Positions 1 to 64,000 of a DNA stretch of 64,000 nt are shown here, piece after piece. The position numbers and the translations under genes were made by a program. The notes beneath the pieces are model-generated. The model was not told where the DNA came from. It worked only from the letters and a program-made list of their open reading frames with translations, and did not search any database. Origin of the DNA: Nocardioides pini (GTDB taxonomy: Bacteria > Actinomycetota > Actinomycetes > Propionibacteriales > Nocardioidaceae); NCBI RefSeq assembly GCF_026712185.1, contig NZ_JAPPUX010000003.1, forward strand, positions 372,001 through 436,000, read 5' to 3'. Position 1 is the first letter of the stretch; the number at the start of each line of letters is the position of its first letter.

Positions 1-29
1 TCGGTATGACGCTGCTCGGTCGGGCGCTG

Positions 30-77
30 CTGCGTCATACGAGCCGGGACCCATAGGTGCGGATCGGTATGACGCAG
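30..77. repeat. REP-like 48-bp palindromic element, copy 1
   Basis: A perfect 11-bp inverted repeat (CTGCGTCATAC at 30-40, GTATGACGCAG at 67-77) encloses 26 nt. A further TCGGTATGACGC half-unit lies at 1-12. A second element of the same size, with the same right half, lies at 27551-27598. Both are intergenic. This copy sits just past the stop of the ribonuclease D gene, so it could also act as its terminator, although no T-tract is visible. Confidence 0.7.
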
Positions 78-109
78 CCAGGCGCCAGCCGCCCTCGGAG
101 TGAGGCCCG

Positions 110-1399
110 CTACTCCCGCTCGGCGCCCAGGATCGCGCCGACGAGCGCGCCGGTCACCAGCTCGGCCTGCCAGGGCCGGGCGCCGTAGGACGCCAGCTGG
201 GCGCGGACGGCCCCGGCCAGCTCGGCCGGCTCCCGGGTCGACGGGGGCGCCCACATCAGCCGGCGGAGGTAGTCGGGGGTGAGGAGGTTCTCCACCGGCA
301 GGTGGTGCACCTCGGCGAGGTTGAGCATCGCCTCGCGCGCGGCCTTGAAGCGCCGGTCGGCGACCGGCTCGCGGTCGGCCCAGGTGCGGGGGTGCGGGGG
401 TCCGTCGCCGCGCGGGGCGCGGGTGGGCAGGTCGTCCTCGTCCATGTCGCGGACCCGCTGCAGCGCCTCGACCCACGTCGTGGCGTAGCGGCTCGCGCCC
501 CGTCCGTGGAAACCCTGCGTCGACAGCAGCGCCCGCCGGTCGGTCGGCATCGCGGTGGCCGCGACGACGATGGCCGAGTCCGGGAGGATCCGGCCGGGCG
601 TCACGTCGCGCTCGGCGGCGATGGCGTCGCGGGCCTCCCACAGCGCTCGCGCGGCGCCCAGTGCGCGGCGCCCGCGCAGCCGGTGCACCCCGGACGTACG
701 ACGCCACGCGTCGACGCGGACGGCCGGCTCGAAGCCCAGCAGGTGGTCGAACTCCTGCCGCGCCCACTCGGCCTTGCCGGCCCGCTCGAGCTCGGTGGCC
801 ATGTGGTCGCGGAGCTCGAGGAGGACCTCGACGTCGAGCGCGGCGTACTCCAGCCAGGGCTTGGGCAGCGGACGGGTCGACCAGTCGGCGGCCGAGTGCT
901 CCTTGCGCATGCGCTGGCCGAGCACGGTCTCGACCAGGGTGGCGAGGCCGACGCGGGGGTAGCCGAGGAGGCGGCCGGCGAGCTCGGTGTCGAAGAGGCT
1001 CGTCGGGGTCAGCCCGACCTCGCGCAGGCAGGGCAGGTCCTGGGTGGCGGCGTGCAGGATCCACTCGGTGCCGTCGAGGGCCTCCTGCAGCGGCGCCAGG
1101 GTCGACATGCCGATCGGGTCGACCAGCCAGGTGCCGGCGCCCTCGCGGCGCAGCTGGATGAGGTAGGCGCGGTTGGAGTAGCGGTAGCCGGACGCGCGCT
1201 CGGCGTCGATGGCGACCGGCCCGGTCGCGGCGGCGAGGGCGGCGCAGGCCTCCAGCAGGCCCTCGTCGGTGTCGACCACCTCGGGCAGGCCGTCGCGGAG
1301 CTCGAGCAGCGGGGCAGGCGGCGGGGGCGGCGTCTCGACCTCGGCCGGCTCGCCCTCGGGTGGGGCTCCGGCGGGGGAGTGCTCCGCGTTGTCGGGCAT
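110..1399 (-). CDS. rnd: Ribonuclease D-like 3'-5' exonuclease with HRDC domain
   Basis: This 429-residue protein is a DEDD-superfamily 3'-5' exoribonuclease expected to act in tRNA or structured RNA 3' processing. Exo motif I is seen in VAIDAERASG (about residue 60), the second motif region in HAATQDL and the third in EYAALDVEVL, whose Tyr suggests the DEDDy type. A helical HRDC nucleic-acid-binding domain follows at about residues 215-295. The N-terminus is Pro/Glu-rich and probably disordered. The gene lies 4 nt downstream of the DUF3000 gene on the same strand, and the pair forms an operon. The same neighbour order (rnd, DUF3000, hemE) is known from other actinobacteria such as Mycobacterium. 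The identification of family is firm; the exact RNA substrates cannot be read from sequence. Confidence 0.93.
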   Translation of the reverse strand: MPDNAEHSPAGAPPEGEPAEVETPPPPPAPLLELRDGLPEVVDTDEGLLEACAALAAATGPVAIDAERASGYRYSNRAYLIQLRREGAGTWLVDPIGMSTLAPLQEALDGTEWILHAATQDLPCLREVGLTPTSLFDTELAGRLLGYPRVGLATLVETVLGQRMRKEHSAADWSTRPLPKPWLEYAALDVEVLLELRDHMATELERAGKAEWARQEFDHLLGFEPAVRVDAWRRTSGVHRLRGRRALGAARALWEARDAIAAERDVTPGRILPDSAIVVAATAMPTDRRALLSTQGFHGRGASRYATTWVEALQRVRDMDEDDLPTRAPRGDGPPHPRTWADREPVADRRFKAAREAMLNLAEVHHLPVENLLTPDYLRRLMWAPPSTREPAELAGAVRAQLASYGARPWQAELVTGALVGAILGAERE

Positions 1400-1403
1400 C
1401 GGG

Positions 1404-2024
1404 TCAGGTGCCGCGCTGTCCGCGTCGGCTGGGGATCGCCGTGACCCCCTCGGGCACCGGCGGCAGCCCGACGGCGGTGCACATCAACTCGCCCCACGCC
1501 TCCACGTGCGCGGTCATGTCGAGGCCACCGGCCTCGTCGACGTCGGGGGTCCAGGACGCGCGGATCTCGACCTGCGCGGTGCCGGCCTCGTCGGCCATCC
1601 CGCCGAAGCTCTCGGTCGTGACGCAGGTGACCGTCCCGGAGGCGGCGTGGTGGCCGGCCCCGTGGGCGTCGAGCGCCTCGACCAGCCACGACCAGCCGAC
1701 CGCGGCCAGCATCGGGTCCGCGCCGAGCTCGGGGTCGATGTCGGCGCGCGCGTAGGCCACGCAGCGGAACGTGCCGTCCCACGCGTCGTTGCCGGCCGGG
1801 TCGTGCAGCAGGATCAGGCGCCCGGTGCCGAGGTCCTCCTCGTCGACCGTGACGTCGGCGCTCAGCGCGGAGGACCACGGCGCGATGCGCTGCGGAGCGG
1901 GCATCTCCTCGCAGAAGACCTCCGGGCGCAGCGAGGCCCGACGCATCGACTCCACAGCCGCGCGGAACTCCGCGGGCCCAGCCGCGGCAGCATTGCCCGG
2001 GTGGGTCTCGTGACGGGCCACCAT
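1404..2024 (-). CDS. DUF3000 domain-containing protein
   Basis: This 206-residue protein matches the actinobacterial DUF3000 family, whose function is unknown. It is soluble, acidic and has no signal peptide or membrane segment. It is rich in short beta-strand-like stretches such as TGRLILLHDP and GWSWLVEALD. An upstream in-frame ATG exists at 2093. I prefer the start at 2024 because TACTCT at 2031-2036 (minus strand) lies 6 nt before that ATG, the spacing of a leaderless promoter. The gene is divergent from hemE and is followed after 4 nt by rnd, so it should be co-transcribed with rnd. No function should be assigned beyond the family. Confidence 0.88.
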   Translation of the reverse strand: MVARHETHPGNAAAAGPAEFRAAVESMRRASLRPEVFCEEMPAPQRIAPWSSALSADVTVDEEDLGTGRLILLHDPAGNDAWDGTFRCVAYARADIDPELGADPMLAAVGWSWLVEALDAHGAGHHAASGTVTCVTTESFGGMADEAGTAQVEIRASWTPDVDEAGGLDMTAHVEAWGELMCTAVGLPPVPEGVTAIPSRRGQRGT

Positions 2025-2030
2025 GAGGTC

Positions 2031-2089
2031 AGAGTAGGCCAGCGCCCGGCTCCGCCGATGTGCCGCCACGCCGCCTGACCTGCGAAGAT
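2031..2089. promoter_or_regulatory. Divergent leaderless promoters, DUF3000-rnd and hemE
   Basis: On the minus strand TACTCT (2031-2036) sits 6 nt before the DUF3000 ATG. On the plus strand GAAGAT (2084-2089) sits 6 nt before the hemE GTG at 2096. Both spacings put the transcription start on or next to the start codon. The hemE box is the weaker match. Confidence 0.55.
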
Positions 2090-2095
2090 TCACGG

Positions 2096-3142
2096 GTGAC
2101 CGACGCCGTGCCCACGCCCCACCCCGGACTGGCCCAGAGCCCCTTCCTCGCGGCGGCGCGCGGTGAGGTCCCGTCCCACACGCCGGTCTGGTACATGCGG
2201 CAGGCGGGCCGCTCGCTGCCCGAGTACCTCAAGGTGCGCGAGGGCATCGGGATGCTCGAGTCCTGCATGGACGCCGACCTGGTGACCGAGATCACCCTGC
2301 AGCCCGTCCGTCGCTACGGCGTGGACGCGGCCATCTTCTTCTCCGACATCGTGCTGCCGCTCAAGGCCGTCGGCGTCGACCTCGACATCAAGCCGGGCGT
2401 CGGTCCCGTCGTGGCCTCACCGGTGCGCACCATGGCCGACGTGGAGGCCATCCCCGACCTCACGGCCGAGCACGTCCCCTACATCTCGCAGGCCGTGCGC
2501 CAGCTCGTCGCCGAGCTCGGCGCGACGCCGCTGATCGGCTTCGCCGGCGCGCCCTTCACCGTGGCGTCCTACCTCGTCGAGGGCGGGCCGTCGAAGGAGC
2601 ACGCCAGGACCAAGGCGATGATGTTCGGCGCCCCCGACGTGTGGGACGCGCTGATGCACAAGATCGCCGGCATCGCCGCCGCCTACCTCCGCATCCAGGT
2701 CCGGGCCGGGGCCTCAGCCGTCCAGCTCTTCGACTCGTGGGCGGGCGCCCTCACGCCGGCCGACTACCGCGCGTCGGTCATGCCGCACTCCCAGCGCGTG
2801 CTCGCCGCGGCCGGCGAGCTCGGCGTGCCGCGCATCCACTTCGGCGTCGGCACCAGCAACCTGCTCGGCCTGATGGGCGAGGCGGGCGCCGACGTGGTCG
2901 GCGTCGACTGGCGTACGCCGCTGGAGCAGGCGATCCCGCTGGTCGGCGACCGGGCGGTGCAGGGCAACCTCGACCCGACCCTGGTCTTCGCGCCCACCGA
3001 GGTGATGACCGCGCGCGCGGCCGAGATCATCGAGGCGGGCCGCCGGGCCAAGGGCCACATCTTCAACCTCGGCCACGGCGTCATCCCCTCGACGGACCCC
3101 GGTCAGCTCACGGCGCTGACCGAGTTCGTGCACGGCTGCTGA
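2096..3142 (+). CDS. hemE: Uroporphyrinogen III decarboxylase
   Basis: HemE decarboxylates the four acetate side chains of uroporphyrinogen III to give coproporphyrinogen III, in the cytosol. The 348-residue protein has the family length and its signature N-terminal motif VWYMRQAGRSLPEY, FFSDIVLPLKA with the active-site Asp, the FAGAPFTVASY segment and the C-terminal FNLGHGVIPST motif. I chose the GTG at 2096 over the ATG at 2060 because the protein start then matches the family and a -10-like GAAGAT lies 6 nt upstream. The 3' end overlaps the convergent LysR gene by 35 nt. The later-acting genes cgoX/hemY and hemQ lie about 9.6 kb downstream, separated by sulfur genes. Confidence 0.97.
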   Translation: MTDAVPTPHPGLAQSPFLAAARGEVPSHTPVWYMRQAGRSLPEYLKVREGIGMLESCMDADLVTEITLQPVRRYGVDAAIFFSDIVLPLKAVGVDLDIKPGVGPVVASPVRTMADVEAIPDLTAEHVPYISQAVRQLVAELGATPLIGFAGAPFTVASYLVEGGPSKEHARTKAMMFGAPDVWDALMHKIAGIAAAYLRIQVRAGASAVQLFDSWAGALTPADYRASVMPHSQRVLAAAGELGVPRIHFGVGTSNLLGLMGEAGADVVGVDWRTPLEQAIPLVGDRAVQGNLDPTLVFAPTEVMTARAAEIIEAGRRAKGHIFNLGHGVIPSTDPGQLTALTEFVHGC

Positions 3143-4115
3143 TCGGCGTCACCGGCGTCAGGTCCGCCGTGGCTTCCGCCGCCGGGTCGGACGCGGTCGC
3201 GGGCAGCTCGACCGACGACAGGTAGATCCGGGCCTGGCGGACCAGCGCGCGCTGCAGGTCTCGCAGCGGCTCGGGCACCCGCTCGGCTCGACGCCGCAGC
3301 ATGAGCAGCATCACCGTCGTCTGGTCGGTCTGGATCGGACGCGTGGTGAGCACTCCTGCCTCGACGAGCGGGTCGGCGACGATGGAGAAGTCGGGGAGCA
3401 CCGAGATCCCGAGCCCAGCGGCCACCATCGCCTTGCCCATCTCCGCCCCGTCGGTGGCATAGGTCGTGCCCGGCAGGTTGCCGGCGAAGAGGCGGTGGGC
3501 GTAGCGGTGCATCACGAAGCCGGGCCTCATGAGCACGTGCGGCTCGGCGCGGAGGTCGTCCACGGTGACCCGCTCCTTGGCGGTCAACGGGTGTCCGACG
3601 GGGAGGCAGGCGACCGGCGTGCCCTCGATCAGCCGGTCGGCGACGAGCGTCGGCGGCACCTCGTCGCCGGGCAGCACGTTGACCAGGCCGAGGTCGAGCG
3701 ATCCCTCGGCGAGGCCCTGCTGGATGTCGACCTGCCGGCCGTTGACGACCTCGACGCCGCCGGAGCCGTGGCGGGCGTGCAGGTCGCGCAGGGCGGGGGC
3801 GAGCAGGCTGGACGAGGCGGTGACGACCGTGCCGATGCGCAGGTCGCGGCGACGGACGGACTGCTGGCCCGCCGCCTGCCGCAGCCGGTCGACCGCCTCG
3901 AGCACCTCGGTCATGTTCTGCAGCAGGTCGAGGCCCTGCCGGCTGATCCGCGACCCGGTGCGCCGGCGGTCGAGCAGCGTCGTGCCGAGCTCCTTCTCCA
4001 GCTTGGTCACCGCCTCGCTCAGGGCCGGCTGGGAGATGTGCATCGCCTCGCTCGCGCGGCGCAGCGAGCCGTGCTCGGTCACCGCCGCGAGGTATTCCAG
4101 CTGTTCGATCCGCAC
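3108..4115 (-). CDS. LysR-family transcriptional regulator, probable sulfur-gene regulator
   Basis: This 335-residue protein has an N-terminal winged helix-turn-helix (residues 1-60; MRIEQLEYLAAVTEHGSLRRA, SQPALSEAVTKLE) followed by a LysR substrate-binding domain (about 92-295). The start is GTG with AGGAG 7 nt upstream. It is transcribed divergently from the flavin monooxygenase operon, the classic arrangement for a LysR regulator of its neighbour. CysB/Cbl-like control of sulfur acquisition is therefore plausible but inferred. The last 35 nt overlap the end of hemE in antisense. The C-terminal 40 residues are low-complexity (Ala/Thr/Arg) and look like a poorly conserved extension. The effector is unknown. 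Confidence 0.9.
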   Translation of the reverse strand: MRIEQLEYLAAVTEHGSLRRASEAMHISQPALSEAVTKLEKELGTTLLDRRRTGSRISRQGLDLLQNMTEVLEAVDRLRQAAGQQSVRRRDLRIGTVVTASSSLLAPALRDLHARHGSGGVEVVNGRQVDIQQGLAEGSLDLGLVNVLPGDEVPPTLVADRLIEGTPVACLPVGHPLTAKERVTVDDLRAEPHVLMRPGFVMHRYAHRLFAGNLPGTTYATDGAEMGKAMVAAGLGISVLPDFSIVADPLVEAGVLTTRPIQTDQTTVMLLMLRRRAERVPEPLRDLQRALVRQARIYLSSVELPATASDPAAEATADLTPVTPISSRARTRSAP

Positions 4116-4249
4116 GCTCTGCTCCTGCCGGGGGGTCTGGTCTGGCTCTGGTCTGGTTGTCCGAGGTGGTGCTGTCGGGGCCGTGGTCGCGGGGTGGACG
4201 GCAAAACCTGCTACCGGGAGTTCGTGGTCCGCGACCTCGATTCCCTAAA

Positions 4250-4268
4250 GTCTACTAAGTAACTATAC
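4250..4268. promoter_or_regulatory. Operator/promoter-like site, first monooxygenase gene
   Basis: GTCTACTAAGTAACTATAC is an imperfect dyad containing the perfect core TACTAAGTA (4253-4261). It starts 39 nt before the ATG at 4289. AT-rich islands are rare in this DNA. The site shares GTCTAC and its position with 5727-5745, and its AAGT-n-ACT core with the palindrome at 14831-14857. TATAC could also serve as part of a -10 box. Confidence 0.5.
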
Positions 4269-4288
4269 AAAACGGGAGGAACTCACCC

Positions 4289-5590
4289 ATGACCACCCTG
4301 CGTGTCCGGCCCACCCGCAGCCGCGACGACTCCGCGCCCCGCCGCCAGCCCACCGACTGGAGCGCGGTGCTCGCGTCCATCTCCGAGGGCGCGCTGCGGC
4401 GCGAGGTCGACGGCGAGCTGCCGGTCGAGGCGGTGCGCCTGCTCAAGTCGGAGGGGTTCGGCGCGTTGCGCGTCCCGGCCGCGTCCGGCGGCGGCGGGTT
4501 GGGCCTCGTCGACCTCGCGCGCCTCTGGATCGAGCTGGCTGCCGTCGATGCCAACCTGCCGCAGGCCTTCCGCGGGCACTTCGCGCTGGTCGAGGACCGG
4601 CTGTGGCACCACGCCCGCACCAGCGACCAGCGGGTGTGGTTCGACCGGTTCGTCGCCGGGGAGATGGCCGGCAACGCCTGGGCCGAGGTCGGCTCCGACA
4701 TCGACCTGCCGCGCACCGTGCTGCGCCCGCGCGCCGACGGGACCTACCGGCTCGACGGCACGAAGTACTACACGACCGGCACGATCTTCGCGGAGTGGAC
4801 CGACGTGCACGCACGACTCGCGCGGCCCGGGCACCCCGACGAGGTGGAGGAGCCCACCGCCATCGCGCTCGTCGACACCCGCGACCCGGGCGTGCGCACG
4901 GTCGACGACTGGAACGGGTTCGGCCAGAAGGGCACCGGCAGCGGCACGACCACGTTCGACAACGTCGGCGTGCCGGCCGAGCACGTGCTGCCCTTCGAGG
5001 ACCGGTTCCCCTACCAGACCGCGTTCTACCAGCTGAACCTCCTCGCCACGCTGACCGGGATCGCCCGGGCCGCGCTCCGCGACGTGGTCGACGCCGTGCA
5101 GAAGCGCACCCGCAACTTCTCGCACGCCAACGCGCCGCGCGTGCGCGACGACGCCCAGGTGCTGGCGCTGGTCGGCGAGATCGCCGCCGCGGTCTACGCG
5201 GCCGAGGCTGCCACCCTGCGGGTGGCTGGCAGCATCCAGGCCGTGGCGGACGCGTCGCTCGCGAGCGCCGACGAGATCGCGGCCCTCGTCGAGGCGAGCG
5301 AGATCGAGTCGTCGACCGCCCAGGTCGTGGTCTCCGAGCTGGTCCTGCGGGCCACCTCCGACCTCTTCGACGCGCTGGGGGCCTCCGCCACCGCACGGCC
5401 GCTCGCGCTCGACCGCCACTGGCGCAACGCGCGCACGGTCGCCTCGCACAACCCGCGCATCCTCAAGGCCCGGGTCGTCGGCGCCCACGCCGTCAACGGC
5501 ACCCCGCCGCCGTACGCCTGGTCCATCGGCGGGACGCGCCGTCGCCAGGACTGGGACGACACGAGGCCTCGCTCCGGCGACGCCGGCTGA
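4289..5590 (+). CDS. Acyl-CoA-dehydrogenase-fold flavin monooxygenase (DszC/SfnB-like), paralogue 1
   Basis: The 433-residue protein has the three-part fold of acyl-CoA dehydrogenases: helical N-domain (about 40-130), beta middle domain (about 135-240; GNAWAEVGSD, GTKYYTTGTIFAEW) and helical C-domain. It carries the monooxygenase signature DRHWRNARTVASHNP near the C-terminus, typical of DszC/SfnB-type FMNH2-dependent oxygenases, rather than the catalytic Glu region of true dehydrogenases. Such enzymes oxidise organosulfur compounds in sulfur scavenging. The start is supported by GGGAGGA 9 nt upstream. It is divergent from LysR and heads the sulfur cluster. A large hairpin separates it from its paralogue at 5763. 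The substrate cannot be deduced; a sulfone, sulfoxide or thioether is plausible. Confidence 0.85.
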   Translation: MTTLRVRPTRSRDDSAPRRQPTDWSAVLASISEGALRREVDGELPVEAVRLLKSEGFGALRVPAASGGGGLGLVDLARLWIELAAVDANLPQAFRGHFALVEDRLWHHARTSDQRVWFDRFVAGEMAGNAWAEVGSDIDLPRTVLRPRADGTYRLDGTKYYTTGTIFAEWTDVHARLARPGHPDEVEEPTAIALVDTRDPGVRTVDDWNGFGQKGTGSGTTTFDNVGVPAEHVLPFEDRFPYQTAFYQLNLLATLTGIARAALRDVVDAVQKRTRNFSHANAPRVRDDAQVLALVGEIAAAVYAAEAATLRVAGSIQAVADASLASADEIAALVEASEIESSTAQVVVSELVLRATSDLFDALGASATARPLALDRHWRNARTVASHNPRILKARVVGAHAVNGTPPPYAWSIGGTRRRQDWDDTRPRSGDAG

Positions 5591-5616
5591 GACCGACCGG
5601 TCACGCACCGGCTCCG

Positions 5617-5673
5617 GAGGGGGTGGAGGGAGGTGCCTTGCGTTGCCTGCAAGGCATCTCCTTCCACCCCCTC
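5617..5673. terminator. Large perfect-type hairpin between the two monooxygenase genes
   Basis: The arms 5617-5641 and 5649-5673 pair over 25 positions with only two G-U wobbles and a 7-nt loop. It begins 27 nt after the stop at 5590 and ends before the next promoter/operator. No T-tract follows, so it may be a terminator, an RNA-stabilising 3' structure or a palindromic repeat. Confidence 0.6.
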
Positions 5674-5726
5674 GACATCCCCGCGCGAGGCCGGTCCCGG
5701 GATCGGGGCTCGACGCTGCTACCTTT

Positions 5727-5745
5727 GTCTACAAGATCAATAGAG
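5727..5745. promoter_or_regulatory. Operator/promoter-like site, second monooxygenase gene
   Basis: GTCTACAAGATCAATAGAG agrees with the site at 4250-4268 in 12 of 19 positions and begins 36 nt before the ATG at 5763, against 39 nt there. It contains the dyad tCTA-n9-TAGa. GTCTA/TAGAC half-sites resemble those of the corynebacterial sulfur repressor McbR, but that is only a resemblance. Confidence 0.45.
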
Positions 5746-5762
5746 TTTGTGCTGGAGGAGAG

Positions 5763-6989
5763 ATGAGCGCTGTCGTCGTCCCCGAGGTCGGAGCCGTCCC
5801 GGTCCTGACCCGCGACGAGGCGATCGCGGTCGCCACCGAGATCGCCGCCGAGCTCGCGGCCACGTCGCTCGAGCGCGACCGCGACCGCGTGCTGCCCAGG
5901 CGCGAGCTCGACCGCCTCTCGACCTCGGGCCTGCTCGCGGTGACGGTCCCGACCGAGCACGGCGGCGCCGGTCTCCCGGTCGAGACGCTGGCCGAGGTCT
6001 TCCGGATCCTCGCGACCGGCGACCCGAGCGTGGCCCAGGTGCCGCACAGCCACTTCGTCTACGTCAACGCGCTGCGCCACCAGGGCACGCGCGAGCAGCA
6101 GTGGTTCCTCTTCCGCGAGGTGCTGGCCGGCAAGCGGTTCGGCAACGCGCAGTCCGAGGTGGGCACGAAGCACGTCCGCGACATCCGGACGACGCTGACA
6201 CCGGCCGGGCACGGGCGCTGGACGCTGAGCGGCACCAAGGGCTACAGCACGGGCGCGCTCTTCGCCGACTGGATCCCGGTGCTCGCCCGCCAGGACACGC
6301 TGGCCGCGCCGGGCACCGGCCCGCTGCACGTGGCCTGGGTCGAGCGGCACGCCCCCGGCGTGAGCGTCACCGACGACTGGGACGGCATGGGCCAGCGCAC
6401 CACCGCCAGCGGCACCGTGCGGCTCGACCAGGTCGAGGTGGGCGCCGACCGGATCACGCCCTACCACCTGACCTTCGAGGGCCCGCAGACCTACGGCGCG
6501 TTCGCGCAGGTGCTGCACGCCGCGCTCGACGTCGGCATCGCCCGCGCCGCGCTCACCGAGGCGGCGGCGTTCGTCCGCACGACGTCGCGCCCCTACCCGG
6601 ATGCCGGCGTCGACCGGGCGGCCGACGACCCGCTGGTCGTCCAGGCGCTCGGCGAGATGGAGCTCGACGTACGCGCCTCGGAGGCGCTGCTGCGCGAGGC
6701 CGCCCGTGCCGTCGACGCCGCCGACGCCGACCTCACCGCCGACACCGCGGCGACCGCGAGCCTGGCCGTGGCCGCCGTACGGGCCCACTCGGCCCGCGTG
6801 TCCGTCGAGGTCGCAAGCCGGCTCTTCGAGGTGTGCGGCACCCGCTCCGCCCTCGCCTCGCTCAACCTCGACCGCCACTGGCGCAACGCCCGCACGCACA
6901 CCCTGCACGACCCGGCCGCCTGGAAGGTGCAGCACCTCGGCAGGTACGTCGCCGACGGCACGCCGCCGCCCAACCACGGCCAGCTCTGA
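5763..6989 (+). CDS. Acyl-CoA-dehydrogenase-fold flavin monooxygenase (DszC/SfnB-like), paralogue 2
   Basis: This 408-residue protein is a paralogue of the 4289 gene product. It shows the same domain order and the near-identical signature LNLDRHWRNARTHTLHDP, with the middle-domain motif LSGTKGYSTGALFADW. The family includes sulfur-acquisition oxidoreductase SfnB and dibenzothiophene monooxygenase DszC, which need FMNH2 from a partner reductase. Two candidate reductases are encoded at 8148 and 8681. The start at 5763 has GGAGGAG 4-5 nt upstream; a longer reading from 5643 would run through the operator. The 19-nt gap to the SsuD gene suggests one transcript from here to the MFS gene. Having two diverged copies suggests two substrates or successive steps. 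Confidence 0.85.
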   Translation: MSAVVVPEVGAVPVLTRDEAIAVATEIAAELAATSLERDRDRVLPRRELDRLSTSGLLAVTVPTEHGGAGLPVETLAEVFRILATGDPSVAQVPHSHFVYVNALRHQGTREQQWFLFREVLAGKRFGNAQSEVGTKHVRDIRTTLTPAGHGRWTLSGTKGYSTGALFADWIPVLARQDTLAAPGTGPLHVAWVERHAPGVSVTDDWDGMGQRTTASGTVRLDQVEVGADRITPYHLTFEGPQTYGAFAQVLHAALDVGIARAALTEAAAFVRTTSRPYPDAGVDRAADDPLVVQALGEMELDVRASEALLREAARAVDAADADLTADTAATASLAVAAVRAHSARVSVEVASRLFEVCGTRSALASLNLDRHWRNARTHTLHDPAAWKVQHLGRYVADGTPPPNHGQL

Positions 6990-7008
6990 CCCCGCGAAAG
7001 GATCAACG

Positions 7009-8151
7009 ATGAAGTTCCACTGGTTCCTGCCCACCAACGGCGGTGACGGCCGGCAGGTCGTCAGCGGCGGCCACGGCGTCTCCCACGGCTCCGGCGGCCG
7101 GCCGGCGAGCGTTCCCTACCTCGGGCAGATCGCCCGCAGCGCCGAGCAGCTCGGCTTCGAGGCCGCGCTGACCCCGACCGGCGCCTGGTGCGAGGACGCG
7201 TGGCTGACGACCGCGATGCTGGCGCCGCTGTCCGAGCGGCTGAAGTTCCTCGTGGCCTTCCGGCCCGGGATGACGTCGCCGACGCTGGCCGCGCAGATGG
7301 CCGCGACTTTCCAGAACCTCTCGGGCGGTCGCCTGCTGCTCAACGTGGTGACCGGGGGCGAGTCCCACGAGCAGCGCGCCTACGGCGACTTCCTCGACAA
7401 GGACGCGCGCTACGAGCGCTGCGACGAGTTCCTCGAGATCGTCCGCAGGCTCTGGACCGGTGACGAGGTCACCTTCGCCGGCCGCCACCTGCGGGTGGAG
7501 CAGGCGCGGCTCCAGCAGCTGCCCGACCCGGTCCCCGGCATCTACTTCGGCGGCTCCTCGCCGGCCGCAGGGATCGTGGCCGCCAAGCACGCCGACGTCT
7601 ACCTCACGTGGGGCGAGCCGCCGGCCGCCGTGGCCAGGAAGATCGCCTGGATCCGCGAGCTCGCCGACCAGCAGGGTCGCGAGATCCGCTTCGGCATCCG
7701 CATGCACACCATCAACCGCGACACCTCCGAGGAGGCGTGGGCCGAGGCCGACCGCCTGCTCGAGGGCATCGACGACGCCGAGATCCGGCGCGTGCAGGAG
7801 GGCCTCAAGAGGTCGGAGTCGGTCGGCCAGCAGAACATGCTCGCCCTCAACAACGGCTCGCGCGAGGGCCTGGAGATCCACCCCAACGTCTGGGCCGGCG
7901 TCGGCCTGGTCCGCGGCGGGGCCGGCACCGCGCTCGTCGGCAGCCACGAGGAGGTGGCCGACCGGATCGAGGAGTACGCCGCCCTCGGCATCGAGGAGTT
8001 CGTGCTCTCGGCCTACCCGCACCTCGAGGGCGCCTACCACTTCGGCGAGGGCGTGCTGCCGGTGCTCGAGAGGCGCGGCCTGTGGACCAACCCCGCCCCG
8101 GTCGCGGCCCGCGCGTCCGTGCCCTTCGGCGGTCAGCGAGCCGCGTCGTGA
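7009..8151 (+). CDS. ssuD: FMNH2-dependent alkanesulfonate monooxygenase
   Basis: SsuD cleaves alkanesulfonates to aldehyde and sulfite using FMNH2 and O2. The 380-residue product has the length of E. coli SsuD (381) and aligns along its whole length. Visible blocks include the N-terminal FWFLPT-like stretch, CEDAW with the conserved Cys (residue 61), KFLVAFRPGMTSPT, the YFGGSSPAA motif, LTWGEPPA, SVGQQNM and the C-terminal loop region WAGVGLVRGGAGTALVG. It is a TIM-barrel luciferase-like enzyme. An AAAGGA lies upstream of the ATG at 7009. The stop overlaps the GTG of the reductase gene by 4 nt (8148-8151). The E. coli FLPTHGDG motif reads FLPTNGGDG here, a possible specificity change. Confidence 0.93.
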   Translation: MKFHWFLPTNGGDGRQVVSGGHGVSHGSGGRPASVPYLGQIARSAEQLGFEAALTPTGAWCEDAWLTTAMLAPLSERLKFLVAFRPGMTSPTLAAQMAATFQNLSGGRLLLNVVTGGESHEQRAYGDFLDKDARYERCDEFLEIVRRLWTGDEVTFAGRHLRVEQARLQQLPDPVPGIYFGGSSPAAGIVAAKHADVYLTWGEPPAAVARKIAWIRELADQQGREIRFGIRMHTINRDTSEEAWAEADRLLEGIDDAEIRRVQEGLKRSESVGQQNMLALNNGSREGLEIHPNVWAGVGLVRGGAGTALVGSHEEVADRIEEYAALGIEEFVLSAYPHLEGAYHFGEGVLPVLERRGLWTNPAPVAARASVPFGGQRAAS

Positions 8152-8684
8152 ACAACATCCACAAGAACAGCGCCCGCGTCGCCGTCGTCGTCGGCAACCC
8201 CAAGCCACGCTCGCGCACCTACGAGTCCGCGCTGACCCTCGCCGACCGGCTCGGCGGCGCCGACCTCGTCGTCGACCTCGCCGACCACGCCTCCGTGCTC
8301 TTCGACTGGGGCTCGCCGCGCGTCACCGAGCTGGTCGAGGAGGTCGCCTCCAGCCTCGTGGTGGTCGTCGCCAGCCCGACCTACAAGGCGACCTACACCG
8401 GCCTGCTGAAGGCGTTCCTCGACCGCTTCCCCCACCAGGGACTGGGCGGCGTCACCGCCATCCCGCTCATGCTCGGCGCATCGCCGGTCCACTCGCTCGC
8501 CACCGAGCACGGGCTCCGCCCGCTCCTGGTGGAGCTCGGCGCGTCCGTGCCGACCCGGGGGCTCTACGTCCTCGACTCCGAGCACGACCGGCCCGAGACG
8601 TACGACGCGTGGTTCGCCACCGCGCAGCAGCTCCTGCCGACCCTGCCCGCTCCCGCCCCCTCCCTGGAGGTGTCGTCCGCATGA
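8148..8684 (+). CDS. ssuE: NAD(P)H-dependent FMN reductase, SsuE-like
   Basis: This flavodoxin-like reductase of 178 residues supplies FMNH2 to SsuD and probably also to the two upstream monooxygenases. The phosphate-binding loop GNPKPRSRT lies at residues 15-23, and the conserved family segment ASPTYKATYTGLLKAFLD lies at about 75-92, matching the SsuE motif. The GTG start gives a 4-nt GTGA overlap with ssuD. The stop in turn overlaps the next ATG (ATGA, 8681-8684), so translation is coupled across three genes. The N-terminal extension of about 11 residues is poorly conserved, so a later start is possible. Confidence 0.88.
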   Translation: MNNIHKNSARVAVVVGNPKPRSRTYESALTLADRLGGADLVVDLADHASVLFDWGSPRVTELVEEVASSLVVVVASPTYKATYTGLLKAFLDRFPHQGLGGVTAIPLMLGASPVHSLATEHGLRPLLVELGASVPTRGLYVLDSEHDRPETYDAWFATAQQLLPTLPAPAPSLEVSSA

Positions 8685-9307
8685 CCGCACACGCCCACTC
8701 GCACCCCGCGTCCGTCCCGGCCATCGACCAGCGCACCCTGCGCGACGCGTTCGGCGCGTTCCCCTCCGGCGTGGTCGCCGTCGCGGCGTCGGTGAAGGGA
8801 CAGCTCACCGGGATCGCCGCGTCGTCGTTCACCTCGGTGAGCATCGACCCGCCGCTGGTGTCGTTCTCCATCGCGGCCTCGAGCTCCACCTGGCCGCTCC
8901 TCCGCGAGGCCGAGCACCTCGGCATCAGCGTCCTCGCCGACCACCACGACACGGTGTGCCGCCAGCTCGCCGGTCCGCGCGAGGAGCGCTTCGCCGGCCT
9001 GCCCTTCAAGGTCACCGGCAACGGCGCGGTCCTGCTCGACGAGGCCGTGGCGACCTACGACTGCTCGCTGCACGAGGAGGTCGTCGCCGGCGACCACGTC
9101 ATCGTCCTGCTCGAGGTGCACGAGGTCGGTGCGGGCGACGGCGAGCACCCGCTCGTCTTCCACCGCTCCGCCTTCGCCAAGCTGCACCGCGACGACCTCG
9201 ACCCCGCTCGCCTCGACGGCCGGATCAACGGTGCCGAGGTCGACCGGGGTGACCGCGAGAGCGATGCCTCGACGCAGTCGCACGACGACGCGGAGGACGC
9301 GGCGTGA
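8681..9307 (+). CDS. Flavin reductase family protein (second reductase)
   Basis: The 208-residue product belongs to the flavin-reductase-like FMN-binding split-barrel family, unrelated in fold to SsuE. It shows the family start LRDAFGAFPSGVVAVAA and the segment GIAASSFTSVSIDPPLVSFSI, with the C-terminal core region LVFHRSAFAKL. The last 35 residues are acidic and probably disordered. Such enzymes reduce free FMN or FAD for two-component monooxygenases. Having both a flavodoxin-type and a split-barrel-type reductase in one operon suggests that each serves different oxygenases. It overlaps its neighbours by 4 nt on both sides. Confidence 0.9.
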   Translation: MTAHAHSHPASVPAIDQRTLRDAFGAFPSGVVAVAASVKGQLTGIAASSFTSVSIDPPLVSFSIAASSSTWPLLREAEHLGISVLADHHDTVCRQLAGPREERFAGLPFKVTGNGAVLLDEAVATYDCSLHEEVVAGDHVIVLLEVHEVGAGDGEHPLVFHRSAFAKLHRDDLDPARLDGRINGAEVDRGDRESDASTQSHDDAEDAA

Positions 9308-10641
9308 GCGCCCACGCCGCGCAGGCGGCTCCCACCCCTCGCCGCGTCGCGCTGGCCTCGGCCGTCGGCGCCACGATCGAGTGGTACGACTTCTTCCTCT
9401 ACGGCACGGCCGCCGCGGTCGTCTTCGACAAGCTCTACTTCAACGGCCTCGACGGCCCGGCCGCGCAGTTCGCCGCCTTCGCCACCTTCGCCGTCGGGTT
9501 CCTCGCCCGGCCGGTCGGCGGGCTCGTCTTCGGCCACTACGGCGACCGCATCGGGCGCAAGCAGATGCTGCTGCTGACCCTGGTCATCATGGGCGTCGGC
9601 ACCGCGCTCATCGGCCTGCTGCCGACCTACGACCAGATCGGCGTCTGGGCGCCGATCGCGCTGGTGGTGCTGCGGGTGCTGCAGGGCATCGGCGTGGGCG
9701 GCGAGTACGGCGGCGCGGTGCTGCTCGCCGTGGAGTACGCCCCGGCCCGGCGCCGCGGCTTCTACGGCAGCTTCGCGCACATCGGCGTGCCCGGCGGGCT
9801 CGTCCTCGCCGCCGGCGCCTTCTCGATCGCCGGGCTCCTGCCCGAGGAGGCCTTCCTGGCCTGGGGGTGGCGGGCGTGCTTCCTCGTCAGCATCGTGCTG
9901 CTCGGCATCGGCGCCTACATCCGGCTCTCCGTCATGGAGACCCCGGAGTTCGCCAAGGTGCAGGAGCGCAAGGAGATCTCGCGGCTGCCGCTGCGCGACC
10001 TGTTGCGCGAGCAGCCCCGCCCGCTGCTCCTCGGCATGGGCACCCGCTACATCGAGGGCTTCACCTTCAACCTGTTCTCGGTCTACCTCCTCGCCTACGT
10101 CGCCACCAACCTCGAGCTGCCGCGCAGCTGGGCCCTCGACGCGATCCTGGTCGGGGCGGCACTCGGCGTCGTGCTCGTTCCGGTCGCCGGCGCGCTCAGC
10201 GACCGGGTCGGTCGCAAGCCCGTCTACCGCGTGGGCGCGTGGATCGGGCTGCTGTTCGCCTTCCCGGCGGCGTACCTCGTGCAGACGGAGAACCGCTGGG
10301 CCATCTCCCTCGTCTTCGTGGTCGGCCTCGGCGTCATCTACGGGACGGTCTACGGACCGCTCGCGGCGTTCTGGTCCGAGCTGTTCGACACCCGGTACCG
10401 CTACACGGCGCTCAGCACGCTCTACCAGGTCTCCGGCATCGTCGCGTCCGGGCTGACGCCGCTCATCGCGGCCTGGCTGGTCACCCGAGGCGACGGGACG
10501 CTGTGGTGGGTCGCGACCTACAACGTGCTGGTCGCGGCGATCTCGCTGACCTGCGCGCGCTTCCTGCCCGAGACCCGCGGCCGTGGGCTCGACAGCGCCG
10601 ACCCGACGCAGGAGCCCGTCCGCGAGCGCATCCCGGCCTGA
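9304..10641 (+). CDS. MFS transporter, metabolite:H+ symporter (MHS) type
   Basis: This 445-residue integral membrane protein has about 12 predicted helices. It shows the MHS hallmarks GATIEWYDFFLYG at the N-terminus, FGHYGDRIGRKQML in the loop after helix 2 and QGIGVGGEYGGAV in helix 4; the second half repeats SDRVGRKPV. MHS carriers import organic acids, osmolytes or aromatic acids with protons. As the last gene of the sulfur operon, joined by a 4-nt overlap, it is the likely importer of the organosulfur substrate. That is unusual because ssu systems normally carry an SsuABC ABC importer, which is absent here. A strong hairpin follows at 10694. Confidence 0.92.
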   Translation: MSAHAAQAAPTPRRVALASAVGATIEWYDFFLYGTAAAVVFDKLYFNGLDGPAAQFAAFATFAVGFLARPVGGLVFGHYGDRIGRKQMLLLTLVIMGVGTALIGLLPTYDQIGVWAPIALVVLRVLQGIGVGGEYGGAVLLAVEYAPARRRGFYGSFAHIGVPGGLVLAAGAFSIAGLLPEEAFLAWGWRACFLVSIVLLGIGAYIRLSVMETPEFAKVQERKEISRLPLRDLLREQPRPLLLGMGTRYIEGFTFNLFSVYLLAYVATNLELPRSWALDAILVGAALGVVLVPVAGALSDRVGRKPVYRVGAWIGLLFAFPAAYLVQTENRWAISLVFVVGLGVIYGTVYGPLAAFWSELFDTRYRYTALSTLYQVSGIVASGLTPLIAAWLVTRGDGTLWWVATYNVLVAAISLTCARFLPETRGRGLDSADPTQEPVRERIPA

Positions 10642-10693
10642 GGGTGCAGACTGGCTGACGCGTCGACACGCGGACAGCACCCTCAGCCGGACT

Positions 10694-10729
10694 CCCGTCC
10701 CACGCCTGGCGCCGCAGGCGTGGGACGGG
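10694..10729. terminator. Bidirectional terminator hairpin
   Basis: A perfect 14-bp stem (10694-10707 with 10716-10729) closes an 8-nt loop, GGCGCCGC. It lies between the convergent MFS and DUF4349 genes. No T-run is present on either side, as is common for GC-rich actinobacteria. Confidence 0.75.
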
Positions 10730-10743
10730 TCATGTCAGCGCGT

Positions 10744-11715
10744 CTACGCCGCCGGCGTCCGCGACGCGGCGCTCCGGCGACGTCGTACGACGAGCCAGAC
10801 CGGCCATCCCAGGACGAGGCCCACCGCGGCGAACGGCAGCAGCGCGCCGATGAGCGTGCTGACGATGGTGAACAGCGTCCCCATCGCCTTCGCGCCGCCG
10901 TCGAGCCCGGCGAGGAACCCCGTCGGTCGCTCCTGGTCGGGCTCGTCCTCGACGACGTGCTCGGCGGAGATGTCGACCGTGATGGTCGACAGCGACGTCT
11001 GGTCGGCCAGCCACGACTGCTGCGACTTCAGCGAGTCGAGCTCGGCCTGCCGGCCGGTGAGCTGTGACTCGATCCAGATGACGTCCTTGAGGTCACGCGC
11101 GTCGGCCAGCAGCAGCTCGACGCGCCGCAGGCTCGCCTCCTGCGCGCGGACGCGGGCGCCGGTGTCGATGACCTGGGTGGTGACGTCCTCGGAGCCTCGG
11201 TCGGAGGAGCGCAGTACCCCGACCTGCTCGAGCGCGGACATCGTCTCGCCGAACCTGCGGCTGGGCACCCGCACCACCATCCGCACGTAGGACGTGTCCC
11301 CGTCGGAGTCGGTCTCGGTGGTCTCGTCGGTGATCTCGCCGCCCTGCGCGTCGACGACGCGCTGGACGTCCTGGCGGGTCGCCCGGACGTCCTCGCCGGC
11401 CAGCGAGACCGTGCCGGTCGAGATGACCGAGCGCTGCAGCTCGGGCGCGGTCGGCCCGTCCGAGCCCGCCGACCCCGACGAGGAGCCCGTCGAGCCGGTG
11501 GCGTCGTCCGAGGTGGCACCGGCGTCGGACTGCGACGCCGACCGCCCGGCGCCGGAGTCCGACGAGCTCCCGGCGTCGGACGTCTCGCTCGACACGTCCC
11601 CGGAGACGGCGTCGCTGCCGCTGTCGTCGGTCGAGCAGGCGGCCAGCAGGGCCGTCATGGTGAGGAAGGGGATGAGGAGTCCCGCGGTGCGGGAGCGGGT
11701 CGCGGTGAGGGTCAT
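10744..11715 (-). CDS. DUF4349 domain lipoprotein
   Basis: The 323-residue product starts with a lipoprotein signal peptide ending in the lipobox LAAC (Cys27), so it should be anchored outside the membrane. A Ser/Asp/Gly-rich linker (28-90) is followed by a DUF4349 domain (about 93-290) with the typical RSVISTGTVSLAGEDV start, the VRMVVRVPS strand and a coiled-coil stretch (about 190-235, RRVELLLADARDLKDV). A C-terminal membrane helix (LIGALLPFAAVGLVLGWPVWLVV) and a basic tail close the protein. The domain's function is unknown. The gene is convergent with the sulfur operon and has its own upstream region; it appears unrelated to sulfur use. Confidence 0.9.
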   Translation of the reverse strand: MTLTATRSRTAGLLIPFLTMTALLAACSTDDSGSDAVSGDVSSETSDAGSSSDSGAGRSASQSDAGATSDDATGSTGSSSGSAGSDGPTAPELQRSVISTGTVSLAGEDVRATRQDVQRVVDAQGGEITDETTETDSDGDTSYVRMVVRVPSRRFGETMSALEQVGVLRSSDRGSEDVTTQVIDTGARVRAQEASLRRVELLLADARDLKDVIWIESQLTGRQAELDSLKSQQSWLADQTSLSTITVDISAEHVVEDEPDQERPTGFLAGLDGGAKAMGTLFTIVSTLIGALLPFAAVGLVLGWPVWLVVRRRRSAASRTPAA

Positions 11716-11772
11716 GGCCGTCCGACGACACCGTCGCGCGCGCCGTTCCGGCCGTGACGGAACTGTGACGTG

Positions 11773-12657
11773 TCAGGTCTTCGCGCTCGACGCGCGCTTC
11801 GCCGCGCGCTTGGTCGTGGTGACCTTCGGCGGCGCCGCCTTGGTGGCCGCCTTGGCGGGTGCCTTGGTGGGCGCCTCCTTGTCGGCCACGTTCTTGTCGG
11901 GCAGCTTCCGGCCGCCCGGCTTCTGGCCCTTGAGCCGCACCCGCATGGCGTTGCCGTTGCCGGAGGTCTCCAGGTAGGGCTGGGCGGTCACAAGGGTGCT
12001 CAGCCGGGCGCCCGGGCCGGCGAAGTTGCGGGCGTCGAACGACGGGTGGGTGCGGATCAGCTGGTTGCCCAGGGCGGGCAGGAGCGCCCAGCCGTCGTCG
12101 TCGGAGACGGCGTTGACCGCGCGGGTGAGGGCGCTCTGCAGGTTGATCGAGGGCGCGTCGGTCTCGCCGCCGTCGTCGGAGTCGTCGTCGGAGTCCTCGC
12201 CGTCGCCGGAGCGGTCCGTGACGACCGCGAGGTCGATGAACTTGTCGCAGGCGTTGCGCAGCGACTCGGGCGCCTTGTTCTCGCCGAGCACGTAGACCTT
12301 CTTGCCGGACTCGCGCAGCCGGTGGGCGAGGCTGGTGAAGTCGCTGTCGCTGGTGACGAGCGCGAACGCCTCGACGTTGCCGTCGTACAGCAGGTCCATC
12401 GCGTCGATCACGAGCGCGAGGTCGGTGGAGTTCTTGCCGGACGTGTAGGCGTTCTGGTGCATCGCGCGGAGGCCGAGGCGGTTGAGCTTGCGCGCCCACT
12501 GCGTCAGGTGCGGGTTGGTCCAGTCGCCGTAGACGCGCCGGATGGTCGGGTCCCCGTACTTCGCGACCTCCCCGAGCACCTCGTCGGCATAGGCGGGCCG
12601 GGTGTTGTCGGCGTCGATCATGACGGCGATCCGGTCGGCGGCTCCGTGGGACTCCAT
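11773..12657 (-). CDS. NYN-domain nuclease-like protein with OST-HTH/LOTUS domain
   Basis: The 294-residue product has an N-terminal NYN/PIN-like domain (about 9-145). Its acidic residues fit a metal-dependent RNase active site: VMIDADNT (Asp15, Asp17), STDLALVIDAMDLL and LVTSDSDF. An acidic linker (150-165) leads to a LOTUS/OST-HTH-type domain (about 168-242; SALTRAVNAV, WALLPALGNQLI). The Lys/Ala-rich tail (250-294) resembles histone-like tails and may bind nucleic acid. The same architecture occurs in eukaryotic MARF1/limkain-b1 and in scattered bacterial homologues of unknown role. The start is supported by TAGGCT at 12664-12669 (minus), 6 nt upstream. It is divergent from hemY. Confidence 0.88.
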   Translation of the reverse strand: MESHGAADRIAVMIDADNTRPAYADEVLGEVAKYGDPTIRRVYGDWTNPHLTQWARKLNRLGLRAMHQNAYTSGKNSTDLALVIDAMDLLYDGNVEAFALVTSDSDFTSLAHRLRESGKKVYVLGENKAPESLRNACDKFIDLAVVTDRSGDGEDSDDDSDDGGETDAPSINLQSALTRAVNAVSDDDGWALLPALGNQLIRTHPSFDARNFAGPGARLSTLVTAQPYLETSGNGNAMRVRLKGQKPGGRKLPDKNVADKEAPTKAPAKAATKAAPPKVTTTKRAAKRASSAKT

Positions 12658-12712
12658 GGGTGCAGCCTAGGGCGCGCCGGAGCGTCGCGACCTCCTCTGG
12701 CAGGGTGGAGGG

Positions 12713-14062
12713 GTGAGGCGTGACGCGGTGGTCGTGGGCGGCGGGATCGCCGGTCTGGTCGCGGCTCGCGGTCTCGCCGCGGCCGGGCGTGACGTGCTGC
12801 TGCTCGAGGGCTCGCCGCAGGTCGGTGGCAAGCTGCGCACCGCAGAGGTCGCCGGACTCACCGTCGACGTCGGCGCAGAGGCGATGCTCGCCCGCCGGCC
12901 CGAGGGGGTGGCCCTCGCCGAGGAGCTCGGCGCCGCGGTGGTCAACCCGACGCCCGCGACGTCGGCGGTCTGGTCGCGCGGCGCCCTGCGCACGATGCCG
13001 CGCTCGCTGATGGGGGTGCCCCTCGACCTCGACCAGCTGGCCGCGACCGAGGTGCTGAGCCCCGAGGGCCTGGCCCGGGCGAGCACCGAGGCCACCACCC
13101 CGGTCGACGACGACGTCTCGGTCGGCGACCTGGTCGCGGCCCGGCTCGGTGACGAGCTGGTCGACCGTCTCGTCGAGCCGCTGCTCGGAGGGGTGTACGC
13201 CGGCCACGCCCGCCGCATCTCCGCGGCCGCCGCCGTGCCGCAGCTGCTCGCCATGGCCCGCCGCGGCGGCCTCCTCGAGCAGGCCGCCGGCGTGCCGACC
13301 TCCGGCGCCCCGGTCTTCGCCGCGCTCCCCGGCGGGATGGGCCGCCTGCCCGCCCTGGTCGCCGACGGCGCCGGCTTCGAGGTGCGGACCTCGGCGACCG
13401 TCCGCGCGCTGCGGCGCACGTCGACCGGCTGGGCGCTGACCGTCGGCCCCACCGTCGCCGCCGAGACGGTCGAGGCCGACGCGGTCGTGCTGGCCACCCC
13501 CGCCCCGGCCACCGCCCGCCTGCTCGGCGAGGTGCTCCCGGACGCCGCCGCCGGCCTCGGCGCGGTCGAGGCCGCGAGCGTCGCCGTCGTCACCCTGGCC
13601 TTCCGCGCGCAGGACGTCCCGGACGCGTTGTTCGACCGGTCCGGGTTCCTCGTGCCGCCGGTCGAGCGGCGCACCATCAAGGCCTCGACCTTCTCCTTCG
13701 CCAAGTGGGCGTGGGTGCGCGACCTCGACCCCGACGTCGTGGTGCTCCGCACCTCGCTCGGGCGGCACCGCGAGGAGGCCACCCTCCGGGCCGCCGACGA
13801 GGGGCTGGTGCGGGTGTCCCTCGCCGACCTCGCCGCCCTGGTGGGCATCACCGCCCGGCCCGTCGACACCCACGTGCAGCGGTGGGGCGGCGCGCTGCCG
13901 CAGTACGCCGTCGGCCACCTCGAGCGGGTGGCGCGGGTCCGTGCCGCCGTCGGTTCGCAGCCCGGCCTCGCGGTCTGCGGGGCGGCGTACGACGGCGTCG
14001 GCATCCCCGCGGTGATCGGCTCGGCCCGCCGCGCTGTGGCCTCGCTCACGGGGGCAGAATGA
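12713..14062 (+). CDS. hemY: Coproporphyrinogen III/protoporphyrinogen oxidase
   Basis: This FAD-dependent oxidase of 449 residues removes six electrons from coproporphyrinogen III in the Gram-positive coproporphyrin-dependent heme branch, where it is also called CgoX. The dinucleotide-binding motif [17 protein letters not shown] opens the protein, followed by [13 protein letters not shown]. The C-terminal FAD-contact region ends in [17 protein letters not shown]. The pathway choice is supported by hemQ 4 nt downstream. The start is GTG, with CAGGGT 6 nt upstream suggesting a leaderless message. The stop codon overlaps the putative hemQ -10 box. In related genomes this gene directly follows hemE; here about 9.6 kb intervene. 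Confidence 0.93.
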
Positions 14063-14066
14063 CGTC

Positions 14067-14786
14067 ATGACCGAGTCCACCGAGACGCAGACCAACGCCG
14101 CTCGCACGCGGGAGCTCAACGACACGATCCGCTACACGATGTGGTCGGTGTTCCGGCTCCGCGACGTCCTCGGCGACGACGCCGACCGTGCGGCCGAGGC
14201 GACCGACGTCGAGGCGCTCGTCGAGGTGCTGGGGGAGCAGGACGTCGTCGTGCGCGGCCTGTACGACGTCAGCGGCCTGCGCGCCGACGCCGACGTCATG
14301 GTGTGGTGGCACGCGCCCGACTCGCAGCAGCTGCAGGGCGCCTACAACGCCTTCCGGCGCACGGCCTTCGGCCGCCGCCTCGACCCGGTGTGGTCGCAGA
14401 TGGCGCTGCACCGTCCGGCGGAGTTCAACAAGTCGCACATCCCGGCGTTCCTCGCCGACGAGGAGCCGCGCGCGCACGTGTGCGTCTACCCGTTCGTCCG
14501 GTCCTACGAGTGGTACCTGCTCGACGACGGCGAGCGACGCCGGATGCTCGCCCAGCACGGCCAGCAGGCCCGCGGCTACGCCGACGTGCGCGCCAACACC
14601 GTCGCCTCCTTCGCCCTCGGCGACTACGAGTGGCTGCTGGCCTTCGAGGCCGACGAGCTGCACCGCATCGTCGACCTGATGCGCGACCTGCGCGCGTCCG
14701 ACGCGCGTCGCCACGTGCGCGAGGAGGTGCCGTTCTACACCGGTGCCCGGGTCACGCCGAAGGAGCTGCTCGACCGCCTGCCCTGA
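14067..14786 (+). CDS. hemQ: Coproheme decarboxylase
   Basis: HemQ (239 residues, chlorite-dismutase-like fold) oxidatively decarboxylates coproheme to heme b, the last step of the Gram-positive pathway. The catalytic Tyr region [10 protein letters not shown] (about residues 143-152) and the proximal heme ligand His in MLAQHG (about 165) are both present. The N-terminal [12 protein letters not shown] is typical of actinobacterial HemQ. The start at 14067 has CAGAAT 6 nt upstream, within the end of hemY. The ferrochelatase gene is not in this window. Confidence 0.95.
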
Positions 14787-14830
14787 CGCGGCGCGCCGGG
14801 TCGTGGACATCGCTCCGGCCGCCGTCTCCG

Positions 14831-14857
14831 CAATGTAGAGTAAGTCACTCAACATTG
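14831..14857. promoter_or_regulatory. 27-bp inverted-repeat operator upstream of cysteine dioxygenase
   Basis: The outer arms CAATGT (14831-14836) and ACATTG (14852-14857) match perfectly, and GAGT (14839-14842) with ACTC (14847-14850) continue the dyad toward the centre. The right arm ends 14 nt before the ATG at 14872, with CAGGAGGA between. A repressor bound here would block transcription or initiation. The core AAGT-n-ACT resembles the site at 4250-4268 at the same distance from its start codon. Confidence 0.7.
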
Positions 14858-14871
14858 TTTCAGGAGGATTC

Positions 14872-15384
14872 ATGACCGCCACCTTCCCCGCCTCCCCGCT
14901 TCCCGGCATCCGCCGGAGCGGTCGCACGTCGAGCAGCACCACCGACCGGTTGCAGGCCGCGCGCACCGCCCTGGCCGAGCACCTCGCCACCCGCGACCCG
15001 CTCGCGCACGTCGACCTGTCCGTCCCGGAGCGCACCTGGGCCCGCGTCGGCACCGGTGCCGGCGCCGACATCTGGCTCATCACCTGGCCCGCCGGCTCGA
15101 GCACCGGCTGGCACGACCACGGCTCGGCGAGCGGCGCGTTCGTCGTCCTCACCGGGTCGCTGACCGAGTACGTCTGGACCGGCGTGGCCAGGGCGGCGAC
15201 CCTCCGTGCGTCGACGGTGCGCGAGTTCGACGGCAGCCACGTCCACGACGTGGTCAACCACGGCACCGACACGGCCGTCTCGCTGCACGCCTACGCCCCC
15301 GGCCTGGCCGCGATGACCCGCTACGAGCTCGTCCGCGGGCGGCTCCAGGTGACCAGCGTCGAGCAGCGCGGCGAGACCTGGTGA
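14872..15384 (+). CDS. Cysteine dioxygenase-family cupin protein
   Basis: The 170-residue product is a small beta-barrel cupin of the cysteine dioxygenase family, which uses non-heme iron and O2 to convert a thiol such as cysteine to the sulfinate. Iron ligands are visible as His81 and His83 in GWHDHGSASGAF and as a His in HVHDVVNH (123-125). The first 25 residues are Ser/Thr/Arg-rich and unconserved. The start is fixed by AGGAGG 5 nt upstream. The stop overlaps the GTG of the rhodanese gene by 4 nt. The pair is inserted between hemQ and the msrB region and is preceded by the strong palindrome at 14831. 3-mercaptopropionate is an alternative substrate. Confidence 0.85.
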   Translation: MTATFPASPLPGIRRSGRTSSSTTDRLQAARTALAEHLATRDPLAHVDLSVPERTWARVGTGAGADIWLITWPAGSSTGWHDHGSASGAFVVLTGSLTEYVWTGVARAATLRASTVREFDGSHVHDVVNHGTDTAVSLHAYAPGLAAMTRYELVRGRLQVTSVEQRGETW

Positions 15385-15836
15385 GCACCGTGTCGAGGAC
15401 CGCGCCGGGCCCCGCCCGGTACGACGGCGTCGACGCCCTGCTCGCCGACGCCCGCAGCCGACTGGACCGGGTCGACGTCGAGACCGCCTACCGGGAGGCG
15501 CTCGGCGGCGCGGTGCTCGTCGACATCCGTCCCGCGGCACAGCGGGCGGCCGAGGGCGAGGTGCACCCCGCGGTGGGTCCGCTGGTCGTCGAGCGCAACG
15601 TGCTCGAGTGGCGCTTCGACCCGCGCTCGGACGCGCGCCTCGCGGAGGCGTCGTACGACACCCGCATCCTGGTGCTGTGCCAGGAGGGCTACACCTCCAG
15701 CCTGGCCGCCGACGCGCTGCGCAGCCTCGGGCTCGACGCGACCGACGTCGTGGGGGGCTTCCGGGCGTGGCGCGAGGCGCAGCTGCCCGTCGCGTGCCGG
15801 GCCGGTCGACCGGGGGAACGGCTCGGGCCGCAGTAG
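15381..15836 (+). CDS. Rhodanese-like sulfurtransferase
   Basis: The 151-residue single-domain rhodanese has the active-site loop LCQEGYTSS with nucleophilic Cys100. The N-terminal part contains the GAVLVDIRPAAQR strand-loop typical of the fold. Proteins of this type carry persulfide sulfur or handle sulfite and thiosulfate. The GTG start overlaps the dioxygenase stop (15381-15384). Such dioxygenase-rhodanese pairs recur in bacteria and suggest oxidation of cysteine-derived sulfur with rhodanese handling of intermediates. The exact reaction is inferred. Its TAG stop lies inside a TAGCGT box that may start the next gene. Confidence 0.88.
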   Translation: MSTVSRTAPGPARYDGVDALLADARSRLDRVDVETAYREALGGAVLVDIRPAAQRAAEGEVHPAVGPLVVERNVLEWRFDPRSDARLAEASYDTRILVLCQEGYTSSLAADALRSLGLDATDVVGGFRAWREAQLPVACRAGRPGERLGPQ

Positions 15837-15848
15837 CGTCGGAGCATC

Positions 15849-16691
15849 ATGAGGATCCTCGCCGCTGCCGCCGTGCTGACCGTCCTGGGCTCCGCCACCG
15901 CCTGCTCCACCGAGGCGGACATGCGGGCCGTCGACCGCGCCGACGCGGGCGCCACCCCCGACGCACCCTCGGGCGGGGCGCCGACGCCCGTGCCGGAGGG
16001 GGAGGTGCGCACCAGCGGCCTGGTCACGGTGCTCGACTCCGGTGGCGGCCCGGAGATGTGCCTGGGTGCCGTCGCCGAGTCCTACCCGCCCCAGTGCGGC
16101 GGGCCGGCGCTCGCCGACTTCGACTGGGGCGACGTGGGCTCCGAGGAGGCCGCCGGCGTGCGATGGGGCTCCTACGCGCTGACCGGCACCTACGACGGCT
16201 CCACCTTCACCGTGACCGACGCGATCCCCGCCGCCCTCTACGACACGACGGCCCAGCCCCAGCCGGAGCCGCTCGCCGCCGCCTGCGACGAGCCGACGAC
16301 GACCGACACCGCGAAGGCGACCCCCGAGGACCTCGACGCCACGCTGGCCGCGGCCTCGGCGCTGCCGTCGTACGCCTCCGCGTGGCTGACCGGCAACACG
16401 ATCAACGTCGCCGTGACCGGGGACGCCGAGGCCGCGGAGGCCGAGCTGCGCCGGACGTGGGGCGGGATGCTCTGCGTGACCACCGTCGAGCGCACCGACG
16501 CCGACCTCACCCAGGTCAACGAGGAGCTGCAGGCCGCGCTCGGCGACCAGCTGCTGACCAGCGGCTCGACGTCCCCGGACTCGCTCGACGCGCAGGTCGT
16601 CTACGACGACGGCTCGGTCCAGGAGTGGGCCGACGCGACGTACGGCGACGGGCTGGTGACGGTCACCTCGGCCCTGGCGCCCGTCGGCTGA
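15849..16691 (+). CDS. Secreted, possibly lipid-anchored protein of unknown function
   Basis: The 280-residue product has a signal peptide (MRILAAAAVLTVLGSATAC) with a Cys at position 19, a weak lipobox (ATAC, Ala at -3). A Pro/Gly-rich spacer leads into a repeat-free beta-rich domain that I do not recognise. Several Cys residues (EMCLGAVAESYPPQCGG, AACDEP, MLCVTTVE) could form disulfides outside the cell. TAGCGT at 15834-15839 lies 9 nt upstream of the ATG and may make the message near-leaderless. The gene converges on msrB with only 3 nt between the stop codons. No function is assigned. Confidence 0.8.
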   Translation: MRILAAAAVLTVLGSATACSTEADMRAVDRADAGATPDAPSGGAPTPVPEGEVRTSGLVTVLDSGGGPEMCLGAVAESYPPQCGGPALADFDWGDVGSEEAAGVRWGSYALTGTYDGSTFTVTDAIPAALYDTTAQPQPEPLAAACDEPTTTDTAKATPEDLDATLAAASALPSYASAWLTGNTINVAVTGDAEAAEAELRRTWGGMLCVTTVERTDADLTQVNEELQAALGDQLLTSGSTSPDSLDAQVVYDDGSVQEWADATYGDGLVTVTSALAPVG

Positions 16692-16694
16692 GGG

Positions 16695-17093
16695 CTACTT
16701 CTTCTCGTTGAGCGTGATGCTGATCGAGTTGATGCAGTAGCGGTCACCGGTGGGCGTGCCGAAGCCGTCCGGGAAGACGTGGCCGAGGTGGGAGCCGCAG
16801 GTCGCGCAGCGGACCTCGACGCGCTTCATCCCGTGGGAGTTGTCCTCGATGTACTCCACGGTGTCGGTCATCGGCTGGTAGAAGCTCGGCCAGCCGCAGC
16901 CGGAGTGGAACTTCGTGTCGCTGGTGAACAGCTCGGAGCCGCACGCCTTGCAGGAGTAGGTGCCCTCGGTCTCGGTGTCGGTGTACTCACCGGTGAACGC
17001 CCGCTCGGTGCCGGCCTGGCGGAGGACGGCGTACTCCTCGGGGGTGAGCTGCTCGCGCCACTGCTCGTCGGTCTTCTGCACGTCGTAGGCCAT
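16695..17093 (-). CDS. msrB: Peptide methionine-R-sulfoxide reductase
   Basis: MsrB (132 residues, about the usual size) reduces methionine-R-sulfoxide in proteins. Four zinc-binding cysteines form two CxxC motifs (Cys48/51 and Cys96/99). The catalytic Cys120 sits in RYCINS and a candidate resolving Cys66 in HSGCGWPSF. The active-site RCATCGSHLGHVFPDG segment is intact. TAAACT at 17100-17105 (minus) sits 6 nt before the ATG, so the message is probably leaderless. In Mycobacterium msrB also neighbours hemE-hemY-hemQ, so this gene marks the right border of the conserved block. Confidence 0.97.
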   Translation of the reverse strand: MAYDVQKTDEQWREQLTPEEYAVLRQAGTERAFTGEYTDTETEGTYSCKACGSELFTSDTKFHSGCGWPSFYQPMTDTVEYIEDNSHGMKRVEVRCATCGSHLGHVFPDGFGTPTGDRYCINSISITLNEKK

Positions 17094-17144
17094 GCGCCCA
17101 GTTTACGGAGGCGCTCCAGCGGGACCGGCCGCTAGGTTGGGGGA

Positions 17145-18227
17145 ATGGCGAAGGCGTCGGAGGCGTACGTCCGGGCGGGGGAGCGCGAGGTGAGGATCTC
17201 CTCGCCGGAGCGGGTGATCTACGAGGCGACGGACACGACCGCCGAGGTCACCAAGCTGATGGTCGCGGAGTACTTCGCGAGCGTCGAGGACGGCCTGATG
17301 CGCGCGCTGCGCGACCGGCCGACGGCGCTCGAGCGGTGGACGGCGGGCGTGCGTCCGGGGATGAGGCTCGCGACCGGTCCGCAGGACCGCAACGCCGACG
17401 CGTTCTACCAGAAGCGGGTCCCGAAGGGGGCGCCCGACTACCTCGAGACGGCCACCATCACCTTCCCCTCGGGGCGCACGGCCGACGAGATCTGCCCGAC
17501 CGAGATCGCGGTGCCGGTCTGGTGCGCCCACATGGGCACGCTGACCTTCCACCCGTGGCCCGTGCGTCGCACGGACGTCGACCACCCCGACGAGCTGCGC
17601 ATCGACCTCGACCCACAACCGGGGACGACGTTCGCCGACGCCGTGCGGGTCGCGGGGGTGGCGCACGGGCTGCTCGGCGACCTCGGCATGACCGGGTTCG
17701 CCAAGACCTCCGGCAACCGCGGGGTCCACATCTACGTGCGGATCGAGCCGTCGTGGGACTTCGCGGCCGTGCGGCACGCGGCCATCGCCTTCGGTCGCGA
17801 GCTCGAGAAGCGCGACGACGGGGTGACGACCGCGTGGTGGAAGGAGGAGCGCGGGGAGCGGATCTTCGTCGACTTCAACCAGAACACCCGCGACCGCACC
17901 ATCGCCTCGGCCTACTCGCTGCGCCCGATCCCCGGGGCGCCTGTCTCGACCCCGGTCACGTGGGACGAGCTCGCGACGCTCACCTCGCCGGCCGACTTCA
18001 ACCTCTTCACCGTGCCCGAACGGCTGGCCTCCGACGGCGACCCGTGGGCCGCCATCGACGACGTGCACCACTCGCTCCAGCCGCTGCTCGACCTCTGGGA
18101 CGAGCACCCGGTCGAGCTCAACTTCCCGCCCGACCACCCCAAGATGCCGGGCGAGCCACCCCGCGTGCAGCCCTCGAAGAAGGTCGAGTCGCACTGGGAC
18201 GCCGACGGCAACCGGATCGCCGACTGA
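17145..18227 (+). CDS. LigD-type primase-polymerase (NHEJ polymerase domain)
   Basis: This 360-residue stand-alone polymerase belongs to the archaeo-eukaryotic primase superfamily and resembles the polymerase domain of LigD/PrimC proteins. Catalytic acidic residues appear in LRIDLDPQPG, the family motif KTSGNRGVHIYV follows, and the third acidic site is in IFVDFNQN. The N-terminal SSPERVIYEATDTT is the usual family opening. It adds nucleotides at breaks or gaps during end joining or excision repair. The start is leaderless-like: TAGGTT at 17133-17138 lies 6 nt before the ATG. A separate ATP-dependent ligase lies at 22817-23938; Ku is not in the window. It converges on the Stealth gene across a hairpin. 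Confidence 0.93.
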   Translation: MAKASEAYVRAGEREVRISSPERVIYEATDTTAEVTKLMVAEYFASVEDGLMRALRDRPTALERWTAGVRPGMRLATGPQDRNADAFYQKRVPKGAPDYLETATITFPSGRTADEICPTEIAVPVWCAHMGTLTFHPWPVRRTDVDHPDELRIDLDPQPGTTFADAVRVAGVAHGLLGDLGMTGFAKTSGNRGVHIYVRIEPSWDFAAVRHAAIAFGRELEKRDDGVTTAWWKEERGERIFVDFNQNTRDRTIASAYSLRPIPGAPVSTPVTWDELATLTSPADFNLFTVPERLASDGDPWAAIDDVHHSLQPLLDLWDEHPVELNFPPDHPKMPGEPPRVQPSKKVESHWDADGNRIAD

Positions 18228-18255
18228 CCGTCGTACGGCCGGCGGGCGGTGTCCC

Positions 18256-18285
18256 AGCCACATCCAGAGCCGCGCGAATGTGGCT
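18256..18285. terminator. Hairpin between convergent genes
   Basis: AGCCACAT (18256-18263) pairs perfectly with ATGTGGCT (18278-18285) around a 14-nt loop. It lies between the convergent polymerase and Stealth genes and has no T-tract. Confidence 0.5.
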
Positions 18286-18295
18286 CACGCACCGC

Positions 18296-21052
18296 TCAGC
18301 CGAGCTCCCAGGGGGCGGGGATCGGGAAGTACTGCTCGAGGAAGTCGTGGAGCAGGCCGTCGGCGCGCTCCTCGTCGAAGGCGGCGAGGAGGTTGTCGGC
18401 GATGCAGAAGAAGTCGCGGTCGCGACGGAGCATCTGTCGCAGCTGGACGGGCAGCTGCTGGTGGCCGAGGTCGACGTAGCCGTGGTGGGCGCCGGCGCGG
18501 AAGGCCTGGCCGGTGATCAGCCCGTAGGTCTGCGCGAACGACGAGAGCATCGACAGGTCGGTCGCGGAGCGGAACGGCGCGTGGGTGGTGCGCTCGACCT
18601 CCTCGGGGAAGCGGGCGGCGATCTCCTCCAGGGTCGTACGACGCTGCGGGTGGGGGCTGTGCATCATCGTGTGGGTCAGCGCCACCCCGAAGGCGTCGGC
18701 GAGCACGCGGCGGTTGTTCTGCGCGGCGGTCAGGTAGGGCCGGTCGTCGGTGCCGGGCAGGCCGACGGCGCGGTGGTCGGCGACGAAGGCGGCGTACTGC
18801 CCACCGGGCCGGAAGAAGTGCTCGGGCCGGCGCGGCCGGCCGAGGAAGACGTCGTCGTTGACGTAGACGAAGTGCTCGGCGAGGTCGGGCACGGCGTGCA
18901 GGCGGGTCTCGATCGCGTGCGAGCTGAAGGTCGGCAGCGCGGAGGCGGGCAGGATCTCGCGGTGGTCGACGACCCGCACCATGTCGTGCGTCGTGTCGAG
19001 CCACGACGGCACCTGACCGGCCGTGACGAGGTGGATCCGCCGCACCCAGGGGGCGAAGAGGTGGATGCTGCGCATCGAGTAGCGCAGCTCGTCGCGGCTG
19101 CGGTAGCGCGAGGCACCGCCGGCGCGGTCGCTCGGGGTGCCGCCGAGCTCGCGGATCCGCTCGTCGCGGGCGGCGAGCCACTCCTCGTCGTCGCCGTCGA
19201 CCCAGGTGTAGACGACGTCGACGTCGAAGCGGCAGTCGTCGACCGTCGGCAGCGCCATCACCTCGAGGGTCGGCGCCTCGACGCCCTCGACCGTGATGGT
19301 GGTGCGGGGGGTGCCGACCGGCACCCGGTCCCCGTAGCGGTTCGGCCCGGGCGCGTGCAGGTCGCCGTCGGGCGACTCCTCCCAGAACTGCACGCCGACC
19401 TCGACGCCCTCGCCGAGCATGCCGTCGTGCCCGCCGCGCATCGGCCACGGCTCGAGGAAGAGCGTCGCCGTGCGGGTGCGCGCGAGCTCCTCGGTCATCA
19501 CCGCGACGGTGCCGCGGCGCTCGGGCCAGCCGCGCTCGGCCGGGTCGCGCACCGACAGCCAGTCCGGCACCGACCCGGAGGCCAGCGCGGAGAGGAAGGC
19601 GCCGCGGCGTGACGACGGCACGACGACCACGGGGTGCGGGTCGAGGCCCCGGGCCGGCACCACGAACCACCCCTCGCCGGTCGCGGCGGCCGCGGCGGTC
19701 AGCGCCCGCAGGGACGTCGTACGAGCCCGGGCGGGCGTGACGCCCGCGGCTCCGGTGGTCTCGGGCAGGTCGCCGAGCGGGCCGGGGCGGAGGCCGTGGA
19801 GCACGCGGCGCGGGGCGAGCGGGTCGGCTCGCCGGGCCACAGCGGTGCGGAAGGTCTCGACCCACTGGCGGGCCAGCACCTCGCCGTCCCAGCGGTGGGA
19901 GCGCTCGAGCGCGGCGGCGCCGAGGCGGGCGCGCAGGTCGTCGTCGGTGGCGATCCGGAGCATCGCGGCGGCGAGCGCCGCCTTGGAGGCCGGCGGCACG
20001 AGGAGGCCGTCGACGTCGTGGGTGATCATCTCGCGCGGTCCCGACGGGCAGTCGTACGTCACCGGGGGCACGCCCGCCGACATGGCCTCCTGCAGGACGA
20101 GCGGGTAGCCCTCGCCGCGGGACGCGAGGACGGCCACGCTGGTGCGTGCCCACTCGGCGGCGAGGTCGTCGGTCGAGCCGGGCAGGTGGACGCGGTCCTC
20201 GAGCCCGAGCTTGCGCACCTGCGCGGCGAGGTTGTCGGCGCGGGGCCCGTCGCCCCAGATGGTGAGCGTCCAGCCGGGCACCTGCTCGTGGATGCGCCAG
20301 AAGGCGTCGACGACGTGCTCGAACTGCTTCTCCGGCGCCAGCCGGCCGGCCGTCACGAAGGTCTTCTGGTCGAGCGGCGACCGCGGCTGCGGGTGTGACG
20401 GCAGGGGGTTGGGGACGACCTGCAGCTCGGGGGCGGCCCCGCCGAGGCGGCCCGCCAGCCACCGTGACATCGACTCGGTCAGGGAGACGACGACGTCGGC
20501 CCGCGGCGCGAACTGCAGCAGCGCACCGAGGTCGTTGACCCGGCTCGAGGACGCCCGGTGCTCCTGGTGCACCAGGGCGACGTCGGCGGGCGCCAGCTGC
20601 GCGACCGCGGCGAGCAGCTCGGGGGTCGTCGTGACGAGGACGTCCGCGTCGATGCTCCCGAGCGCCTCGCGCATGGTGGCGTCGGTGAGGGCGTTGTAGA
20701 GGGCGTCCCAACTGCGGGGCACGATCGTCGACTCGCGGTCGGCCAGCTCGGCCGGGTGGTCGCCGGACACGGCGACGGGACGCTCGGGTCGTACGTCGAC
20801 GAGGTAGGTGACCTCGATCCCGTCGGCCAGCGGGTAGTGGGTCGTGTCGCCGCTGCGCGTCACGCTGAGGATGCGGACGCGGTGGCCCTCACCGAGGCCG
20901 ACGAGCGCGTTGGCCTGCTCGATGCCCGAGCGCGCGGTGCCGCCCATGCCGTCGGCGTTGAAGAGGACGTAGACGACGTCGAGGGGTCCGTCGCGGCGCA
21001 CCCGGCGCATCGCGGAGCGCACCTTCCCGCCGAGCCTGTCGGTCAGTGCCAC
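18296..21052 (-). CDS. GT4 glycosyltransferase fused to a Stealth capsule phosphotransferase
   Basis: This 918-residue two-enzyme protein carries an N-terminal GT-B fold GT4 domain (about 15-430; FNADGMGGTARSGIEQANAL, acceptor loop GRLAPEKQFEHVVDAF, donor motif EGYPLVLQEAMSAGVPPVTY). A linker region (430-600) is followed by the four Stealth conserved regions: CR1 with VVYTWVDGDDEEW (about 609), CR2 with DELRYSMRSI and YVNDDVFLGRP (647-750), CR3 with HTMMHSPHPQRRTT (about 794-847) and CR4 with DFFCIADN and QYFPIPAPWEL (875-917). Stealth enzymes transfer hexose-1-phosphate to build phosphodiester-linked capsules or wall glycans. I chose the GTG at 21052, preceded by GAGGA; longer in-frame readings lack support and would overlap the divergent sulfotransferase gene. 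Confidence 0.87.
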   Translation of the reverse strand: MALTDRLGGKVRSAMRRVRRDGPLDVVYVLFNADGMGGTARSGIEQANALVGLGEGHRVRILSVTRSGDTTHYPLADGIEVTYLVDVRPERPVAVSGDHPAELADRESTIVPRSWDALYNALTDATMREALGSIDADVLVTTTPELLAAVAQLAPADVALVHQEHRASSSRVNDLGALLQFAPRADVVVSLTESMSRWLAGRLGGAAPELQVVPNPLPSHPQPRSPLDQKTFVTAGRLAPEKQFEHVVDAFWRIHEQVPGWTLTIWGDGPRADNLAAQVRKLGLEDRVHLPGSTDDLAAEWARTSVAVLASRGEGYPLVLQEAMSAGVPPVTYDCPSGPREMITHDVDGLLVPPASKAALAAAMLRIATDDDLRARLGAAALERSHRWDGEVLARQWVETFRTAVARRADPLAPRRVLHGLRPGPLGDLPETTGAAGVTPARARTTSLRALTAAAAATGEGWFVVPARGLDPHPVVVVPSSRRGAFLSALASGSVPDWLSVRDPAERGWPERRGTVAVMTEELARTRTATLFLEPWPMRGGHDGMLGEGVEVGVQFWEESPDGDLHAPGPNRYGDRVPVGTPRTTITVEGVEAPTLEVMALPTVDDCRFDVDVVYTWVDGDDEEWLAARDERIRELGGTPSDRAGGASRYRSRDELRYSMRSIHLFAPWVRRIHLVTAGQVPSWLDTTHDMVRVVDHREILPASALPTFSSHAIETRLHAVPDLAEHFVYVNDDVFLGRPRRPEHFFRPGGQYAAFVADHRAVGLPGTDDRPYLTAAQNNRRVLADAFGVALTHTMMHSPHPQRRTTLEEIAARFPEEVERTTHAPFRSATDLSMLSSFAQTYGLITGQAFRAGAHHGYVDLGHQQLPVQLRQMLRRDRDFFCIADNLLAAFDEERADGLLHDFLEQYFPIPAPWELG

Positions 21053-21128
21053 GTGGTCCTCAGTCCTGTCCGGGAGCGGGGTCGCCACGATCCTAGGGGG
21101 CGCGACACCGGCCGATAGGGTGACCCGC

Positions 21129-22226
21129 ATGCCGACGTCCACCACCCCGCTCGTCCTGGTCTCCGGCTCCGGCCGCAGCGGAACGAGCTCCCTCGCCGGC
21201 ACCCTGAAGCGGCTCGGCCTCCACGTGCCGCAGCCCGAGGTCGAGGCGTCGGAGACCAACCCGCGCGGGTTCTACGAGCCGCAGTGGGTCATCGACTTCC
21301 ACAAGCGCCACCTCAAGGAGCTCGCGCTCTTCAACATCGACAGTCGCCCGGCCGCCGTCGACATCGTCGCGCGCCACGTCGGGACGGGCGTCCCGACCGG
21401 CGAGCTCCACGAGTGGCTGTCCGGCCAGCTCGCCCAGTACGACCAGCCGGGCGACCAGATCGTGGTCAAGGACCCGCACGCGTTCTGGTTCGCCCAGGTG
21501 TGGGAGGTCGTCAGCGCCGAGCTGGGCGCCGACCTGCGCTGGCTGACCGCGCTGCGCCATCCCGCCGAGGTCGTCGGCTCCCGCGACATCGCCTACCTCT
21601 CCAGCCAGTCCGACGAGCTGCGGCTCACCAAGGAGACGTCCAACGTCGCCGGCTGGGTGCACGCCGCCCTCCTCACCGAGCAGGCGGGCCGCGGCTCGAA
21701 GCGCTCGTTCGTGCGCTACGTCGACCTGCTGGCCGACTGGCGCGCGGCCCTCGCGCCCGTGCAGCAGCAGCTCGAGCTGACCTTCGACACCGACCTCTCT
21801 GCCCCGCCCGGGCAGCGCGACCACCACCCGGTCGACGACTTCGTCGAGCCCTCGATGCGCAAGTCGCAGCTCACCTGGGACGACGTCCGCACGCCCGACT
21901 GGCTGCGTGACATGGCCGAGGAGGTCTGGCAGCTGCTCGGCGTCCTCACCACGACGCCGCACGACCCCGACACGCTCGCGCGGCTCGACGAGGTCCACGA
22001 GGACTACCGCGCGCGCTACGCCGACGCCGTCGCCCTCACCTTCGACCACACCAAGGCCGAGTCCACGCTCGCGGCTCGCCAGGCGCGCGACGCCCAGCGC
22101 GCGACCGTCCAGCAGCTGCGCCGCGACCTCGAGCAGGCGCGCCGTGGCACCGAGCACACCGTCGGTGGCCGGGAGGCGGCCGCCATCCTCCGCCGCGCCG
22201 TCGTACGCCGCGTCACCCGCCGCTGA
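21129..22226 (+). CDS. Sulfotransferase-like protein
   Basis: The 365-residue product opens with a P-loop that binds the 5' phosphosulfate of PAPS, LVSGSGRSGTSSLAGTLKRLG. The 3'-phosphate-binding region is suggested by ALRHPAEVVGSRD (about 150) and the basic RYVDLLADW strand. The C-terminal 40 residues are helical and charged, possibly a coiled coil (RDAQRATVQQLRRDLEQARR). Such proteins sulfate glycans or lipids. It is divergent from the GT4-Stealth gene with a short shared promoter region, which suggests that both modify the same surface glycan. TAGGGT at 21116-21121 lies 7 nt before the chosen ATG. Acceptor unknown. Confidence 0.82.
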   Translation: MPTSTTPLVLVSGSGRSGTSSLAGTLKRLGLHVPQPEVEASETNPRGFYEPQWVIDFHKRHLKELALFNIDSRPAAVDIVARHVGTGVPTGELHEWLSGQLAQYDQPGDQIVVKDPHAFWFAQVWEVVSAELGADLRWLTALRHPAEVVGSRDIAYLSSQSDELRLTKETSNVAGWVHAALLTEQAGRGSKRSFVRYVDLLADWRAALAPVQQQLELTFDTDLSAPPGQRDHHPVDDFVEPSMRKSQLTWDDVRTPDWLRDMAEEVWQLLGVLTTTPHDPDTLARLDEVHEDYRARYADAVALTFDHTKAESTLAARQARDAQRATVQQLRRDLEQARRGTEHTVGGREAAAILRRAVVRRVTRR

Positions 22227-22235
22227 CGCGACGGC

Positions 22236-22820
22236 TCAGACGCCGGTGACGCCCTCGCCGGAGCCGGAGGCCTGCTCGTCGAAGTTCTCGTGCTCGATGA
22301 GGTGGAGGACCGGTACGCCGAGCTTGCGGCGGGCGCGGGAGGTCCAGTCGACGTGGAAGAACTCCGCCACCACGTGGGGGCGGGTCAAGATGATGGCCTC
22401 GCGCGCGTCGACCGCCGTGACGAGCGCGGCGAGCGCGTCGACGGGCGGCTCGGAGGTGACCTTGCCGGTCGCCTTCCCGCCCGCGTCGTGGATCGCGATG
22501 AGGGTCCTCTTCAGGTCGGAGGAGGAGTTCTCCTCGCACTCGCGGCGCAGCGCCTCGATGTCGACGTCGTTCATCGCCAGGGCCGGGGCGGCCATCAGGT
22601 CGCCGGCGCCGAGCGTGCCGAGCGAGGCCTCGATGCGGGCCGCGGCGTCCTCGAGCGGGAAGAGGACGTGGTAGACGACCGGGTCCTCGATCTCGACGTG
22701 GAGCGAGCGCACCTGCTTCGCGTCGGCGGGCGTGAGGGCCTGTTCGACGAGAAGCACCACGTCGTAGGTGCCCTTCCCGTCGTGGATCGAGTCGTCGGGG
22801 ATGTCGGTGTGGTCGGTCAT
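22236..22820 (-). CDS. Conserved hypothetical protein, UspA-like fold suspected
   Basis: The 194-residue acidic, soluble protein is not firmly recognised. The alternation of strands and helices (YDVVLLVEQALTP, TLIAIHDAGGKATG, EAIILTRPHVVAEFF, LGVPVLHLIEH) resembles a universal-stress-protein-like alpha/beta domain, with the last strand VPVLHLI in the usual position. The ATP-binding GxxG(9)GS/T motif of ATP-binding Usp proteins is not evident. It overlaps the DNA ligase gene by 4 nt (22817-22820) with GGAGGCG upstream, so it is translated from the ligase message. A role in repair or stress is only suggested by that coupling. Confidence 0.7.
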   Translation of the reverse strand: MTDHTDIPDDSIHDGKGTYDVVLLVEQALTPADAKQVRSLHVEIEDPVVYHVLFPLEDAAARIEASLGTLGAGDLMAAPALAMNDVDIEALRRECEENSSSDLKRTLIAIHDAGGKATGKVTSEPPVDALAALVTAVDAREAIILTRPHVVAEFFHVDWTSRARRKLGVPVLHLIEHENFDEQASGSGEGVTGV

Positions 22821-23938
22821 GACTCGCCTCCGGGTTCGGTACTGAGAATTCTAGTGAGGTCGTAGCCGACCGGCTCGTCGAGCTGGGCGTAGCCGCAGCT
22901 CTCCGGGTCGCGGTCTGGGCGCCACCTCTTGAAGTGGGCGGTGTGCCGGAACCGCCGGCCCTCCATGTGGTCGTACTTCACCTCCAGCACCCGCTCGGGG
23001 CGCAGGGCGGTGAACCCGAGGTCCTTGCCCGCGCTCCACCGGCTCTGGGTGCCGGGGACGCGGTCGGGGTTGGCGGTGAGGAACTCGTTCCACCGGCCCC
23101 ACGGGTGGTCGGCGATGTCGCAGACCAGCGGCTGCAGCTCCTGCCAGAGCTCGGCGCGGCGCGTGGCGGTGAAGCTGGCCGAGACGCCGATGTGCTGCAG
23201 CTCCCCGTCGTCGTCGTACAGCCCGAGCAGCAGGGAGCCGATCAGCGGCTCCTCGGGCGTGGACGTCTTGTGCTCGCGGTAGCCGGCCAGGACGACGTCG
23301 GCGGTGCGCTCGTGCTTGATCTTGAGCATGGTGCGCTTGTTGGGCTCGTAGGCCGACCCCAGCGGCTTGGCGACCACGCCGTCCAGGCCCGCGCCCTCGA
23401 ACTCCTCGAACCACCGCTCGGCCTCGGCCGGGTCCTCGGTGGTGCGGGTGAGGAAGCACGGGCCGCTGCCGTCGAGGTGGCCGAGCGCCTCGACCAGCGC
23501 GGCACGGCGCTCGGAGAGCGGCCGGTCCATGAACGACTCGTCGCCGAGCGCGAGCAGGTCGAAGGCGACGAACCCGGCCGGCGTCTCGACGGCCAGCTTG
23601 TCGACCCGGCTCGCGGCGGGGTGGATGCGTTCCTGGAGGGTCTCGAACTCCAGCCGCCACCCGTCCGGTCCCTGCAGGCCGACGAAGATCTCGCCGTCGA
23701 GCACGATGCGCTCGGGCAGCTGGCGACGTACGGCCTCCACCACCTCGGGGAAGTAGCGCGTGAGCGGCTTGGTGTTGCGGCTGGCCAGCTCGACCTCGTC
23801 GCCGTCCTTGAAGACCAGGCAGCGGAACCCGTCCCACTTGGGCTCGAAGCTGAGGCCACCGTGCTTGGCCGGGTCGGGCACGCCGCTCACGCTCTTGGCG
23901 AGCATCGGCTGCACCGGCGGCATCACGGGGAGGTCCAC
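22817..23938 (-). CDS. ATP-dependent DNA ligase (LigC/LigD-ligase type)
   Basis: The 373-residue enzyme seals DNA nicks by an enzyme-AMP intermediate. The nucleotidyl lysine lies in FEPKWDGFRCLVF (motif I, about residue 30). Motif III-IV regions are seen in RIVLDGEIFVG and GFVAFDLLALGD, motif V in LDGVVAKPL and TMLKIKHERTADVV. The C-terminal OB-fold spans about 230-350. The size and the opening MPPVQPMLAKSV fit LigC-type actinobacterial ligases that work with polymerase/Ku in non-homologous end joining or base excision repair. The start is GTG with TAGGCT at 23945-23950 (minus) 6 nt before it, a leaderless arrangement. A LigD-type polymerase lies 4.6 kb away. Confidence 0.94.
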   Translation of the reverse strand: MDLPVMPPVQPMLAKSVSGVPDPAKHGGLSFEPKWDGFRCLVFKDGDEVELASRNTKPLTRYFPEVVEAVRRQLPERIVLDGEIFVGLQGPDGWRLEFETLQERIHPAASRVDKLAVETPAGFVAFDLLALGDESFMDRPLSERRAALVEALGHLDGSGPCFLTRTTEDPAEAERWFEEFEGAGLDGVVAKPLGSAYEPNKRTMLKIKHERTADVVLAGYREHKTSTPEEPLIGSLLLGLYDDDGELQHIGVSASFTATRRAELWQELQPLVCDIADHPWGRWNEFLTANPDRVPGTQSRWSAGKDLGFTALRPERVLEVKYDHMEGRRFRHTAHFKRWRPDRDPESCGYAQLDEPVGYDLTRILSTEPGGES

Positions 23939-24004
23939 ACTCCGAGCCTAGTGGGGCGGGGCGTGCTTCTCCCGCGGCCCTCGACGCGTGCGCGTGGCGC
24001 GCCG

Positions 24005-24706
24005 CTACTCGTCGCCGGTGAGGGAGAACGAGCGCAGCCGGTCGCCGGCGAACCACGCCCCGACGACCGTCACCACGAGGCTGGCGACGATCGCGTAGCC
24101 CAGGTTGGCCGGGTCGGGCAGCGCGCTGGAGACCTCGTGCCCGATGCGCAGGCCCCACTGGCTGATGCTCAACCAGGCGATGCCGGTGAAGAGGTTGCCG
24201 AGCAGGCTCTCCCAGACCAGCACGAACATCAGCGACGCGATGACGGCGTGCCGGGTGACTGCGGAGATCGCGAGGAAGAGCGCGGAGTACGCCGTCCCGG
24301 CGACGACGGCGCCGACGAACAGCGCGGTCGCCCGGGTGCTGTCACCGGTGATGAGGGCGGCGACGAGGATCGGCAGCGCGCCGGCGACCAGGGTGGCGCC
24401 GAGCGCCACCAGCCACTTGCTGATCGCGATGCCGTAGCGGTTCACCGGCTTGGAGAGCAGGTAGACGATCGAGCCGTCGTCGACCTCGGGGCCGAGCACC
24501 GAGGACGCCGCGAGGATCGCCACCAGCGGGAGCACGAGCGGGTAGCCGAGGCCGGGCAGGACCTCGTAGGCGGCGTCGCCGTCGACGAGCGCGGTGACGA
24601 GCGCGACCAGCCCGATGAGCAGCACCGGGAAGGCGAGCAGGAGGAAGAAGCGGCGTCGGCCGAGCAGCGCCTGCAGGGCGAGCTTGGCGATCGTCGTGTT
24701 GATCAT
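24005..24706 (-). CDS. ABC-2 type transporter permease (second)
   Basis: This 233-residue membrane protein has about six hydrophobic helices and belongs to the ABC-2 exporter permease group. Helices are evident at FFLLLAFPVLLIGLVALVTALV, PLVLPLVAILAASSVLG, WLVALGATLVAGALPILVAALI and the C-terminal AIVASLVVTVVGAWFAG. The segment DDGSIVYLLSKPVNR before the third helix is typical of NatB/NosY-like permeases. Its start overlaps the ATPase gene stop by 4 nt. It is the last gene of the ATPase-permease-ATPase-permease operon and should pair with the ATPase at 24703. Substrate unknown. Confidence 0.88.
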   Translation of the reverse strand: MINTTIAKLALQALLGRRRFFLLLAFPVLLIGLVALVTALVDGDAAYEVLPGLGYPLVLPLVAILAASSVLGPEVDDGSIVYLLSKPVNRYGIAISKWLVALGATLVAGALPILVAALITGDSTRATALFVGAVVAGTAYSALFLAISAVTRHAVIASLMFVLVWESLLGNLFTGIAWLSISQWGLRIGHEVSSALPDPANLGYAIVASLVVTVVGAWFAGDRLRSFSLTGDE

Positions 24707-25614
24707 CGGGCCACCAGGTAGGCGAAGACGCTCTCCAGCGACTCGTCGCTGGGGGAGAGCTCGAACAGGGTCACGTCGTGCTGCCGGGCCAGCCCGGGGA
24801 GGTCCACCGCGAAGCTGCCGAGGTCGCCGACCTGGACGTCGAGGTGCTCGCCGCGCAGGCTGACGGCGCGCACCGACTCCTGCGCCATCAGCACCGAGGC
24901 GAGGGTGCGGTTGTCGCTCGACTGGACGGCGTACTGCACCGGCCGGTCGGTCATCAGCCGGCGGATCGCGCCGAAGTCGCCGGAGGCGGCGTGCCGGCCG
25001 GAGACCACGACCTCGATGTGCCGGGCGAGCCGCTCGACCTCCTCGAGGATGTGGGAGCTGAAGAGCACCGTGCGGCCCTCGTCGCCGAGGCGGTGCAGGA
25101 GGTCCATCAGGTGCATCCGCTGGCGCGGGTCGACACCGTTGAACGGCTCGTCGAGCAGCAGGACGGCCGGGTCGTGGACCAGCGCCGCCGCGATCTTGAT
25201 GCGCTGCCGCATGCCCTTGGAGTAGGTGTCGAGGCGCCGGCCCGCCGGCTCGACCATGTCGACCACGCCGAGGATGCGCTCCGTGGCGGCTGCGGCGTCG
25301 GGCAGGCGGTGCAGGTCGGCGTTGGCGCGGACGAACTGGCGCCCGGTGAGGTAGCCGAAGCTCAGCTCGCGCTCGGGGACCAGGCCGATCTGCCGGTAGG
25401 TCTCGGTGTTGCGCCAGACGGGCCGGCCGTCGAGCGTCACGTGCCCGGCGGACGGGGCGAGGAAGCCCGACATCATCGCCATCAGCGTGGTCTTGCCCGC
25501 GCCGTTGGGGCCGAGCAGGCCCGTCACGCCGGGGCCGATGGTCAGCGACACGTCGTTGACGGCGACCACGTTGCCGAACCAGCGCGACGCGGAGTCGAGG
25601 ACGAGGGTGCTCAT
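24703..25614 (-). CDS. ABC transporter ATP-binding protein (second)
   Basis: The 303-residue ATPase has Walker A GPNGAGKTTLM (about residue 35-45), the signature region YSKGMRQRIKIAAAL and Walker B VLLLDEPFNGVD, followed by the H-loop FSSHILEEV. The C-terminal extension of about 80 residues is typical of exporter ATPases working with ABC-2 permeases. The ATG at 25614 overlaps the preceding permease stop by 4 nt, and the stop overlaps the next permease start by 4 nt. No resistance marker or lantibiotic gene is adjacent, so the cargo cannot be named. Confidence 0.93.
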   Translation of the reverse strand: MSTLVLDSASRWFGNVVAVNDVSLTIGPGVTGLLGPNGAGKTTLMAMMSGFLAPSAGHVTLDGRPVWRNTETYRQIGLVPERELSFGYLTGRQFVRANADLHRLPDAAAATERILGVVDMVEPAGRRLDTYSKGMRQRIKIAAALVHDPAVLLLDEPFNGVDPRQRMHLMDLLHRLGDEGRTVLFSSHILEEVERLARHIEVVVSGRHAASGDFGAIRRLMTDRPVQYAVQSSDNRTLASVLMAQESVRAVSLRGEHLDVQVGDLGSFAVDLPGLARQHDVTLFELSPSDESLESVFAYLVAR

Positions 25615-26507
25615 CGCGACCCCACCTTCCGGAAGCGGGCGACCAGGCCCAGCAGGCAGGCGGCGACGAGCAGCACCGCCACGATGGCGTACGCCGGCAC
25701 CCAGGCGCCGTCGACCGGCACCGGGGTGTCGACGCCGGCGTCCCAGGCGTTGGCCAGCCCGTTGACCAGCGACCACGGCGACAGCAGCCCGACACCGATC
25801 GAGACCGACTCGCTGTCGCCCTCGTAGTAGGCGATGTTCTGCAGCACCGTGACGATGCCGGTCAGGACGATGAGCGCCATCACCGAGCCGACGACCGCGA
25901 AGCCGCGGCGCAGGGACACCGACGAGATCAGCCCGCTGACGCCGGCGACCAGCATCGCGAGCAGCACCTGCAGCGCCACCGCCTTGAGGGCCGCCGTCGT
26001 CTGGTCGCTCTTGTCGAGCCCCGACAGCATCGCGCCCGCGAACAGCACGACGGTCGGGATCGCGGTGAAGAGGAAGACCGCGACGGTGAGCGACGACCAG
26101 CGGACGAGCGCGAGGACCGGCGCGGGGAGCGGCCGGGCGAGGTAGAGCACGATCGAGCGGTGGCGCAGGTCGCGCGAGAACAGCACCGGTGCCTGCGAGG
26201 CTGCGAAGAGGCTGACGAGCAGCTGCGTCCGGTTGGTGTAGTCGGCGTAGGACAGCGGCAGCTCGCCGAGACCGGTGAGCACCACGACGCCGACGACGAT
26301 CGTGGCCGGCAGCAGCGACATCGCGAGCAGCACGAACGGCATCACCTTGGACTTGCCCGACCGGCCCAGGCCGTACGCGTGGCGCAGGCCGGTGGTGAAG
26401 AGCGTGCGGGCGATCGCCGGGGTGCCCTCGCGGACGCCGTCGAAGTGGCGGTAGCCGAGGTCGTGGATGACGCCGGGGCGACCGGCGTGGGGGGAGAGCT
26501 CAGACAC
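25611..26507 (-). CDS. ABC-2 type transporter permease (first)
   Basis: The 298-residue protein starts with a soluble segment (IHDLGYRHFDGVREG, a motif recurrent in this permease group) followed by six hydrophobic helices, for example MPFVLLAMSLLPATIVVGVVVL, LTVAVFLFTAIPTVVLFAGAML and AYAIVAVLLVAACLLGLVA. The start is GTG with a perfect AAGGAGG upstream. The gene overlaps the end of the first ATPase by 8 nt. It probably forms a transporter with the 26500-27459 ATPase, or the four proteins make one hetero-complex. Confidence 0.88.
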   Translation of the reverse strand: MSELSPHAGRPGVIHDLGYRHFDGVREGTPAIARTLFTTGLRHAYGLGRSGKSKVMPFVLLAMSLLPATIVVGVVVLTGLGELPLSYADYTNRTQLLVSLFAASQAPVLFSRDLRHRSIVLYLARPLPAPVLALVRWSSLTVAVFLFTAIPTVVLFAGAMLSGLDKSDQTTAALKAVALQVLLAMLVAGVSGLISSVSLRRGFAVVGSVMALIVLTGIVTVLQNIAYYEGDSESVSIGVGLLSPWSLVNGLANAWDAGVDTPVPVDGAWVPAYAIVAVLLVAACLLGLVARFRKVGSR

Positions 26508-27459
26508 GGGTGCCTCCTTCGAGGAAGACGTCCTCGAGGTGGCGCCGGTCGGGCTGGAGCCGCATCAGGCCCAGGCCGAGGTCGGCGGCGACGTCGCGGA
26601 TGAGGTCGTGGACCGCCCCGCCCTCGGCGAGCTCGGGTGGCGGCGGGTCGATCGCGACCATCGCGCCGCGGGGCCGGCAGGTGAGCCCGCGCTGGGCCAG
26701 CGCCTCGCCGAGACGGTCCCGCTCGGACTCGGTGCCGACCACCTCGACCAGCAGGCGGCCGGTCTGCTGGAGGAAGTCGCCGGTGGCGCTGCTGCGCAGC
26801 AGGTGGCCGCCGTCGAGGACGATGACGTGGTCGCTGACCTGCTCGAGCTCGCCGAGCAGGTGGGAGGTGACGAGGACGGCGATGCCGAAGTCGCTGCCGA
26901 TCCGCTCGACCAGGCGGAGCATGTCGGTGCGGGCGGCCGGGTCGAGGCCGTTGGTCGGCTCGTCGAGGAAGACCAGCCGCGGGTCGTGGGCGAGCGCCTG
27001 GGCGAGCTTGGCGCGCTGCTTCATGCCGGTGGAGTAGCCCCCCATCGGCCGGTAGCGCTCCTCGTCGAGCCCGACGTGGCGCAGCACGTCGGCGGCACGC
27101 TCGCGGGCCGCCGACGCCCCGAGGCCCGACATCCGCGCCATGTGGACGACGAAGTCGCTGGCGCTGACGTCGGGCGGCAGGCAGTCGTGCTCGGGCATGT
27201 AGCCGACGAGCCGCCGGATCTCCTGGCTCTCGTGCTCGATGTCGTGGCCGAGCACGCGGGCGTGCCCGCCCGTGGGCTCGAGCAGGCCGAGCAGGATCTT
27301 GATCAGCGTCGACTTGCCGGCGCCGTTCGCGCCGACCAGGCCCGTCACGCCCTCGCCGACGTCGACCGTGAGGTCGGTCAGCGCGTGGACCGTCCCGTAG
27401 TGCTTGGTGAGGCCGGCGGTCGAGATGACCGGCGGCTGCCCCATCAGTTCCCCCGTCAC
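26500..27459 (-). CDS. ABC transporter ATP-binding protein (first)
   Basis: The 319-residue ATPase carries Walker A VGANGAGKSTLIK, the signature YSTGMKQRAKLAQAL and Walker B RLVFLDEPTNGLD, with an exporter-type C-terminal region. The GTG at 27459 is chosen because TAGCGT at 27467-27472 (minus) lies 7 nt upstream, as in other leaderless genes of the window; a GTG at 27468 would lie in that box and an ATG at 27444 is also possible. This gene opens the four-gene export operon. The motif pair is only about half identical to the second ATPase, so the cassette is not a recent duplication. Confidence 0.92.
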   Translation of the reverse strand: MTGELMGQPPVISTAGLTKHYGTVHALTDLTVDVGEGVTGLVGANGAGKSTLIKILLGLLEPTGGHARVLGHDIEHESQEIRRLVGYMPEHDCLPPDVSASDFVVHMARMSGLGASAARERAADVLRHVGLDEERYRPMGGYSTGMKQRAKLAQALAHDPRLVFLDEPTNGLDPAARTDMLRLVERIGSDFGIAVLVTSHLLGELEQVSDHVIVLDGGHLLRSSATGDFLQQTGRLLVEVVGTESERDRLGEALAQRGLTCRPRGAMVAIDPPPPELAEGGAVHDLIRDVAADLGLGLMRLQPDRRHLEDVFLEGGTRV

Positions 27460-27550
27460 GACCGCCACGCTAGCGGGGGTGGCCGCCCCCGGGCATCAGG
27501 GATGGCCCGGATCCGTGTGGAGGTGTCGTGAAGATCGACGCTCCGGCCGG

Positions 27551-27598
27551 CTGCGTCATGCGAAGGCGTACGCATGGGTGCGGGTCGGTATGACGCTC
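27551..27598. repeat. REP-like 48-bp palindromic element, copy 2
   Basis: CTGCGTCATGC opens the unit and GTATGACGC (27588-27596) nearly closes it. The right half agrees with copy 1 (30-77) in about 22 of 26 positions, and total length is the same. The inverted arms here are slightly decayed. It lies between the ABC operon promoter and the tRNA promoter. Confidence 0.65.
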
Positions 27599-27630
27599 GG
27601 GCCCGTCCCCTCTGAGACCGAGGCGGGCCC

Positions 27631-27636
27631 TAGGCT
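27631..27636 (+). promoter_or_regulatory. -10 element of the tRNA-Gln gene
   Basis: TAGGCT lies 11 nt before the first base of the mature tRNA. The identical hexamer stands before rplY and several leaderless genes. No clear -35 box is seen. Confidence 0.6.
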
Positions 27637-27647
27637 TGGGCGCACAT

Positions 27648-27726
27648 TCCCCGGTTGGTCTGCCGGTAGGGCCCGCCTGACTTTGAATCAGGACTAGCGA
27701 CGTAGGTTCGACTCCTACCCGGGGAG
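27648..27726 (+). tRNA. tRNA-Gln (anticodon UUG), slightly atypical
   Basis: The acceptor stem TCCCCGG pairs with CCGGGGA. The anticodon arm is CCTGA-CTTTGAA-TCAGG, giving anticodon TTG with T33 in place, and the T-arm is GTAGG-TTCGACT-CCTAC. CCA is not encoded. Two things are irregular: two bases instead of one between the D and anticodon stems, and a 9-nt variable region, giving 79 nt. It lies alone between divergent genes; no integrase or attachment repeat is adjacent. Confidence 0.85.
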
Positions 27727-27777
27727 CCCGGTCCGTCGTCGGTCACCGCCCGTGGGCGGCCCGGCTACCGTCGAGGC

Positions 27778-28155
27778 ATGCCCGTCTCCGAGGTCGTCGG
27801 CGTCTACGACGCGGACGGCGGCCTGCTCGGCGAGGCGGCGTACGTCTGGGGCAAGGTGCGCGGCACCCGGCACTGCGGGTTGTGCGACATCACCCACGCG
27901 ACCGTGCGGCGCAAGCGCGAGTGGGACGAGATGGTGGCCACGCTGCCGGTCCCGGTGCGGCTGCTGCACCTGAACGAGCTCGACGACGGCCTGCGAGCGG
28001 CGGTCGCGGCGACGGGTGCGCCGGTGGTGCTGGCGCGCGACGCGGGCGCGTGGCACCAGGTCGTCGGCGCGCGCGAGCTCGACGCCATGGAGGGGTCGGT
28101 CCGGGCCCTCGAGGCCGCGGTGCGCCTCCACCTGGACGAGGACCGTCCGGCGTGA
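27778..28155 (+). CDS. Conserved hypothetical protein with CxxC motif
   Basis: The 125-residue protein belongs to a widespread but unnamed family recognised by the opening VVGVYDADGGLLG, the Cys motif HCGLCDITHA (about 37-46) followed by a conserved KREWDEMV, and the hydrophobic RLLHLNELDD. The CxxC pair could bind metal or act in redox chemistry; nothing shows which. TACCGT at 27766-27771 sits 6 nt before the ATG, so it is probably leaderless. The stop overlaps the GTG of the TspO-like gene by 4 nt, which implies a shared role or coordinated expression. Confidence 0.75.
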   Translation: MPVSEVVGVYDADGGLLGEAAYVWGKVRGTRHCGLCDITHATVRRKREWDEMVATLPVPVRLLHLNELDDGLRAAVAATGAPVVLARDAGAWHQVVGARELDAMEGSVRALEAAVRLHLDEDRPA

Positions 28156-28616
28156 CGACGTGGGCGCCGACCCTCGCCTGGTGCGCGCTCGTCGTGGCGT
28201 TCGCCGCCCTGGCGAACGCCTGGAACGGCCACGACCCCGGCTGGTACGCCGGGCTCCGCCGCCCGTCCTTCCAGCCACCCGACGTCGTGTTCGCGGTGAT
28301 GTGGCCCCTGAACTTCGGGCTGCTGCTCCTCGTCGGCCTGACCGTCGTCCGCACGGCGCCTCGCGCAGAGGCGTGGACCGCCACCGGCGTGCTGGCCCTG
28401 TCCGTCGCCCTGGCGCTCGGCTGGGCGTGGACGTTCTACGTCCCCCACGCGCTGGTGGCGGCGGCTGCGTGCCTGGCGGGGGCGACGGTCCTGACCTGGC
28501 TCCTGGTCGCAGTCGTGGCGGGGGTCGAGGCCTGGGGCGGCCTCGCCCTCGTGCCCTACGCGGGGTGGCTCACGGTCGCGACCGCGCTGTCGGTCTCCTA
28601 CGCCCGCCACGGCTGA
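28152..28616 (+). CDS. TspO/MBR family membrane protein
   Basis: The 154-residue protein has five hydrophobic helices and the family's helix I-II loop with a Trp/Pro-rich motif (LRRPSFQPPDVVFAVMWPLNF, compare PSFxPPxWVFxxVW). TspO proteins bind porphyrins and tetrapyrrole intermediates and mediate their disposal or stress signalling. The start is GTG within a 4-nt overlap. The heme genes in this window are far away (2-15 kb), so a functional link is possible but not shown by context. The match to the consensus is weaker than in classical TspO, hence the moderate confidence. Confidence 0.78.
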   Translation: MTTWAPTLAWCALVVAFAALANAWNGHDPGWYAGLRRPSFQPPDVVFAVMWPLNFGLLLLVGLTVVRTAPRAEAWTATGVLALSVALALGWAWTFYVPHALVAAAACLAGATVLTWLLVAVVAGVEAWGGLALVPYAGWLTVATALSVSYARHG

Positions 28617-28655
28617 GGGTCCACCGGCTCCACCCTGCGGCCGGGGCGGCTGCTC

Positions 28656-29663
28656 CTACATCTCGAACACGAGGCGTGCGGGCACCTCGCCGGCGAGCAC
28701 CTCGTCGAAGCAGGCGTTGACGTCCTCGAGGCGGCGGCCCTCGGTGACGACGCGGGTGAGGCCGCGGGCGTGGAGGTCGAAGCAGTCGGCCAGGTCGTTG
28801 CGGGTGCCGACGAGGGAGCCGATCACCGAGATGCCCTTGAGGACGGTCTCGAAGACCGGGAGCTCGAGCCGGTTGTCGGCCGGGAGCCCGACGAGCACCA
28901 GGCGTCCGTTGGGGTTGAGGGCCGCGTGCGCGGCGCGCATCGCGGCCGGCGAGGGCACCGTCACGAGGGCGACGTCGACGCCGCCGAGCGCCTCGAGCTC
29001 GGCCTGCTGGTCCCCGCGGGCGTCGACCACCTGGTCGGCGCCGAGGTCCTTGGCCAGCTGCAGCTTCTCGTCGTGCACGTCGACCGCGACCGTGCGCGAG
29101 CCGAAGACGCGGGCGTACTGCAGGCCCAGGTGGCCGAGGCCCCCGATGCCGACGACCATCGCGGTCTCGCCCGGCTGCGGCGCCGCGACCTTGAGCCCCT
29201 TGTACGTCGTCACGCCCGCGCAGGTCAGGGGCGAGGCGTCGCGGGAGGTCACCGCGTCGGGCACGGGCACGACGTGGCTGGCGTACGCCACGGCGTACTC
29301 GGCGTAGCTGCCGTCCATCGTGTAGCCCATGTAGGCCGGGCTGGTGCAGTAGGTCTCCCAGCCGGCGACGCAGGAGCGGCAGTGGCCGCAGGCGTGCCCG
29401 AGCCACGGGAGCGCGACGCGCTGCCCGAGCGTGACGGGGAGGTCGCCCTCGCCGAGCGCCTCGACGGTCCCGACACCCTCGTGGCCCGGGATGAGCTGGT
29501 CCTTGGGCTTGACCGGCCACTCGCCGCGCGCGGCGTGGATGTCGGTGTGGCACAAACCGCAGGTCTCGATCCTGACGAGCACCTGGCCGGGGCCGGGCTC
29601 GGGGACCGGTACGTCGCGGATCTCCAGGGGCGCTCCGAGCGCGGGGACCACTGCTGCCTTCAT
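28656..29663 (-). CDS. Zinc-dependent alcohol dehydrogenase
   Basis: This 335-residue medium-chain dehydrogenase resembles AdhP. The catalytic zinc site is built by Cys38 and neighbouring residues in CGLCHTDIH and by the IPGHEGVG segment. The structural zinc is held by four Cys in CGHCRSCVAGWETYC. The NAD-binding Rossmann motif VVGIGGLGHLGLQYA is intact. It oxidises primary alcohols or reduces aldehydes. The start has GGAGAG upstream and overlaps the DUF4389 stop by 4 nt, an unexpected partner. Some relatives act on aldehydes from sulfonate cleavage, but no such link is shown here. Confidence 0.94.
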   Translation of the reverse strand: MKAAVVPALGAPLEIRDVPVPEPGPGQVLVRIETCGLCHTDIHAARGEWPVKPKDQLIPGHEGVGTVEALGEGDLPVTLGQRVALPWLGHACGHCRSCVAGWETYCTSPAYMGYTMDGSYAEYAVAYASHVVPVPDAVTSRDASPLTCAGVTTYKGLKVAAPQPGETAMVVGIGGLGHLGLQYARVFGSRTVAVDVHDEKLQLAKDLGADQVVDARGDQQAELEALGGVDVALVTVPSPAAMRAAHAALNPNGRLVLVGLPADNRLELPVFETVLKGISVIGSLVGTRNDLADCFDLHARGLTRVVTEGRRLEDVNACFDEVLAGEVPARLVFEM

Positions 29664-31099
29664 CGTTCTCTCCTCGATGCGTTGCGGACGGGTACGGCGA
29701 TGAGCAGGGCGCCGGCGAGCAGGGTCAGGCCGGCGAGGACGAGGAGGACTGCGACCACGGCGTTGATGACGGGGAGCTCGGCGCCCGTGGAGACGTCGGC
29801 CGCGACGCCGGCGGTGCCGTCCTCCCGCATCAGCACGACGGTCCAGTCGCCGTCCTCGAGGTCCCAGGTGAGGGTGGCGTCGGTGCCGGTCGCCCGCGTC
29901 ACCCAGAACGTCTGGTCGGTGGGCGCCGTGGCGGGCGCCCCGCCGTCGGTGGTCTCCAGGACGGCGTCGCCGGCGCGGTAGTCGGTCAGGGTGTCGCGCG
30001 AGACGTCGCCGAGGTAGCCCTCGACGTCCGACGTCGCGGCGACGCCGACGAAGAGCGGCGCGCTGCCCTCGGCCCGGGCGTGGACCCGGACCTCGCCGAG
30101 CCACATCCCCGGCACCCAGGAGGGTGCCCCCTCGGTGTCGATCTCTGCGTCCTCCGACGTGATGGCGAAGGTCTCGCTGTCGAGCGTCGTCGAGGGCGTC
30201 ATCAAGAACCCGTCGTCACGCTGGGTCGCGCCGACGAACGCCAGGGTGCCCCCTGCTCCCGCGAAGCCCAGGCCGACGAGCACGAGCAGCGATCCGATCA
30301 CCGCGGTCACGACGCGGCCGGCCGTCCAGCCGCCGCGGCCGCCCGGCTCGTACGGCGGGGGCGGGGCGGGAGGTGGCGGCGGTGCCGAGGTGGTGCCGGA
30401 GCTCGGGGCCACCGGCGGGAGCACGGCGGCGTGGGGCTCGTGCCCGCCCATGTCGAGCCGGAACGGCGGGTACTGGTCGGTCATCAGCGAGACGTAGCCG
30501 GCGACGCGCAGCACCCACCGGTTGAGCCCCAGGACCAGGTCGAAGACCTGCTGCGGGTAGCGGCCGGTGAAGAGCAGCACGACCGCGGCGACCAGGACCA
30601 GCACGCCGATCAGCCCGATGCTCGCCCAGGACTCGTCGTCCGCGCTGCCCACGCCGTACGCCACCCCGCCGACGAAGAGCCCGACGATCAGGTAGTGGGG
30701 GATGGCCAGCAGCCACCACTTGACCAGCACCAGTCCGCGCGAGAGCCGGTCGGGCCGGTCGACGGAGAGGTGGGCGGGGTAGTCGGGCACCTCCGCAAGC
30801 GTGAAGGGCGGGTAGCGGTCGGTCCCGAGCGCGCCGCACGCGTAGTAGGACACGCGCCAGCTCCAGCGCATCACGCCGACGTTGAAGTCGAAGATCGCAC
30901 GGGGGTAGCGGCCGGTGAACAGGATCGCGAAGAACGCGACCACGCTCAGCACGGCGAAGGCCACCCACAGGAAGGCGAGCACCACGTAGTGGGGGACGGC
31001 GAGCACCCACTTCACGAGCCACAGGCCCCGGCTGAGGTCGGGGTCGAGGTCGGCGTCGACGTGGACGGGGTAGGGACCGGGCGCGGTCGAGGTGGTCAT
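29660..31099 (-). CDS. DUF4389 membrane protein with duplicated domain
   Basis: The 479-residue protein contains two tandem DUF4389 units (about 20-125 and 130-235). Each has a helical pair (LVKWVLAVPHYVVLAFLW, LVKWWLLAIPHYLIVGLF) and the motif FTGRYPxxxFDFxxGxxRW, pointing to an internal duplication. A Pro-rich cytoplasmic or surface linker (245-285) precedes a membrane helix (about 295-315), an extracytoplasmic beta-rich domain and a final helix (about 450-470). Function is unknown. The ATG at 31099 lacks a strong ribosome site. It overlaps the alcohol dehydrogenase gene by 4 nt and is divergent from the 31308 gene. Confidence 0.85.
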   Translation of the reverse strand: MTTSTAPGPYPVHVDADLDPDLSRGLWLVKWVLAVPHYVVLAFLWVAFAVLSVVAFFAILFTGRYPRAIFDFNVGVMRWSWRVSYYACGALGTDRYPPFTLAEVPDYPAHLSVDRPDRLSRGLVLVKWWLLAIPHYLIVGLFVGGVAYGVGSADDESWASIGLIGVLVLVAAVVLLFTGRYPQQVFDLVLGLNRWVLRVAGYVSLMTDQYPPFRLDMGGHEPHAAVLPPVAPSSGTTSAPPPPPAPPPPYEPGGRGGWTAGRVVTAVIGSLLVLVGLGFAGAGGTLAFVGATQRDDGFLMTPSTTLDSETFAITSEDAEIDTEGAPSWVPGMWLGEVRVHARAEGSAPLFVGVAATSDVEGYLGDVSRDTLTDYRAGDAVLETTDGGAPATAPTDQTFWVTRATGTDATLTWDLEDGDWTVVLMREDGTAGVAADVSTGAELPVINAVVAVLLVLAGLTLLAGALLIAVPVRNASRRER

Positions 31100-31307
31100 G
31101 ACGAGTCCTTCCTCCTCCGGCGGCCCCGCGGCCGGTGCGTGACGCGGCCACGGGGCCGCTTCCTCCCTTCGATCGTCTCGCCGGCGGCCGGGGGCGGGGA
31201 GGGCCGAACGGCACGTGTTCGCCGGGTATGCCCGGGACCAAGGACCCTGTTGGGCCGCACACGGGGGAGTGAGACTCGAACCCCCGGACCCAGGAGGCCC
31301 CCTCGTG

Positions 31308-31589
31308 ATGACCAGTGCGCCCGCCCGCCAGCCCCACGCCGTACGCGTGGTGGTCGAGGACGTCCCCGAGCTCGACGACCTCGTCGAGGAGGCGGCGCGC
31401 CGCGCCTTGGCGTCCGACCGGGTGCTCGAGCTCGTCGAGGGCGCCGTGCCCGAGTGCGACCACGCCGCCCGCGCGCGGCTGATCCGCTGCATGGACGAGG
31501 CGCTGGGCGTGGCCCGGCGCACCGCCCCCGGTGTCCCCATTCGGGTGGGCTGTGCCATCGAGCTGCCCCGCCCACGCCACGCGCTGTGA
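31308..31589 (+). CDS. Small hypothetical protein coupled to a TreT-like GT
   Basis: The 93-residue protein is charged, soluble and predicted mostly helical (DVPELDDLVEEAARRAL, DHAARARLIRCMDEALGVARR). It has no recognised domain. GGAGG lies 10 nt upstream of the ATG at 31308; a GTG at 31305 would sit at 7 nt and is equally possible. The stop overlaps the GTG of the downstream glycosyltransferase by 4 nt, so it is probably translated with it. A sequence resembling a tRNA T-arm at about 31270-31290 upstream appears to be coincidental. Confidence 0.6.
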   Translation: MTSAPARQPHAVRVVVEDVPELDDLVEEAARRALASDRVLELVEGAVPECDHAARARLIRCMDEALGVARRTAPGVPIRVGCAIELPRPRHAL

Positions 31590-32938
31590 GCGGCGTCGCT
31601 GAGGTCAGCGTCCGGCCGGTGCCCCTGCACCGGCTGGAGCCGCTGTTGACGGCCGAGCGGGTCGAGCGGCTCCGGGCGACCGTGGACGCGGCGCGAGGGC
31701 TGCTCGACCGACGCACCGTCTGGAACGTCAACTCGACCGCGCGCGGCGGCGGCGTCGCGGAGATGCTGCACACCCTCGTCGCCTACGCGGCGGGCGCGGG
31801 GGTCGACACCCGCTGGCTGGTGGTCGACGGTGACCCGGAGTTCTTCGCCGTCACCAAGCGGATCCACAACCGCCTGCACGGGGTACGCGGGGACGACGGC
31901 AGGCTCGACGCCGGGGCGCGGGCGACGTACGACGCCACGCTGGCGCGCCAGCGCGACGAGGTGGTCGACCGTGTGCGGCCCGGCGACGTGGTCCTGCTCC
32001 ACGACCCGCAGGTCGCCGGGCTCGCCTGCCACCTGCGGGACCGGGGCGCCGTCGTCGTGTGGCGCTGCCACGTCGGACAGGACGACCACAACGAGTGGAC
32101 CCGCGAGGCGTGGGGCTTCCTGCGGGAGCTGGTCGAGCCGGCGCAGGCCTGCGTCTTCTCGCGGGAGGCGTTCGCCCCCGACTGGGTCGACCGCCGGTGG
32201 CTGCGCGTCATCCCGCCCTCGCTGGACCCGTTCAGCCCCAAGAACGCGGACCTCCGCGCCGACGAGGTCGAGGCGCTCGTCCGCCGCGACGGCCTGGTCG
32301 TCGAGGGGGCACCGCTGCCCACGGACGGCCGGGTCGTGCTGCAGGTCAGCCGGTGGGACCGCCTCAAGGACATGGGCGGGGTGCTGGCTGCCTTCGGCGA
32401 GCACGTCCGGCTCCTCCCGGACGACGTCCACCTCGTGCTGGCGGGCCCCCAGACCGACGGCGTCGCCGACGACCCCGGCGCCGCCGAGGTGCTGGCGGAC
32501 TGCCGCGACCTGTGGCATGCGCTGCCCCCGCGGGCCCGCGACCGCAGCCACCTCGTGTCGGTGCCGATGGACGACCTCGACGACAACGCGCGGGTCGTCA
32601 ACGCGCTGCAGCGCTGGTCGACAGTGGTGGTCCAGAAGAGCCTCGCCGAGGGTTTCGGCCTCACCGTGACCGAGCCGATGTGGAAGGGCAGGCCGGTGGT
32701 GGCCTCGGCGGTGGGCGGGATCCGCGACCAGGTCGAGGACGGCGTGAGCGGCGTCCTCCTCGACGACCCGCGCGACGGCGCCGCGCTGGTGGCGGCGCTA
32801 GCACCCCTGCTGGAGGACGCCGACCGGCGCCGGGAGATGGGACGCGCCGCGCACCTGCGGGTGCGCGACCACTACCTCGCCGACCGGCACCTCATCCAGT
32901 ACGCCGAGCTCTTCGCGCAGCTCGTGGGCGAGGGCTGA
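31586..32938 (+). CDS. GT4 glycosyltransferase, trehalose synthase (TreT)-like
   Basis: The 450-residue GT-B enzyme shows the TreT signature VWNVNSTARGGGVAEML near the N-terminus, with the acceptor-side WRCHVGQDDHNEW. The donor-side motif is SLAEGFGLTVTEPMWKGRPVVAS, with the SRWDRLKDMGG loop. TreT makes trehalose from NDP-glucose and glucose, and several actinobacterial relatives are annotated only as glycosyltransferases. The acceptor is therefore inferred. The GTG start overlaps the small upstream gene. It lies at the border of the first polysaccharide block but has housekeeping-like codon use, unlike the genes right after it. Confidence 0.82.
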   Translation: MSGVAEVSVRPVPLHRLEPLLTAERVERLRATVDAARGLLDRRTVWNVNSTARGGGVAEMLHTLVAYAAGAGVDTRWLVVDGDPEFFAVTKRIHNRLHGVRGDDGRLDAGARATYDATLARQRDEVVDRVRPGDVVLLHDPQVAGLACHLRDRGAVVVWRCHVGQDDHNEWTREAWGFLRELVEPAQACVFSREAFAPDWVDRRWLRVIPPSLDPFSPKNADLRADEVEALVRRDGLVVEGAPLPTDGRVVLQVSRWDRLKDMGGVLAAFGEHVRLLPDDVHLVLAGPQTDGVADDPGAAEVLADCRDLWHALPPRARDRSHLVSVPMDDLDDNARVVNALQRWSTVVVQKSLAEGFGLTVTEPMWKGRPVVASAVGGIRDQVEDGVSGVLLDDPRDGAALVAALAPLLEDADRRREMGRAAHLRVRDHYLADRHLIQYAELFAQLVGEG

Positions 32939-32965
32939 GCACTCCCGGCCGAGTTCGAGCAGGGC

Positions 32966-32971
32966 TAATGT
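32966..32971 (+). promoter_or_regulatory. -10 element for the beta-helix protein gene
   Basis: TAATGT, AT-rich for this region, lies 62 nt before the ATG at 33034 and is preceded by no clear -35 box. It gives a leader of about 55 nt with an AAGGTGG ribosome site. Confidence 0.4.
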
Positions 32972-33033
32972 GGACGTCGTGCTGCCGTGCCCGAGGAACG
33001 CGTTCAGGCGCCACGGCCGGAAGGTGGATTCGT

Positions 33034-33996
33034 ATGGGACCAGCTGCCCGTCGATCACTCGCATCTCTGTGGATCGCGACGATGATTGCCGCCGGAGCGA
33101 GTGTGGCACCTGCTTCGACCAGCGCCGAACCGGTCGCAGGTGACCGCGTGTTCGCCGTGGCCGACCAGGCAAGGAGTGTCACATCCGGGTCGGCTCGTGA
33201 GACGCAGCGCCTGCCGTGGCCCTCCGCCGCGAACACGGGTGTCCCGCGAGGAGTGAAATTGAAGCCGTTCAAGGGGCCCTGCACCGTCACGCGTGACAAC
33301 ACCAGGATCGTTGGCAAGCTCGTCAACTGCAATCTGAGCATCCAGGCGTCCGGGGTGCGAATCATCAACTCGAAGATCAATGGCACGGTGTGGAACGACC
33401 CGGACACCCCGGGCTACTCCTTCACCATTCGTCGCTCGAACGTCGACGCGGGCGAGCAGGTGTGGTCCGGCGTCGGGTCAAGGAACTTCACCGCGCGGCG
33501 CATCGAGGTCGTCGGGGGAACCAGATCGATGATGTGCTGGTTCGCCTGCAAGATCGTCAACAGCTATGTCCACGGACAGCTGAAGGATGAGGCTGGTCGT
33601 GAGCACGAGTCGGGCATTCGCATGGGGTCACAGGCCACGCTGATCCACAACACCATCACGTGCGACGCCCCTCCCGTGCCCCCAGACGCGGGTTGTTCCG
33701 CCGGACTCACGGGCTACGGCGACTTCGCCGTGGTGGAGGACAACCTGATCCAGAACAACCTCTTCCTCTGGTCGACTGGCGGAACGTGCGCCTACGGAGG
33801 CTCGACCAGAGGCAAGCCCTACTCGGCGGGCGTCAACAACATCCGGTTCCTCGACAACGTCTTCGAGCGTGGCCCGACGGGAAACTGCGGAATCTGGGCG
33901 GCGACAATGGACTTCGATTCCGATGCCCCGGGGAATCTGTGGACCGGCAACCATTGGCGTCACAGCCATAAGAAGGTGCGGCCGTGGGAGGTGTGA
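33034..33996 (+). CDS. Secreted right-handed beta-helix protein
   Basis: The 320-residue product has a signal peptide (ARRSLASLWIATMIAAGASVAPAST, cleavage near AEP) and a body of short repeated strands typical of right-handed parallel beta-helices: NTRIVGKLVNCNLSIQASGV, RIINSKINGTV, FTIRRSNVD, FTARRIEVVGG, NNIRFLDNVFERG. Such folds occur in polysaccharide lyases and glycan-binding proteins. A lyase active site is not identifiable. The motif WPSAANTGVPRGVKL is shared with many actinobacterial secreted proteins of this type. Codon use shows more A/T in third positions than in the flanking genes. Possible role: modifying or releasing the exported polysaccharide. Confidence 0.8.
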   Translation: MGPAARRSLASLWIATMIAAGASVAPASTSAEPVAGDRVFAVADQARSVTSGSARETQRLPWPSAANTGVPRGVKLKPFKGPCTVTRDNTRIVGKLVNCNLSIQASGVRIINSKINGTVWNDPDTPGYSFTIRRSNVDAGEQVWSGVGSRNFTARRIEVVGGTRSMMCWFACKIVNSYVHGQLKDEAGREHESGIRMGSQATLIHNTITCDAPPVPPDAGCSAGLTGYGDFAVVEDNLIQNNLFLWSTGGTCAYGGSTRGKPYSAGVNNIRFLDNVFERGPTGNCGIWAATMDFDSDAPGNLWTGNHWRHSHKKVRPWEV

Positions 33997-34046
33997 GTCC
34001 CCGCCGTGCCGGCCCACTGTTCGTCCAGTTGGGGACCTCGCGGCGA

Positions 34047-35276
34047 TCAGACGCTGTCGCCGAGCAGGTCGTCGTAGAGGTCGAGCATCTTCTTCACCCG
34101 GTGATCCCAGAGATGCGTGTCCTCCACCAGCTGCCTCCCAGCCGCCCCCATGCGGAGCCGTAGTTGGCGGTCCGTGCTCAACAGTCGCAGCGCTGCGGCG
34201 CAGTCACGGGCGAGCTGGTCAGGGTTGTTCGCAGCAAGTGTGATCGCGCAATCCTCGTTGACGTTGGCGCCGGGGCCGCCTCGCTCGCACACGATCACCG
34301 GCAGACCTGAAGCCATTGCTTCGAGAGCAACATTCCCGCCGGGCTCGCGGTAGCTCGGGAACACGAAGATGTCGGCGGCATCGTAGAACGCGTCGACCTC
34401 CCTCCGCGGCAAGGATCCATGGAAGACGACGACTCCGTCGAGCGCGAGCTCGCGGACGAGCGCTTCGCAGGCCGCACGATCGTTGCCGTCGCCGATGACG
34501 TCCAGCCTCACATCCAGGTCTCGCAGAAGGCTCAAGCTCCGGATCACGTCTCGAAGCCCTTTGGTCCGGATGACCCGTCCGACCCACAACAGCCTCGTCG
34601 CGCCCGTACGCCCCGATCGGTCCACCAGGGGGGGCAGTCGCCGCACTGCCGTCTCGCTCATCGTCTCGAGCCGCTGCAGGTGAAGGTCTGCAAGCAGCTG
34701 GTTCACGTAGGGTGCGATTCCTACGACGCAGTCTGCTTGTTCGTAGGTCCTTCGCAGGAGTGGGTCGCGCTTGAACCGCCATTGATCCAGTGAGCGAAGT
34801 CGTTGGTACCACGGCGTCGCGCCCTCTTCGAGGGTGAACGCGGGCGGTGAGTCCAGGCCTCCGCCCACTGGTCCGATGACCATCGGCACCCCTACCCCCG
34901 AGGCGGGACTGGGGTAACGCATCGCGACCGGAACGACCTGATGAGCGATGTCGAAGTGCGTGCCCTTGGCGAGCTCGGCTTTGATCCACCTCCGAGCTCG
35001 AACGTAGAAGAGCGGGTATCCGGGTTGCAGCAGGCTGTTGAAGCGTTCGAAGCGGCCCACGCCTCGTGGTTCCGGCCACTCGACGACCCGTACTCCCGAC
35101 AACTGTTCAGACGGCGGGATGTGATCGCGCTTGTGACTCGTCAGGAGGGTGACGCGGGCATGCTTCGACAGCAGGTCCGCCCACTGGTGGGCAAGCCAGG
35201 ACTCGCCGACGTCCTGGCCGTCGCAGACGGGCGCGATCAGCAACACCTCTCGCATCAGTCGTTCACGTCCTGTCAT
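34047..35276 (-). CDS. GT4 family glycosyltransferase
   Basis: The 409-residue GT-B enzyme has the donor-binding E-x7-E region PGGNVALEAMASGLPVIVCE, the LWVGRVIRTKGLRDVI loop opening the C-terminal Rossmann domain and the N-terminal GESWLAHQWADLL helix. The start at 35276 is chosen because it makes a 4-nt ATGA overlap with the upstream GT2 stop; an ATG at 35255 is the alternative. It is the last gene of the wzz-wzy-GT2-GT4 operon on the minus strand and probably adds one sugar of the repeat unit at the inner membrane face. Confidence 0.88.
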   Translation of the reverse strand: MTGRERLMREVLLIAPVCDGQDVGESWLAHQWADLLSKHARVTLLTSHKRDHIPPSEQLSGVRVVEWPEPRGVGRFERFNSLLQPGYPLFYVRARRWIKAELAKGTHFDIAHQVVPVAMRYPSPASGVGVPMVIGPVGGGLDSPPAFTLEEGATPWYQRLRSLDQWRFKRDPLLRRTYEQADCVVGIAPYVNQLLADLHLQRLETMSETAVRRLPPLVDRSGRTGATRLLWVGRVIRTKGLRDVIRSLSLLRDLDVRLDVIGDGNDRAACEALVRELALDGVVVFHGSLPRREVDAFYDAADIFVFPSYREPGGNVALEAMASGLPVIVCERGGPGANVNEDCAITLAANNPDQLARDCAAALRLLSTDRQLRLRMGAAGRQLVEDTHLWDHRVKKMLDLYDDLLGDSV

Positions 35277-36247
35277 CTGGGTAGCAGGTGGTGTGAAGCG
35301 CCGAGCACCTCGGGGCGGCGGCCGGGCCGCAGGAGTGCGTGGAGTGTGGGCCAGGAGCGCCTGTGGCCCGTGAGTGCTCGTCTGAGCTCGTTGGCCACAG
35401 TCGCGGAGAAGTACACCCACGCCAGAGGGGTTCCTGCGCGCCGGTGGTAGATCCGGACCCTGTTGATGATCTTCATCGTGTGCGTCATCGCGCTCTCGCC
35501 GGACCCTCCGCCCACGTGCATTCCGCCGGCATCAGGGGTGTAGACGGTCGTCCAGCCCAGGTCCCTGGCGCGCAGACTGAAGTCCGTCTCCTCGGAGTAG
35601 AGGAAGTAGGTTTCGTCAAGGCCACCCACGGTTCGGTAGCAGCGCGCGTCGATGAGGAGGATCGCTCCCACCGCCCAGTCCACGACGTGCACGGTGTCGT
35701 AGGCCGAGGAATCCTCGATACGTTCGGTGAAGACCGGCAAGCCGGTGAAGCTGAGGCCGCCGACGCGACCGAGAGTTGGTGCTCGACGCAGCGTGGGGGA
35801 GAGTCGCCCGTCTGCTTCTCTGACTCGCGGTGCCACGATCCCGGCTCCGTGCCCGCGCAGGACGTCGAGCATGGCCGGGACCGAACCCGCGTCCAACGTG
35901 GCGTCCGGATTGAGTATCAGGTAGGCAGACGCGTCCGCGGATCGGGCAATGCCGAGATTGACGCCAGCCGCATAGCCGCGATTCGTGGACTCGACGAGGA
36001 CGCAGTCCGTCCGTTGTGAGACGAGGGAACGCGTGCCGTCACGCGAGCCGTTGTCGACAACCACGACCGAGTACGGCGTCGCACCCATCGCCGCCGGGAT
36101 GCTGTCGAGCAGCTGCGCCACGTGTTCTTCGCTGTTGTAGGTGACGACCACGACTGCGACGCCCACGGACACAGCGGCACTATATCCATCTGCCGAGCCC
36201 GTGTTGTCCTTACGGATCAACAGCTCTGACGGACGCTCCCCCGACAT
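35273..36247 (-). CDS. GT2 family glycosyltransferase (rhamnosyltransferase-like)
   Basis: The 324-residue GT-A enzyme starts with VVVVTYNSEEHVAQLLDSI and VVVVDNGSRDGT, followed by NRGYAAGVNLGI and the metal-binding LILNPDATL (the DxD-equivalent). The FYLYSEETDFSLR-like block FLYSEETDFSLRARDLGW contains the catalytic base region (EETD). These motifs resemble WbbL-type rhamnosyltransferases; the sugar is inferred only from similarity. It overlaps the Wzy gene by 38 nt at its start and the GT4 gene by 4 nt at its end. Confidence 0.9.
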   Translation of the reverse strand: MSGERPSELLIRKDNTGSADGYSAAVSVGVAVVVVTYNSEEHVAQLLDSIPAAMGATPYSVVVVDNGSRDGTRSLVSQRTDCVLVESTNRGYAAGVNLGIARSADASAYLILNPDATLDAGSVPAMLDVLRGHGAGIVAPRVREADGRLSPTLRRAPTLGRVGGLSFTGLPVFTERIEDSSAYDTVHVVDWAVGAILLIDARCYRTVGGLDETYFLYSEETDFSLRARDLGWTTVYTPDAGGMHVGGGSGESAMTHTMKIINRVRIYHRRAGTPLAWVYFSATVANELRRALTGHRRSWPTLHALLRPGRRPEVLGASHHLLPR

Positions 36248-37496
36248 GCGGCTGCGTCTCGTTTCCCTGCCCTAGTCGACGAACAGTCCCAGCCAGTCCG
36301 AGCAACAGGAAGAGCACGCCCATAGTCTGCGGGAAGGCGAAGGCGTCGAACAGCGCGAGACTGATGAAGCCGACGACGACACTGGCAGTCAGCGCAAGGG
36401 AGAGGTCTCTGATGGCGGGATCATTCGTCCGCCTCCTCGTGCGGAGCAATGCGCGGACTGCCACCACGCCGACGCCGAGGAAGGCCACGCTGCCCAGCAG
36501 TCCGATCGTGACGAGCAGCAGCAAGTACTGGTTGTCGAAGACGCGATACTTCGGTAGGAAGGTTCCGAGACCGCGGCCCAGCACGGGCGACCGGTCGATG
36601 AATTGCGAGGCCAGGTCGAAGCTGCCGGTGCGGGACGACACGCTGGAGTCCTCGGACGCACCCGAGAACAGCTTGACGATCGAGTTCAGCAGGTTCGGTG
36701 TCACGACCAGCATGGCGACCACGCCAAGCCCGGCGGCACCCGCCACCCACCACCGGCGGCGCGGTTCCCAGCCGATCATGCAGATGAGCGTCCCCACCGT
36801 TACCCCGATGTACGCAGACCGTGACGAGGTCAACGGCACGAGAACACCCATGGCGACGAGCGGGAACCACCGCGTGGCCATACGTGCTGTAGAGAAGAAC
36901 GCCACGTGAAGGGCGACGGGGAACAACATGGCGATGACGACGCCGAACTCGATCGGATGCACGGCGGTACCGGACGGGCGTGGGAATCCACCGCGGTCGA
37001 AATTCCCTGCGGCCTGCGTCAGCGTGAGGCCGGGTATCGCAACACGGTCCACCCACACCTCTCGTGTGAAGGCCTGGAGCAGCCCGAGGACAGCGAGCGC
37101 TCCACCAGCGAGCGCGAGGCGCTTCAAGAGCCTGTCGAGCTCCTCGCGCGTGTCGAGGGCGTCGTGGGCGATGAGGAACGTGCCTGCCCAGGAAATGAGC
37201 GCCAAGACGGCGACATCCGCCGGGCTCACCTCATCTGGACTTATGGGGTGGCTCATCGCCCAGGCGTACGTCGCGCCCACGCAGAGGAAGAACACGAGCA
37301 CTGCTCGTCGAATGGGTTGATAGCTCGACGGCGTGGACCGTTCGGCGGCCGCCCGGGAGATCGTCCACAGCAGGAAGCTTCCGAGGCCGAAGACCATCGC
37401 GAGAGAACCAGCGCTGCCCAGCGGCCCGACGATCTGCGTGGAAGGGACAGCGAGCAGGAGCACCAGGTACGTGGTGAGCCAGGGGACGGGTCTCAT
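36210..37496 (-). CDS. O-antigen ligase/polymerase family membrane protein (Wzy-like)
   Basis: The 428-residue protein has about 11-12 hydrophobic helices and a large periplasmic-type loop before the last helices. The loop contains FDLASQFIDRSPVLGRGLGTF, the conserved Wzy_C/O-antigen ligase motif region, and the earlier PSGTAVHPIEFGVV contains the frequent GTxxHP signature. It is the candidate polymerase of polysaccharide repeat units outside the membrane. It follows the Wzz-like gene by 24 nt and overlaps the GT2 start by 38 nt. Codon use is less GC-biased than in nearby housekeeping genes. Confidence 0.85.
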   Translation of the reverse strand: MRPVPWLTTYLVLLLAVPSTQIVGPLGSAGSLAMVFGLGSFLLWTISRAAAERSTPSSYQPIRRAVLVFFLCVGATYAWAMSHPISPDEVSPADVAVLALISWAGTFLIAHDALDTREELDRLLKRLALAGGALAVLGLLQAFTREVWVDRVAIPGLTLTQAAGNFDRGGFPRPSGTAVHPIEFGVVIAMLFPVALHVAFFSTARMATRWFPLVAMGVLVPLTSSRSAYIGVTVGTLICMIGWEPRRRWWVAGAAGLGVVAMLVVTPNLLNSIVKLFSGASEDSSVSSRTGSFDLASQFIDRSPVLGRGLGTFLPKYRVFDNQYLLLLVTIGLLGSVAFLGVGVVAVRALLRTRRRTNDPAIRDLSLALTASVVVGFISLALFDAFAFPQTMGVLFLLLGLAGTVRRLGQGNETQPHVGGASVRAVDP

Positions 37497-37520
37497 GCAG
37501 CTGGACAGAGACGCGCAGCG

Positions 37521-38456
37521 TTAACGTCCGCGGCCACGGTTCTTTCCCTTTCGCGGACGACGGCTGATGTTCCCGGTGTCGTGGGCTCGTGCTCCGTGCT
37601 CCGGGCGAGCCTCTGCAGAGTCGCTCGTGCGGATCATCGCCAGATCGCGTCGCCCAGGCGCGCCTGAGGGCGGTGGCGGATCAGTCGGGGAGACGTCTCC
37701 ATGCTTTGGGACGGGCGACGCCTCTTCCCCCGTGGGGTCGGGAGCGGGTCCCCCGGCGTCGTCAGGCGCGTCCCGTGCGTGCTGGGGCGCGCCTTCGGCC
37801 GGGTCAGGTTGCCGCGAGACTGAGTCCTCGTTTGCGTCCTCGTGCTCGCGTCGCGTTGCTCGACGCTGTTGGCTACGTCCATCGATCGCGCTCGCAGCGA
37901 ACAGCGTCGCGACAAGACCCGCTATCAAGCCCGCGATGGCGAGGCGTACGGTGCCGCCACGTTGTTCGGTGGCTGAACGATCCTGCGCCAGCACCATGGA
38001 CCTGATCGTTGCGTTGGCCGGAGCTTCGACCTCAGCCTGGAGTCGCTCGAGTGTTGCTCGCGACTCCTGCATGAGGTACGGCAGGGCCTCGAGTGTCGCG
38101 CCATCCGTCGGCCCAGTGACGTCCAAGGCGATGACCGGGCCTCGCGTCGACTCCTCGATGGACACGGCGTAGTCGATGTCCGGGAATTCCTTGCCGACTG
38201 CTTCTCTGGTGGATGTGCTCGTCAATGACGAGACGACGACTCGTGCGGGCAGGTCCAGGCCGCTGAGGTCGAGGAAGGGGTTGCCGTTCGGGCCGACGGT
38301 CGACTGTGACGGGAGAAGCAGCACGAGGGCCCTCGCAGCGTAGTGGGGAGGGCTGGCCAAGGTGCCGGCATACGCCAGCCCGAGCGAGACCATCAGGCCG
38401 GCTAGGAGGACGTACCAGCGGCGGCGCGCGACGCCAATCAGCGCTGGCTTGTCCAT
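37521..38456 (-). CDS. Wzz-like chain-length determinant with long cytoplasmic tail
   Basis: The 311-residue protein has a first membrane helix (WYVLLAGLMVSLGLAYAG, about 13-30), an extracytoplasmic region with a predicted coiled coil (about 130-160) and a second helix (LAIAGLIAGLVATLFAA, about 175-192), as in Wzz/GumC proteins. A tail of about 115 residues rich in Pro, Asp, Arg and Gly follows (to RRPRKGKNRGRGR). No Walker motif of a BY-kinase is fused. It should set chain length with the Wzy encoded next. The ATG at 38456 is chosen; a GTG 9 nt earlier is possible. Confidence 0.8.
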   Translation of the reverse strand: MDKPALIGVARRRWYVLLAGLMVSLGLAYAGTLASPPHYAARALVLLLPSQSTVGPNGNPFLDLSGLDLPARVVVSSLTSTSTREAVGKEFPDIDYAVSIEESTRGPVIALDVTGPTDGATLEALPYLMQESRATLERLQAEVEAPANATIRSMVLAQDRSATEQRGGTVRLAIAGLIAGLVATLFAASAIDGRSQQRRATRREHEDANEDSVSRQPDPAEGAPQHARDAPDDAGGPAPDPTGEEASPVPKHGDVSPTDPPPPSGAPGRRDLAMIRTSDSAEARPEHGARAHDTGNISRRPRKGKNRGRGR

Positions 38457-38485
38457 GGTGTGCACGTCCCCGTGAGTCGGCCGTC

Positions 38486-38528
38486 GATAGGCTCCGCTTG
38501 GTACGCTCGGCCGAGGCATAAGCCTATC
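38486..38528. promoter_or_regulatory. Facing TAGGCT boxes between the divergent Wzz-like genes
   Basis: GATAGGCT (38486-38493) and AGCCTATC (38521-38528) form a perfect 8-bp inverted repeat 27 nt apart. Each contains the TAGGCT hexamer used as a -10 box elsewhere in the window. The plus-strand box lies left of the minus-strand box, so the two transcripts would overlap at their 5' ends. It may instead be a regulator-binding dyad. Confidence 0.5.
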
Positions 38529-38571
38529 AACCGACTTCAACCGCGTTCCGACGTTTGAGGACGTTCGTTCG

Positions 38572-39246
38572 ATGACAGTAACCGACCTGCTGGTCGCGGC
38601 ATGGCGACAACGCATCGTGGTCTGCATCGGCATCGTGCTCACTGCTGTTGCGGGCCTCCTGGCCATTCAGGACAGGTCGGTGTTCTGGACGCGTGCGGAG
38701 GTCGTCTTCCTTCCGCCCCAAAACGAGTACTACCCGAATGCGCTCCGGTCCTCGTCCGAGTCTGTGATCATCACCGCGGGGGCCGTCGCCAAGCGCGTGC
38801 TGGGTCCTGATCGGGTGCCGAAGTACGCGTCCCCGGAGGTGAATCTTGTCGGTGTCGGCGTCCGCGAGGGGTGGTCGATCAGCCTTCCGGACACCGGCGG
38901 TCAGTGGTCGTACAGCTTCGACAGCCAGGTTCTGGCGATCGAAGCTGTCGGGCCCTCCCGGGAGTTCGTGCTCGAAACCGTCGCCGAGGTACGTCATCGT
39001 GTGTCGAACAGCTTGAGGGCCGTGCAAGTTGCGGAGAGCGTGCCCCCGGAGACCAGGATCTCCCTCAGGGCGTCACCCGGTCAACCGGTCGTCTATGGCG
39101 TCGGAGGCAATCGGCCGCGTGCGCTGGGGATGACCGCGGTGCTCGGAGGAATACTGACCTTGTGCGCCGCGCTGGCACGTGACAAACGGCAAGCTCGACG
39201 GAAGCGAACGGTGGGCTCCGTGCCCGCCGACCCGGCGTCCCCCTGA
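38572..39246 (+). CDS. Wzz-like polysaccharide co-polymerase protein (short)
   Basis: The 224-residue protein has helices at about 14-33 (RIVVCIGIVLTAVAGLLAIQ) and 183-201 (ALGMTAVLGGILTLCAALA) around an extracytoplasmic region, the two-helix plan of chain-length determinants. No kinase motif is present. The tail after the second helix is short and basic. It is divergent from the other Wzz-like gene and reads toward glmU with a 32-nt gap, but glmU appears to have its own promoter. Two different Wzz-like proteins may form a mixed complex or serve two polymers. Confidence 0.72.
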   Translation: MTVTDLLVAAWRQRIVVCIGIVLTAVAGLLAIQDRSVFWTRAEVVFLPPQNEYYPNALRSSSESVIITAGAVAKRVLGPDRVPKYASPEVNLVGVGVREGWSISLPDTGGQWSYSFDSQVLAIEAVGPSREFVLETVAEVRHRVSNSLRAVQVAESVPPETRISLRASPGQPVVYGVGGNRPRALGMTAVLGGILTLCAALARDKRQARRKRTVGSVPADPASP

Positions 39247-39278
39247 GCAGCCCGATGGCGCGGTGACAGACTGCGCCC

Positions 39279-40715
39279 ATGGACAACCTCACCGTCATCG
39301 TCCTCGCCGCCGGCGGCGGCACCCGCATGAAGTCGAAGACCATGAAGGTGCTGCACCCGGTCGGCGGGCGCTCCATGATCGGCCACGTGCTCCACGCCGT
39401 GCAGGCCGTCGAGCCGACCCGCGTGGTCGCGGTCGTCGGCCACCAGCGCGAGCAGGTGGGGCCGCACATCACCGAGCTGATGCCGTCCGCGGTGCTCGCG
39501 GTCCAGGAGACGCAGGAGGGCACCGGGCACGCCGTACGCGTCGCGATGGAGGCGTCCGGCACGACGACCGGCACCGTCATCGTCGCGGCCGGCGACACGC
39601 CGCTGCTGGAGGGGGAGTCGCTGCGCGCGTTCGCCGAGGAGCACCACGCCGCGCAGCGGGCGGTGAGCATCCTCAGCGGGCGGCTGGCCGACCCCTTCGG
39701 CTACGGCCGGATCGTGCGCAACCACGAGGGCGACGTCGAGGCGATCGTCGAGGAGAAGGACGCCACGCCCGAGCAGCGCGAGATCGACGAGATCAGCTCC
39801 GGGATCCTGGCCTTCGACGCGGAGTTCCTCGTCTCCGCGCTGGCCCGCATCACCAACGACAACGCCAAGGGCGAGTACTACCTCACCGACGCCGTCGGCC
39901 TGGCGCGCGAGGACGGCCTGACCGTCGGCGCCCACCTCATCGACGACGTCGCGCAGACCGCGGGCGCCAACGACCGGGCCCAGCTCGCCGAGCTCGGCCG
40001 CGAGCTCAACCGCCGCGTCGTCACCCGCTGGATGAAGGACGGCGTGACGGTCATGGACCCGGCGACCACGTGGATCGAGGCCGACGTGGTCCTCGAGCCC
40101 GACGTGACGATCCTGCCCGGCACGCAGCTGCTCGGCGCGACCGTCGTGCGCGAGGACGCGGTGGTCGGGCCCGACACGACGCTCAAGGACTGCGAGGTCG
40201 GCGTCGGCGCGCGCGTCGTACGCACGCACGGCGAGCTCGCCGTGATCGGCGACGAGGCGTCGGTCGGGCCCTTCGCCTACCTCCGGCCCGGCACCCACCT
40301 CGGCGTGAAGGGCAAGATCGGCACGTTCGTCGAGACCAAGAACTCGACCATCGGCGACGGCGCCAAGGTCCCGCACCTCTCCTACGTCGGTGACGCCGAG
40401 ATCGGCGAGGGCACCAACATCGGGGCCGGCACGATCTTCGCCAACTACGACGGGGTGGCCAAGCACCGCACGGTCGTGGGCCGCCACGCCAAGACCGGCT
40501 CCAACAACACCTTCGTCGCCCCGGTGGAGATCGGCGACGGCGCGGGGACCGCGGGCGGCACCGTCGTACGCCGCGACGTGCCGGCCGGGGCGCTGGCGGT
40601 CAGCAGTGCTCCGCAGCGCAACCTCGAGGGCTGGTCGGAGTCCAGGCGGGCCGGCACGGCGCAGGCCGAGGCCGCGCGAACGGCGCGTGAACAGCAGGGG
40701 ACGCCCGGGGAGTGA
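39279..40715 (+). CDS. glmU: Bifunctional GlcNAc-1-phosphate uridyltransferase / GlcN-1-phosphate acetyltransferase
   Basis: GlmU makes UDP-GlcNAc for peptidoglycan and surface glycans. The 478-residue protein has the N-terminal uridyltransferase domain (about 1-245; LAAGGGTRMKSK, EGTGHAVRVAME, ASGILAFDA-type core) and the C-terminal left-handed beta-helix acetyltransferase domain (about 250-450; SYVGDAEIGEGTNIGAGT, NYDGVAKHRTVVG). The Gln/Ala-rich tail is typical of actinobacterial GlmU. CAGACT at 39267-39272 lies 6 nt before the ATG, so the message is probably leaderless. UDP-GlcNAc is also the likely precursor for the amino-sugar genes at 47-54 kb. Confidence 0.97.
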   Translation: MDNLTVIVLAAGGGTRMKSKTMKVLHPVGGRSMIGHVLHAVQAVEPTRVVAVVGHQREQVGPHITELMPSAVLAVQETQEGTGHAVRVAMEASGTTTGTVIVAAGDTPLLEGESLRAFAEEHHAAQRAVSILSGRLADPFGYGRIVRNHEGDVEAIVEEKDATPEQREIDEISSGILAFDAEFLVSALARITNDNAKGEYYLTDAVGLAREDGLTVGAHLIDDVAQTAGANDRAQLAELGRELNRRVVTRWMKDGVTVMDPATTWIEADVVLEPDVTILPGTQLLGATVVREDAVVGPDTTLKDCEVGVGARVVRTHGELAVIGDEASVGPFAYLRPGTHLGVKGKIGTFVETKNSTIGDGAKVPHLSYVGDAEIGEGTNIGAGTIFANYDGVAKHRTVVGRHAKTGSNNTFVAPVEIGDGAGTAGGTVVRRDVPAGALAVSSAPQRNLEGWSESRRAGTAQAEAARTAREQQGTPGE

Positions 40716-40817
40716 CCCCGGGGTTGGTGGTGGCCGGGATGTGGGTCAGACTTCTGTCCAGCACCTCCGAACGAGCCTTCCCCCGAGGCTGACCAGGACA
40801 GCGAGGAGTCGCGTCGC

Positions 40818-41798
40818 GTGACCGGAATGAAGCGGACCACCGAGAAGAACCTGATGGTCTTCAGCGGAAGGGCCTACCCCGACCTCGCCGGCGAGGTCGC
40901 CGATCTCCTCGGATCGGGCCTGGTCCCGCAGGACGCGCGGGCCTTCGCCAACGGCGAGCTCTACGTCCGCTACGAGGAGTCGGTCCGCGGGTGCGACGCC
41001 TTCGTGATCCAGAGCCACACCGCTCCGATCAACGAGTGGATCATGGAGCACCTGATCATGGTCGACGCGCTCAAGCGGGCGTCGGCCAAGCGGATCACCG
41101 TGGTCATGCCGTTCTACGGCTACGCCCGCCAGGACAAGAAGCACCGTGGACGCGAGCCGATCTCGGCCCGCCTGGTCGCCGACCTCTTCAAGACCGCCGG
41201 CGCCGACCGGCTGATCACCGTCGACCTGCACGCCGACCAGATCCAGGGCTTCTTTGACGGTCCCGTCGACCACCTGATGGCGCTACCGATCCTCACGGAC
41301 TACGTCAAGCAGAAGTACGGCGACCAGCAGCTCGCCGTCGTCTCGCCGGACGCCGGCCGGATCAAGGTCGCCGAGCGCTGGTCGGCCCGCCTCGGCGGCG
41401 TACCCCTCGCCTTCATCCACAAGACCCGCCGCGTCGACGTCGCCAACGAGGTCGTCGCCAACCGGGTCGTCGGTGAGGTGAAGGGCAAGATCTGCATCCT
41501 GACCGACGACATGATCGACACCGGCGGCACGATCGTGAAGGCCGCGGAGGCCTGCGTCGCCGACGGTGCCGCCGGCGTGATCATCGCCGCGACCCACCCG
41601 ATCCTGTCCGACCCCGCCGTCGACCGGCTGAAGAACTCCTCCGCCGTGGAGGTCGTGGTCACCAACACGCTCCCCGTGCCGCCGGAGAAGCAGTTCGACA
41701 AGCTCACCACCCTCTCCATCGCACCGCTCATCGCCCGGGCGATCCGCGAGGTGTTCGAGGACGGCTCGGTGACCTCCATGTTCGACGGCCACGCCTAG
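40818..41798 (+). CDS. prs: Ribose-phosphate pyrophosphokinase
   Basis: Prs makes PRPP from ribose-5-phosphate and ATP for nucleotide, histidine and tryptophan synthesis. The 326-residue protein shows the ATP-binding MPFYGYARQDKKHRGREPIS, the divalent-ion site region TVDLHADQIQGFF and the PRPP-binding motif LTDDMIDTGGTIVKAAE. GAGGAG lies 9 nt before the GTG at 40818, which supports that start over the ATG at 40827. The 102-nt gap after glmU holds no evident terminator, so both may share a transcript as in other actinobacteria. A nested hairpin follows its stop. Confidence 0.97.
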   Translation: MTGMKRTTEKNLMVFSGRAYPDLAGEVADLLGSGLVPQDARAFANGELYVRYEESVRGCDAFVIQSHTAPINEWIMEHLIMVDALKRASAKRITVVMPFYGYARQDKKHRGREPISARLVADLFKTAGADRLITVDLHADQIQGFFDGPVDHLMALPILTDYVKQKYGDQQLAVVSPDAGRIKVAERWSARLGGVPLAFIHKTRRVDVANEVVANRVVGEVKGKICILTDDMIDTGGTIVKAAEACVADGAAGVIIAATHPILSDPAVDRLKNSSAVEVVVTNTLPVPPEKQFDKLTTLSIAPLIARAIREVFEDGSVTSMFDGHA

Positions 41799-41803
41799 GC
41801 GTA

Positions 41804-41879
41804 GTGCCCGAAGCAAGCCCCTGTCGAAGTCCCCGCCTGAGCGGGGACTCCGACTCGTGTAGGGGGTTGTACCGGGCAC
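41804..41879. terminator. Nested multi-stem hairpin between prs and pepN
   Basis: Four stems nest on one axis: GTGCCCG/CGGGCAC (41804-41810 with 41873-41879), CCCCT/AGGGG (41818-41822 with 41861-41865), GTCG/CGAC (41823-41826 with 41851-41854) and AGTCCCCGC/GCGGGGACT (41828-41836 with 41841-41849) closing on CTGA. It starts 6 nt after the prs stop and probably ends both convergent transcripts. Confidence 0.75.
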
Positions 41880-41891
41880 CAGGTGACGGAC

Positions 41892-41909
41892 TCCCCGCCC
41901 GAGCGGGGA
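41892..41909. terminator. Second prs-pepN hairpin, repeat of the inner stem
   Basis: TCCCCGC (41892-41898) pairs with GCGGGGA (41903-41909) around CCGA. Positions 41892-41916 repeat 41830-41854 with only the loop base changed among the core positions, so the inner stem has been duplicated. Confidence 0.65.
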
Positions 41910-41932
41910 CTCCGACGCCCGGGAAGTGAGGA

Positions 41933-44362
41933 CTACAGCGTCCGGTCGAGGTCGTCGAGGGAGTCGTTCCACGAGCGGGCGAGGACGGTGGGCACGTCGC
42001 CCTCGAGGGCGGTCGCGACCGCGGTGCGCAGCTCGCGGCGCGCGTCGAGCGGGAGCGGGAGCACCGGGAAGGCGTCGCCGATCACGTCGCCCATCGCCTG
42101 GCCGGAGCGCTGGGCCAGGGCGAGGCCGTCGGTGACGTAGCGCGAGAGGTAGGGGCGGACGAGGTCCGCCTGGCCCCAGCCCCAGAACCCGGACCCGACG
42201 GCGTCGAACTCGTGGCTGCCCAGCTCGCCGCCCATCAGCTGCGCCCAGGCGGCGGCCTTGGCCTCCGGCGTGGGTACGGCGGCGCGGGCGGCGAGCGCGG
42301 CGTGGTGGCCGGAGACCGACTTGTCGCGCTGCTCCTCGCGGGCGATCCAGGAGTCGTCGCCGAGCTCGGCGAGCCGGTGGACGGCCGCCCAGCGGACGGT
42401 CTGGTCGACGTCGTCGCGGCCGAGCCACTCGAGGAGGAAGTCGCGGTCGGCGCTGATCCGGGCGAGCACGCGCGACGCGCCGGCGGCGAGGGCCGGGTCA
42501 CCACCGTCGACGGCACCGCGGGCGATGTCGGCGACGACCGCGAGGTGCTCGGCCGCCTCGGCGGGCTCGGCGTAGCGCCGGGTGATCGACTGGAGCGCGC
42601 GCATGACGCCCTCGAAGACCAGCGGGTGGGTCTCCGGCCGCAGGTGGGTGTCGGCCATGGCGATGAAGTCGGCGACCGGGACGACCTGCGACTCGCAGAG
42701 GTCGACCGCGGTCCACCACAGCATCGCGCGGGTGAGCTGGGACTCGACCGACGACAGTCCGCCGGTGATCGCGGCCCACGACTGCTCGTCGGGGCGGACC
42801 ACCGCGAAGGTCTCGTCGCCGGAGTTGGGCACCACGACCCTGCCGGCGAGGTCGTCGAGGCGCAGCGGCTCGTCGCCGAGGAGCACGTCGCGGGAGTCCA
42901 CGAGCCGCATCGCGTCGTCGTACGCCGACACGGTGATGCGGTGCGAGCGCGAGCCCTCGCGGGTGAGCACGGGCACCCCGTCGTCGCCGCGGGTGACCCG
43001 CAGGGTGTCGAAGCCGGTCGCGCGGAGCCACGCCTCGGCCCAGCCCCGCACGTCCTTGTCGGTGGCGGAGTCGAGGGAGTCGAGGAACGCCGCGAGGTCG
43101 GCGTTGCCGAACGCGTGTGTGGTCAGGTGCTTGTTGACCCCGGCGAGGAAGTCCTCCTCGCCGAGCCAGTGGCCGAGCTGGGCGAGCGCCGCGTTGCCCT
43201 TGGCGTAGGTGATCATGTCGAAGTTCGCGAAGGCGGTGTCGACGTCGACGATCTTCTCGGTGTCCTCGGCGATCGGGTGCGTCGAGCGGCGCCGGTCTGC
43301 GCGGTAGCCGGCGGGCTTGCGGGTGATCGCGGCCGACGTCCAGGCGTCGGTGTAGCCCGCCGCCACGCCCGCCACGTCGTAGCCCATGAAGTCGGCGAAC
43401 GACTCGTTGAGCCACGAGTCCTCCCACCACTTCATGGTCACCAGGTCGCCGAACCACATGTGCGCCATCTCGTGGGCGATCGTCGAGGCCAGCCACTCGC
43501 GCTCCAGCTCGGTGGGCGTGCCCTGGGTGAGCGCCTGGTCGCGGAAGACCACGCACCCGGGGAACTCCATCGCACCCCAGTTGAGGCCGGGCGCGAAGAC
43601 CTGCTGGTAGTCGGCGTAGGGGTAGTCCGGCTCGAAGACGGTCGTGTAGTGCTGGAAGCAGGCGCTGGTGATGCGCTTGAGCTCCTCGGCGTCGCGCTGC
43701 AGCTCGCGGCCCTGCGACGCCCGCGCGTGCCAGCCGAACGGCAGCGTGCCGCCGGGCGCCGGGGCGTACGGCTCGTCCCAGGTCACCGACACCCACGGGC
43801 CGCCGACGAGGGTGAACAGGTACGACGAGAACGGCGGGGTGGTGCCGAAGGTCCAGGTGTCCGCGGCGTCGTCGCCCTCGTCCGACGTGCGCCCCCCGAG
43901 CGGGCCGTTGCCGAGCACCGTCCAGTGCGACGGCGCGGTGACCGTCAGGGTGAACGTCGACTTGATGTCGGGCTGGTCGAAGCAGGGGACGACCTTCTGC
44001 GCGATGTCCATCGAGGTGTGCGCGCAGACGTAGCGCTCACCGTCGGCCGGGTCGACCGTCACGGTCATGCCGTCGCCGTCGGTGACGTACGGCATCCGGG
44101 CCGTGACCCGGACCGAGTTCGACTCGGCGAGGTCGGTCAGCGCGATCCGCCCGTCGGCGTACGGCGCCGGCGCGCCGTCGAGGGTCACGTCGGTGCCGCC
44201 GTTGAGCTCGAGGAACGTCGACGCCCCGGGCCGGGTGCAGCCGAAGGAGATCGTCGCCTCGACGCCGAAGTCCTCGGTCGAGGTCAGGTCGAGGTGGAGC
44301 TCGGTGTGGACGTCGGTCAGCAGGACGGCGCGCTCGCGCGCCTCGGGGAGCATCAGGGGCAC
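41933..44362 (-). CDS. pepN: Aminopeptidase N (M1 zinc metallopeptidase)
   Basis: The 809-residue enzyme removes N-terminal amino acids from peptides. The zinc site HEMAH with the third ligand Glu in NESFADFMGY spans about residues 294-320, giving the HExxHx18E pattern. The exopeptidase loop normally GAMEN reads GAMEF here (NWGAMEFPGCV), keeping the essential Glu. The N-terminal beta domain, thermolysin-like domain and C-terminal helical domain are all present, and length is within the actinobacterial range (800-860). The start is GTG with TAGGGT at 44369-44374 (minus) 6 nt upstream, a leaderless arrangement. It converges on prs across the double hairpin. Confidence 0.95.
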   Translation of the reverse strand: MPLMLPEARERAVLLTDVHTELHLDLTSTEDFGVEATISFGCTRPGASTFLELNGGTDVTLDGAPAPYADGRIALTDLAESNSVRVTARMPYVTDGDGMTVTVDPADGERYVCAHTSMDIAQKVVPCFDQPDIKSTFTLTVTAPSHWTVLGNGPLGGRTSDEGDDAADTWTFGTTPPFSSYLFTLVGGPWVSVTWDEPYAPAPGGTLPFGWHARASQGRELQRDAEELKRITSACFQHYTTVFEPDYPYADYQQVFAPGLNWGAMEFPGCVVFRDQALTQGTPTELEREWLASTIAHEMAHMWFGDLVTMKWWEDSWLNESFADFMGYDVAGVAAGYTDAWTSAAITRKPAGYRADRRRSTHPIAEDTEKIVDVDTAFANFDMITYAKGNAALAQLGHWLGEEDFLAGVNKHLTTHAFGNADLAAFLDSLDSATDKDVRGWAEAWLRATGFDTLRVTRGDDGVPVLTREGSRSHRITVSAYDDAMRLVDSRDVLLGDEPLRLDDLAGRVVVPNSGDETFAVVRPDEQSWAAITGGLSSVESQLTRAMLWWTAVDLCESQVVPVADFIAMADTHLRPETHPLVFEGVMRALQSITRRYAEPAEAAEHLAVVADIARGAVDGGDPALAAGASRVLARISADRDFLLEWLGRDDVDQTVRWAAVHRLAELGDDSWIAREEQRDKSVSGHHAALAARAAVPTPEAKAAAWAQLMGGELGSHEFDAVGSGFWGWGQADLVRPYLSRYVTDGLALAQRSGQAMGDVIGDAFPVLPLPLDARRELRTAVATALEGDVPTVLARSWNDSLDDLDRTL

Positions 44363-44456
44363 CGGGACACCCTAGACAGCGGTCCGTGACCGGCGCCTGC
44401 GACTTGTCGTGCCGCGACGGCCCCGCCGTGATTCGACCTCGCGCCCGACCCCGGTC

Positions 44457-44462
44457 TAGGCT
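44457..44462 (+). promoter_or_regulatory. rplY: -10 element of rplY
   Basis: TAGGCT is identical to the -10 of the tRNA gene. TTCGAC at 44432-44437 could be a -35 box at a long 19-nt spacing. The start site would fall near 44469, leaving a leader of about 150 nt. Confidence 0.55.
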
Positions 44463-44618
44463 TGGGAAGTTGCCTCGGCGAGGGAGCCTGCACGAACAGG
44501 ACTCCGTGATCGACTGGGCCGGCCCGCACCGCTGCGCCGCGCCCCCGATCCGGAGCGCGGCGTTCGTCGTCTCCGGCCCGAGGCCCCCCGAACCCCGCAC
44601 CGACCTACGGAGAACACG
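44463..44618 (+). promoter_or_regulatory. Structured 5' leader of rplY
   Basis: The leader holds a small stem-loop (GGAGCCTG at 44483-44490 with CAGG-A-CTCC at 44497-44505, one bulged A, hexaloop CACGAA) and a second stem (CCGGAG 44550-44555 with CTCCGG 44571-44576). CGGAGAA precedes the ATG. Other genes in the window have almost no leader, so this length is notable. Autoregulation by L25 is conceivable but unproven. Confidence 0.4.
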
Positions 44619-45305
44619 ATGTCTGCCCCCGAGAAGATCACCGCCGAGCCCCGCACCGAGTTCGGCAAGGGCGCCGCCCGCCGGATCCGTCGCGAGGACA
44701 AGATCCCCGCCGTCATCTACGGCCACGGCAACGACCCGGTCCACGTCATCCTGCCCGGCCACCAGACGATGATGGCGCTCAAGCACGGCGGCGCCAACGC
44801 GCTCCTCGCGCTCGACGTCGACGGCTCCGAGCAGCTCGCGCTGACCAAGGACGTGCAGATCGACCCGATCCGCCGCGTCATCGAGCACCTCGACTTCGTC
44901 GCCGTCCGTCGTGGCGAGAAGGTCACCGTCGACGTCCCGGTCCACGTCGTGGGCGACGCCGCTCCCGAGACCCTCGTCGTCAACGAGAACACGGTCGTCT
45001 CCGTCGAGGCCGAGGCCACCCACATCCCCGAGTTCTTCGAGGTCTCCGTCGAGGGCGCCGCAGCCGGCACCCAGATCCTGGCCAAGGACCTCGACCTCCC
45101 GTCCGGCACGACCCTGCTCGCCGACGAGGAGCTGCTCATCGTCAACGTGACCGAGCAGATCTCCGCCGAGGCCCTCGAGGCCGAGCTGGAGGAGGCCGAG
45201 GCCGAGGCCGGCATCGAGCACGACGCCCCCGAGGGCGAGACCGAGGCGCCCGCGGGCGACGAGGCCGCTGCCGAGGACGCCGCCGAGGGCACCGACTCCG
45301 AGTGA
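44619..45305 (+). CDS. rplY: 50S ribosomal protein L25/general stress protein Ctc
   Basis: L25 binds 5S rRNA in the central protuberance of the 50S subunit. The 228-residue protein is of the long CTC/TL5 type: an N-terminal L25 domain (about 5-95; RTEFGKGAARRIRREDKIPAVIYG, IRRVIEHLDFVAV), a C-terminal beta domain (about 100-185; TQILAKDLDLPSGTTL) and an acidic tail (190-228, Glu/Ala/Asp-rich) typical of actinobacteria. It precedes pth, as in most actinobacterial genomes, but a cluster of inverted repeats and a separate pth promoter lie between. The pairing links ribosome stress and peptidyl-tRNA recycling. Confidence 0.97.
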   Translation: MSAPEKITAEPRTEFGKGAARRIRREDKIPAVIYGHGNDPVHVILPGHQTMMALKHGGANALLALDVDGSEQLALTKDVQIDPIRRVIEHLDFVAVRRGEKVTVDVPVHVVGDAAPETLVVNENTVVSVEAEATHIPEFFEVSVEGAAAGTQILAKDLDLPSGTTLLADEELLIVNVTEQISAEALEAELEEAEAEAGIEHDAPEGETEAPAGDEAAAEDAAEGTDSE

Positions 45306-45315
45306 CCCCCTGAGC

Positions 45316-45416
45316 GGGCACTTCCTCGCGCTGGATCACACCGACCGGGCACTTCCTCGCGCTGCAGCGCGACGAAGTGCCCGGTCGGCGCATCTCAGCG
45401 CGACGAAGTGCCCGGT
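45316..45416. repeat. Four copies of a 21-nt unit in inverted arrangement
   Basis: Two forward copies of ACCGGGCACTTCCTCGCGCTG (45316-45333, lacking the first bases, and 45344-45364) are followed by two reverse copies (45365-45385 and 45396-45416). The inner pair abut to give a 42-nt palindrome with one mismatched pair. The array fills the gap between the rplY stop and the pth -10 box and must form strong stem-loops that terminate or attenuate transcription. Confidence 0.8.
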
Positions 45417-45437
45417 GGGCGATGGAAGGATGACGAC

Positions 45438-46040
45438 GTGACGACGGACCAGACCGGCGGGTCGAGCGACGTGTGGCTGGTCGTCGGGCTCGGCAACCCC
45501 GGTCCGGCGTACGCCGGGCACCGGCACAACATCGGCTACCTGGTCACCGACGAGCTCGCGTCCCGCATGGGATCGCCGTTCCGGTCCCACAAGTCGGGTC
45601 GCGCCGACGTCGTCGAGGGCCGGCTGTCGCTCGGCGGGCCGCGCGTGGTGCTGGCCCGCGGCCGCGGCTACATGAACGAGTCCGGCGGCCCGGTGAAGGC
45701 GCTCGCGACGTTCTACAAGGTCGACCCGGCCCACATCATCGCCGTCCACGACGAGCTCGACATCGCCTTCGGCACGCTGCGCGTCAAGCTCGGAGGCGGC
45801 GACAACGGCCACAACGGGCTGAAGTCCATGCGGTCCTCGCTGGGCACCGGCGACTTCTACCGCGTCCGCGCCGGCATCGGCCGGCCGCCCGGGCGCCAGG
45901 ACGTCGCCGACTTCGTGCTGTCCAACTACTCGACCGTCGAGCGCAAGGAGCTGCCGTTCCAGGTCTCCGACGCCGCCGACGCCGTCGAGTCGCTCATCAC
46001 CGACGGCCTCGAGAAGACCCAGCAGCGCTTCAACTCCTAG
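45438..46040 (+). CDS. pth: Peptidyl-tRNA hydrolase
   Basis: Pth releases tRNA from stalled peptidyl-tRNA. The 200-residue protein opens with [22 protein letters not shown], holding the catalytic His, followed by the [13 protein letters not shown] substrate loop and the [28 protein letters not shown] block with the conserved Asp. Length is normal. The GTG at 45438 is chosen since AAGGAT (45426-45431) lies 6 nt before it, giving a leaderless message; the ATG at 45408 would start inside the inverted-repeat array. The right border of the housekeeping section follows. Confidence 0.96.
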
Positions 46041-46127
46041 CCGCCCCGGCCGGGCCCGTCCCCCGTTTGGGGCATGAGGGCGCGCGCGCCAGCGCCTAGC
46101 GTCGGCACGGACGGACGGGGGACCTCG

Positions 46128-46841
46128 ATGGCTCGAGCCGGCTCATCCGGTGGGCGCCGGCGCCCGCGGCCGCGCCGTGTGCTGGCGGTCGCCGCGCTGC
46201 TCGGCGTGCTCGGGCTCGGGGTCGCCGTGCTGCTCGACCTCAGCCTGACCAGCCGGATGGGCCGCATCGACGGCGCCTTCGACGGCCTCGGCGACCGGCC
46301 GCCGGCTCAGCCCGGCGAGACGATCCTGATGGTCGGCACGCGACCGGGCGGCGAGGCGGACGTGACCTGGCTGCCCGGCGAGCAGTCCGTCGAGGCGGTC
46401 ATGGTCGTCGAGGTCACTCCCGACGGGCGCAGCGCGCGGGTGGAGTCCGTGCCCGTCCCGTACGACGAGCGGGCGGAGCTGGGCGGGCAACCGGCCAGCG
46501 CTGCCGTGGCGGCGGTGGAGTCGACGCTGGGGCGTCGCGTCGACCACCTGATGGCGATCGACTGGCAGACGTTCGCCGACCTCGCCGCCGACAACGGCGT
46601 GGACGCCACCTACCGCTACGGCTCCACCCCCGTCGCCCAGCACGACTACCTGCGCCTCGTCCTCGAGGGCACCCTCCACGCCGAGCTGCGCAAGCAGCCC
46701 CTCGCGCTCTACCGCGCGCTGCGCACCACCGCGTCCGGCGTCGCGGTCGACGACACGTGGTCGGTGCTCGAGCTCGACCTCCTGGTGCTCCACCTGCGCG
46801 ACCTCCGCTCGGCCGACATCACCTTCACCGCAGCCCGGTAG
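46128..46841 (+). CDS. Degenerate LytR-CpsA-Psr (LCP)-like membrane protein
   Basis: The 237-residue protein has a basic N-terminus, one membrane helix (VLAVAALLGVLGLGVAVLLDL, about 20-40) and an extracytoplasmic domain with the outline of an LCP phosphotransferase: ETILMVGTRPGG for the usual ILLxGxDxR, VEAVMVVEVTPDG for the usual SDTMMLVxxxP, and LGRRVDHLMAIDWQTFADLAADNG for the typical helix. The catalytic Arg/Asp positions of active LCP enzymes (SDTM, PRD) are replaced, so it may bind polyprenyl-linked glycan without transferring it. GGGGGAC precedes the ATG; TAGCGT at 46097-46102 is the likely -10. It stands just before the amino-sugar operon. Confidence 0.68.
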   Translation: MARAGSSGGRRRPRPRRVLAVAALLGVLGLGVAVLLDLSLTSRMGRIDGAFDGLGDRPPAQPGETILMVGTRPGGEADVTWLPGEQSVEAVMVVEVTPDGRSARVESVPVPYDERAELGGQPASAAVAAVESTLGRRVDHLMAIDWQTFADLAADNGVDATYRYGSTPVAQHDYLRLVLEGTLHAELRKQPLALYRALRTTASGVAVDDTWSVLELDLLVLHLRDLRSADITFTAAR

Positions 46842-46953
46842 GGCTCCCCAAAATGGGCGAAAGCCCCCGTGAGCGGTCCGTCCGGGCCGTCGCGGTCCAC
46901 AAGATCGGAGCATGTCGGGCGTGGGGCCCGGCGCGCGAGCCCGGGGGAGTGAG

Positions 46954-47793
46954 ATGGCTGTCGCCAGTGTCGTCATACCTGCCCACAACGAGGCAGCCAC
47001 GATCGGCCGCAACCTGCGCGCCCTCCGCAAGGGCACCGGTGCCGACCTCGACGTGGTCGTCGTCTGCAACGGCTGCACCGACCGGACGGCCGACGTGGCA
47101 CGCGCCGCCGACCCGGGTGCACGCGTCATCGAGATCGCGCAGCCCTCGAAGGTCGAGGCCGTGCGGGTCGGCAACGCCGCGACCGACGTCTTCCCGCGCA
47201 TCCACCTCGACGCCGACATCGAGCTCGACGGGGCCGCCGCGCTCCGGCTCATCGAGCCGATCGCCCGCGAGGAGGTCCTCGCCACCGCTCCCCGACGCGA
47301 CGTCCCCCGCACCGGCTGCTCACGCTGGGTGCGCTGGTACTACGACGTCTGGGAGGCGCTGCCCCAGGTGGAGCACGGACTCTTCGGCCGCGGCGTCGTC
47401 GTCCTCTCCGAGCAGGGGCAGGCGCGGGTCGCCGCGCTCCCGCGGATGATGAGCGACGACCTCGGCATGTCCGACTCGTTCAGCAGCGACGAGCGTCGCG
47501 TCGTGCCCAGCGCCGTCGCCGTCGTGCACCCGCCGCGCACCGTCCGTGACCTGGTGCGGCGCCGGATCCGCATCGCGACCGGCAACGCCCAGGCCGGCCA
47601 GCTCGGCGTACGTCGCCCCGCCTCGCGCACCAGCGCGCGCACCCTGCTCGGCCTCGCCGTCACCCGGCCCGGCCTGGCCCTCCGACTCCCGGTGTTCGTG
47701 GCCGTCCACGTCGCCGCCCGGCTCGGCGCCCGCGGGGCGCTGAGGTCCGGGGACTTCACCACCTGGCAACGAGACGAAAGCTCACGCACATGA
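46954..47793 (+). CDS. GT2 family glycosyltransferase
   Basis: The 279-residue GT-A enzyme shows the nucleotide-binding start VASVVIPAHNEAATIGRNLRAL, the VVVVCNGCTDRTADVAR strand and the metal-binding IHLDADIEL (DxD). A hydrophobic C-terminal stretch may contact the membrane. It opens the eight-gene operon in which each gene overlaps the next by 4 nt. GGGGGAGTGAG precedes the ATG; the ATG at 46912 has no ribosome site and is rejected. Upstream, at 46846-46857, lies a CCCCAAAATGGG motif found near other polysaccharide genes here. Confidence 0.87.
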   Translation: MAVASVVIPAHNEAATIGRNLRALRKGTGADLDVVVVCNGCTDRTADVARAADPGARVIEIAQPSKVEAVRVGNAATDVFPRIHLDADIELDGAAALRLIEPIAREEVLATAPRRDVPRTGCSRWVRWYYDVWEALPQVEHGLFGRGVVVLSEQGQARVAALPRMMSDDLGMSDSFSSDERRVVPSAVAVVHPPRTVRDLVRRRIRIATGNAQAGQLGVRRPASRTSARTLLGLAVTRPGLALRLPVFVAVHVAARLGARGALRSGDFTTWQRDESSRT

Positions 47794-48413
47794 CCTCACT
47801 GTCCAACGCGCGGTCACGCGACCGCGCCCTCGTCGCTCCCACGGCGACCGTCGAGGACGGCGCCCGCGTCGGTCCCGGCGCCCAGGTGTGGGACCAGACC
47901 GTCGTGCGCTCGGGGGCGCAGGTCGGCGACGGCACCATCCTCGGGCGCGGCGTCTACGTCGGCCCCGGGGCGCGCATCGGGGAGCGCTGCAAGGTGCAGA
48001 ACCAGGCGCTGGTCTACGAGCCGGCCGTCCTGGGCGACGGTGTCTTCATCGGCCCGGCGGTCGTGCTCACCAACGACACCTACCCCCGGGCCGTCACGAC
48101 CGACGGCCGGCGCAAGAGCGCCGAGGACTGGGAGCCGGTCGGCGTGACCATCGAGGAGGGAGCGTCCGTCGGGGCGCGCGCCGTGTGCGTGGCCCCGGTG
48201 CGGATCGGCCGCTGGGCCAGCGTCGGGGCGGGCTCGGTCGTGACGCGCGACGTGCCGGACCACGCGCTCGTCGTCGGCTCGCCCGCGAGGCGGATCGGCT
48301 GGGTCGGGCGCAGCGGTGTCCCGCTCGTCTCGGACAACCGTGACCGGTGGATCTGCCCGGTCACCGGAGAGGTCTACGTGGAGGCCGACGGCCGACTGGA
48401 GGAAGCACGATGA
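47790..48413 (+). CDS. Hexapeptide acetyltransferase, WbpD/WlbB-like
   Basis: The 207-residue left-handed beta-helix protein (repeats such as VGPGAQVWDQTVV, VGDGTILGRGVYVG, IGERCKVQNQALVY) resembles WbpD, which N-acetylates UDP-GlcNAc(3NH2)A at C3. The catalytic-region loop FIGPAVVLTNDTYPRA with Asn-Asp is the WbpD/WlbB pattern. The C-terminal RWICPVTGEVYVE extension is shared with that family. Together with the WbpB-like and WbpE-like genes downstream it suggests UDP-diacetamido-dideoxy-uronic acid synthesis. It overlaps its neighbours by 4 nt on both sides. Confidence 0.85.
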   Translation: MTSLSNARSRDRALVAPTATVEDGARVGPGAQVWDQTVVRSGAQVGDGTILGRGVYVGPGARIGERCKVQNQALVYEPAVLGDGVFIGPAVVLTNDTYPRAVTTDGRRKSAEDWEPVGVTIEEGASVGARAVCVAPVRIGRWASVGAGSVVTRDVPDHALVVGSPARRIGWVGRSGVPLVSDNRDRWICPVTGEVYVEADGRLEEAR

Positions 48414-49531
48414 GCACCCGCACCACCGGCCCGCTGGGCATCGCCGTCATCGGCGCCGGCTACTGGGGCCCCAACCTGGTCCGCAACTTCGGGGCGTCCC
48501 CCGACTGGAGCCTCGAGCTGGTCTGCGACCTCGACCTCGAGCGGGCCCGGCGCATCGCCGGCCCGCACGTCGAGGTCACCGACAGCGTTGACCGGGTGCT
48601 CGACGACCCGCGGATCGACGCGGTCGCCATCGCCACCCCGGCGCGGACCCACCACGGCCTGGCGCTGCAGGCGCTGAGCGCGGGCAAGCACGTGCTGGTG
48701 GAGAAGCCGCTGGCAGACAGCGTCGTTCGCGGCCGCACCATGGTCGACCTGGCGGACGCGCAGGGCCTGACCCTGATGACCGACCACACCTACTGCTACA
48801 CCCCGGCCGTGCAGAAGATGCGCGAGCTGGTGAGCAGCGGCGAGCTCGGCCAGGTGCACTTCGTCGACTCGGTCCGCATCAACCTCGGGCTCGTGCAGCC
48901 CGACATCGACGTGCTCTGGGACCTCGCCCCGCACGACCTCGCGATCCTCGACTTCGTGCTGCCGGGCGGTCTGCCGACCACGGGCATCGGCGCGACCGGC
49001 GCCGACCCCATCGGCGCCGGCCGCGCCTGCGTCGGCCACCTGACCCTGCCGCTGCCGGACGACGGCCTCGCGCACGTGCACGTCAACTGGCTGAGCCCGA
49101 CCAAGATCCGCCAGATGGTGATCGGCGGCTCGCGCCGCACCCTGGTGTGGGACGACCTCAACCCGCAGCAGCGGCTGAGCATCTACGACCGCGGCGTCGA
49201 CCTCGCCCGCACGTCGGTCGCCGGCGCCGACCGCGCCGCCTCCACCGTCTCCTACCGCCTCGGCGACACGTGGTCCCCGGCGCTGCCCGAGCGCGAGGCC
49301 CTCGGGTCGATGGTCACCGAGTTCGCCGCGGCCATCCACGAGGGCCGTCCGGCCCTCACCGACGGCCGGTCCGGGCTGCGCGTCCTGGAGGTGCTCGAGG
49401 CCGCCTCGCGGCGGCTGGCCGAGCGCGCGGAGACGGCGTACGACACCGCGCTGCCGGTCCCGGCCGGCCCGCCGCCGGTGCCCCGCCAGGCCGGATCCAC
49501 GAGCGAGCCCGTGATGGAGGGCGCCCGATGA
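48410..49531 (+). CDS. Gfo/Idh/MocA oxidoreductase, WbpB/WlbA-like
   Basis: The 373-residue NAD-dependent dehydrogenase has an N-terminal Rossmann fold (IAVIGAGYWGPNLVRNF) and the catalytic Lys motif HVLVEKPLAD, then the C-terminal alpha/beta domain with LMTDHTYCYTPAVQKMREL and WDLAPHDLAILDFVL. Relatives oxidise C3 of UDP-GlcNAcA in diaminouronic acid synthesis. The UDP-GlcNAc 6-dehydrogenase (WbpA) expected upstream is absent from this window, so the true substrate may instead be a neutral NDP-sugar. The last 30 residues are Pro-rich. 4-nt overlaps join it to both neighbours. Confidence 0.85.
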   Translation: MSTRTTGPLGIAVIGAGYWGPNLVRNFGASPDWSLELVCDLDLERARRIAGPHVEVTDSVDRVLDDPRIDAVAIATPARTHHGLALQALSAGKHVLVEKPLADSVVRGRTMVDLADAQGLTLMTDHTYCYTPAVQKMRELVSSGELGQVHFVDSVRINLGLVQPDIDVLWDLAPHDLAILDFVLPGGLPTTGIGATGADPIGAGRACVGHLTLPLPDDGLAHVHVNWLSPTKIRQMVIGGSRRTLVWDDLNPQQRLSIYDRGVDLARTSVAGADRAASTVSYRLGDTWSPALPEREALGSMVTEFAAAIHEGRPALTDGRSGLRVLEVLEAASRRLAERAETAYDTALPVPAGPPPVPRQAGSTSEPVMEGAR

Positions 49532-50535
49532 CCGCGCTGGCCGGAGCGACCGCCCTGGTGACCGGCGGTGCCGGCACGATCGGGTCGACGCTCGTCGACC
49601 AGCTCTTCGACGCCGGGGCCGCCCAGGTGCGGGTCCTCGACAACTTCGTCCGCGGACGCGAGGCCAACCTCGCCGACGCCCTCGGCCGCGACGGCGCCGA
49701 CCTCGTCCTGGTGCGCGGCGACATCCGCGACCGCGACCTGGTCCACGACCTGACCAGCGGCTGCGACGTCGTCTTCCACCAGGCGGCCATCCGGATCACG
49801 CAGTGCGCGGAGGAGCCGCGGCTGGCGCTGGAGGTGCTCGTCGACGGGACCTTCAACGTCATCGAGGCGGCGGCGACCACGCCCGGTGTCGACAAGGTGG
49901 TGGCGGCCTCGTCGGCGTCGGTCTACGGGCTGGCCGAGGAGTTCCCGACCCCCGAGCACCAGCACCCCTACGACAACGACACCTTCTACGGAGCGGCCAA
50001 GACCTTCAACGAGGGCATGCTGCGCAGCTTCCGCGCCATGAACGGCCTCGACTACGTCGCCCTGCGCTACTTCAACGTCTACGGCCCGCGGATGGACGTG
50101 CACGGCCTCTACACCGAGGTCCTCGTGCGGTGGATGGAGCGCATCGACGACGGCATCCCGCCGCTGATCTTCGGCGACGGACGCCAGACCATGGACTTCG
50201 TCTTCACCACCGACATCGCGCGCGCCAACGTGCTCGCGGCGTCCAGCGGCGTGGTCGAGGGCGTCTACAACGTGGCCCGCGGCGAGGAGACCAGCCTGCT
50301 GGGGCTCGCCGAGACCCTGCTGCGGGTGATGGGCTCCGACCTGCCCGTCGAGCACGGGCCGGAGCGCGGCGTCAACGGTGTCGTACGACGCCTCGCCGAC
50401 ACGTGCGCGGCCGAGCGTGACCTCGGCTTCGTCGCGACCACCGGCCTCGAGGACGGACTGCGCCAGCTCGTCGAGTGGTGGCGTCCGCAACGCGAGCAGA
50501 TCGCCGCCGGGCGCCCCGTGGCGGTGACGTCATGA
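49528..50535 (+). CDS. NAD-dependent sugar epimerase/dehydratase (extended SDR)
   Basis: The 335-residue extended SDR has the NAD loop ALVTGGAGTIGSTLVDQL, catalytic Ser-Tyr-Lys as ASSASVYG and TFYGAAKTFNE (YxxxK), and the RYFNVYGPRMD segment of UDP-sugar 4-epimerases. It could be a UDP-GlcNAc(A) 4-epimerase or a 4,6-dehydratase; the lack of a clear Asp-Glu pair next to Ser favours an epimerase. Position in the amino-sugar operon fits conversion of gluco to galacto configuration, or supply of a keto-sugar for the first aminotransferase. Overlaps of 4 nt on each side. Confidence 0.87.
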   Translation: MTALAGATALVTGGAGTIGSTLVDQLFDAGAAQVRVLDNFVRGREANLADALGRDGADLVLVRGDIRDRDLVHDLTSGCDVVFHQAAIRITQCAEEPRLALEVLVDGTFNVIEAAATTPGVDKVVAASSASVYGLAEEFPTPEHQHPYDNDTFYGAAKTFNEGMLRSFRAMNGLDYVALRYFNVYGPRMDVHGLYTEVLVRWMERIDDGIPPLIFGDGRQTMDFVFTTDIARANVLAASSGVVEGVYNVARGEETSLLGLAETLLRVMGSDLPVEHGPERGVNGVVRRLADTCAAERDLGFVATTGLEDGLRQLVEWWRPQREQIAAGRPVAVTS

Positions 50536-51695
50536 GCCTCGACCACCTCGCCGAGCAGCAGCTGACGCGCATCAACGTGATGCAGCCGTGGCTCGGCGAG
50601 GAGGAGGTGGCCGCCGTCTCGGAGGTGCTCCGCTCCGGATGGGTGGCCCAGGGTCCGAGGGTGGCGGAGTTCGAGGCCGCCTTCGCCGCGTCCCAGCAGG
50701 TCGCCCACGCGGTCGCGCTGAGCAGCTGCACGACGGCGCTGCACCTGGCGCTCGTCGTCGCCGGGGTCGGCCCCGGGGACGAGGTCGTGGTCCCGTCGTT
50801 CTCCTTCGTCGCCACCACCAACGCACCGACCTACGTCGGCGCGACGCCGGTCTTCGCCGACGTCGACCCCGTCACCGGCAACCTGACGGCCGCCACGATC
50901 GCCACGGTGGTCACCCCGCGGACACGCGCGGTGATCGCCGTGGACCAGGGCGGGGTCCCGCTCGACCTGCGCGCGATCCGCGCGTGGTGCGACCCCCTCG
51001 GCATCACGGTGGTCGAGGACGCCGCCTGCGCCGCCGGATCCACCGCGCACGGCCGCCCGACCGGGTCGGAGGCGGAGATCGCCACCTGGTCGTTCCACCC
51101 GCGCAAGCTGCTCACCACGGGCGAGGGCGGGATGCTCACCACCTCACGCGCGGACTGGGCCGCGCGCGCCCGCCGGCTGCGCGAGCACGCGATGAGCGTC
51201 TCCGCCGCCGACCGGCACGCCAGCCTCCTCGCACCGCCCGAGAGCTTCGACGAGGTCGGCTTCAACTTCCGGATGACCGACCTCCAGGCGGCCGTCGGGC
51301 TGGTCCAGCTCGGCCGGCTCCCCGAGATGGTCGCCCGCCGCCGCGAGCTCGCCGCGAGGTACGCCGACGCGGTCGCCGCCATGCCCGGCCTCCGGCTCGT
51401 GGGCGACCCCGCGTGGGGCACCACCAACTACCAGTCCTGCTGGCTCGAGGTCCTCCCGGAGCACCCGATGGACCGCGAGCAGATGATGGAGCACCTCGCC
51501 GCCGCGGGCATCTCGGCGCGGCGCGGCATCATGGCCGCCCACCGCCAGCCGGCCCACGCGGACCGGCCCCACGTGCCGCTCCCGGTCACCGAGCGGCTGA
51601 CCGACGCGACACTCGTCCTGCCGCTGTTCCACCAGATGACCGACGCGGAGCACCAGCGGGTGTGCGACGCCCTCGCCTCGGCGTGGCGACCGTGA
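50532..51695 (+). CDS. DegT/DnrJ/EryC1 sugar aminotransferase (first)
   Basis: The 387-residue PLP enzyme has the internal-aldimine lysine in WSFHPRKLLTTGEGG (about residue 188-200), the VVEDAACAAGS cofactor-ring contact and the N-terminal LRSGWVAQGPRVAEFE typical of NDP-keto-sugar aminotransferases. It aminates a C3- or C4-keto sugar with glutamate. Paired with the NeuD/PglD-like acetyltransferase next to it, it suggests a second amino-sugar branch of the bacillosamine/perosamine kind. It overlaps both neighbours by 4 nt. Confidence 0.88.
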   Translation: MSLDHLAEQQLTRINVMQPWLGEEEVAAVSEVLRSGWVAQGPRVAEFEAAFAASQQVAHAVALSSCTTALHLALVVAGVGPGDEVVVPSFSFVATTNAPTYVGATPVFADVDPVTGNLTAATIATVVTPRTRAVIAVDQGGVPLDLRAIRAWCDPLGITVVEDAACAAGSTAHGRPTGSEAEIATWSFHPRKLLTTGEGGMLTTSRADWAARARRLREHAMSVSAADRHASLLAPPESFDEVGFNFRMTDLQAAVGLVQLGRLPEMVARRRELAARYADAVAAMPGLRLVGDPAWGTTNYQSCWLEVLPEHPMDREQMMEHLAAAGISARRGIMAAHRQPAHADRPHVPLPVTERLTDATLVLPLFHQMTDAEHQRVCDALASAWRP

Positions 51696-52336
51696 GCGGG
51701 CTGGTGCTGGTCGGCGCCAGCGGGCTGGCCCGGGAGGCGACCGCGGTCGCGGTCCTGCTCCAGCACGACGGCCCGGTCCAGGTGGTCGACGACGACCACG
51801 CCCGGTGGGGCACCCTGCACGGCCTCGCGCCGGTGCTCGGTGCGGTCGACCTGGTGCCCGGGCTGGTCGACCACGAGGTCGTCCTCACCCTCGGCAAGGG
51901 CCGGATCCGCCGCCGGGTCGCGACGCGCCTGGCCATGCTCGGCCTCGACGCCTCGCGCTACACCACCCTGCTGCACCCGCGGCTCGTGCTGCCTGGCAGC
52001 TGCCACATCGGCCGGGGCTCGATCGCCCTCGACGGGGTGGTGCTGACCGCCGACGTCGAGGTCGGCGAGCACGTCGTCCTGATGCCGCACGTCACCCTCA
52101 CGCACGGCTGCACCGTCGCCGACTACGCCACCCTCTGCGCCGGGGTGTCCCTCGGGGGTGACGTCGAGGTCGGCGAGGCCGCCTACCTCGGCATGAACGC
52201 CTCCGTGCGCGAGGGCGTGCGCATCGGGGCCGACGCCACCGTCGGGATGGGCTCGGTGGTCCTCGACGACGTACCCGCAGGAGAGACCTGGGTGGGAGTG
52301 CCCGCCCGACCGATCCGGACAGGAGTCCATGCATGA
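51692..52336 (+). CDS. NeuD/PglD-like sugar acetyltransferase
   Basis: The 214-residue protein has an N-terminal Rossmann-like nucleotide-sugar domain (LVLVGASGLAREATAVAVLL, residues 3-22) and a C-terminal left-handed beta-helix (about 105-205; IGRGSIALDGVVLTADVEVG, LGGDVEVGEAAYLGMNA). The HVTLTHGCTVADYATLC block contains the catalytic His of PglD-type N-acetyltransferases. It likely acetylates the amine put in by the preceding aminotransferase; O-acetylation as in NeuD is the alternative. GTG start in a 4-nt overlap. Confidence 0.85.
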   Translation: MSGLVLVGASGLAREATAVAVLLQHDGPVQVVDDDHARWGTLHGLAPVLGAVDLVPGLVDHEVVLTLGKGRIRRRVATRLAMLGLDASRYTTLLHPRLVLPGSCHIGRGSIALDGVVLTADVEVGEHVVLMPHVTLTHGCTVADYATLCAGVSLGGDVEVGEAAYLGMNASVREGVRIGADATVGMGSVVLDDVPAGETWVGVPARPIRTGVHA

Positions 52337-53463
52337 GCAGCAACAGCAGCACCGTCCCCTTCGTCGACCTCGCCTCGCAGCACGCGGAGGTCGCGGCCGA
52401 GGTGGAGGCGGGGATCGCGGCGGTCTTCGCTGCCACGGCGTTCGTCGACGGCCCGGCCGTCGCGGACTTCGAGCACCAGTACGCCTCGTTCGTCGACGTC
52501 GACCACTGCGTCGGCGTCGCCAACGGCACGGACGCGCTCGAGCTCGCGCTGCGGGCGGCGGGGGTCGGGCCGGAGGGCGAGGTCGTCATCCCGGCCAACA
52601 CCTTCATCGCCACCGCCGAGGCGGTCTCGCGGATCGGCGCGGTCCCGGTCCTCGTGGACTGCGACGACGAGCGCCTGCTCATCGACCCCGACCTGGTCGA
52701 GGGGGCGATCACCGACCGCACCCAGGCCGTCGTGGCCGTGCACCTCTTCGGCCAGCTCGCGCCCGTGGAGCGGCTCGCGCAGGTCTGCGGCGACGCGGGC
52801 GTCCCCCTCGTCGAGGACGCCGCGCAGTCGCAGGGCGCCCGGCTCGCCGGCCGCGGCGCGGGTGCGCTCGGCACGGTCGCGGCGACCAGCTTCTACCCCG
52901 GCAAGAACCTCGGTGCGGCGGGCGACGCCGGCGCGGTCACCACCGACGACGCGACCATCGCCGCCGAGGTGCGCCGCCTGCGCAACCACGGGTCCTCGAC
53001 CCGCTACGTGCACGACGTGATCGGCATGAACTCCCGGCTCGACACGGTGCAGGCGGTCTACCTGCGCGCCAAGCTCGACCGGCTCGAGAAGTGGAACGAG
53101 CTGCGGGTCCGCGCGGCTGCCCGCTACGACCGCCTGCTGGCCGACGTGCCCGGCGTACGCCGCCCGCTGCTCGGCGCGGAGGGGCAGCACGTGTGGCACC
53201 TCTACGTCGTCCGGGTCGCCGAGCGCGACCGGGTCCTGGCGGAGCTGGGCCGGGCCGGCGTCGGCGCCGGCATCCACTACCCCTACCCGGTGCACCGCAC
53301 CGGCGCCTACGCGCACCTCGGCCTCGGGCCCGGGACGGCGCCGGTCGCGGAGGCCGCGGCCGGGGAGATCCTCTCGCTCCCGATGCACCCGCACCTCACC
53401 GAGGCGCAGCAGGACCGCGTCGTCGAGGTGCTCGCCGACGCGGTGGCGGGCGGCCGGTCGTGA
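52333..53463 (+). CDS. DegT/DnrJ/EryC1 sugar aminotransferase (second), WbpE-like
   Basis: The 376-residue PLP enzyme has the Schiff-base lysine in SFYPGKNLGAAGDAG, the substrate block NGTDALELALRA and the opening VPFVDLASQHAEV of WbpE/VioA-type enzymes. WbpE transfers an amino group from glutamate to the C3 ketone of UDP-3-keto-GlcNAcA. This copy is closer to WbpE than the first aminotransferase by motif, and with the WbpB- and WbpD-like genes completes the keto-amino-acetyl sequence. 4-nt overlaps on both sides. Confidence 0.88.
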   Translation: MSSNSSTVPFVDLASQHAEVAAEVEAGIAAVFAATAFVDGPAVADFEHQYASFVDVDHCVGVANGTDALELALRAAGVGPEGEVVIPANTFIATAEAVSRIGAVPVLVDCDDERLLIDPDLVEGAITDRTQAVVAVHLFGQLAPVERLAQVCGDAGVPLVEDAAQSQGARLAGRGAGALGTVAATSFYPGKNLGAAGDAGAVTTDDATIAAEVRRLRNHGSSTRYVHDVIGMNSRLDTVQAVYLRAKLDRLEKWNELRVRAAARYDRLLADVPGVRRPLLGAEGQHVWHLYVVRVAERDRVLAELGRAGVGAGIHYPYPVHRTGAYAHLGLGPGTAPVAEAAAGEILSLPMHPHLTEAQQDRVVEVLADAVAGGRS

Positions 53464-54452
53464 CCACCCTGCTCGTCGCCAACGACGGCGGCCACCTGAT
53501 GCAGCTGCACACCCTGCGGCCGCGGCTCGGCGTGGGCGACGACGTGGTGTGGGTGACGCCCCGTACGCCGCAGACGGAGTCGCTGCTCGCGGGGGAGCGG
53601 GTCCACTGGGCACTGCCCTGCCCGCCCCGGGACACCCGGGCGCTCGCGCGCAACGCGCTCGCGTGCCGCAGCCTGTTCGCCGACCACGACGTCACGCTGG
53701 TCGTCAGCACCGGCGCCGCGCTCGCCCTGGCGGTGCTCCCGCAGGCGCGGCTGCGCGGCATCGAGACGGTCTACATCGAGAGCGCGACCCGGCTGGCCGC
53801 GCCCTCGCTGTCCGGCCGCGCCCTCGCGATGGTGCCCGGCATCGCGACCTTCAGCCAGTCCAGCGCCCTGGCGCGGGGCCACTGGCAGTTCCTCGCCTCG
53901 CCGTGGGAGCTGTACGAGACGGCACCCGCCGTCGAGCGACCGGTGCGGTCCATGGTGGTGAGCCTCGGCACCCAGGACGGCTACGGGTTCCGCCGCCTCC
54001 TCGACCGGCTGGTGCCCCTCGTGCCGGAGGGCGCCGAGGTGCTGTGGCAGACCGGCGGCACCGACGCCAGCGGCCTCGGGATCGACGCCCGCGAGCGGGT
54101 GCCTTCGGAGGAGATGGCGTCCGCGATCCGCGCTGCCGACGTCGTGGTCGCCCACGCCGGCACGGGCATCGCGCTCATGGCCCTCGAGAACGGCAAGTGC
54201 CCGATCCTGGTGCCCCGCCGGGCCATGCACGGCGAGCACGTCGACGACCACCAGCTCACGATCGCGCTCGAGCTCGCGCTGCGCGACCTGTGCATCTCCC
54301 GCGACGCCGACAGCCTCAAGGCGCGCGACCTCGTGGCCGCCGCGAGCCGCACCGTCACCAAGGTGAGCGACCCGCCGCCGCTGCACATCAGCGGACTGCG
54401 GATCCCGCGCCAGCGTTCGCGCGGCGCTCCGGCCCAGGCGGCGGGTGCCTGA
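53460..54452 (+). CDS. Alg14/Alg13-like fused glycosyltransferase
   Basis: The 330-residue protein joins an Alg14-like N-terminal half (LVANDGGHLMQLHTL, VVSTGAALALAVLPQ, ETVYIESATRLAAPS) to an Alg13/GT28 C-terminal half (MVVSLGTQDGYGFRRLLDRL, VVAHAGTGIALMALENGKCPILVPRR). In most capsule systems (PssD/PssE, CpsF/G) these are two proteins. The pair usually adds the second sugar to a lipid-linked first sugar, often glucuronic acid or galactose. It ends the eight-gene overlapping operon. GTG start in a 4-nt overlap. Confidence 0.87.
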   Translation: MTTLLVANDGGHLMQLHTLRPRLGVGDDVVWVTPRTPQTESLLAGERVHWALPCPPRDTRALARNALACRSLFADHDVTLVVSTGAALALAVLPQARLRGIETVYIESATRLAAPSLSGRALAMVPGIATFSQSSALARGHWQFLASPWELYETAPAVERPVRSMVVSLGTQDGYGFRRLLDRLVPLVPEGAEVLWQTGGTDASGLGIDARERVPSEEMASAIRAADVVVAHAGTGIALMALENGKCPILVPRRAMHGEHVDDHQLTIALELALRDLCISRDADSLKARDLVAAASRTVTKVSDPPPLHISGLRIPRQRSRGAPAQAAGA

Positions 54453-54561
54453 TGGCGTCCTGAATTTGGGGATATCGGGTCCCAGCGGTCGTCGCTCGGG
54501 TGGCGCGCCAAGAAGATCTGACCGTGGCGCCGTTGGGGTGCGTCAAGAGGATGGGGATGAG

Positions 54562-57500
54562 ATGGACAGCGCTGTCGCGAGTCGTACGGTTGGTCTCGGA
54601 CGGGCATGGACGGTGCGGTTGCTTGTTCTGGCGGTGGTCGCGGCACTCAACGCGCTCCTGGGTCCGGCGTCGCTGGGCGGGCCTGCCCCCGCGAACGCGG
54701 CCGATCCCTGTGCTCCGGGCGGCAACAAGATCGCGTGCGAGAACTCCAAGCCTGGCACCGACCCCGCTGTGTGGGATGCGATCTGGGGAGCGGGCGACGA
54801 GTCGATCCAGGGGTTCTCGACAGACATTTCTGTCAACGTGGGCCAGCGCATCGACTTCAAGATCAAGACCGACGCGTCGGCCTACACCATCGACATCTAC
54901 CGCATCGGCTACTACCAGGGCAACGGCGCCCGGAAGATCACCTCCGTCACGCCGTCAGCCTCGTTGCCGCAGAGCCAGCCCAACTGCATCTCGGACCTGA
55001 CTACTGAGACCTACGACTGCGGTAACTGGGCCGTGTCGGCATCCTGGAACGTACCGTCCACCGCTGTCTCGGGGATCTACATCGCGCACCTCAAGCGCGG
55101 CAATGGAGACGCCAGCCACATCACCTTCGTCGTGCGCGACGACGCGAGCACCTCCGACGTGATCTTTCAGACCTCGGACACGACGTGGCAGGCCTACAAC
55201 ACCTACGGCGGCTCGGACTTCTACCGGGGCGGAGCCAACGGTCGTGCCTACAAGGTTTCCTACAACCGCCCCGTGCTGACTCGCGGTGGAATCGGTGGAC
55301 GGGACTTCTTCTTCGCCAATGAGTACCCCATGGTGCGCTTCCTGGAACGCAACGGGTACGACGTCTCCTACATGGCCGGCGTCGACTCCGACCGCCGCGG
55401 CCAGCTCATCAAGAACCACCGGGTGTTCCTCTCGGTCGGGCACGACGAGTACTGGAGCGGCGCGCAGCGCGCCAACGTCGAGGCGGCCCGAGACGCCGGA
55501 GTGAACCTGCAATTCCTCAGTGGTAACGAGGTGTACTGGCGCACGCGCTACGAACCCTCGATGGACAGCAGCCACACTCCCTACCGCACTCTTGTCACCT
55601 ACAAGGAGACGTGGGACCGGATGAAGTCCGACCCCGCCCCGCAGTGGACAGGGACGTGGCGAGACCCGCGATACGCACCGACCTCGCAAGGCGCGGGGCG
55701 GCCTGAAAATGCGCTGACAGGCACTATGTACCAAGCCAACTACAGCGACCTCCCGGTCACCGTCAGCGCAGAAGAAGGAAAGTATCGGCTTTGGCGCAAC
55801 ACCTCTCTGGCAAGCCTGACGACCGGTCAGTCTCGGCAGTTGGCGCCGCACACCGTCGGTTACGAATCAAACGAGGACATCGACAACGGCCACCGGCCTG
55901 CGGGGCTGGTGCGGCTGTCGACGACCGTCGGGCCGACGCCTGAATACCTCCGCGACTACGGGAACTCCGTGACGCCAGGAACCACTACCCACAACCTCAC
56001 CCTCTACCGCGCAACGAGCGGTGCGCTCGTCTTCAGTGCCGGGTCGGTCCAGTGGACTTGGGGCCTGGACGGCGAGCACGACTCGCCCTTCCTCGCCGAA
56101 CCTCCGGACATCCGGATGCAGCAGGCCCAGGTCAACCTGCTGGCCGACATGAACGCCCAACCCAGCACGTTGATGGGCGGGCTCGTGACTGCGACGAAGT
56201 CCACCGACACCACCGGTCCGACCGTTACGATCACCTCGCCGGCTGCCGGCGCCACGATCGCCAACGGGACCCAGCGCACCGTCAACGGCACCGCGACGGA
56301 CGTGGGAGGCGGCCGTGTCGCCGGGGTCGAGGTCTCGACCAACGGGGGCGACACCTGGCACCCCGCCACGGGTACCACATCGTGGTCGTACAGCTACGTC
56401 CAGAAGGGGATGGGCACCGTTGCGGTGCGCGTCCGCGCCAGCGACGACAGTGCCAACATCGGCTCGGTCGCGACCCGAAACGTCAACGTCAGCTGCCCGT
56501 GCTCGATCTTCGGTGCGGAAGTCCCGCCGGTTGCGGCCGCGGACGACAGCGGCGCGGTCGAGCTCGGGCTTCGCTTCACCCCCACCAGCGACGGCTACAT
56601 CTCCGGTGTGCGCTTCTACAAGGGCACCGGCAACGGCGGTAGCCACAAAGGCTCCCTGTGGAGCAGCAGCGGCGCCCAACTCGCGACCGGCACCTTCGCG
56701 AACGAGACCACCACTGGTTGGCAGACCCTCAACTTCACCTCACCCGTGCCGGTGATCGCCAACCAGACCTATGTCGCTTCTTACACCGCCCCCCAAGGAA
56801 GGTATGCCCTGGGCACGGACGCGTTCTGGGCCGCATCGAGAGCGGCACCGCCGTTGACCGTCCCCGGCGGATTCGGGAGTGCGCCCTCCGGGGTCTTCGG
56901 ATACGCGGGACTGTTCCCGGCCAACAGCTACCAGAGCAGCAACTACTACGTGGACGTGCTGTTCACCACCGTGGACAACTCGCCGCTGGTGACCACGAGC
57001 CAGTGGCCGGTCGCCGGCTCCACCAGCGTGCCGGCCAACACGACGGTGCGCGCCACGTTCTCGAAGCCCATCACACCCGGCTCGGCCACCATCGTGGTCA
57101 AGGACGCGCTCGACCAGACAGTGGCGGGCAGCTCCGCCTACGACGCGACGACGCGGACGATCACTTTCACGCCGTCAGCACCCCTGGCAAGCTTCGTCGA
57201 GCACACCGCCACGGTGTCGGCGACCGACAGCTTGGGCCAGCAGGTCTCGGCCGGCAAGACGTGGACGTTCCGGACCGCCAAGCCGCCCACCGCGCCGGGC
57301 GTGTGCCCGTGCAGCCTGTTCGACGACGGGTCCCAGCCGAGCGTCCTGGAAGACTCCGACCAATCACCGGTCACGCTGGGCGTGCGCTTCAGCTCCTCGG
57401 TCGACGGCAGCGTCACCGCCATCCGGTTCTTCAAGGGCCCGAACAACACCGGGAGCCACGTGGGCACCCTCTGGTCCGCCAACGGCACGCAGCTGGCGAC

Positions 57501-59337
57501 GGGCACGTTCAACGGCGAGTCCACGTCGGGGTGGCAGACCCTGGTGCTCAGCACCCCCGTCACGATCACCAAAAATACCGACTACATCGCCTCCTACCGC
57601 GCACCTGCGGGTCGCTACTCGGTCACGCCCAACGGATTCTCCTCCGGCTCGCTCTCCCGTTCGCCGCTCAATGTGGCGAGCAACGCGGGCGCCTACACCT
57701 ACGGAACGGGTTTCCCGTCGAACACCTCGCCCAGCAACTATATGGTGGACGTGGTCTTCGAGAAGGCGCCGGCGCCCCTGACGGTGACCGGGCAGTCGCC
57801 GGCACCCGGCGCTACCCAGGTCGGCCGTGGCAGTCAGGTCGTGCTTGAGGTGAGCACGCCGCTGGCAAGCGGCTACTCGGTGGCCGTCACCTCGGGCGGT
57901 ATGCCTGTCCCGGGCACGACGACCCTCGGTGCGGGAGGCACCCGACTGACCTTCACCCCAACCAGCACGCTTCCTGCCGGGGCGACCATCAACGTAGTGG
58001 CGTCCGGTCTCACGTCGATCGAGGGCGCCACCCTCGTCAACCAGTCCTGGTCCTTCCAGACCCGAAGCAGCGAGCCGGCCGAGGTGCAGAACTTGTTCGG
58101 GTCCGTGACGCCCGCCAACGCCACGAACGATGACAGCTCGCCCGTCGAGCTCGGGGTCGAGTTCACCCCGACGAAGGCCGGGCAGGTCACCGGGATCCGC
58201 TTCTTCAAGGGTGCAGGCAACAACGGGGTCCACCAGGGCTCCCTGTGGTCGGCCAGCGGCACCAAGCTCGCCGGGGTCACCTTCGTCGGCGAGACCGACT
58301 CCGGCTGGCAGACGGCCATGTTGAGCACGCCCGTCGACGTCACGGCCGGCACGCCGTACGTTGTGTCGTACTTTGCCCCCCAGGGCCACTACGCGACGAC
58401 GGCCGGATTCTTCAACAACCAGTGGGTGTCCGGCGATCTGCGATCGTCCGCGACGACGAACGGCCGCTACCGCTACGGCGCCAGCGGCGGGTTCCCACAG
58501 TTCTCCTGGAACGCCACGAACTACTTCGTCGACGTGCTGTTCGAGAAGACGCCGTCTGCGGTCACCATTGCCTCCCGTACGCCGGACGCCGGCGCCACGG
58601 GTGTCGTGGCGGACGTGTTGCCGAGGATCACCTTCTCCGACGCCATCACCGCGACCGGGTGGTCGATGACGGTCAAGCAGGGAAGCACGAGCGTCCCAGG
58701 ATCGGCGTCCCTATCAAGCGACGGTACCCAGATCACGTTCGACCCGACTGCGGACCTCACGGCCAGCACGACGTACTCCGTGGAGGTCGCGGGCGTGAAG
58801 TCGGCCGACGGGATCGCTATCGCTACCGAGTCGTGGTCGTTCACGACGGCGGCCTCGACGGCCCCTGTCAGCAGGCTCCTCGACGGACTGACCCCTGCTG
58901 CCCACGTTCAGGAGAACGACCCCCTCGAGCTGGGAATGGCCTTCTCGACGAGCTCCGCGGGATCGGTCACCGGCGTGCGGTTCTGGAAGGGTCCGGGCAG
59001 CTCCGGTACCCACACCGGATCGTTGTGGAACTCCGCCGGGACGCGGCTCGGGACGGTGACCTTCGCCAACGAGTCGACCGACGGCTGGCAGACGGCCGAG
59101 TTCTCCTCGCCCATCGCGGTTGGCCCCGGGCAGGAGTACGTGGTCTCCTACTATTCGCCCAGCGGCGACTACTCGGTCACCGGCGCCTACTTTAGTCAGG
59201 CGCGCACAGTCGGACCTCTGACGGCGCCGGCCGGAGACAACGGGCGCTACCGCTACGGGAGCGGTGGCGGGTTCCCGACCGGGTCGTGGAACTCAACCAA
59301 CTACTTCGTCGACGTGCTCTTCCGGCAGGCGCCGTAG
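54562..59337 (+). CDS. Giant secreted protein: DMFase-like domain, Ig-like domains, four DUF4082 modules
   Basis: The 1591-residue protein has a signal peptide (to about residue 48, ANAADP). Residues 50-540 resemble the N,N-dimethylformamidase beta-subunit C-terminal domain (DIYRIGYYQGNGARKI, SVGHDEYWSGAQRANVEAARDAG). A Big_7-like Ig domain (551-643) follows. Four DUF4082 modules (about 647-812, 914-1070, 1175-1330, 1435-1591) each contain GVRFYKG, GSLWSxxG, TGWQT and a closing NYxVDVLF. They alternate with three Big_5-like Ig domains (815-912, 1073-1170, 1332-1431). No membrane anchor or sortase signal is seen. DUF4082 modules are carbohydrate-related in context. The start has AGAGGATGGGGA upstream. 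It may bind or trim the exported glycan. Confidence 0.85.
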   Translation: MDSAVASRTVGLGRAWTVRLLVLAVVAALNALLGPASLGGPAPANAADPCAPGGNKIACENSKPGTDPAVWDAIWGAGDESIQGFSTDISVNVGQRIDFKIKTDASAYTIDIYRIGYYQGNGARKITSVTPSASLPQSQPNCISDLTTETYDCGNWAVSASWNVPSTAVSGIYIAHLKRGNGDASHITFVVRDDASTSDVIFQTSDTTWQAYNTYGGSDFYRGGANGRAYKVSYNRPVLTRGGIGGRDFFFANEYPMVRFLERNGYDVSYMAGVDSDRRGQLIKNHRVFLSVGHDEYWSGAQRANVEAARDAGVNLQFLSGNEVYWRTRYEPSMDSSHTPYRTLVTYKETWDRMKSDPAPQWTGTWRDPRYAPTSQGAGRPENALTGTMYQANYSDLPVTVSAEEGKYRLWRNTSLASLTTGQSRQLAPHTVGYESNEDIDNGHRPAGLVRLSTTVGPTPEYLRDYGNSVTPGTTTHNLTLYRATSGALVFSAGSVQWTWGLDGEHDSPFLAEPPDIRMQQAQVNLLADMNAQPSTLMGGLVTATKSTDTTGPTVTITSPAAGATIANGTQRTVNGTATDVGGGRVAGVEVSTNGGDTWHPATGTTSWSYSYVQKGMGTVAVRVRASDDSANIGSVATRNVNVSCPCSIFGAEVPPVAAADDSGAVELGLRFTPTSDGYISGVRFYKGTGNGGSHKGSLWSSSGAQLATGTFANETTTGWQTLNFTSPVPVIANQTYVASYTAPQGRYALGTDAFWAASRAAPPLTVPGGFGSAPSGVFGYAGLFPANSYQSSNYYVDVLFTTVDNSPLVTTSQWPVAGSTSVPANTTVRATFSKPITPGSATIVVKDALDQTVAGSSAYDATTRTITFTPSAPLASFVEHTATVSATDSLGQQVSAGKTWTFRTAKPPTAPGVCPCSLFDDGSQPSVLEDSDQSPVTLGVRFSSSVDGSVTAIRFFKGPNNTGSHVGTLWSANGTQLATGTFNGESTSGWQTLVLSTPVTITKNTDYIASYRAPAGRYSVTPNGFSSGSLSRSPLNVASNAGAYTYGTGFPSNTSPSNYMVDVVFEKAPAPLTVTGQSPAPGATQVGRGSQVVLEVSTPLASGYSVAVTSGGMPVPGTTTLGAGGTRLTFTPTSTLPAGATINVVASGLTSIEGATLVNQSWSFQTRSSEPAEVQNLFGSVTPANATNDDSSPVELGVEFTPTKAGQVTGIRFFKGAGNNGVHQGSLWSASGTKLAGVTFVGETDSGWQTAMLSTPVDVTAGTPYVVSYFAPQGHYATTAGFFNNQWVSGDLRSSATTNGRYRYGASGGFPQFSWNATNYFVDVLFEKTPSAVTIASRTPDAGATGVVADVLPRITFSDAITATGWSMTVKQGSTSVPGSASLSSDGTQITFDPTADLTASTTYSVEVAGVKSADGIAIATESWSFTTAASTAPVSRLLDGLTPAAHVQENDPLELGMAFSTSSAGSVTGVRFWKGPGSSGTHTGSLWNSAGTRLGTVTFANESTDGWQTAEFSSPIAVGPGQEYVVSYYSPSGDYSVTGAYFSQARTVGPLTAPAGDNGRYRYGSGGGFPTGSWNSTNYFVDVLFRQAP

Positions 59338-59389
59338 CAGTGCTCGTGTCCACGCGCAGAGATGGGCTGCTCCGAGGGGGGACGATGCC

Positions 59390-60829
59390 ATGACGACGAC
59401 CGTCACGCCCGATGCGCGGGCGAACGCGGGTCGCGCGCTTGCTTGGAGCCTGCTCAACACGGCAGTGGCCAAGTTCGGTACGGTGGCGATCGGCATCGCC
59501 CTGGCCAGGATGCTCGGCCCGGAGGAGTTCGGCACCTTCGCCGTCGCGACGGTCGCGCTGCTCGCTGTCCTCAGCTTCAACGAGCTCGGCGTCAGCCTCG
59601 CCATCGTGAGATGGGAGGGCGACCCGGCCGACATGGCCCCGACCGTGACCACGATCTCGACGGTCATGAGTCTCGTCCTCGGCGTGATGATGGTCGCCGC
59701 TGCGCCTGCGTTCACTGCCGCAATGGGAGCTCCGGAGGCGACGCTGCCCGTGCAGCTGCTCTCGCTCAGCGTGCTGATCAACGGCGTGGTGGCCACGCCG
59801 GTCGCTCTGATGCAGCGTGCCTTCCGGCAGGACCAGAGGATGATCGCCGACCAGGTCAACGTCTGGCTGGGCGCAGCGGTGTCGCTCGCCATGGCAGTCA
59901 TGGGCTTCGGCGCCATGTCGCTCGTGGTGGGCAGTCTCGTAGGAGGCATCGTCTCCGGCGTCCTCTTCCTCCGATTCTCGCCGCACCCGCTTCGTTTCGG
60001 GTACGACCACGTCCTGGCTCGTCGGCTGCTGGCCTTCGGTCTCCCGCTGGCGGGGGCGAGCATCATCGTGTTCCTGGTCAGCTTCATCGACCAGCTCGTG
60101 GTGGGTCGCATGCTCGGCCCCGAGCAGCTCGGCTACTACGTGCTCGCTGTCAACCTGGCCAGTTGGCCGCTGACCCTGTTCTCGAAACCGCTGCGCAGCG
60201 TGGCACCCGCGCTCTTCTCACGGATGCAGCACGATCCAGAAGCCATGAGCAGCTCATTCGGCCGCGTGCTGAGGCCTGTCGCGGCCGTGGGCTTCCCGCT
60301 GTGCGCGCTGATCGCTGTTGCCGCTCCGCAGATCGTCGCCTTCCTCTACGGTGAGGCGTGGAACGGTGTGGGAGAGGTACTGCGCTGGCTCGCGGTTCTC
60401 GCCGCGGCCCGGCTGTTCTTCGAGCTGAGCTACGACTATCTCGTCGTGCGGGGGCGCTCGCGTGCGCTGCTCCGCATCCAGGTGGTCTGGCTCCTGTGCC
60501 TGGCGCCGGCTGTCTGGCTCGGCGTGCGCGGGGGTGGCACGGAAGGCGCCGCACTGGCGTTGCTCTTGACGTCGGTGTGCGTGAGCTTCCCCATGTACGT
60601 GCTCGAGCTACGCCGGGTCGGGGTCGGGTCGCGAGGTGTGGCGACCGCGGTGTCTGCCCCGGTCTTGGGTTCGGTGCTCGTGATGGTCGTCGTGCTGGCC
60701 GTGCTGCACCAAGGGTCATCCGGGATCGTGCCGTTGATGGTCTCCGGGATGGTGGCCGTCCTAGCGGCAGCCGTGCAGATGTGGTGGATCAGGGGGGACC
60801 TGTCGGTGTTCCGGACGGGTGCCGCATGA
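59390..60829 (+). CDS. Lipopolysaccharide flippase, Wzx-like (MOP superfamily)
   Basis: The 479-residue protein has about 14 hydrophobic helices and the opening ALAWSLLNTAVAKFGTVAIGIALARMLGPEEFG characteristic of the polysaccharide-transport family, with FIDQLVVGRMLGPEQLGYYVLAVNL at the half-way repeat. It should flip the lipid-linked repeat unit across the membrane for the Wzy-like polymerase at 36210. GGGGGGACGATGCC precedes the ATG at 59390. Codon use is less GC-biased than in the 46-54 kb operon, similar to the 33-39 kb block. Confidence 0.9.
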   Translation: MTTTVTPDARANAGRALAWSLLNTAVAKFGTVAIGIALARMLGPEEFGTFAVATVALLAVLSFNELGVSLAIVRWEGDPADMAPTVTTISTVMSLVLGVMMVAAAPAFTAAMGAPEATLPVQLLSLSVLINGVVATPVALMQRAFRQDQRMIADQVNVWLGAAVSLAMAVMGFGAMSLVVGSLVGGIVSGVLFLRFSPHPLRFGYDHVLARRLLAFGLPLAGASIIVFLVSFIDQLVVGRMLGPEQLGYYVLAVNLASWPLTLFSKPLRSVAPALFSRMQHDPEAMSSSFGRVLRPVAAVGFPLCALIAVAAPQIVAFLYGEAWNGVGEVLRWLAVLAAARLFFELSYDYLVVRGRSRALLRIQVVWLLCLAPAVWLGVRGGGTEGAALALLLTSVCVSFPMYVLELRRVGVGSRGVATAVSAPVLGSVLVMVVVLAVLHQGSSGIVPLMVSGMVAVLAAAVQMWWIRGDLSVFRTGAA

Positions 60830-60842
60830 GGGGGGAGAACAC

Positions 60843-62060
60843 ATGAGGGTGATCGTCTATCCGCACGCTATGGAGCTCGGGGGCAGCCAGCTCAACGCCA
60901 TCGAGCTCGCGTCGGGGGTGCAGGCCCTCGGTCACGACGTGACGCTCTACGCCGATCCGGGAGATCTCGTCTCCTACGCGCAGGCGCGCGGCCTGGAGGT
61001 CATTACCCGCCGTAGATCGCCGCTCTGCCCTTCGCCCGAGCGGGTCGTTGAGCTGCGTCGCCTTGCTGCTCGCCGCTCCGCACAGATTCTCCACGGCTAC
61101 GAGTGGCCGCCGATCCTCGAGTGTCACGCGGCGAGCTGGGGTCGTCCGCAGCTGGCGCCGGTGGGGACCGTGATGTCGATGGGGGTCGCGGGCTTCATTC
61201 CTCGCTCGTCGCCGCTCGTCGTCGGGACCGAGCGCCTGCGGCGTCGAACGGCGGAAGGTCGGCCGGGCCCCGTCCTGCTGATGGAACCCCCCGTCGACAC
61301 CGTCGCCAACGCGCCAGGCACGAACGGGGCGGCGTTCCGCGCCTCGCTCCCTCCGGCGCCGGGCTACCTGGTCGTGATCGTGTCGCGGCTCGCGCACGAG
61401 CTCAAGCTCGAGGGGATCCTCACCGCGATCCGGTGCATCGGCGACATGGCCCACAGGCGGGACGTCCGTCTTGTCATCGTCGGCGACGGTCCTGCTCGGC
61501 GCGTGGTGGAGGAGGCGGCAGCGGCCGCCAATCGCGGTCATGCCAGCGACGCGGTCATTCTGACGGGCGCCCTCGAGGACCCGCGCGGGGCGTATGACGC
61601 CGCGGACGTGTGCATCGCGATGGGCGGCTCGGCCTTGCGGGCCATGGCCTTCGGCAAGCCGCTCATCGTGCAGGGAGAGCGCGGATTCTTCCAGACCGTG
61701 ACCGCCCAGACCGTACCCCTCTTCCTCGAGCAGGGGTGGTACGGGCAGGACCATCTCGACCGCGAGGAGGCGGCGGCGAGGCTGGCGGGCCTGGTCTGCG
61801 AGCTCCTCGACGACCCCGCCCGGTCGGCTGAGCTCGGCGCGTCCGGGCGATCGCTGGTGCTGAACCGGTTCAGTCTCGAGGCGGCCGCCAAGTCCATGGT
61901 GTCCATCTACGAGACGGCACTGCTCGACACGCCGCGGTTCCCGCAGCCCAGGGAGGTGCTGGAGTCCGCGGGGCGGTTGGCGACGCACAAGGTGCAAGCG
62001 CGGTGGGAGTCCCTGCAAGGACGCGGTCACCGCGACGACTTCAACGCGAACCCGTTGTGA
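60843..62060 (+). CDS. GT4 family glycosyltransferase
   Basis: The 405-residue GT-B enzyme has the N-terminal glycine-rich acceptor loop MELGGSQLNAIELASG, the start of the donor domain VSRLAHELKLEGILTAI and VIVGDGPARRVVEEA. The usual E-x7-E donor motif is weak (GSALRAMAFGKPLIVQGERGF), with Ala-Met in place of the first Glu region, so the catalytic details may differ. GGGGGGAGAACAC precedes the ATG. It follows wzx by 13 nt, so both are likely co-transcribed. Its end overlaps the convergent GT gene by 20 nt. Confidence 0.85.
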   Translation: MRVIVYPHAMELGGSQLNAIELASGVQALGHDVTLYADPGDLVSYAQARGLEVITRRRSPLCPSPERVVELRRLAARRSAQILHGYEWPPILECHAASWGRPQLAPVGTVMSMGVAGFIPRSSPLVVGTERLRRRTAEGRPGPVLLMEPPVDTVANAPGTNGAAFRASLPPAPGYLVVIVSRLAHELKLEGILTAIRCIGDMAHRRDVRLVIVGDGPARRVVEEAAAAANRGHASDAVILTGALEDPRGAYDAADVCIAMGGSALRAMAFGKPLIVQGERGFFQTVTAQTVPLFLEQGWYGQDHLDREEAAARLAGLVCELLDDPARSAELGASGRSLVLNRFSLEAAAKSMVSIYETALLDTPRFPQPREVLESAGRLATHKVQARWESLQGRGHRDDFNANPL

Positions 62061-63234
62061 CCTCTCCGCGGGCGGGCAGGCCGATGATCTCGAGGAGCTG
62101 ACGGGCGCGGCTGTCCCAGTCGTGGGTGTAGGCAAGCTCCCGGCGCGCGCGCACGAGAGCGTCGTCGCGGTCGCGACGGGCGAGTCGCTCCGCGGCGACG
62201 GCGAAGGCATGCGGCGTGCTCGCGCACTCGACCAGCTCGGTGTCCAGCGCCGTGACGCCGGGCAACGGCGTTGATAGGGCAGCGCGTCCCGCCGCGAGGT
62301 ACTCGAGCGTCTTGAGCGGCGAGCTCGCCTGGTTGAACGCTGAGGTCACGTAGGGAGTGAGCCCGACGTCCATCACACGCAAGTAGGACGGGAGCTCGGC
62401 GTAGGCCTTGTTGCCCACCCACACCACGTTGGGACGCTGCACCAGCTCCTCGAACCGCTGGCCCCCCCACTGCTCCACTCGGGGTCCGACCAGGAGGAGG
62501 GTGATGGGTCGGGCCGCTACCGCCTCCAGCACGTCGAGGTCGATGCGGGCGGACAGGTGGCCCACCACGCCGACGACCGGTCCCTGCGCCTGCACGTCGT
62601 CGGGGAGGGGCGCGTCGTCCACGCCGACGTAGTGTCGGGTGTTGGCCCCGTTGGGCAGGACGAAGGTGGGTCGGTCCACCTGCCAGCCGTCGGTGATCAC
62701 CGAGGAGACCGCGCCGACGTGGGTAGCTTCGACGAGCCGCCGGCGCTCGAGCTCGCGCAACCAGCCCGGGTCGCGGCCGAGGAGGTCCGCGCCGGCGTCG
62801 TACGCGTCGGTGGCGTAGTACACCCGAGTGGGGGCGGAGCTCACGTCAAGCGGCGCGAAGGGACTAGTCGACACGACGGCGTAAGCCCGGCGCCCGTCGG
62901 AACGCACGACCCGACTCACGCACGCCCGCACCCAGGCCTCCGTGACGGAGAACATCCACCTGCGGTGCGGCATCGGTGGGACGGCGATACTGAGGCGCCG
63001 GACGCCCGCGGCCTCGTCCTCCAACCGGGGGAGGAGCCGGTCGCCCGGCCGTCGCGTCATCACCGAGCGCGGCGGATCGATCCACAGCACGTCGACGTGG
63101 GGCGCAAGTGCGGCGACGAGCTGCCGGTCAGTGCCCGCGAGCGAGTCCCACCTTGTCCCCGCGCGCCACAAGACCAAGGGTCGTGCGCCGTCGTCTCTGG
63201 TCCCGTCCGTCCTGGCTCCCTTCATGTCCTTCAC
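62041..63234 (-). CDS. Glycosyltransferase, GT4/GT1 type
   Basis: The 397-residue GT-B protein has the opening LVLWRAGTRWDSLAGTDRQLV, an N-terminal domain with VLWIDPPRSVM, and a donor domain with VGVVGHLSARIDLDVLEAVAARPITLLLVGP and PLKTLEYLAAGRAALSTPLPGV (the E in LEYLAAG). This combination is common in GTs for exported polysaccharides (TuaH-like). The start is taken as GTG at 63234, which overlaps the deacetylase stop by 4 nt (GTGA); an ATG at 63225 is possible but has poor ribosome-site spacing. Convergent overlap with the previous gene is 20 nt. Confidence 0.84.
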   Translation of the reverse strand: MKDMKGARTDGTRDDGARPLVLWRAGTRWDSLAGTDRQLVAALAPHVDVLWIDPPRSVMTRRPGDRLLPRLEDEAAGVRRLSIAVPPMPHRRWMFSVTEAWVRACVSRVVRSDGRRAYAVVSTSPFAPLDVSSAPTRVYYATDAYDAGADLLGRDPGWLRELERRRLVEATHVGAVSSVITDGWQVDRPTFVLPNGANTRHYVGVDDAPLPDDVQAQGPVVGVVGHLSARIDLDVLEAVAARPITLLLVGPRVEQWGGQRFEELVQRPNVVWVGNKAYAELPSYLRVMDVGLTPYVTSAFNQASSPLKTLEYLAAGRAALSTPLPGVTALDTELVECASTPHAFAVAAERLARRDRDDALVRARRELAYTHDWDSRARQLLEIIGLPARGEVTTGSR

Positions 63235-63905
63235 CGCCAGCGCTTGATGGCTCCGACGAGGTGCCGCTCGGCCTGCCGCGCCGGGGCCTGCCTGCCGAGC
63301 ACCGAGGTCCGCACGCTGGCGCCGGTGTCGCTGCTCACGACCGAGAAGCGCGGCTGCAGCCACGACCCCTCGTGTGCCCAGCGCCGGTCGCTGGTGTGTA
63401 CAGCCGTGTAGCCCAACCGGCGCAGCTCACGAAGGAGGCGACGGTCGTACCTGCCGAGGGGAAGTGCCGCTTGGTCGACCGGTGCACCGATGACACCCGC
63501 GATCACGTCCCTGGCGTCCTCCAGCTCGCGTCGACTCTCTGCGGGAGTCAGGCCGCGCCACGGTCGATGGGCCATGCCGTGGGTGCCGATCGTCATGCCG
63601 GCGGCAGCGAGCGCACGCACGTCATCGGAGCCGAGGCTGCCAGGCTGGTCGAGCCGGCCCGCGAGCACGAAGAAGGTGGCGGTAAGACCGCGCGCCAGCA
63701 ACGCGGGCAGGCCGTGGACCATGTCGGAGGCGTTGGCGTCGTCGAAGCTGATCCTGACGCGATCGTCGCCGGCGATGGCGTCGAGGACCCCGAGGAAGGT
63801 GTCGTGCGAAACCCAGTAGGGCGCCTCGCCCGGCTCGAGCTCGCGCCCCGGGATGCCGATCCCATGGAAGCACACGTTGACGCGCGTCGGACCCCCCATG
63901 ACCAT
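63231..63905 (-). CDS. Polysaccharide deacetylase (NodB-like)
   Basis: The 224-residue protein has the NodB fold motifs: motif 1 ISFDDANASD with the catalytic and metal Asp, motif 2 IGTHGMAHRPW with the metal His pair, and the C-terminal AALPLGRYDRRLLRELRRLGY barrel strand. It hydrolyses N-acetyl groups of amino sugars or releases similar acyl groups. No signal peptide is seen, so it may act on a cytoplasmic lipid-linked intermediate or on a nucleotide sugar. TAGCGT at 63912-63917 (minus) lies 6 nt before the ATG, giving a leaderless message. It is translationally coupled to the following GT. Confidence 0.88.
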   Translation of the reverse strand: MVMGGPTRVNVCFHGIGIPGRELEPGEAPYWVSHDTFLGVLDAIAGDDRVRISFDDANASDMVHGLPALLARGLTATFFVLAGRLDQPGSLGSDDVRALAAAGMTIGTHGMAHRPWRGLTPAESRRELEDARDVIAGVIGAPVDQAALPLGRYDRRLLRELRRLGYTAVHTSDRRWAHEGSWLQPRFSVVSSDTGASVRTSVLGRQAPARQAERHLVGAIKRWR

Positions 63906-63917
63906 GCCGTCACGCTA

Positions 63918-64000
63918 GGAGCCCCGAAGGTGGTCGTCGACCTGCCCGACGTTGATACCCCAAATGTGGGTAATGCCCGGGCCCTGGCGTCCCAGCGCAT
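63918..64000. other. Right-edge intergenic region with CCCCAAAT motif
   Basis: The last 83 nt hold no gene that can be judged. CCCCAAAT-GT-GGG at 63958-63970 belongs to a motif set near polysaccharide genes (46059, 46846, 54464). A plus- or minus-strand reading frame is open to the edge, but nothing supports it. Confidence 0.4.

Follow-up and report, generated by a model that had tools for sequence, protein, structure and literature searches.

A conserved 27-bp dyad before a cysteine dioxygenase-rhodanese operon of Nocardioides pini, putative operator of a sulfur-limitation regulon

The dyad and its genomic setting

The 64-kb stretch of DNA analysed here (the window) belongs to a genome of 4.5 Mb in 15 contigs. 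At 14831-14857 it contains a 27-bp inverted repeat, CAATGTAGAGTAAGTCACTCAACATTG, with arms of 11 nt that are complementary at 10 of 11 positions and enclose a 5-nt loop. The repeat is a putative operator of the two-gene operon that begins with the ATG at 14872, leaving a gap of 14 nt, and an AGGAGG ribosome-binding site recognized by eye (14862-14867, + strand) lies directly 3' of it. The first gene (14872-15384, + strand) encodes a cysteine dioxygenase (CDO) with a CDO_I domain (PF05995, 6.7e-19); the start of the second (15381-15836, + strand), which encodes a rhodanese-like protein (PF00581, 9.2e-07), overlaps the CDO stop codon. The first-pass annotation had reported a 27-bp inverted repeat 14 nt before the start codon of a cysteine dioxygenase-rhodanese operon, and the exact sequence, the position of the ATG and both Pfam domains bear this out. 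Its remark that no Rrf2-type regulator gene lies nearby also holds: a family search found none near the dyad, and the nearest regulator seen is the LysR gene at 3108-4115.

An NCBIfam scan assigned the CDO to no named family. Arg-type and Gln-type cysteine dioxygenases are distinguished in a section of PMC8050391, and by alignment to PDB 8qfl, which matched the WHDH sequence (HxH motif) and placed Arg54 of the window protein over Arg61, the enzyme is Arg-type; as such it would be expected to consume cysteine.

The sulfur genes of the window are flanked by genes for heme synthesis, namely hemE (2060-3142), an amine-oxidase-type FAD gene of the protoporphyrinogen oxidase kind (12713-14062) and hemQ (14067-14786); hemQ-like sequence was often seen by eye 5' of CDO in the other loci compared. 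Further along, the window holds a polysaccharide-type cluster (36213-63905) with O-antigen-ligase-type, DegT aminotransferase, glycosyltransferase, flippase-type and polysaccharide deacetylase genes.

Two more copies of the site, overlooked in the first-pass annotation, accompany a whole sulfonate-type operon that, with a divergent LysR gene, spans 3108-10641, some 4-10 kb before the dyad. On a symmetrised regulon matrix derived from 61 non-redundant sites, the dyad scores 39.8 bits and is the best site in the window. The second copy (TAAAGTCTACTAAGTAACTATACAAAA, 4246-4272, 33.7 bits) lies 16 nt before the ATG at 4289 and the third (CTTTGTCTACAAGATCAATAGAGTTTG, 5723-5749, 27.1 bits) lies 13 nt before the ATG at 5763; all three are unstranded features. 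The next-best site in the window reaches only 5.8 bits and overlaps one of the two sulfonate-operon sites. The second copy precedes a gene for an SfnB/DszC-like oxidoreductase of acyl-CoA dehydrogenase fold (4289-5590; PF08028; TIGR04022 at 251 bits, below the cut-off of 430.9), and the third precedes one for an SfnB-family sulfur acquisition oxidoreductase (5763-6989; TIGR04022 at 505.5 bits, above the same cut-off of 430.9). Downstream follow genes for an SsuD-like alkanesulfonate monooxygenase (7009-8151; PF00296; TIGR03565 at 454.9 bits, below the cut-off of 518.2), an SsuE-like NADPH-dependent FMN reductase (8145-8684; PF03358; TIGR03567 at 93 bits, below the cut-off of 164), a flavin reductase (8681-9307; PF01613) and an MFS transporter (9304-10641; PF00083/PF07690), all of them, like the two oxidoreductase genes, on the + strand. 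The LysR-type regulator (3108-4115; PF00126, PF03466) is encoded on the - strand. Elsewhere in the same genome the site stands before a sulfotransferase gene (C14:46913) and a gene for an FAD-NAD(P)-binding protein (C1:1016574), so that it is common to CDO, two SfnB-type genes and these two. The CDO dyad is therefore one of a set and not a private element of its operon.

Conservation of the site and the genes that accompany it

The symmetry of the dyad is unusual but, taken alone, only suggestive. At its stringency (arms of 11, at least 10 paired, loop of 3-8) the window contains 39 inverted repeats, compared with 8-26 in 12 dinucleotide shuffles. Of the 39, the dyad alone has at least 6 A/T in its left arm, and one such repeat occurred in 1 of the 12 shuffles. 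The question is decided by conservation.

Relatives of the CDO are present in 70 of 147 genomes of the genus, and 30 CDO loci (L002-L031) were compared. Among the ten closest, the window's own genome included, 24 of the 27 dyad columns are invariant. In the flanks, 0 of 60 columns on the upstream side and 2 of 20 on the downstream side are so, in an ungapped, dyad-anchored comparison that somewhat underestimates flank identity. Conservation before orthologous dioxygenase genes, whose absence the first-pass annotation had named as a ground for refutation, was thus found, and sites stand before both CDO and other sulfur genes. In its strict palindromic form the dyad was matched by 10 records of a collection of named genomes, nine from Nocardioides and one from a Pseudomonadales MAG. 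Upstream regions of the more distant CDO genes carry a related 27-bp site, for example CAAAGTCTATTGACTTAGTGCACTATG, and 28 of the 30 CDO upstream regions score at least 20 bits on the regulon matrix; the exceptions are L014 (9.9 bits) and L017 (6.4 bits). This count is in part circular, the training rule of the matrix having admitted 24 of the 30 loci. The six loci outside the training set comprise L014 and L017 as well as L012, L013, L027 and L028, the last four of which pass 20 bits.

The matrix can be read as an ideal operator of about the form CAAAGTCGAGTAASTTACTCGACTTTG. With at most 3 mismatches, the pattern CAANGTNNANTNACTTANTNNACNNTG occurs in 92 of the 147 genus genomes (205 strand-wise matches) and its reversed control in 22 (27 matches); these counts are lower bounds, since the pattern missed both sulfonate-operon sites of the window. 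To describe the company of the site, 60 regions were taken from the pattern matches listed. Among the matches listed, 25 sites have at most 2 mismatches and were not recognised as CDO sites (CDO sites such as those of G034, G081 and G083 were left out), and 19 of these 25 adjoin genes of sulfur-acquisition or sulfur-amino-acid families, a label that denotes family membership and hence predicted function. The families are sulfotransferases, TauD with a divergent ROK regulator, sulfatase, luciferase-like monooxygenases, sulfonate-type and sulfate-type binding proteins, a DszC-like oxidoreductase, a Cys/Met PLP enzyme, a sulfite-oxidase-type molybdoenzyme, a class-V aminotransferase, DUF4395-rhodanese and one CDO. 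Omission of this last site (L109), which turned out to belong to a CDO gene, leaves 18 of 24 among the matches listed. Three loci (L090, L098 and L099) were counted as sulfur-type from their likeness in sequence to scanned relatives, and L100 on the strength of DUF4395 together with a rhodanese-like gene 599 nt away, with the Pfam run made on its counterpart in L068; L085 and L099 share an identical site and near-identical genes. No sulfur gene adjoins the other six of the 25 listed sites (L064, L078, L082, L083, L088 and L196).

To obtain a base rate, 20 of the 25 other predicted ORFs of the window were scanned, and none of the sulfur families was found among them; the rate is not zero, since one of the other five ORFs, at 21120-22226, resembles by eye a P-loop sulfotransferase-family protein. 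The matrix scan places no operator copy near that ORF. A separate observation concerns L115 and L116, in which near-identical sites, CTAAGTACAGTAACTTACTAGATATAG, precede a UDP-GlcNAc epimerase-like gene with no evident link to sulfur.

Across the order, 40 of 293 genomes match a symmetrical pattern when up to 2 mismatches are allowed, compared with 1 for the reversed control. Outside Nocardioides, 7 of 13 sites adjoin CDO, TauD, DszC-like or Cys/Met PLP genes, three of them (L204 with TauD, L208 and L209) as judged by sequence, and 6 of the 13 do not. These 13 sites come from 12 of the 16 matching genomes outside the genus; G169, G207, G256, G306 and the second site of G220 were left out. Together, these data make it very probable that the dyad is an operator of a sulfur regulon.

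Promoter geometry and Cys-rich leader ORFs

Of the 20 more distant CDO loci, 18 were inspected for promoter geometry. In 14 of the 18, a TTGCAA, TTGAAA or TTGGAA hexamer is found at the left edge of the site and is followed, 17 nt later and at the right edge, by CACTAT (10 loci) or a variant of it; in 15 of the 18, a start codon lies 5-6 nt beyond the right hexamer. The hexamers were assigned from sequence, and leaderless transcription was deduced from their spacing. In 12 of the 18 loci the ATG after the site opens an upstream ORF (uORF) of 22-26 codons, so that the site appears to span the promoter of a leaderless uORF. Eleven of the 12 uORFs contain 3 or 4 Cys codons, and 8 end in CCRCC or CCPCC. 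In L013, L018 and L025, the ATG after the site is the start of the CDO gene itself. The window's CDO gene has no room for a uORF, because the ribosome-binding site directly follows the dyad and the start codon is 14 nt away.

Two of the distant loci depart from the common pattern. In L025 the uORF of its relatives seems to have been fused in frame with CDO, with loss of the Cys cluster (MTSPLPVLRGARRLPGLLEVV...). The uORF of L016 has the usual length with a single Cys codon and ends in RCRRR in place of CCRCC, as might be seen in a decayed or changed sensor.

Leaderless, Cys-rich uORFs before sulfur genes have been put forward in mycobacteria as candidate cysteine attenuators that keep expression low when cysteine is plentiful, according to a portion of that report (PMC4633059). 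Eleven of the 18 distant CDO loci show the corresponding features, since a short and apparently leaderless ORF in which Cys codons cluster precedes CDO, and they resemble the mycobacterial uORFs, as described in the same portion of PMC4633059, in the placing of the Cys codons at the end of the ORF and in the proximity to sulfur genes. They differ from them in standing at distant CDO loci and in being combined with a 27-bp site over the promoter. Repression is a better fit than activation for a site that covers the core promoter, and the earlier proposal that the operon is repressor-controlled agrees with the position of the site over or next to the presumed core promoter.

A model for the regulon and its candidate binders

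We propose a model in which a dimeric repressor would cover the core promoters of genes for sulfur acquisition as long as sulfur is in good supply and would leave the operator when sulfur becomes short. Its release would turn on sulfonate, sulfate-ester, taurine and thiol genes, including the CDO-rhodanese operon, as well as ROK and LysR regulators of local scope in some species. That sulfur limitation switches the regulon on is probable, although with less assurance than the assignment of the dyad as an operator. The model as a whole, a sulfur-limitation operator bound by a dimeric repressor that is most likely Rrf2/CymR-like, is in our judgement only slightly favoured over its alternatives taken together. 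By analogy, the 27-bp operator may act much as those of the CymR or McbR sulfur systems do.

The leading candidate for the binder is an Rrf2 protein (PF02082, 2.1e-32) encoded on contig C11 of the same genome (512115-512570) behind a TauE/SafE permease gene (L146:5412-7071 covers the permease gene and then rrf2). In the PDB it is closest to Rrf2/BadM and CymR proteins, including CymR of B. subtilis (2y75, 3.5e-14) and of S. aureus (3t8r, 1.7e-12). It scores 79 bits against the CymR equivalog NF047409 of NCBIfam, below the cut-off of 195; since that cut-off was missed and binding is a prediction, the protein is not filed here as CymR. All 30 orthologues compared over 152 residues contain 0 Cys, which excludes an Fe-S cluster held by cysteines of the protein itself. 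A full-length Rrf2 protein was found in each of 36 genomes tested, with one or two more in 7 of them, and an orthologue is present in 146 of the 147 genus genomes; the sole miss is an assembly that is 84% complete.

Sites at the promoters of the candidate and its neighbour suggest a connection with the operator. In the same genome the TauE promoter holds GTATGTCTACTCTTTCACCTGACATAC, a degenerate form of the 27-bp site, and a site of at least 7 bits is present at the TauE promoter in 16 of the 16 loci in which the TauE gene was found and at the rrf2 promoter in 19 of 30 near relatives; in the background, 2 of 500 windows reached 7 bits, both of them true sites of the window analysed here. The best rrf2 match lies exactly 16 nt before the start codon in 24 of these 30 relatives, and three of the 24 matches are below 5 bits (L164, L170 and L179). 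Where present, the rrf2 promoter site is weak, at 5-18 bits compared with about 30-40 at the targets. In 16 further Nocardioides it lies at -16 in 7 and at -33 in 2, a doubtful site being further off in G108, and it is absent from the rrf2 promoter in 6 (G023, G024, G028, G044, G058 and G129), each of which has the motif elsewhere. At loci of other genera, 10 of 13 rrf2 promoters have no such site, and 54 of the 146 genus genomes with Rrf2 have no site by the CAANGTNNANTNACTTANTNNACNNTG pattern at up to 3 mismatches. Order-wide, motif matches occur in 38 of the 143 genomes that have a close Rrf2 (E below 1e-50), compared with 2 of the 150 that lack one, an association that may reflect shared ancestry. 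We would put the chance that this Rrf2 protein binds the 27-bp operator at about even.

Related systems have been described. In complex with CysK, CymR represses genes for the formation of cysteine (abstracted from PMC2869319). The Nocardioides candidate resembles the Rrf2-family CymR of Bacillus and Staphylococcus as an Rrf2 fold without cysteines and differs in its presumed gene set, organosulfur acquisition and CDO; the comparison concerns the protein. In Rhodococcus qingshengii IGTS8, dibenzothiophene culture was the only condition to yield an Rrf2-family protein for which a role as global sulfur regulator has been suggested; its gene has no sulfur genes next to it as far as the relevant sections of that account go (PMC8557817). 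The same sections report that this protein, a ROK protein beside TauD, a sulfatase and a sulfotransferase were raised in such culture (PMC8557817), a set that resembles the one described here. Unlike the present case, they describe no operator, and the two Rrf2 proteins are likened here at the level of the family. A later paper names a CymR homologue, in its passage on the subject, as one possibility in this connection (PMC9426449). A search of open-licence literature found no description of an operator like the 27-bp dyad.

The same sulfur-limitation operator might be bound by a protein of another kind, a TetR-type McbR analogue, a ROK-type CysR/SsuR analogue or a member of another family. 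We regard this as unlikely, though a serious alternative, given that the case for Rrf2 is circumstantial and that several genomes have no site at the rrf2 promoter. In Corynebacterium, McbR, CysR and SsuR control genes of the same kind, and in C. glutamicum a global regulator stands over ROK-type sulfur regulators and sulfonate genes, as outlined in parts of PMC2580772; comparably, Nocardioides ROK genes beside TauD carry the site. Unlike in C. glutamicum, the ROK half-site TGAA[at]nnAAT given in PMC2580772, in the portion that treats SsuR and CysR, does not match the 27-bp site by eye, and the genome of the window has no such ROK gene. Two regulators were rejected as general binders, namely the ROK protein beside TauD (type L098), which occurs in 23 of 147 genus genomes with no match in the window's genome at E <= 1e-20, and the LysR protein of the L101 type, which occurs in 31 of 147 and likewise has no match in that genome at the threshold used. 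Having no match there, both look like targets or local regulators.

Binding by a LysR-type protein such as that encoded at 3108-4115 is improbable. This gene is divergent from the sulfonate operon beside the site at 4246, it is present in 84 of the 147 genus genomes (E <= 1e-40) and in 65 of the 92 that carry the motif, and it lies 4.5-21 kb from CDO in 23 genomes compared; other LysR genes adjoin sites in L064, L075, L101 and L196. It is nevertheless absent (E <= 1e-40) from 27 of the 92 motif-carrying genomes, for which it was rejected as the general binder, and among the genomes that lack it G023, G058, G125 and G129 hold sites with at most 2 mismatches. A full palindrome of 27 bp is, moreover, not the usual LysR box.

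The first-pass annotation had regarded the dyad as a repressor site and an excess of cysteine or sulfide as the likely signal; as a rival explanation, the site would be private to the operon, which such an excess would open. An Arg-type cysteine dioxygenase as the first gene would suit the disposal of cysteine, yet sulfonate, taurine, sulfate-ester and sulfotransferase genes share the site, and a Cys-rich uORF is present at 11 of the 18 distant CDO loci. This company of sulfur-scavenging genes and Cys-rich uORFs makes a shortage of sulfur or cysteine the likelier inducing state, and we consider the proposal of an excess signal very improbable and set it aside. A chance palindrome or a leader RNA hairpin is hardly credible, for, whatever symmetry alone may produce in a shuffle, the bases themselves are kept, loop included, beyond mere pairing, and in the leaderless loci the site would lie upstream of the transcript start.

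On the preferred reading of a sulfur-limitation operator, the presence of an Arg-type cysteine dioxygenase inside a sulfur-shortage regulon is paradoxical: the enzyme would either salvage sulfur from cysteine or related thiols or act on a different substrate. More tentatively, at rather less than an even chance, the data may point to an undescribed global sulfur regulon in Nocardioides and its relatives, in which a cysteine-free Rrf2 protein would act through the 27-bp operator and also have ROK and LysR regulators as a second tier under its control. The operator would, at many CDO loci, be stacked on a leaderless Cys-rich uORF, bringing repression and cysteine-dependent attenuation together at one promoter, and CDO would serve sulfur salvage in shortage and not disposal. 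For sulfur control in soil actinobacteria of a large genus, the analysis supplies a concrete operator together with a candidate regulator that can be named. It would also reverse the role expected of cysteine dioxygenase, as a cysteine-burning gene would apparently be switched on when sulfur is short.

Relatives of the Rrf2 protein also occur on plasmids; these were rejected as site-bearing loci, no site of at least 10 bits being found at any of three loci, one of them from a record that bears no annotation. In one of them (L217, Streptomyces plasmid NZ_CP108713.1), which has no 27-bp site, the Rrf2 relative lies among ABC transporter genes, an acyl-CoA dehydrogenase gene, an annotated 'putative leader peptide' and a sulfatase gene. 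On another plasmid, an Rrf2 relative is encoded beside an acyl-CoA dehydrogenase.
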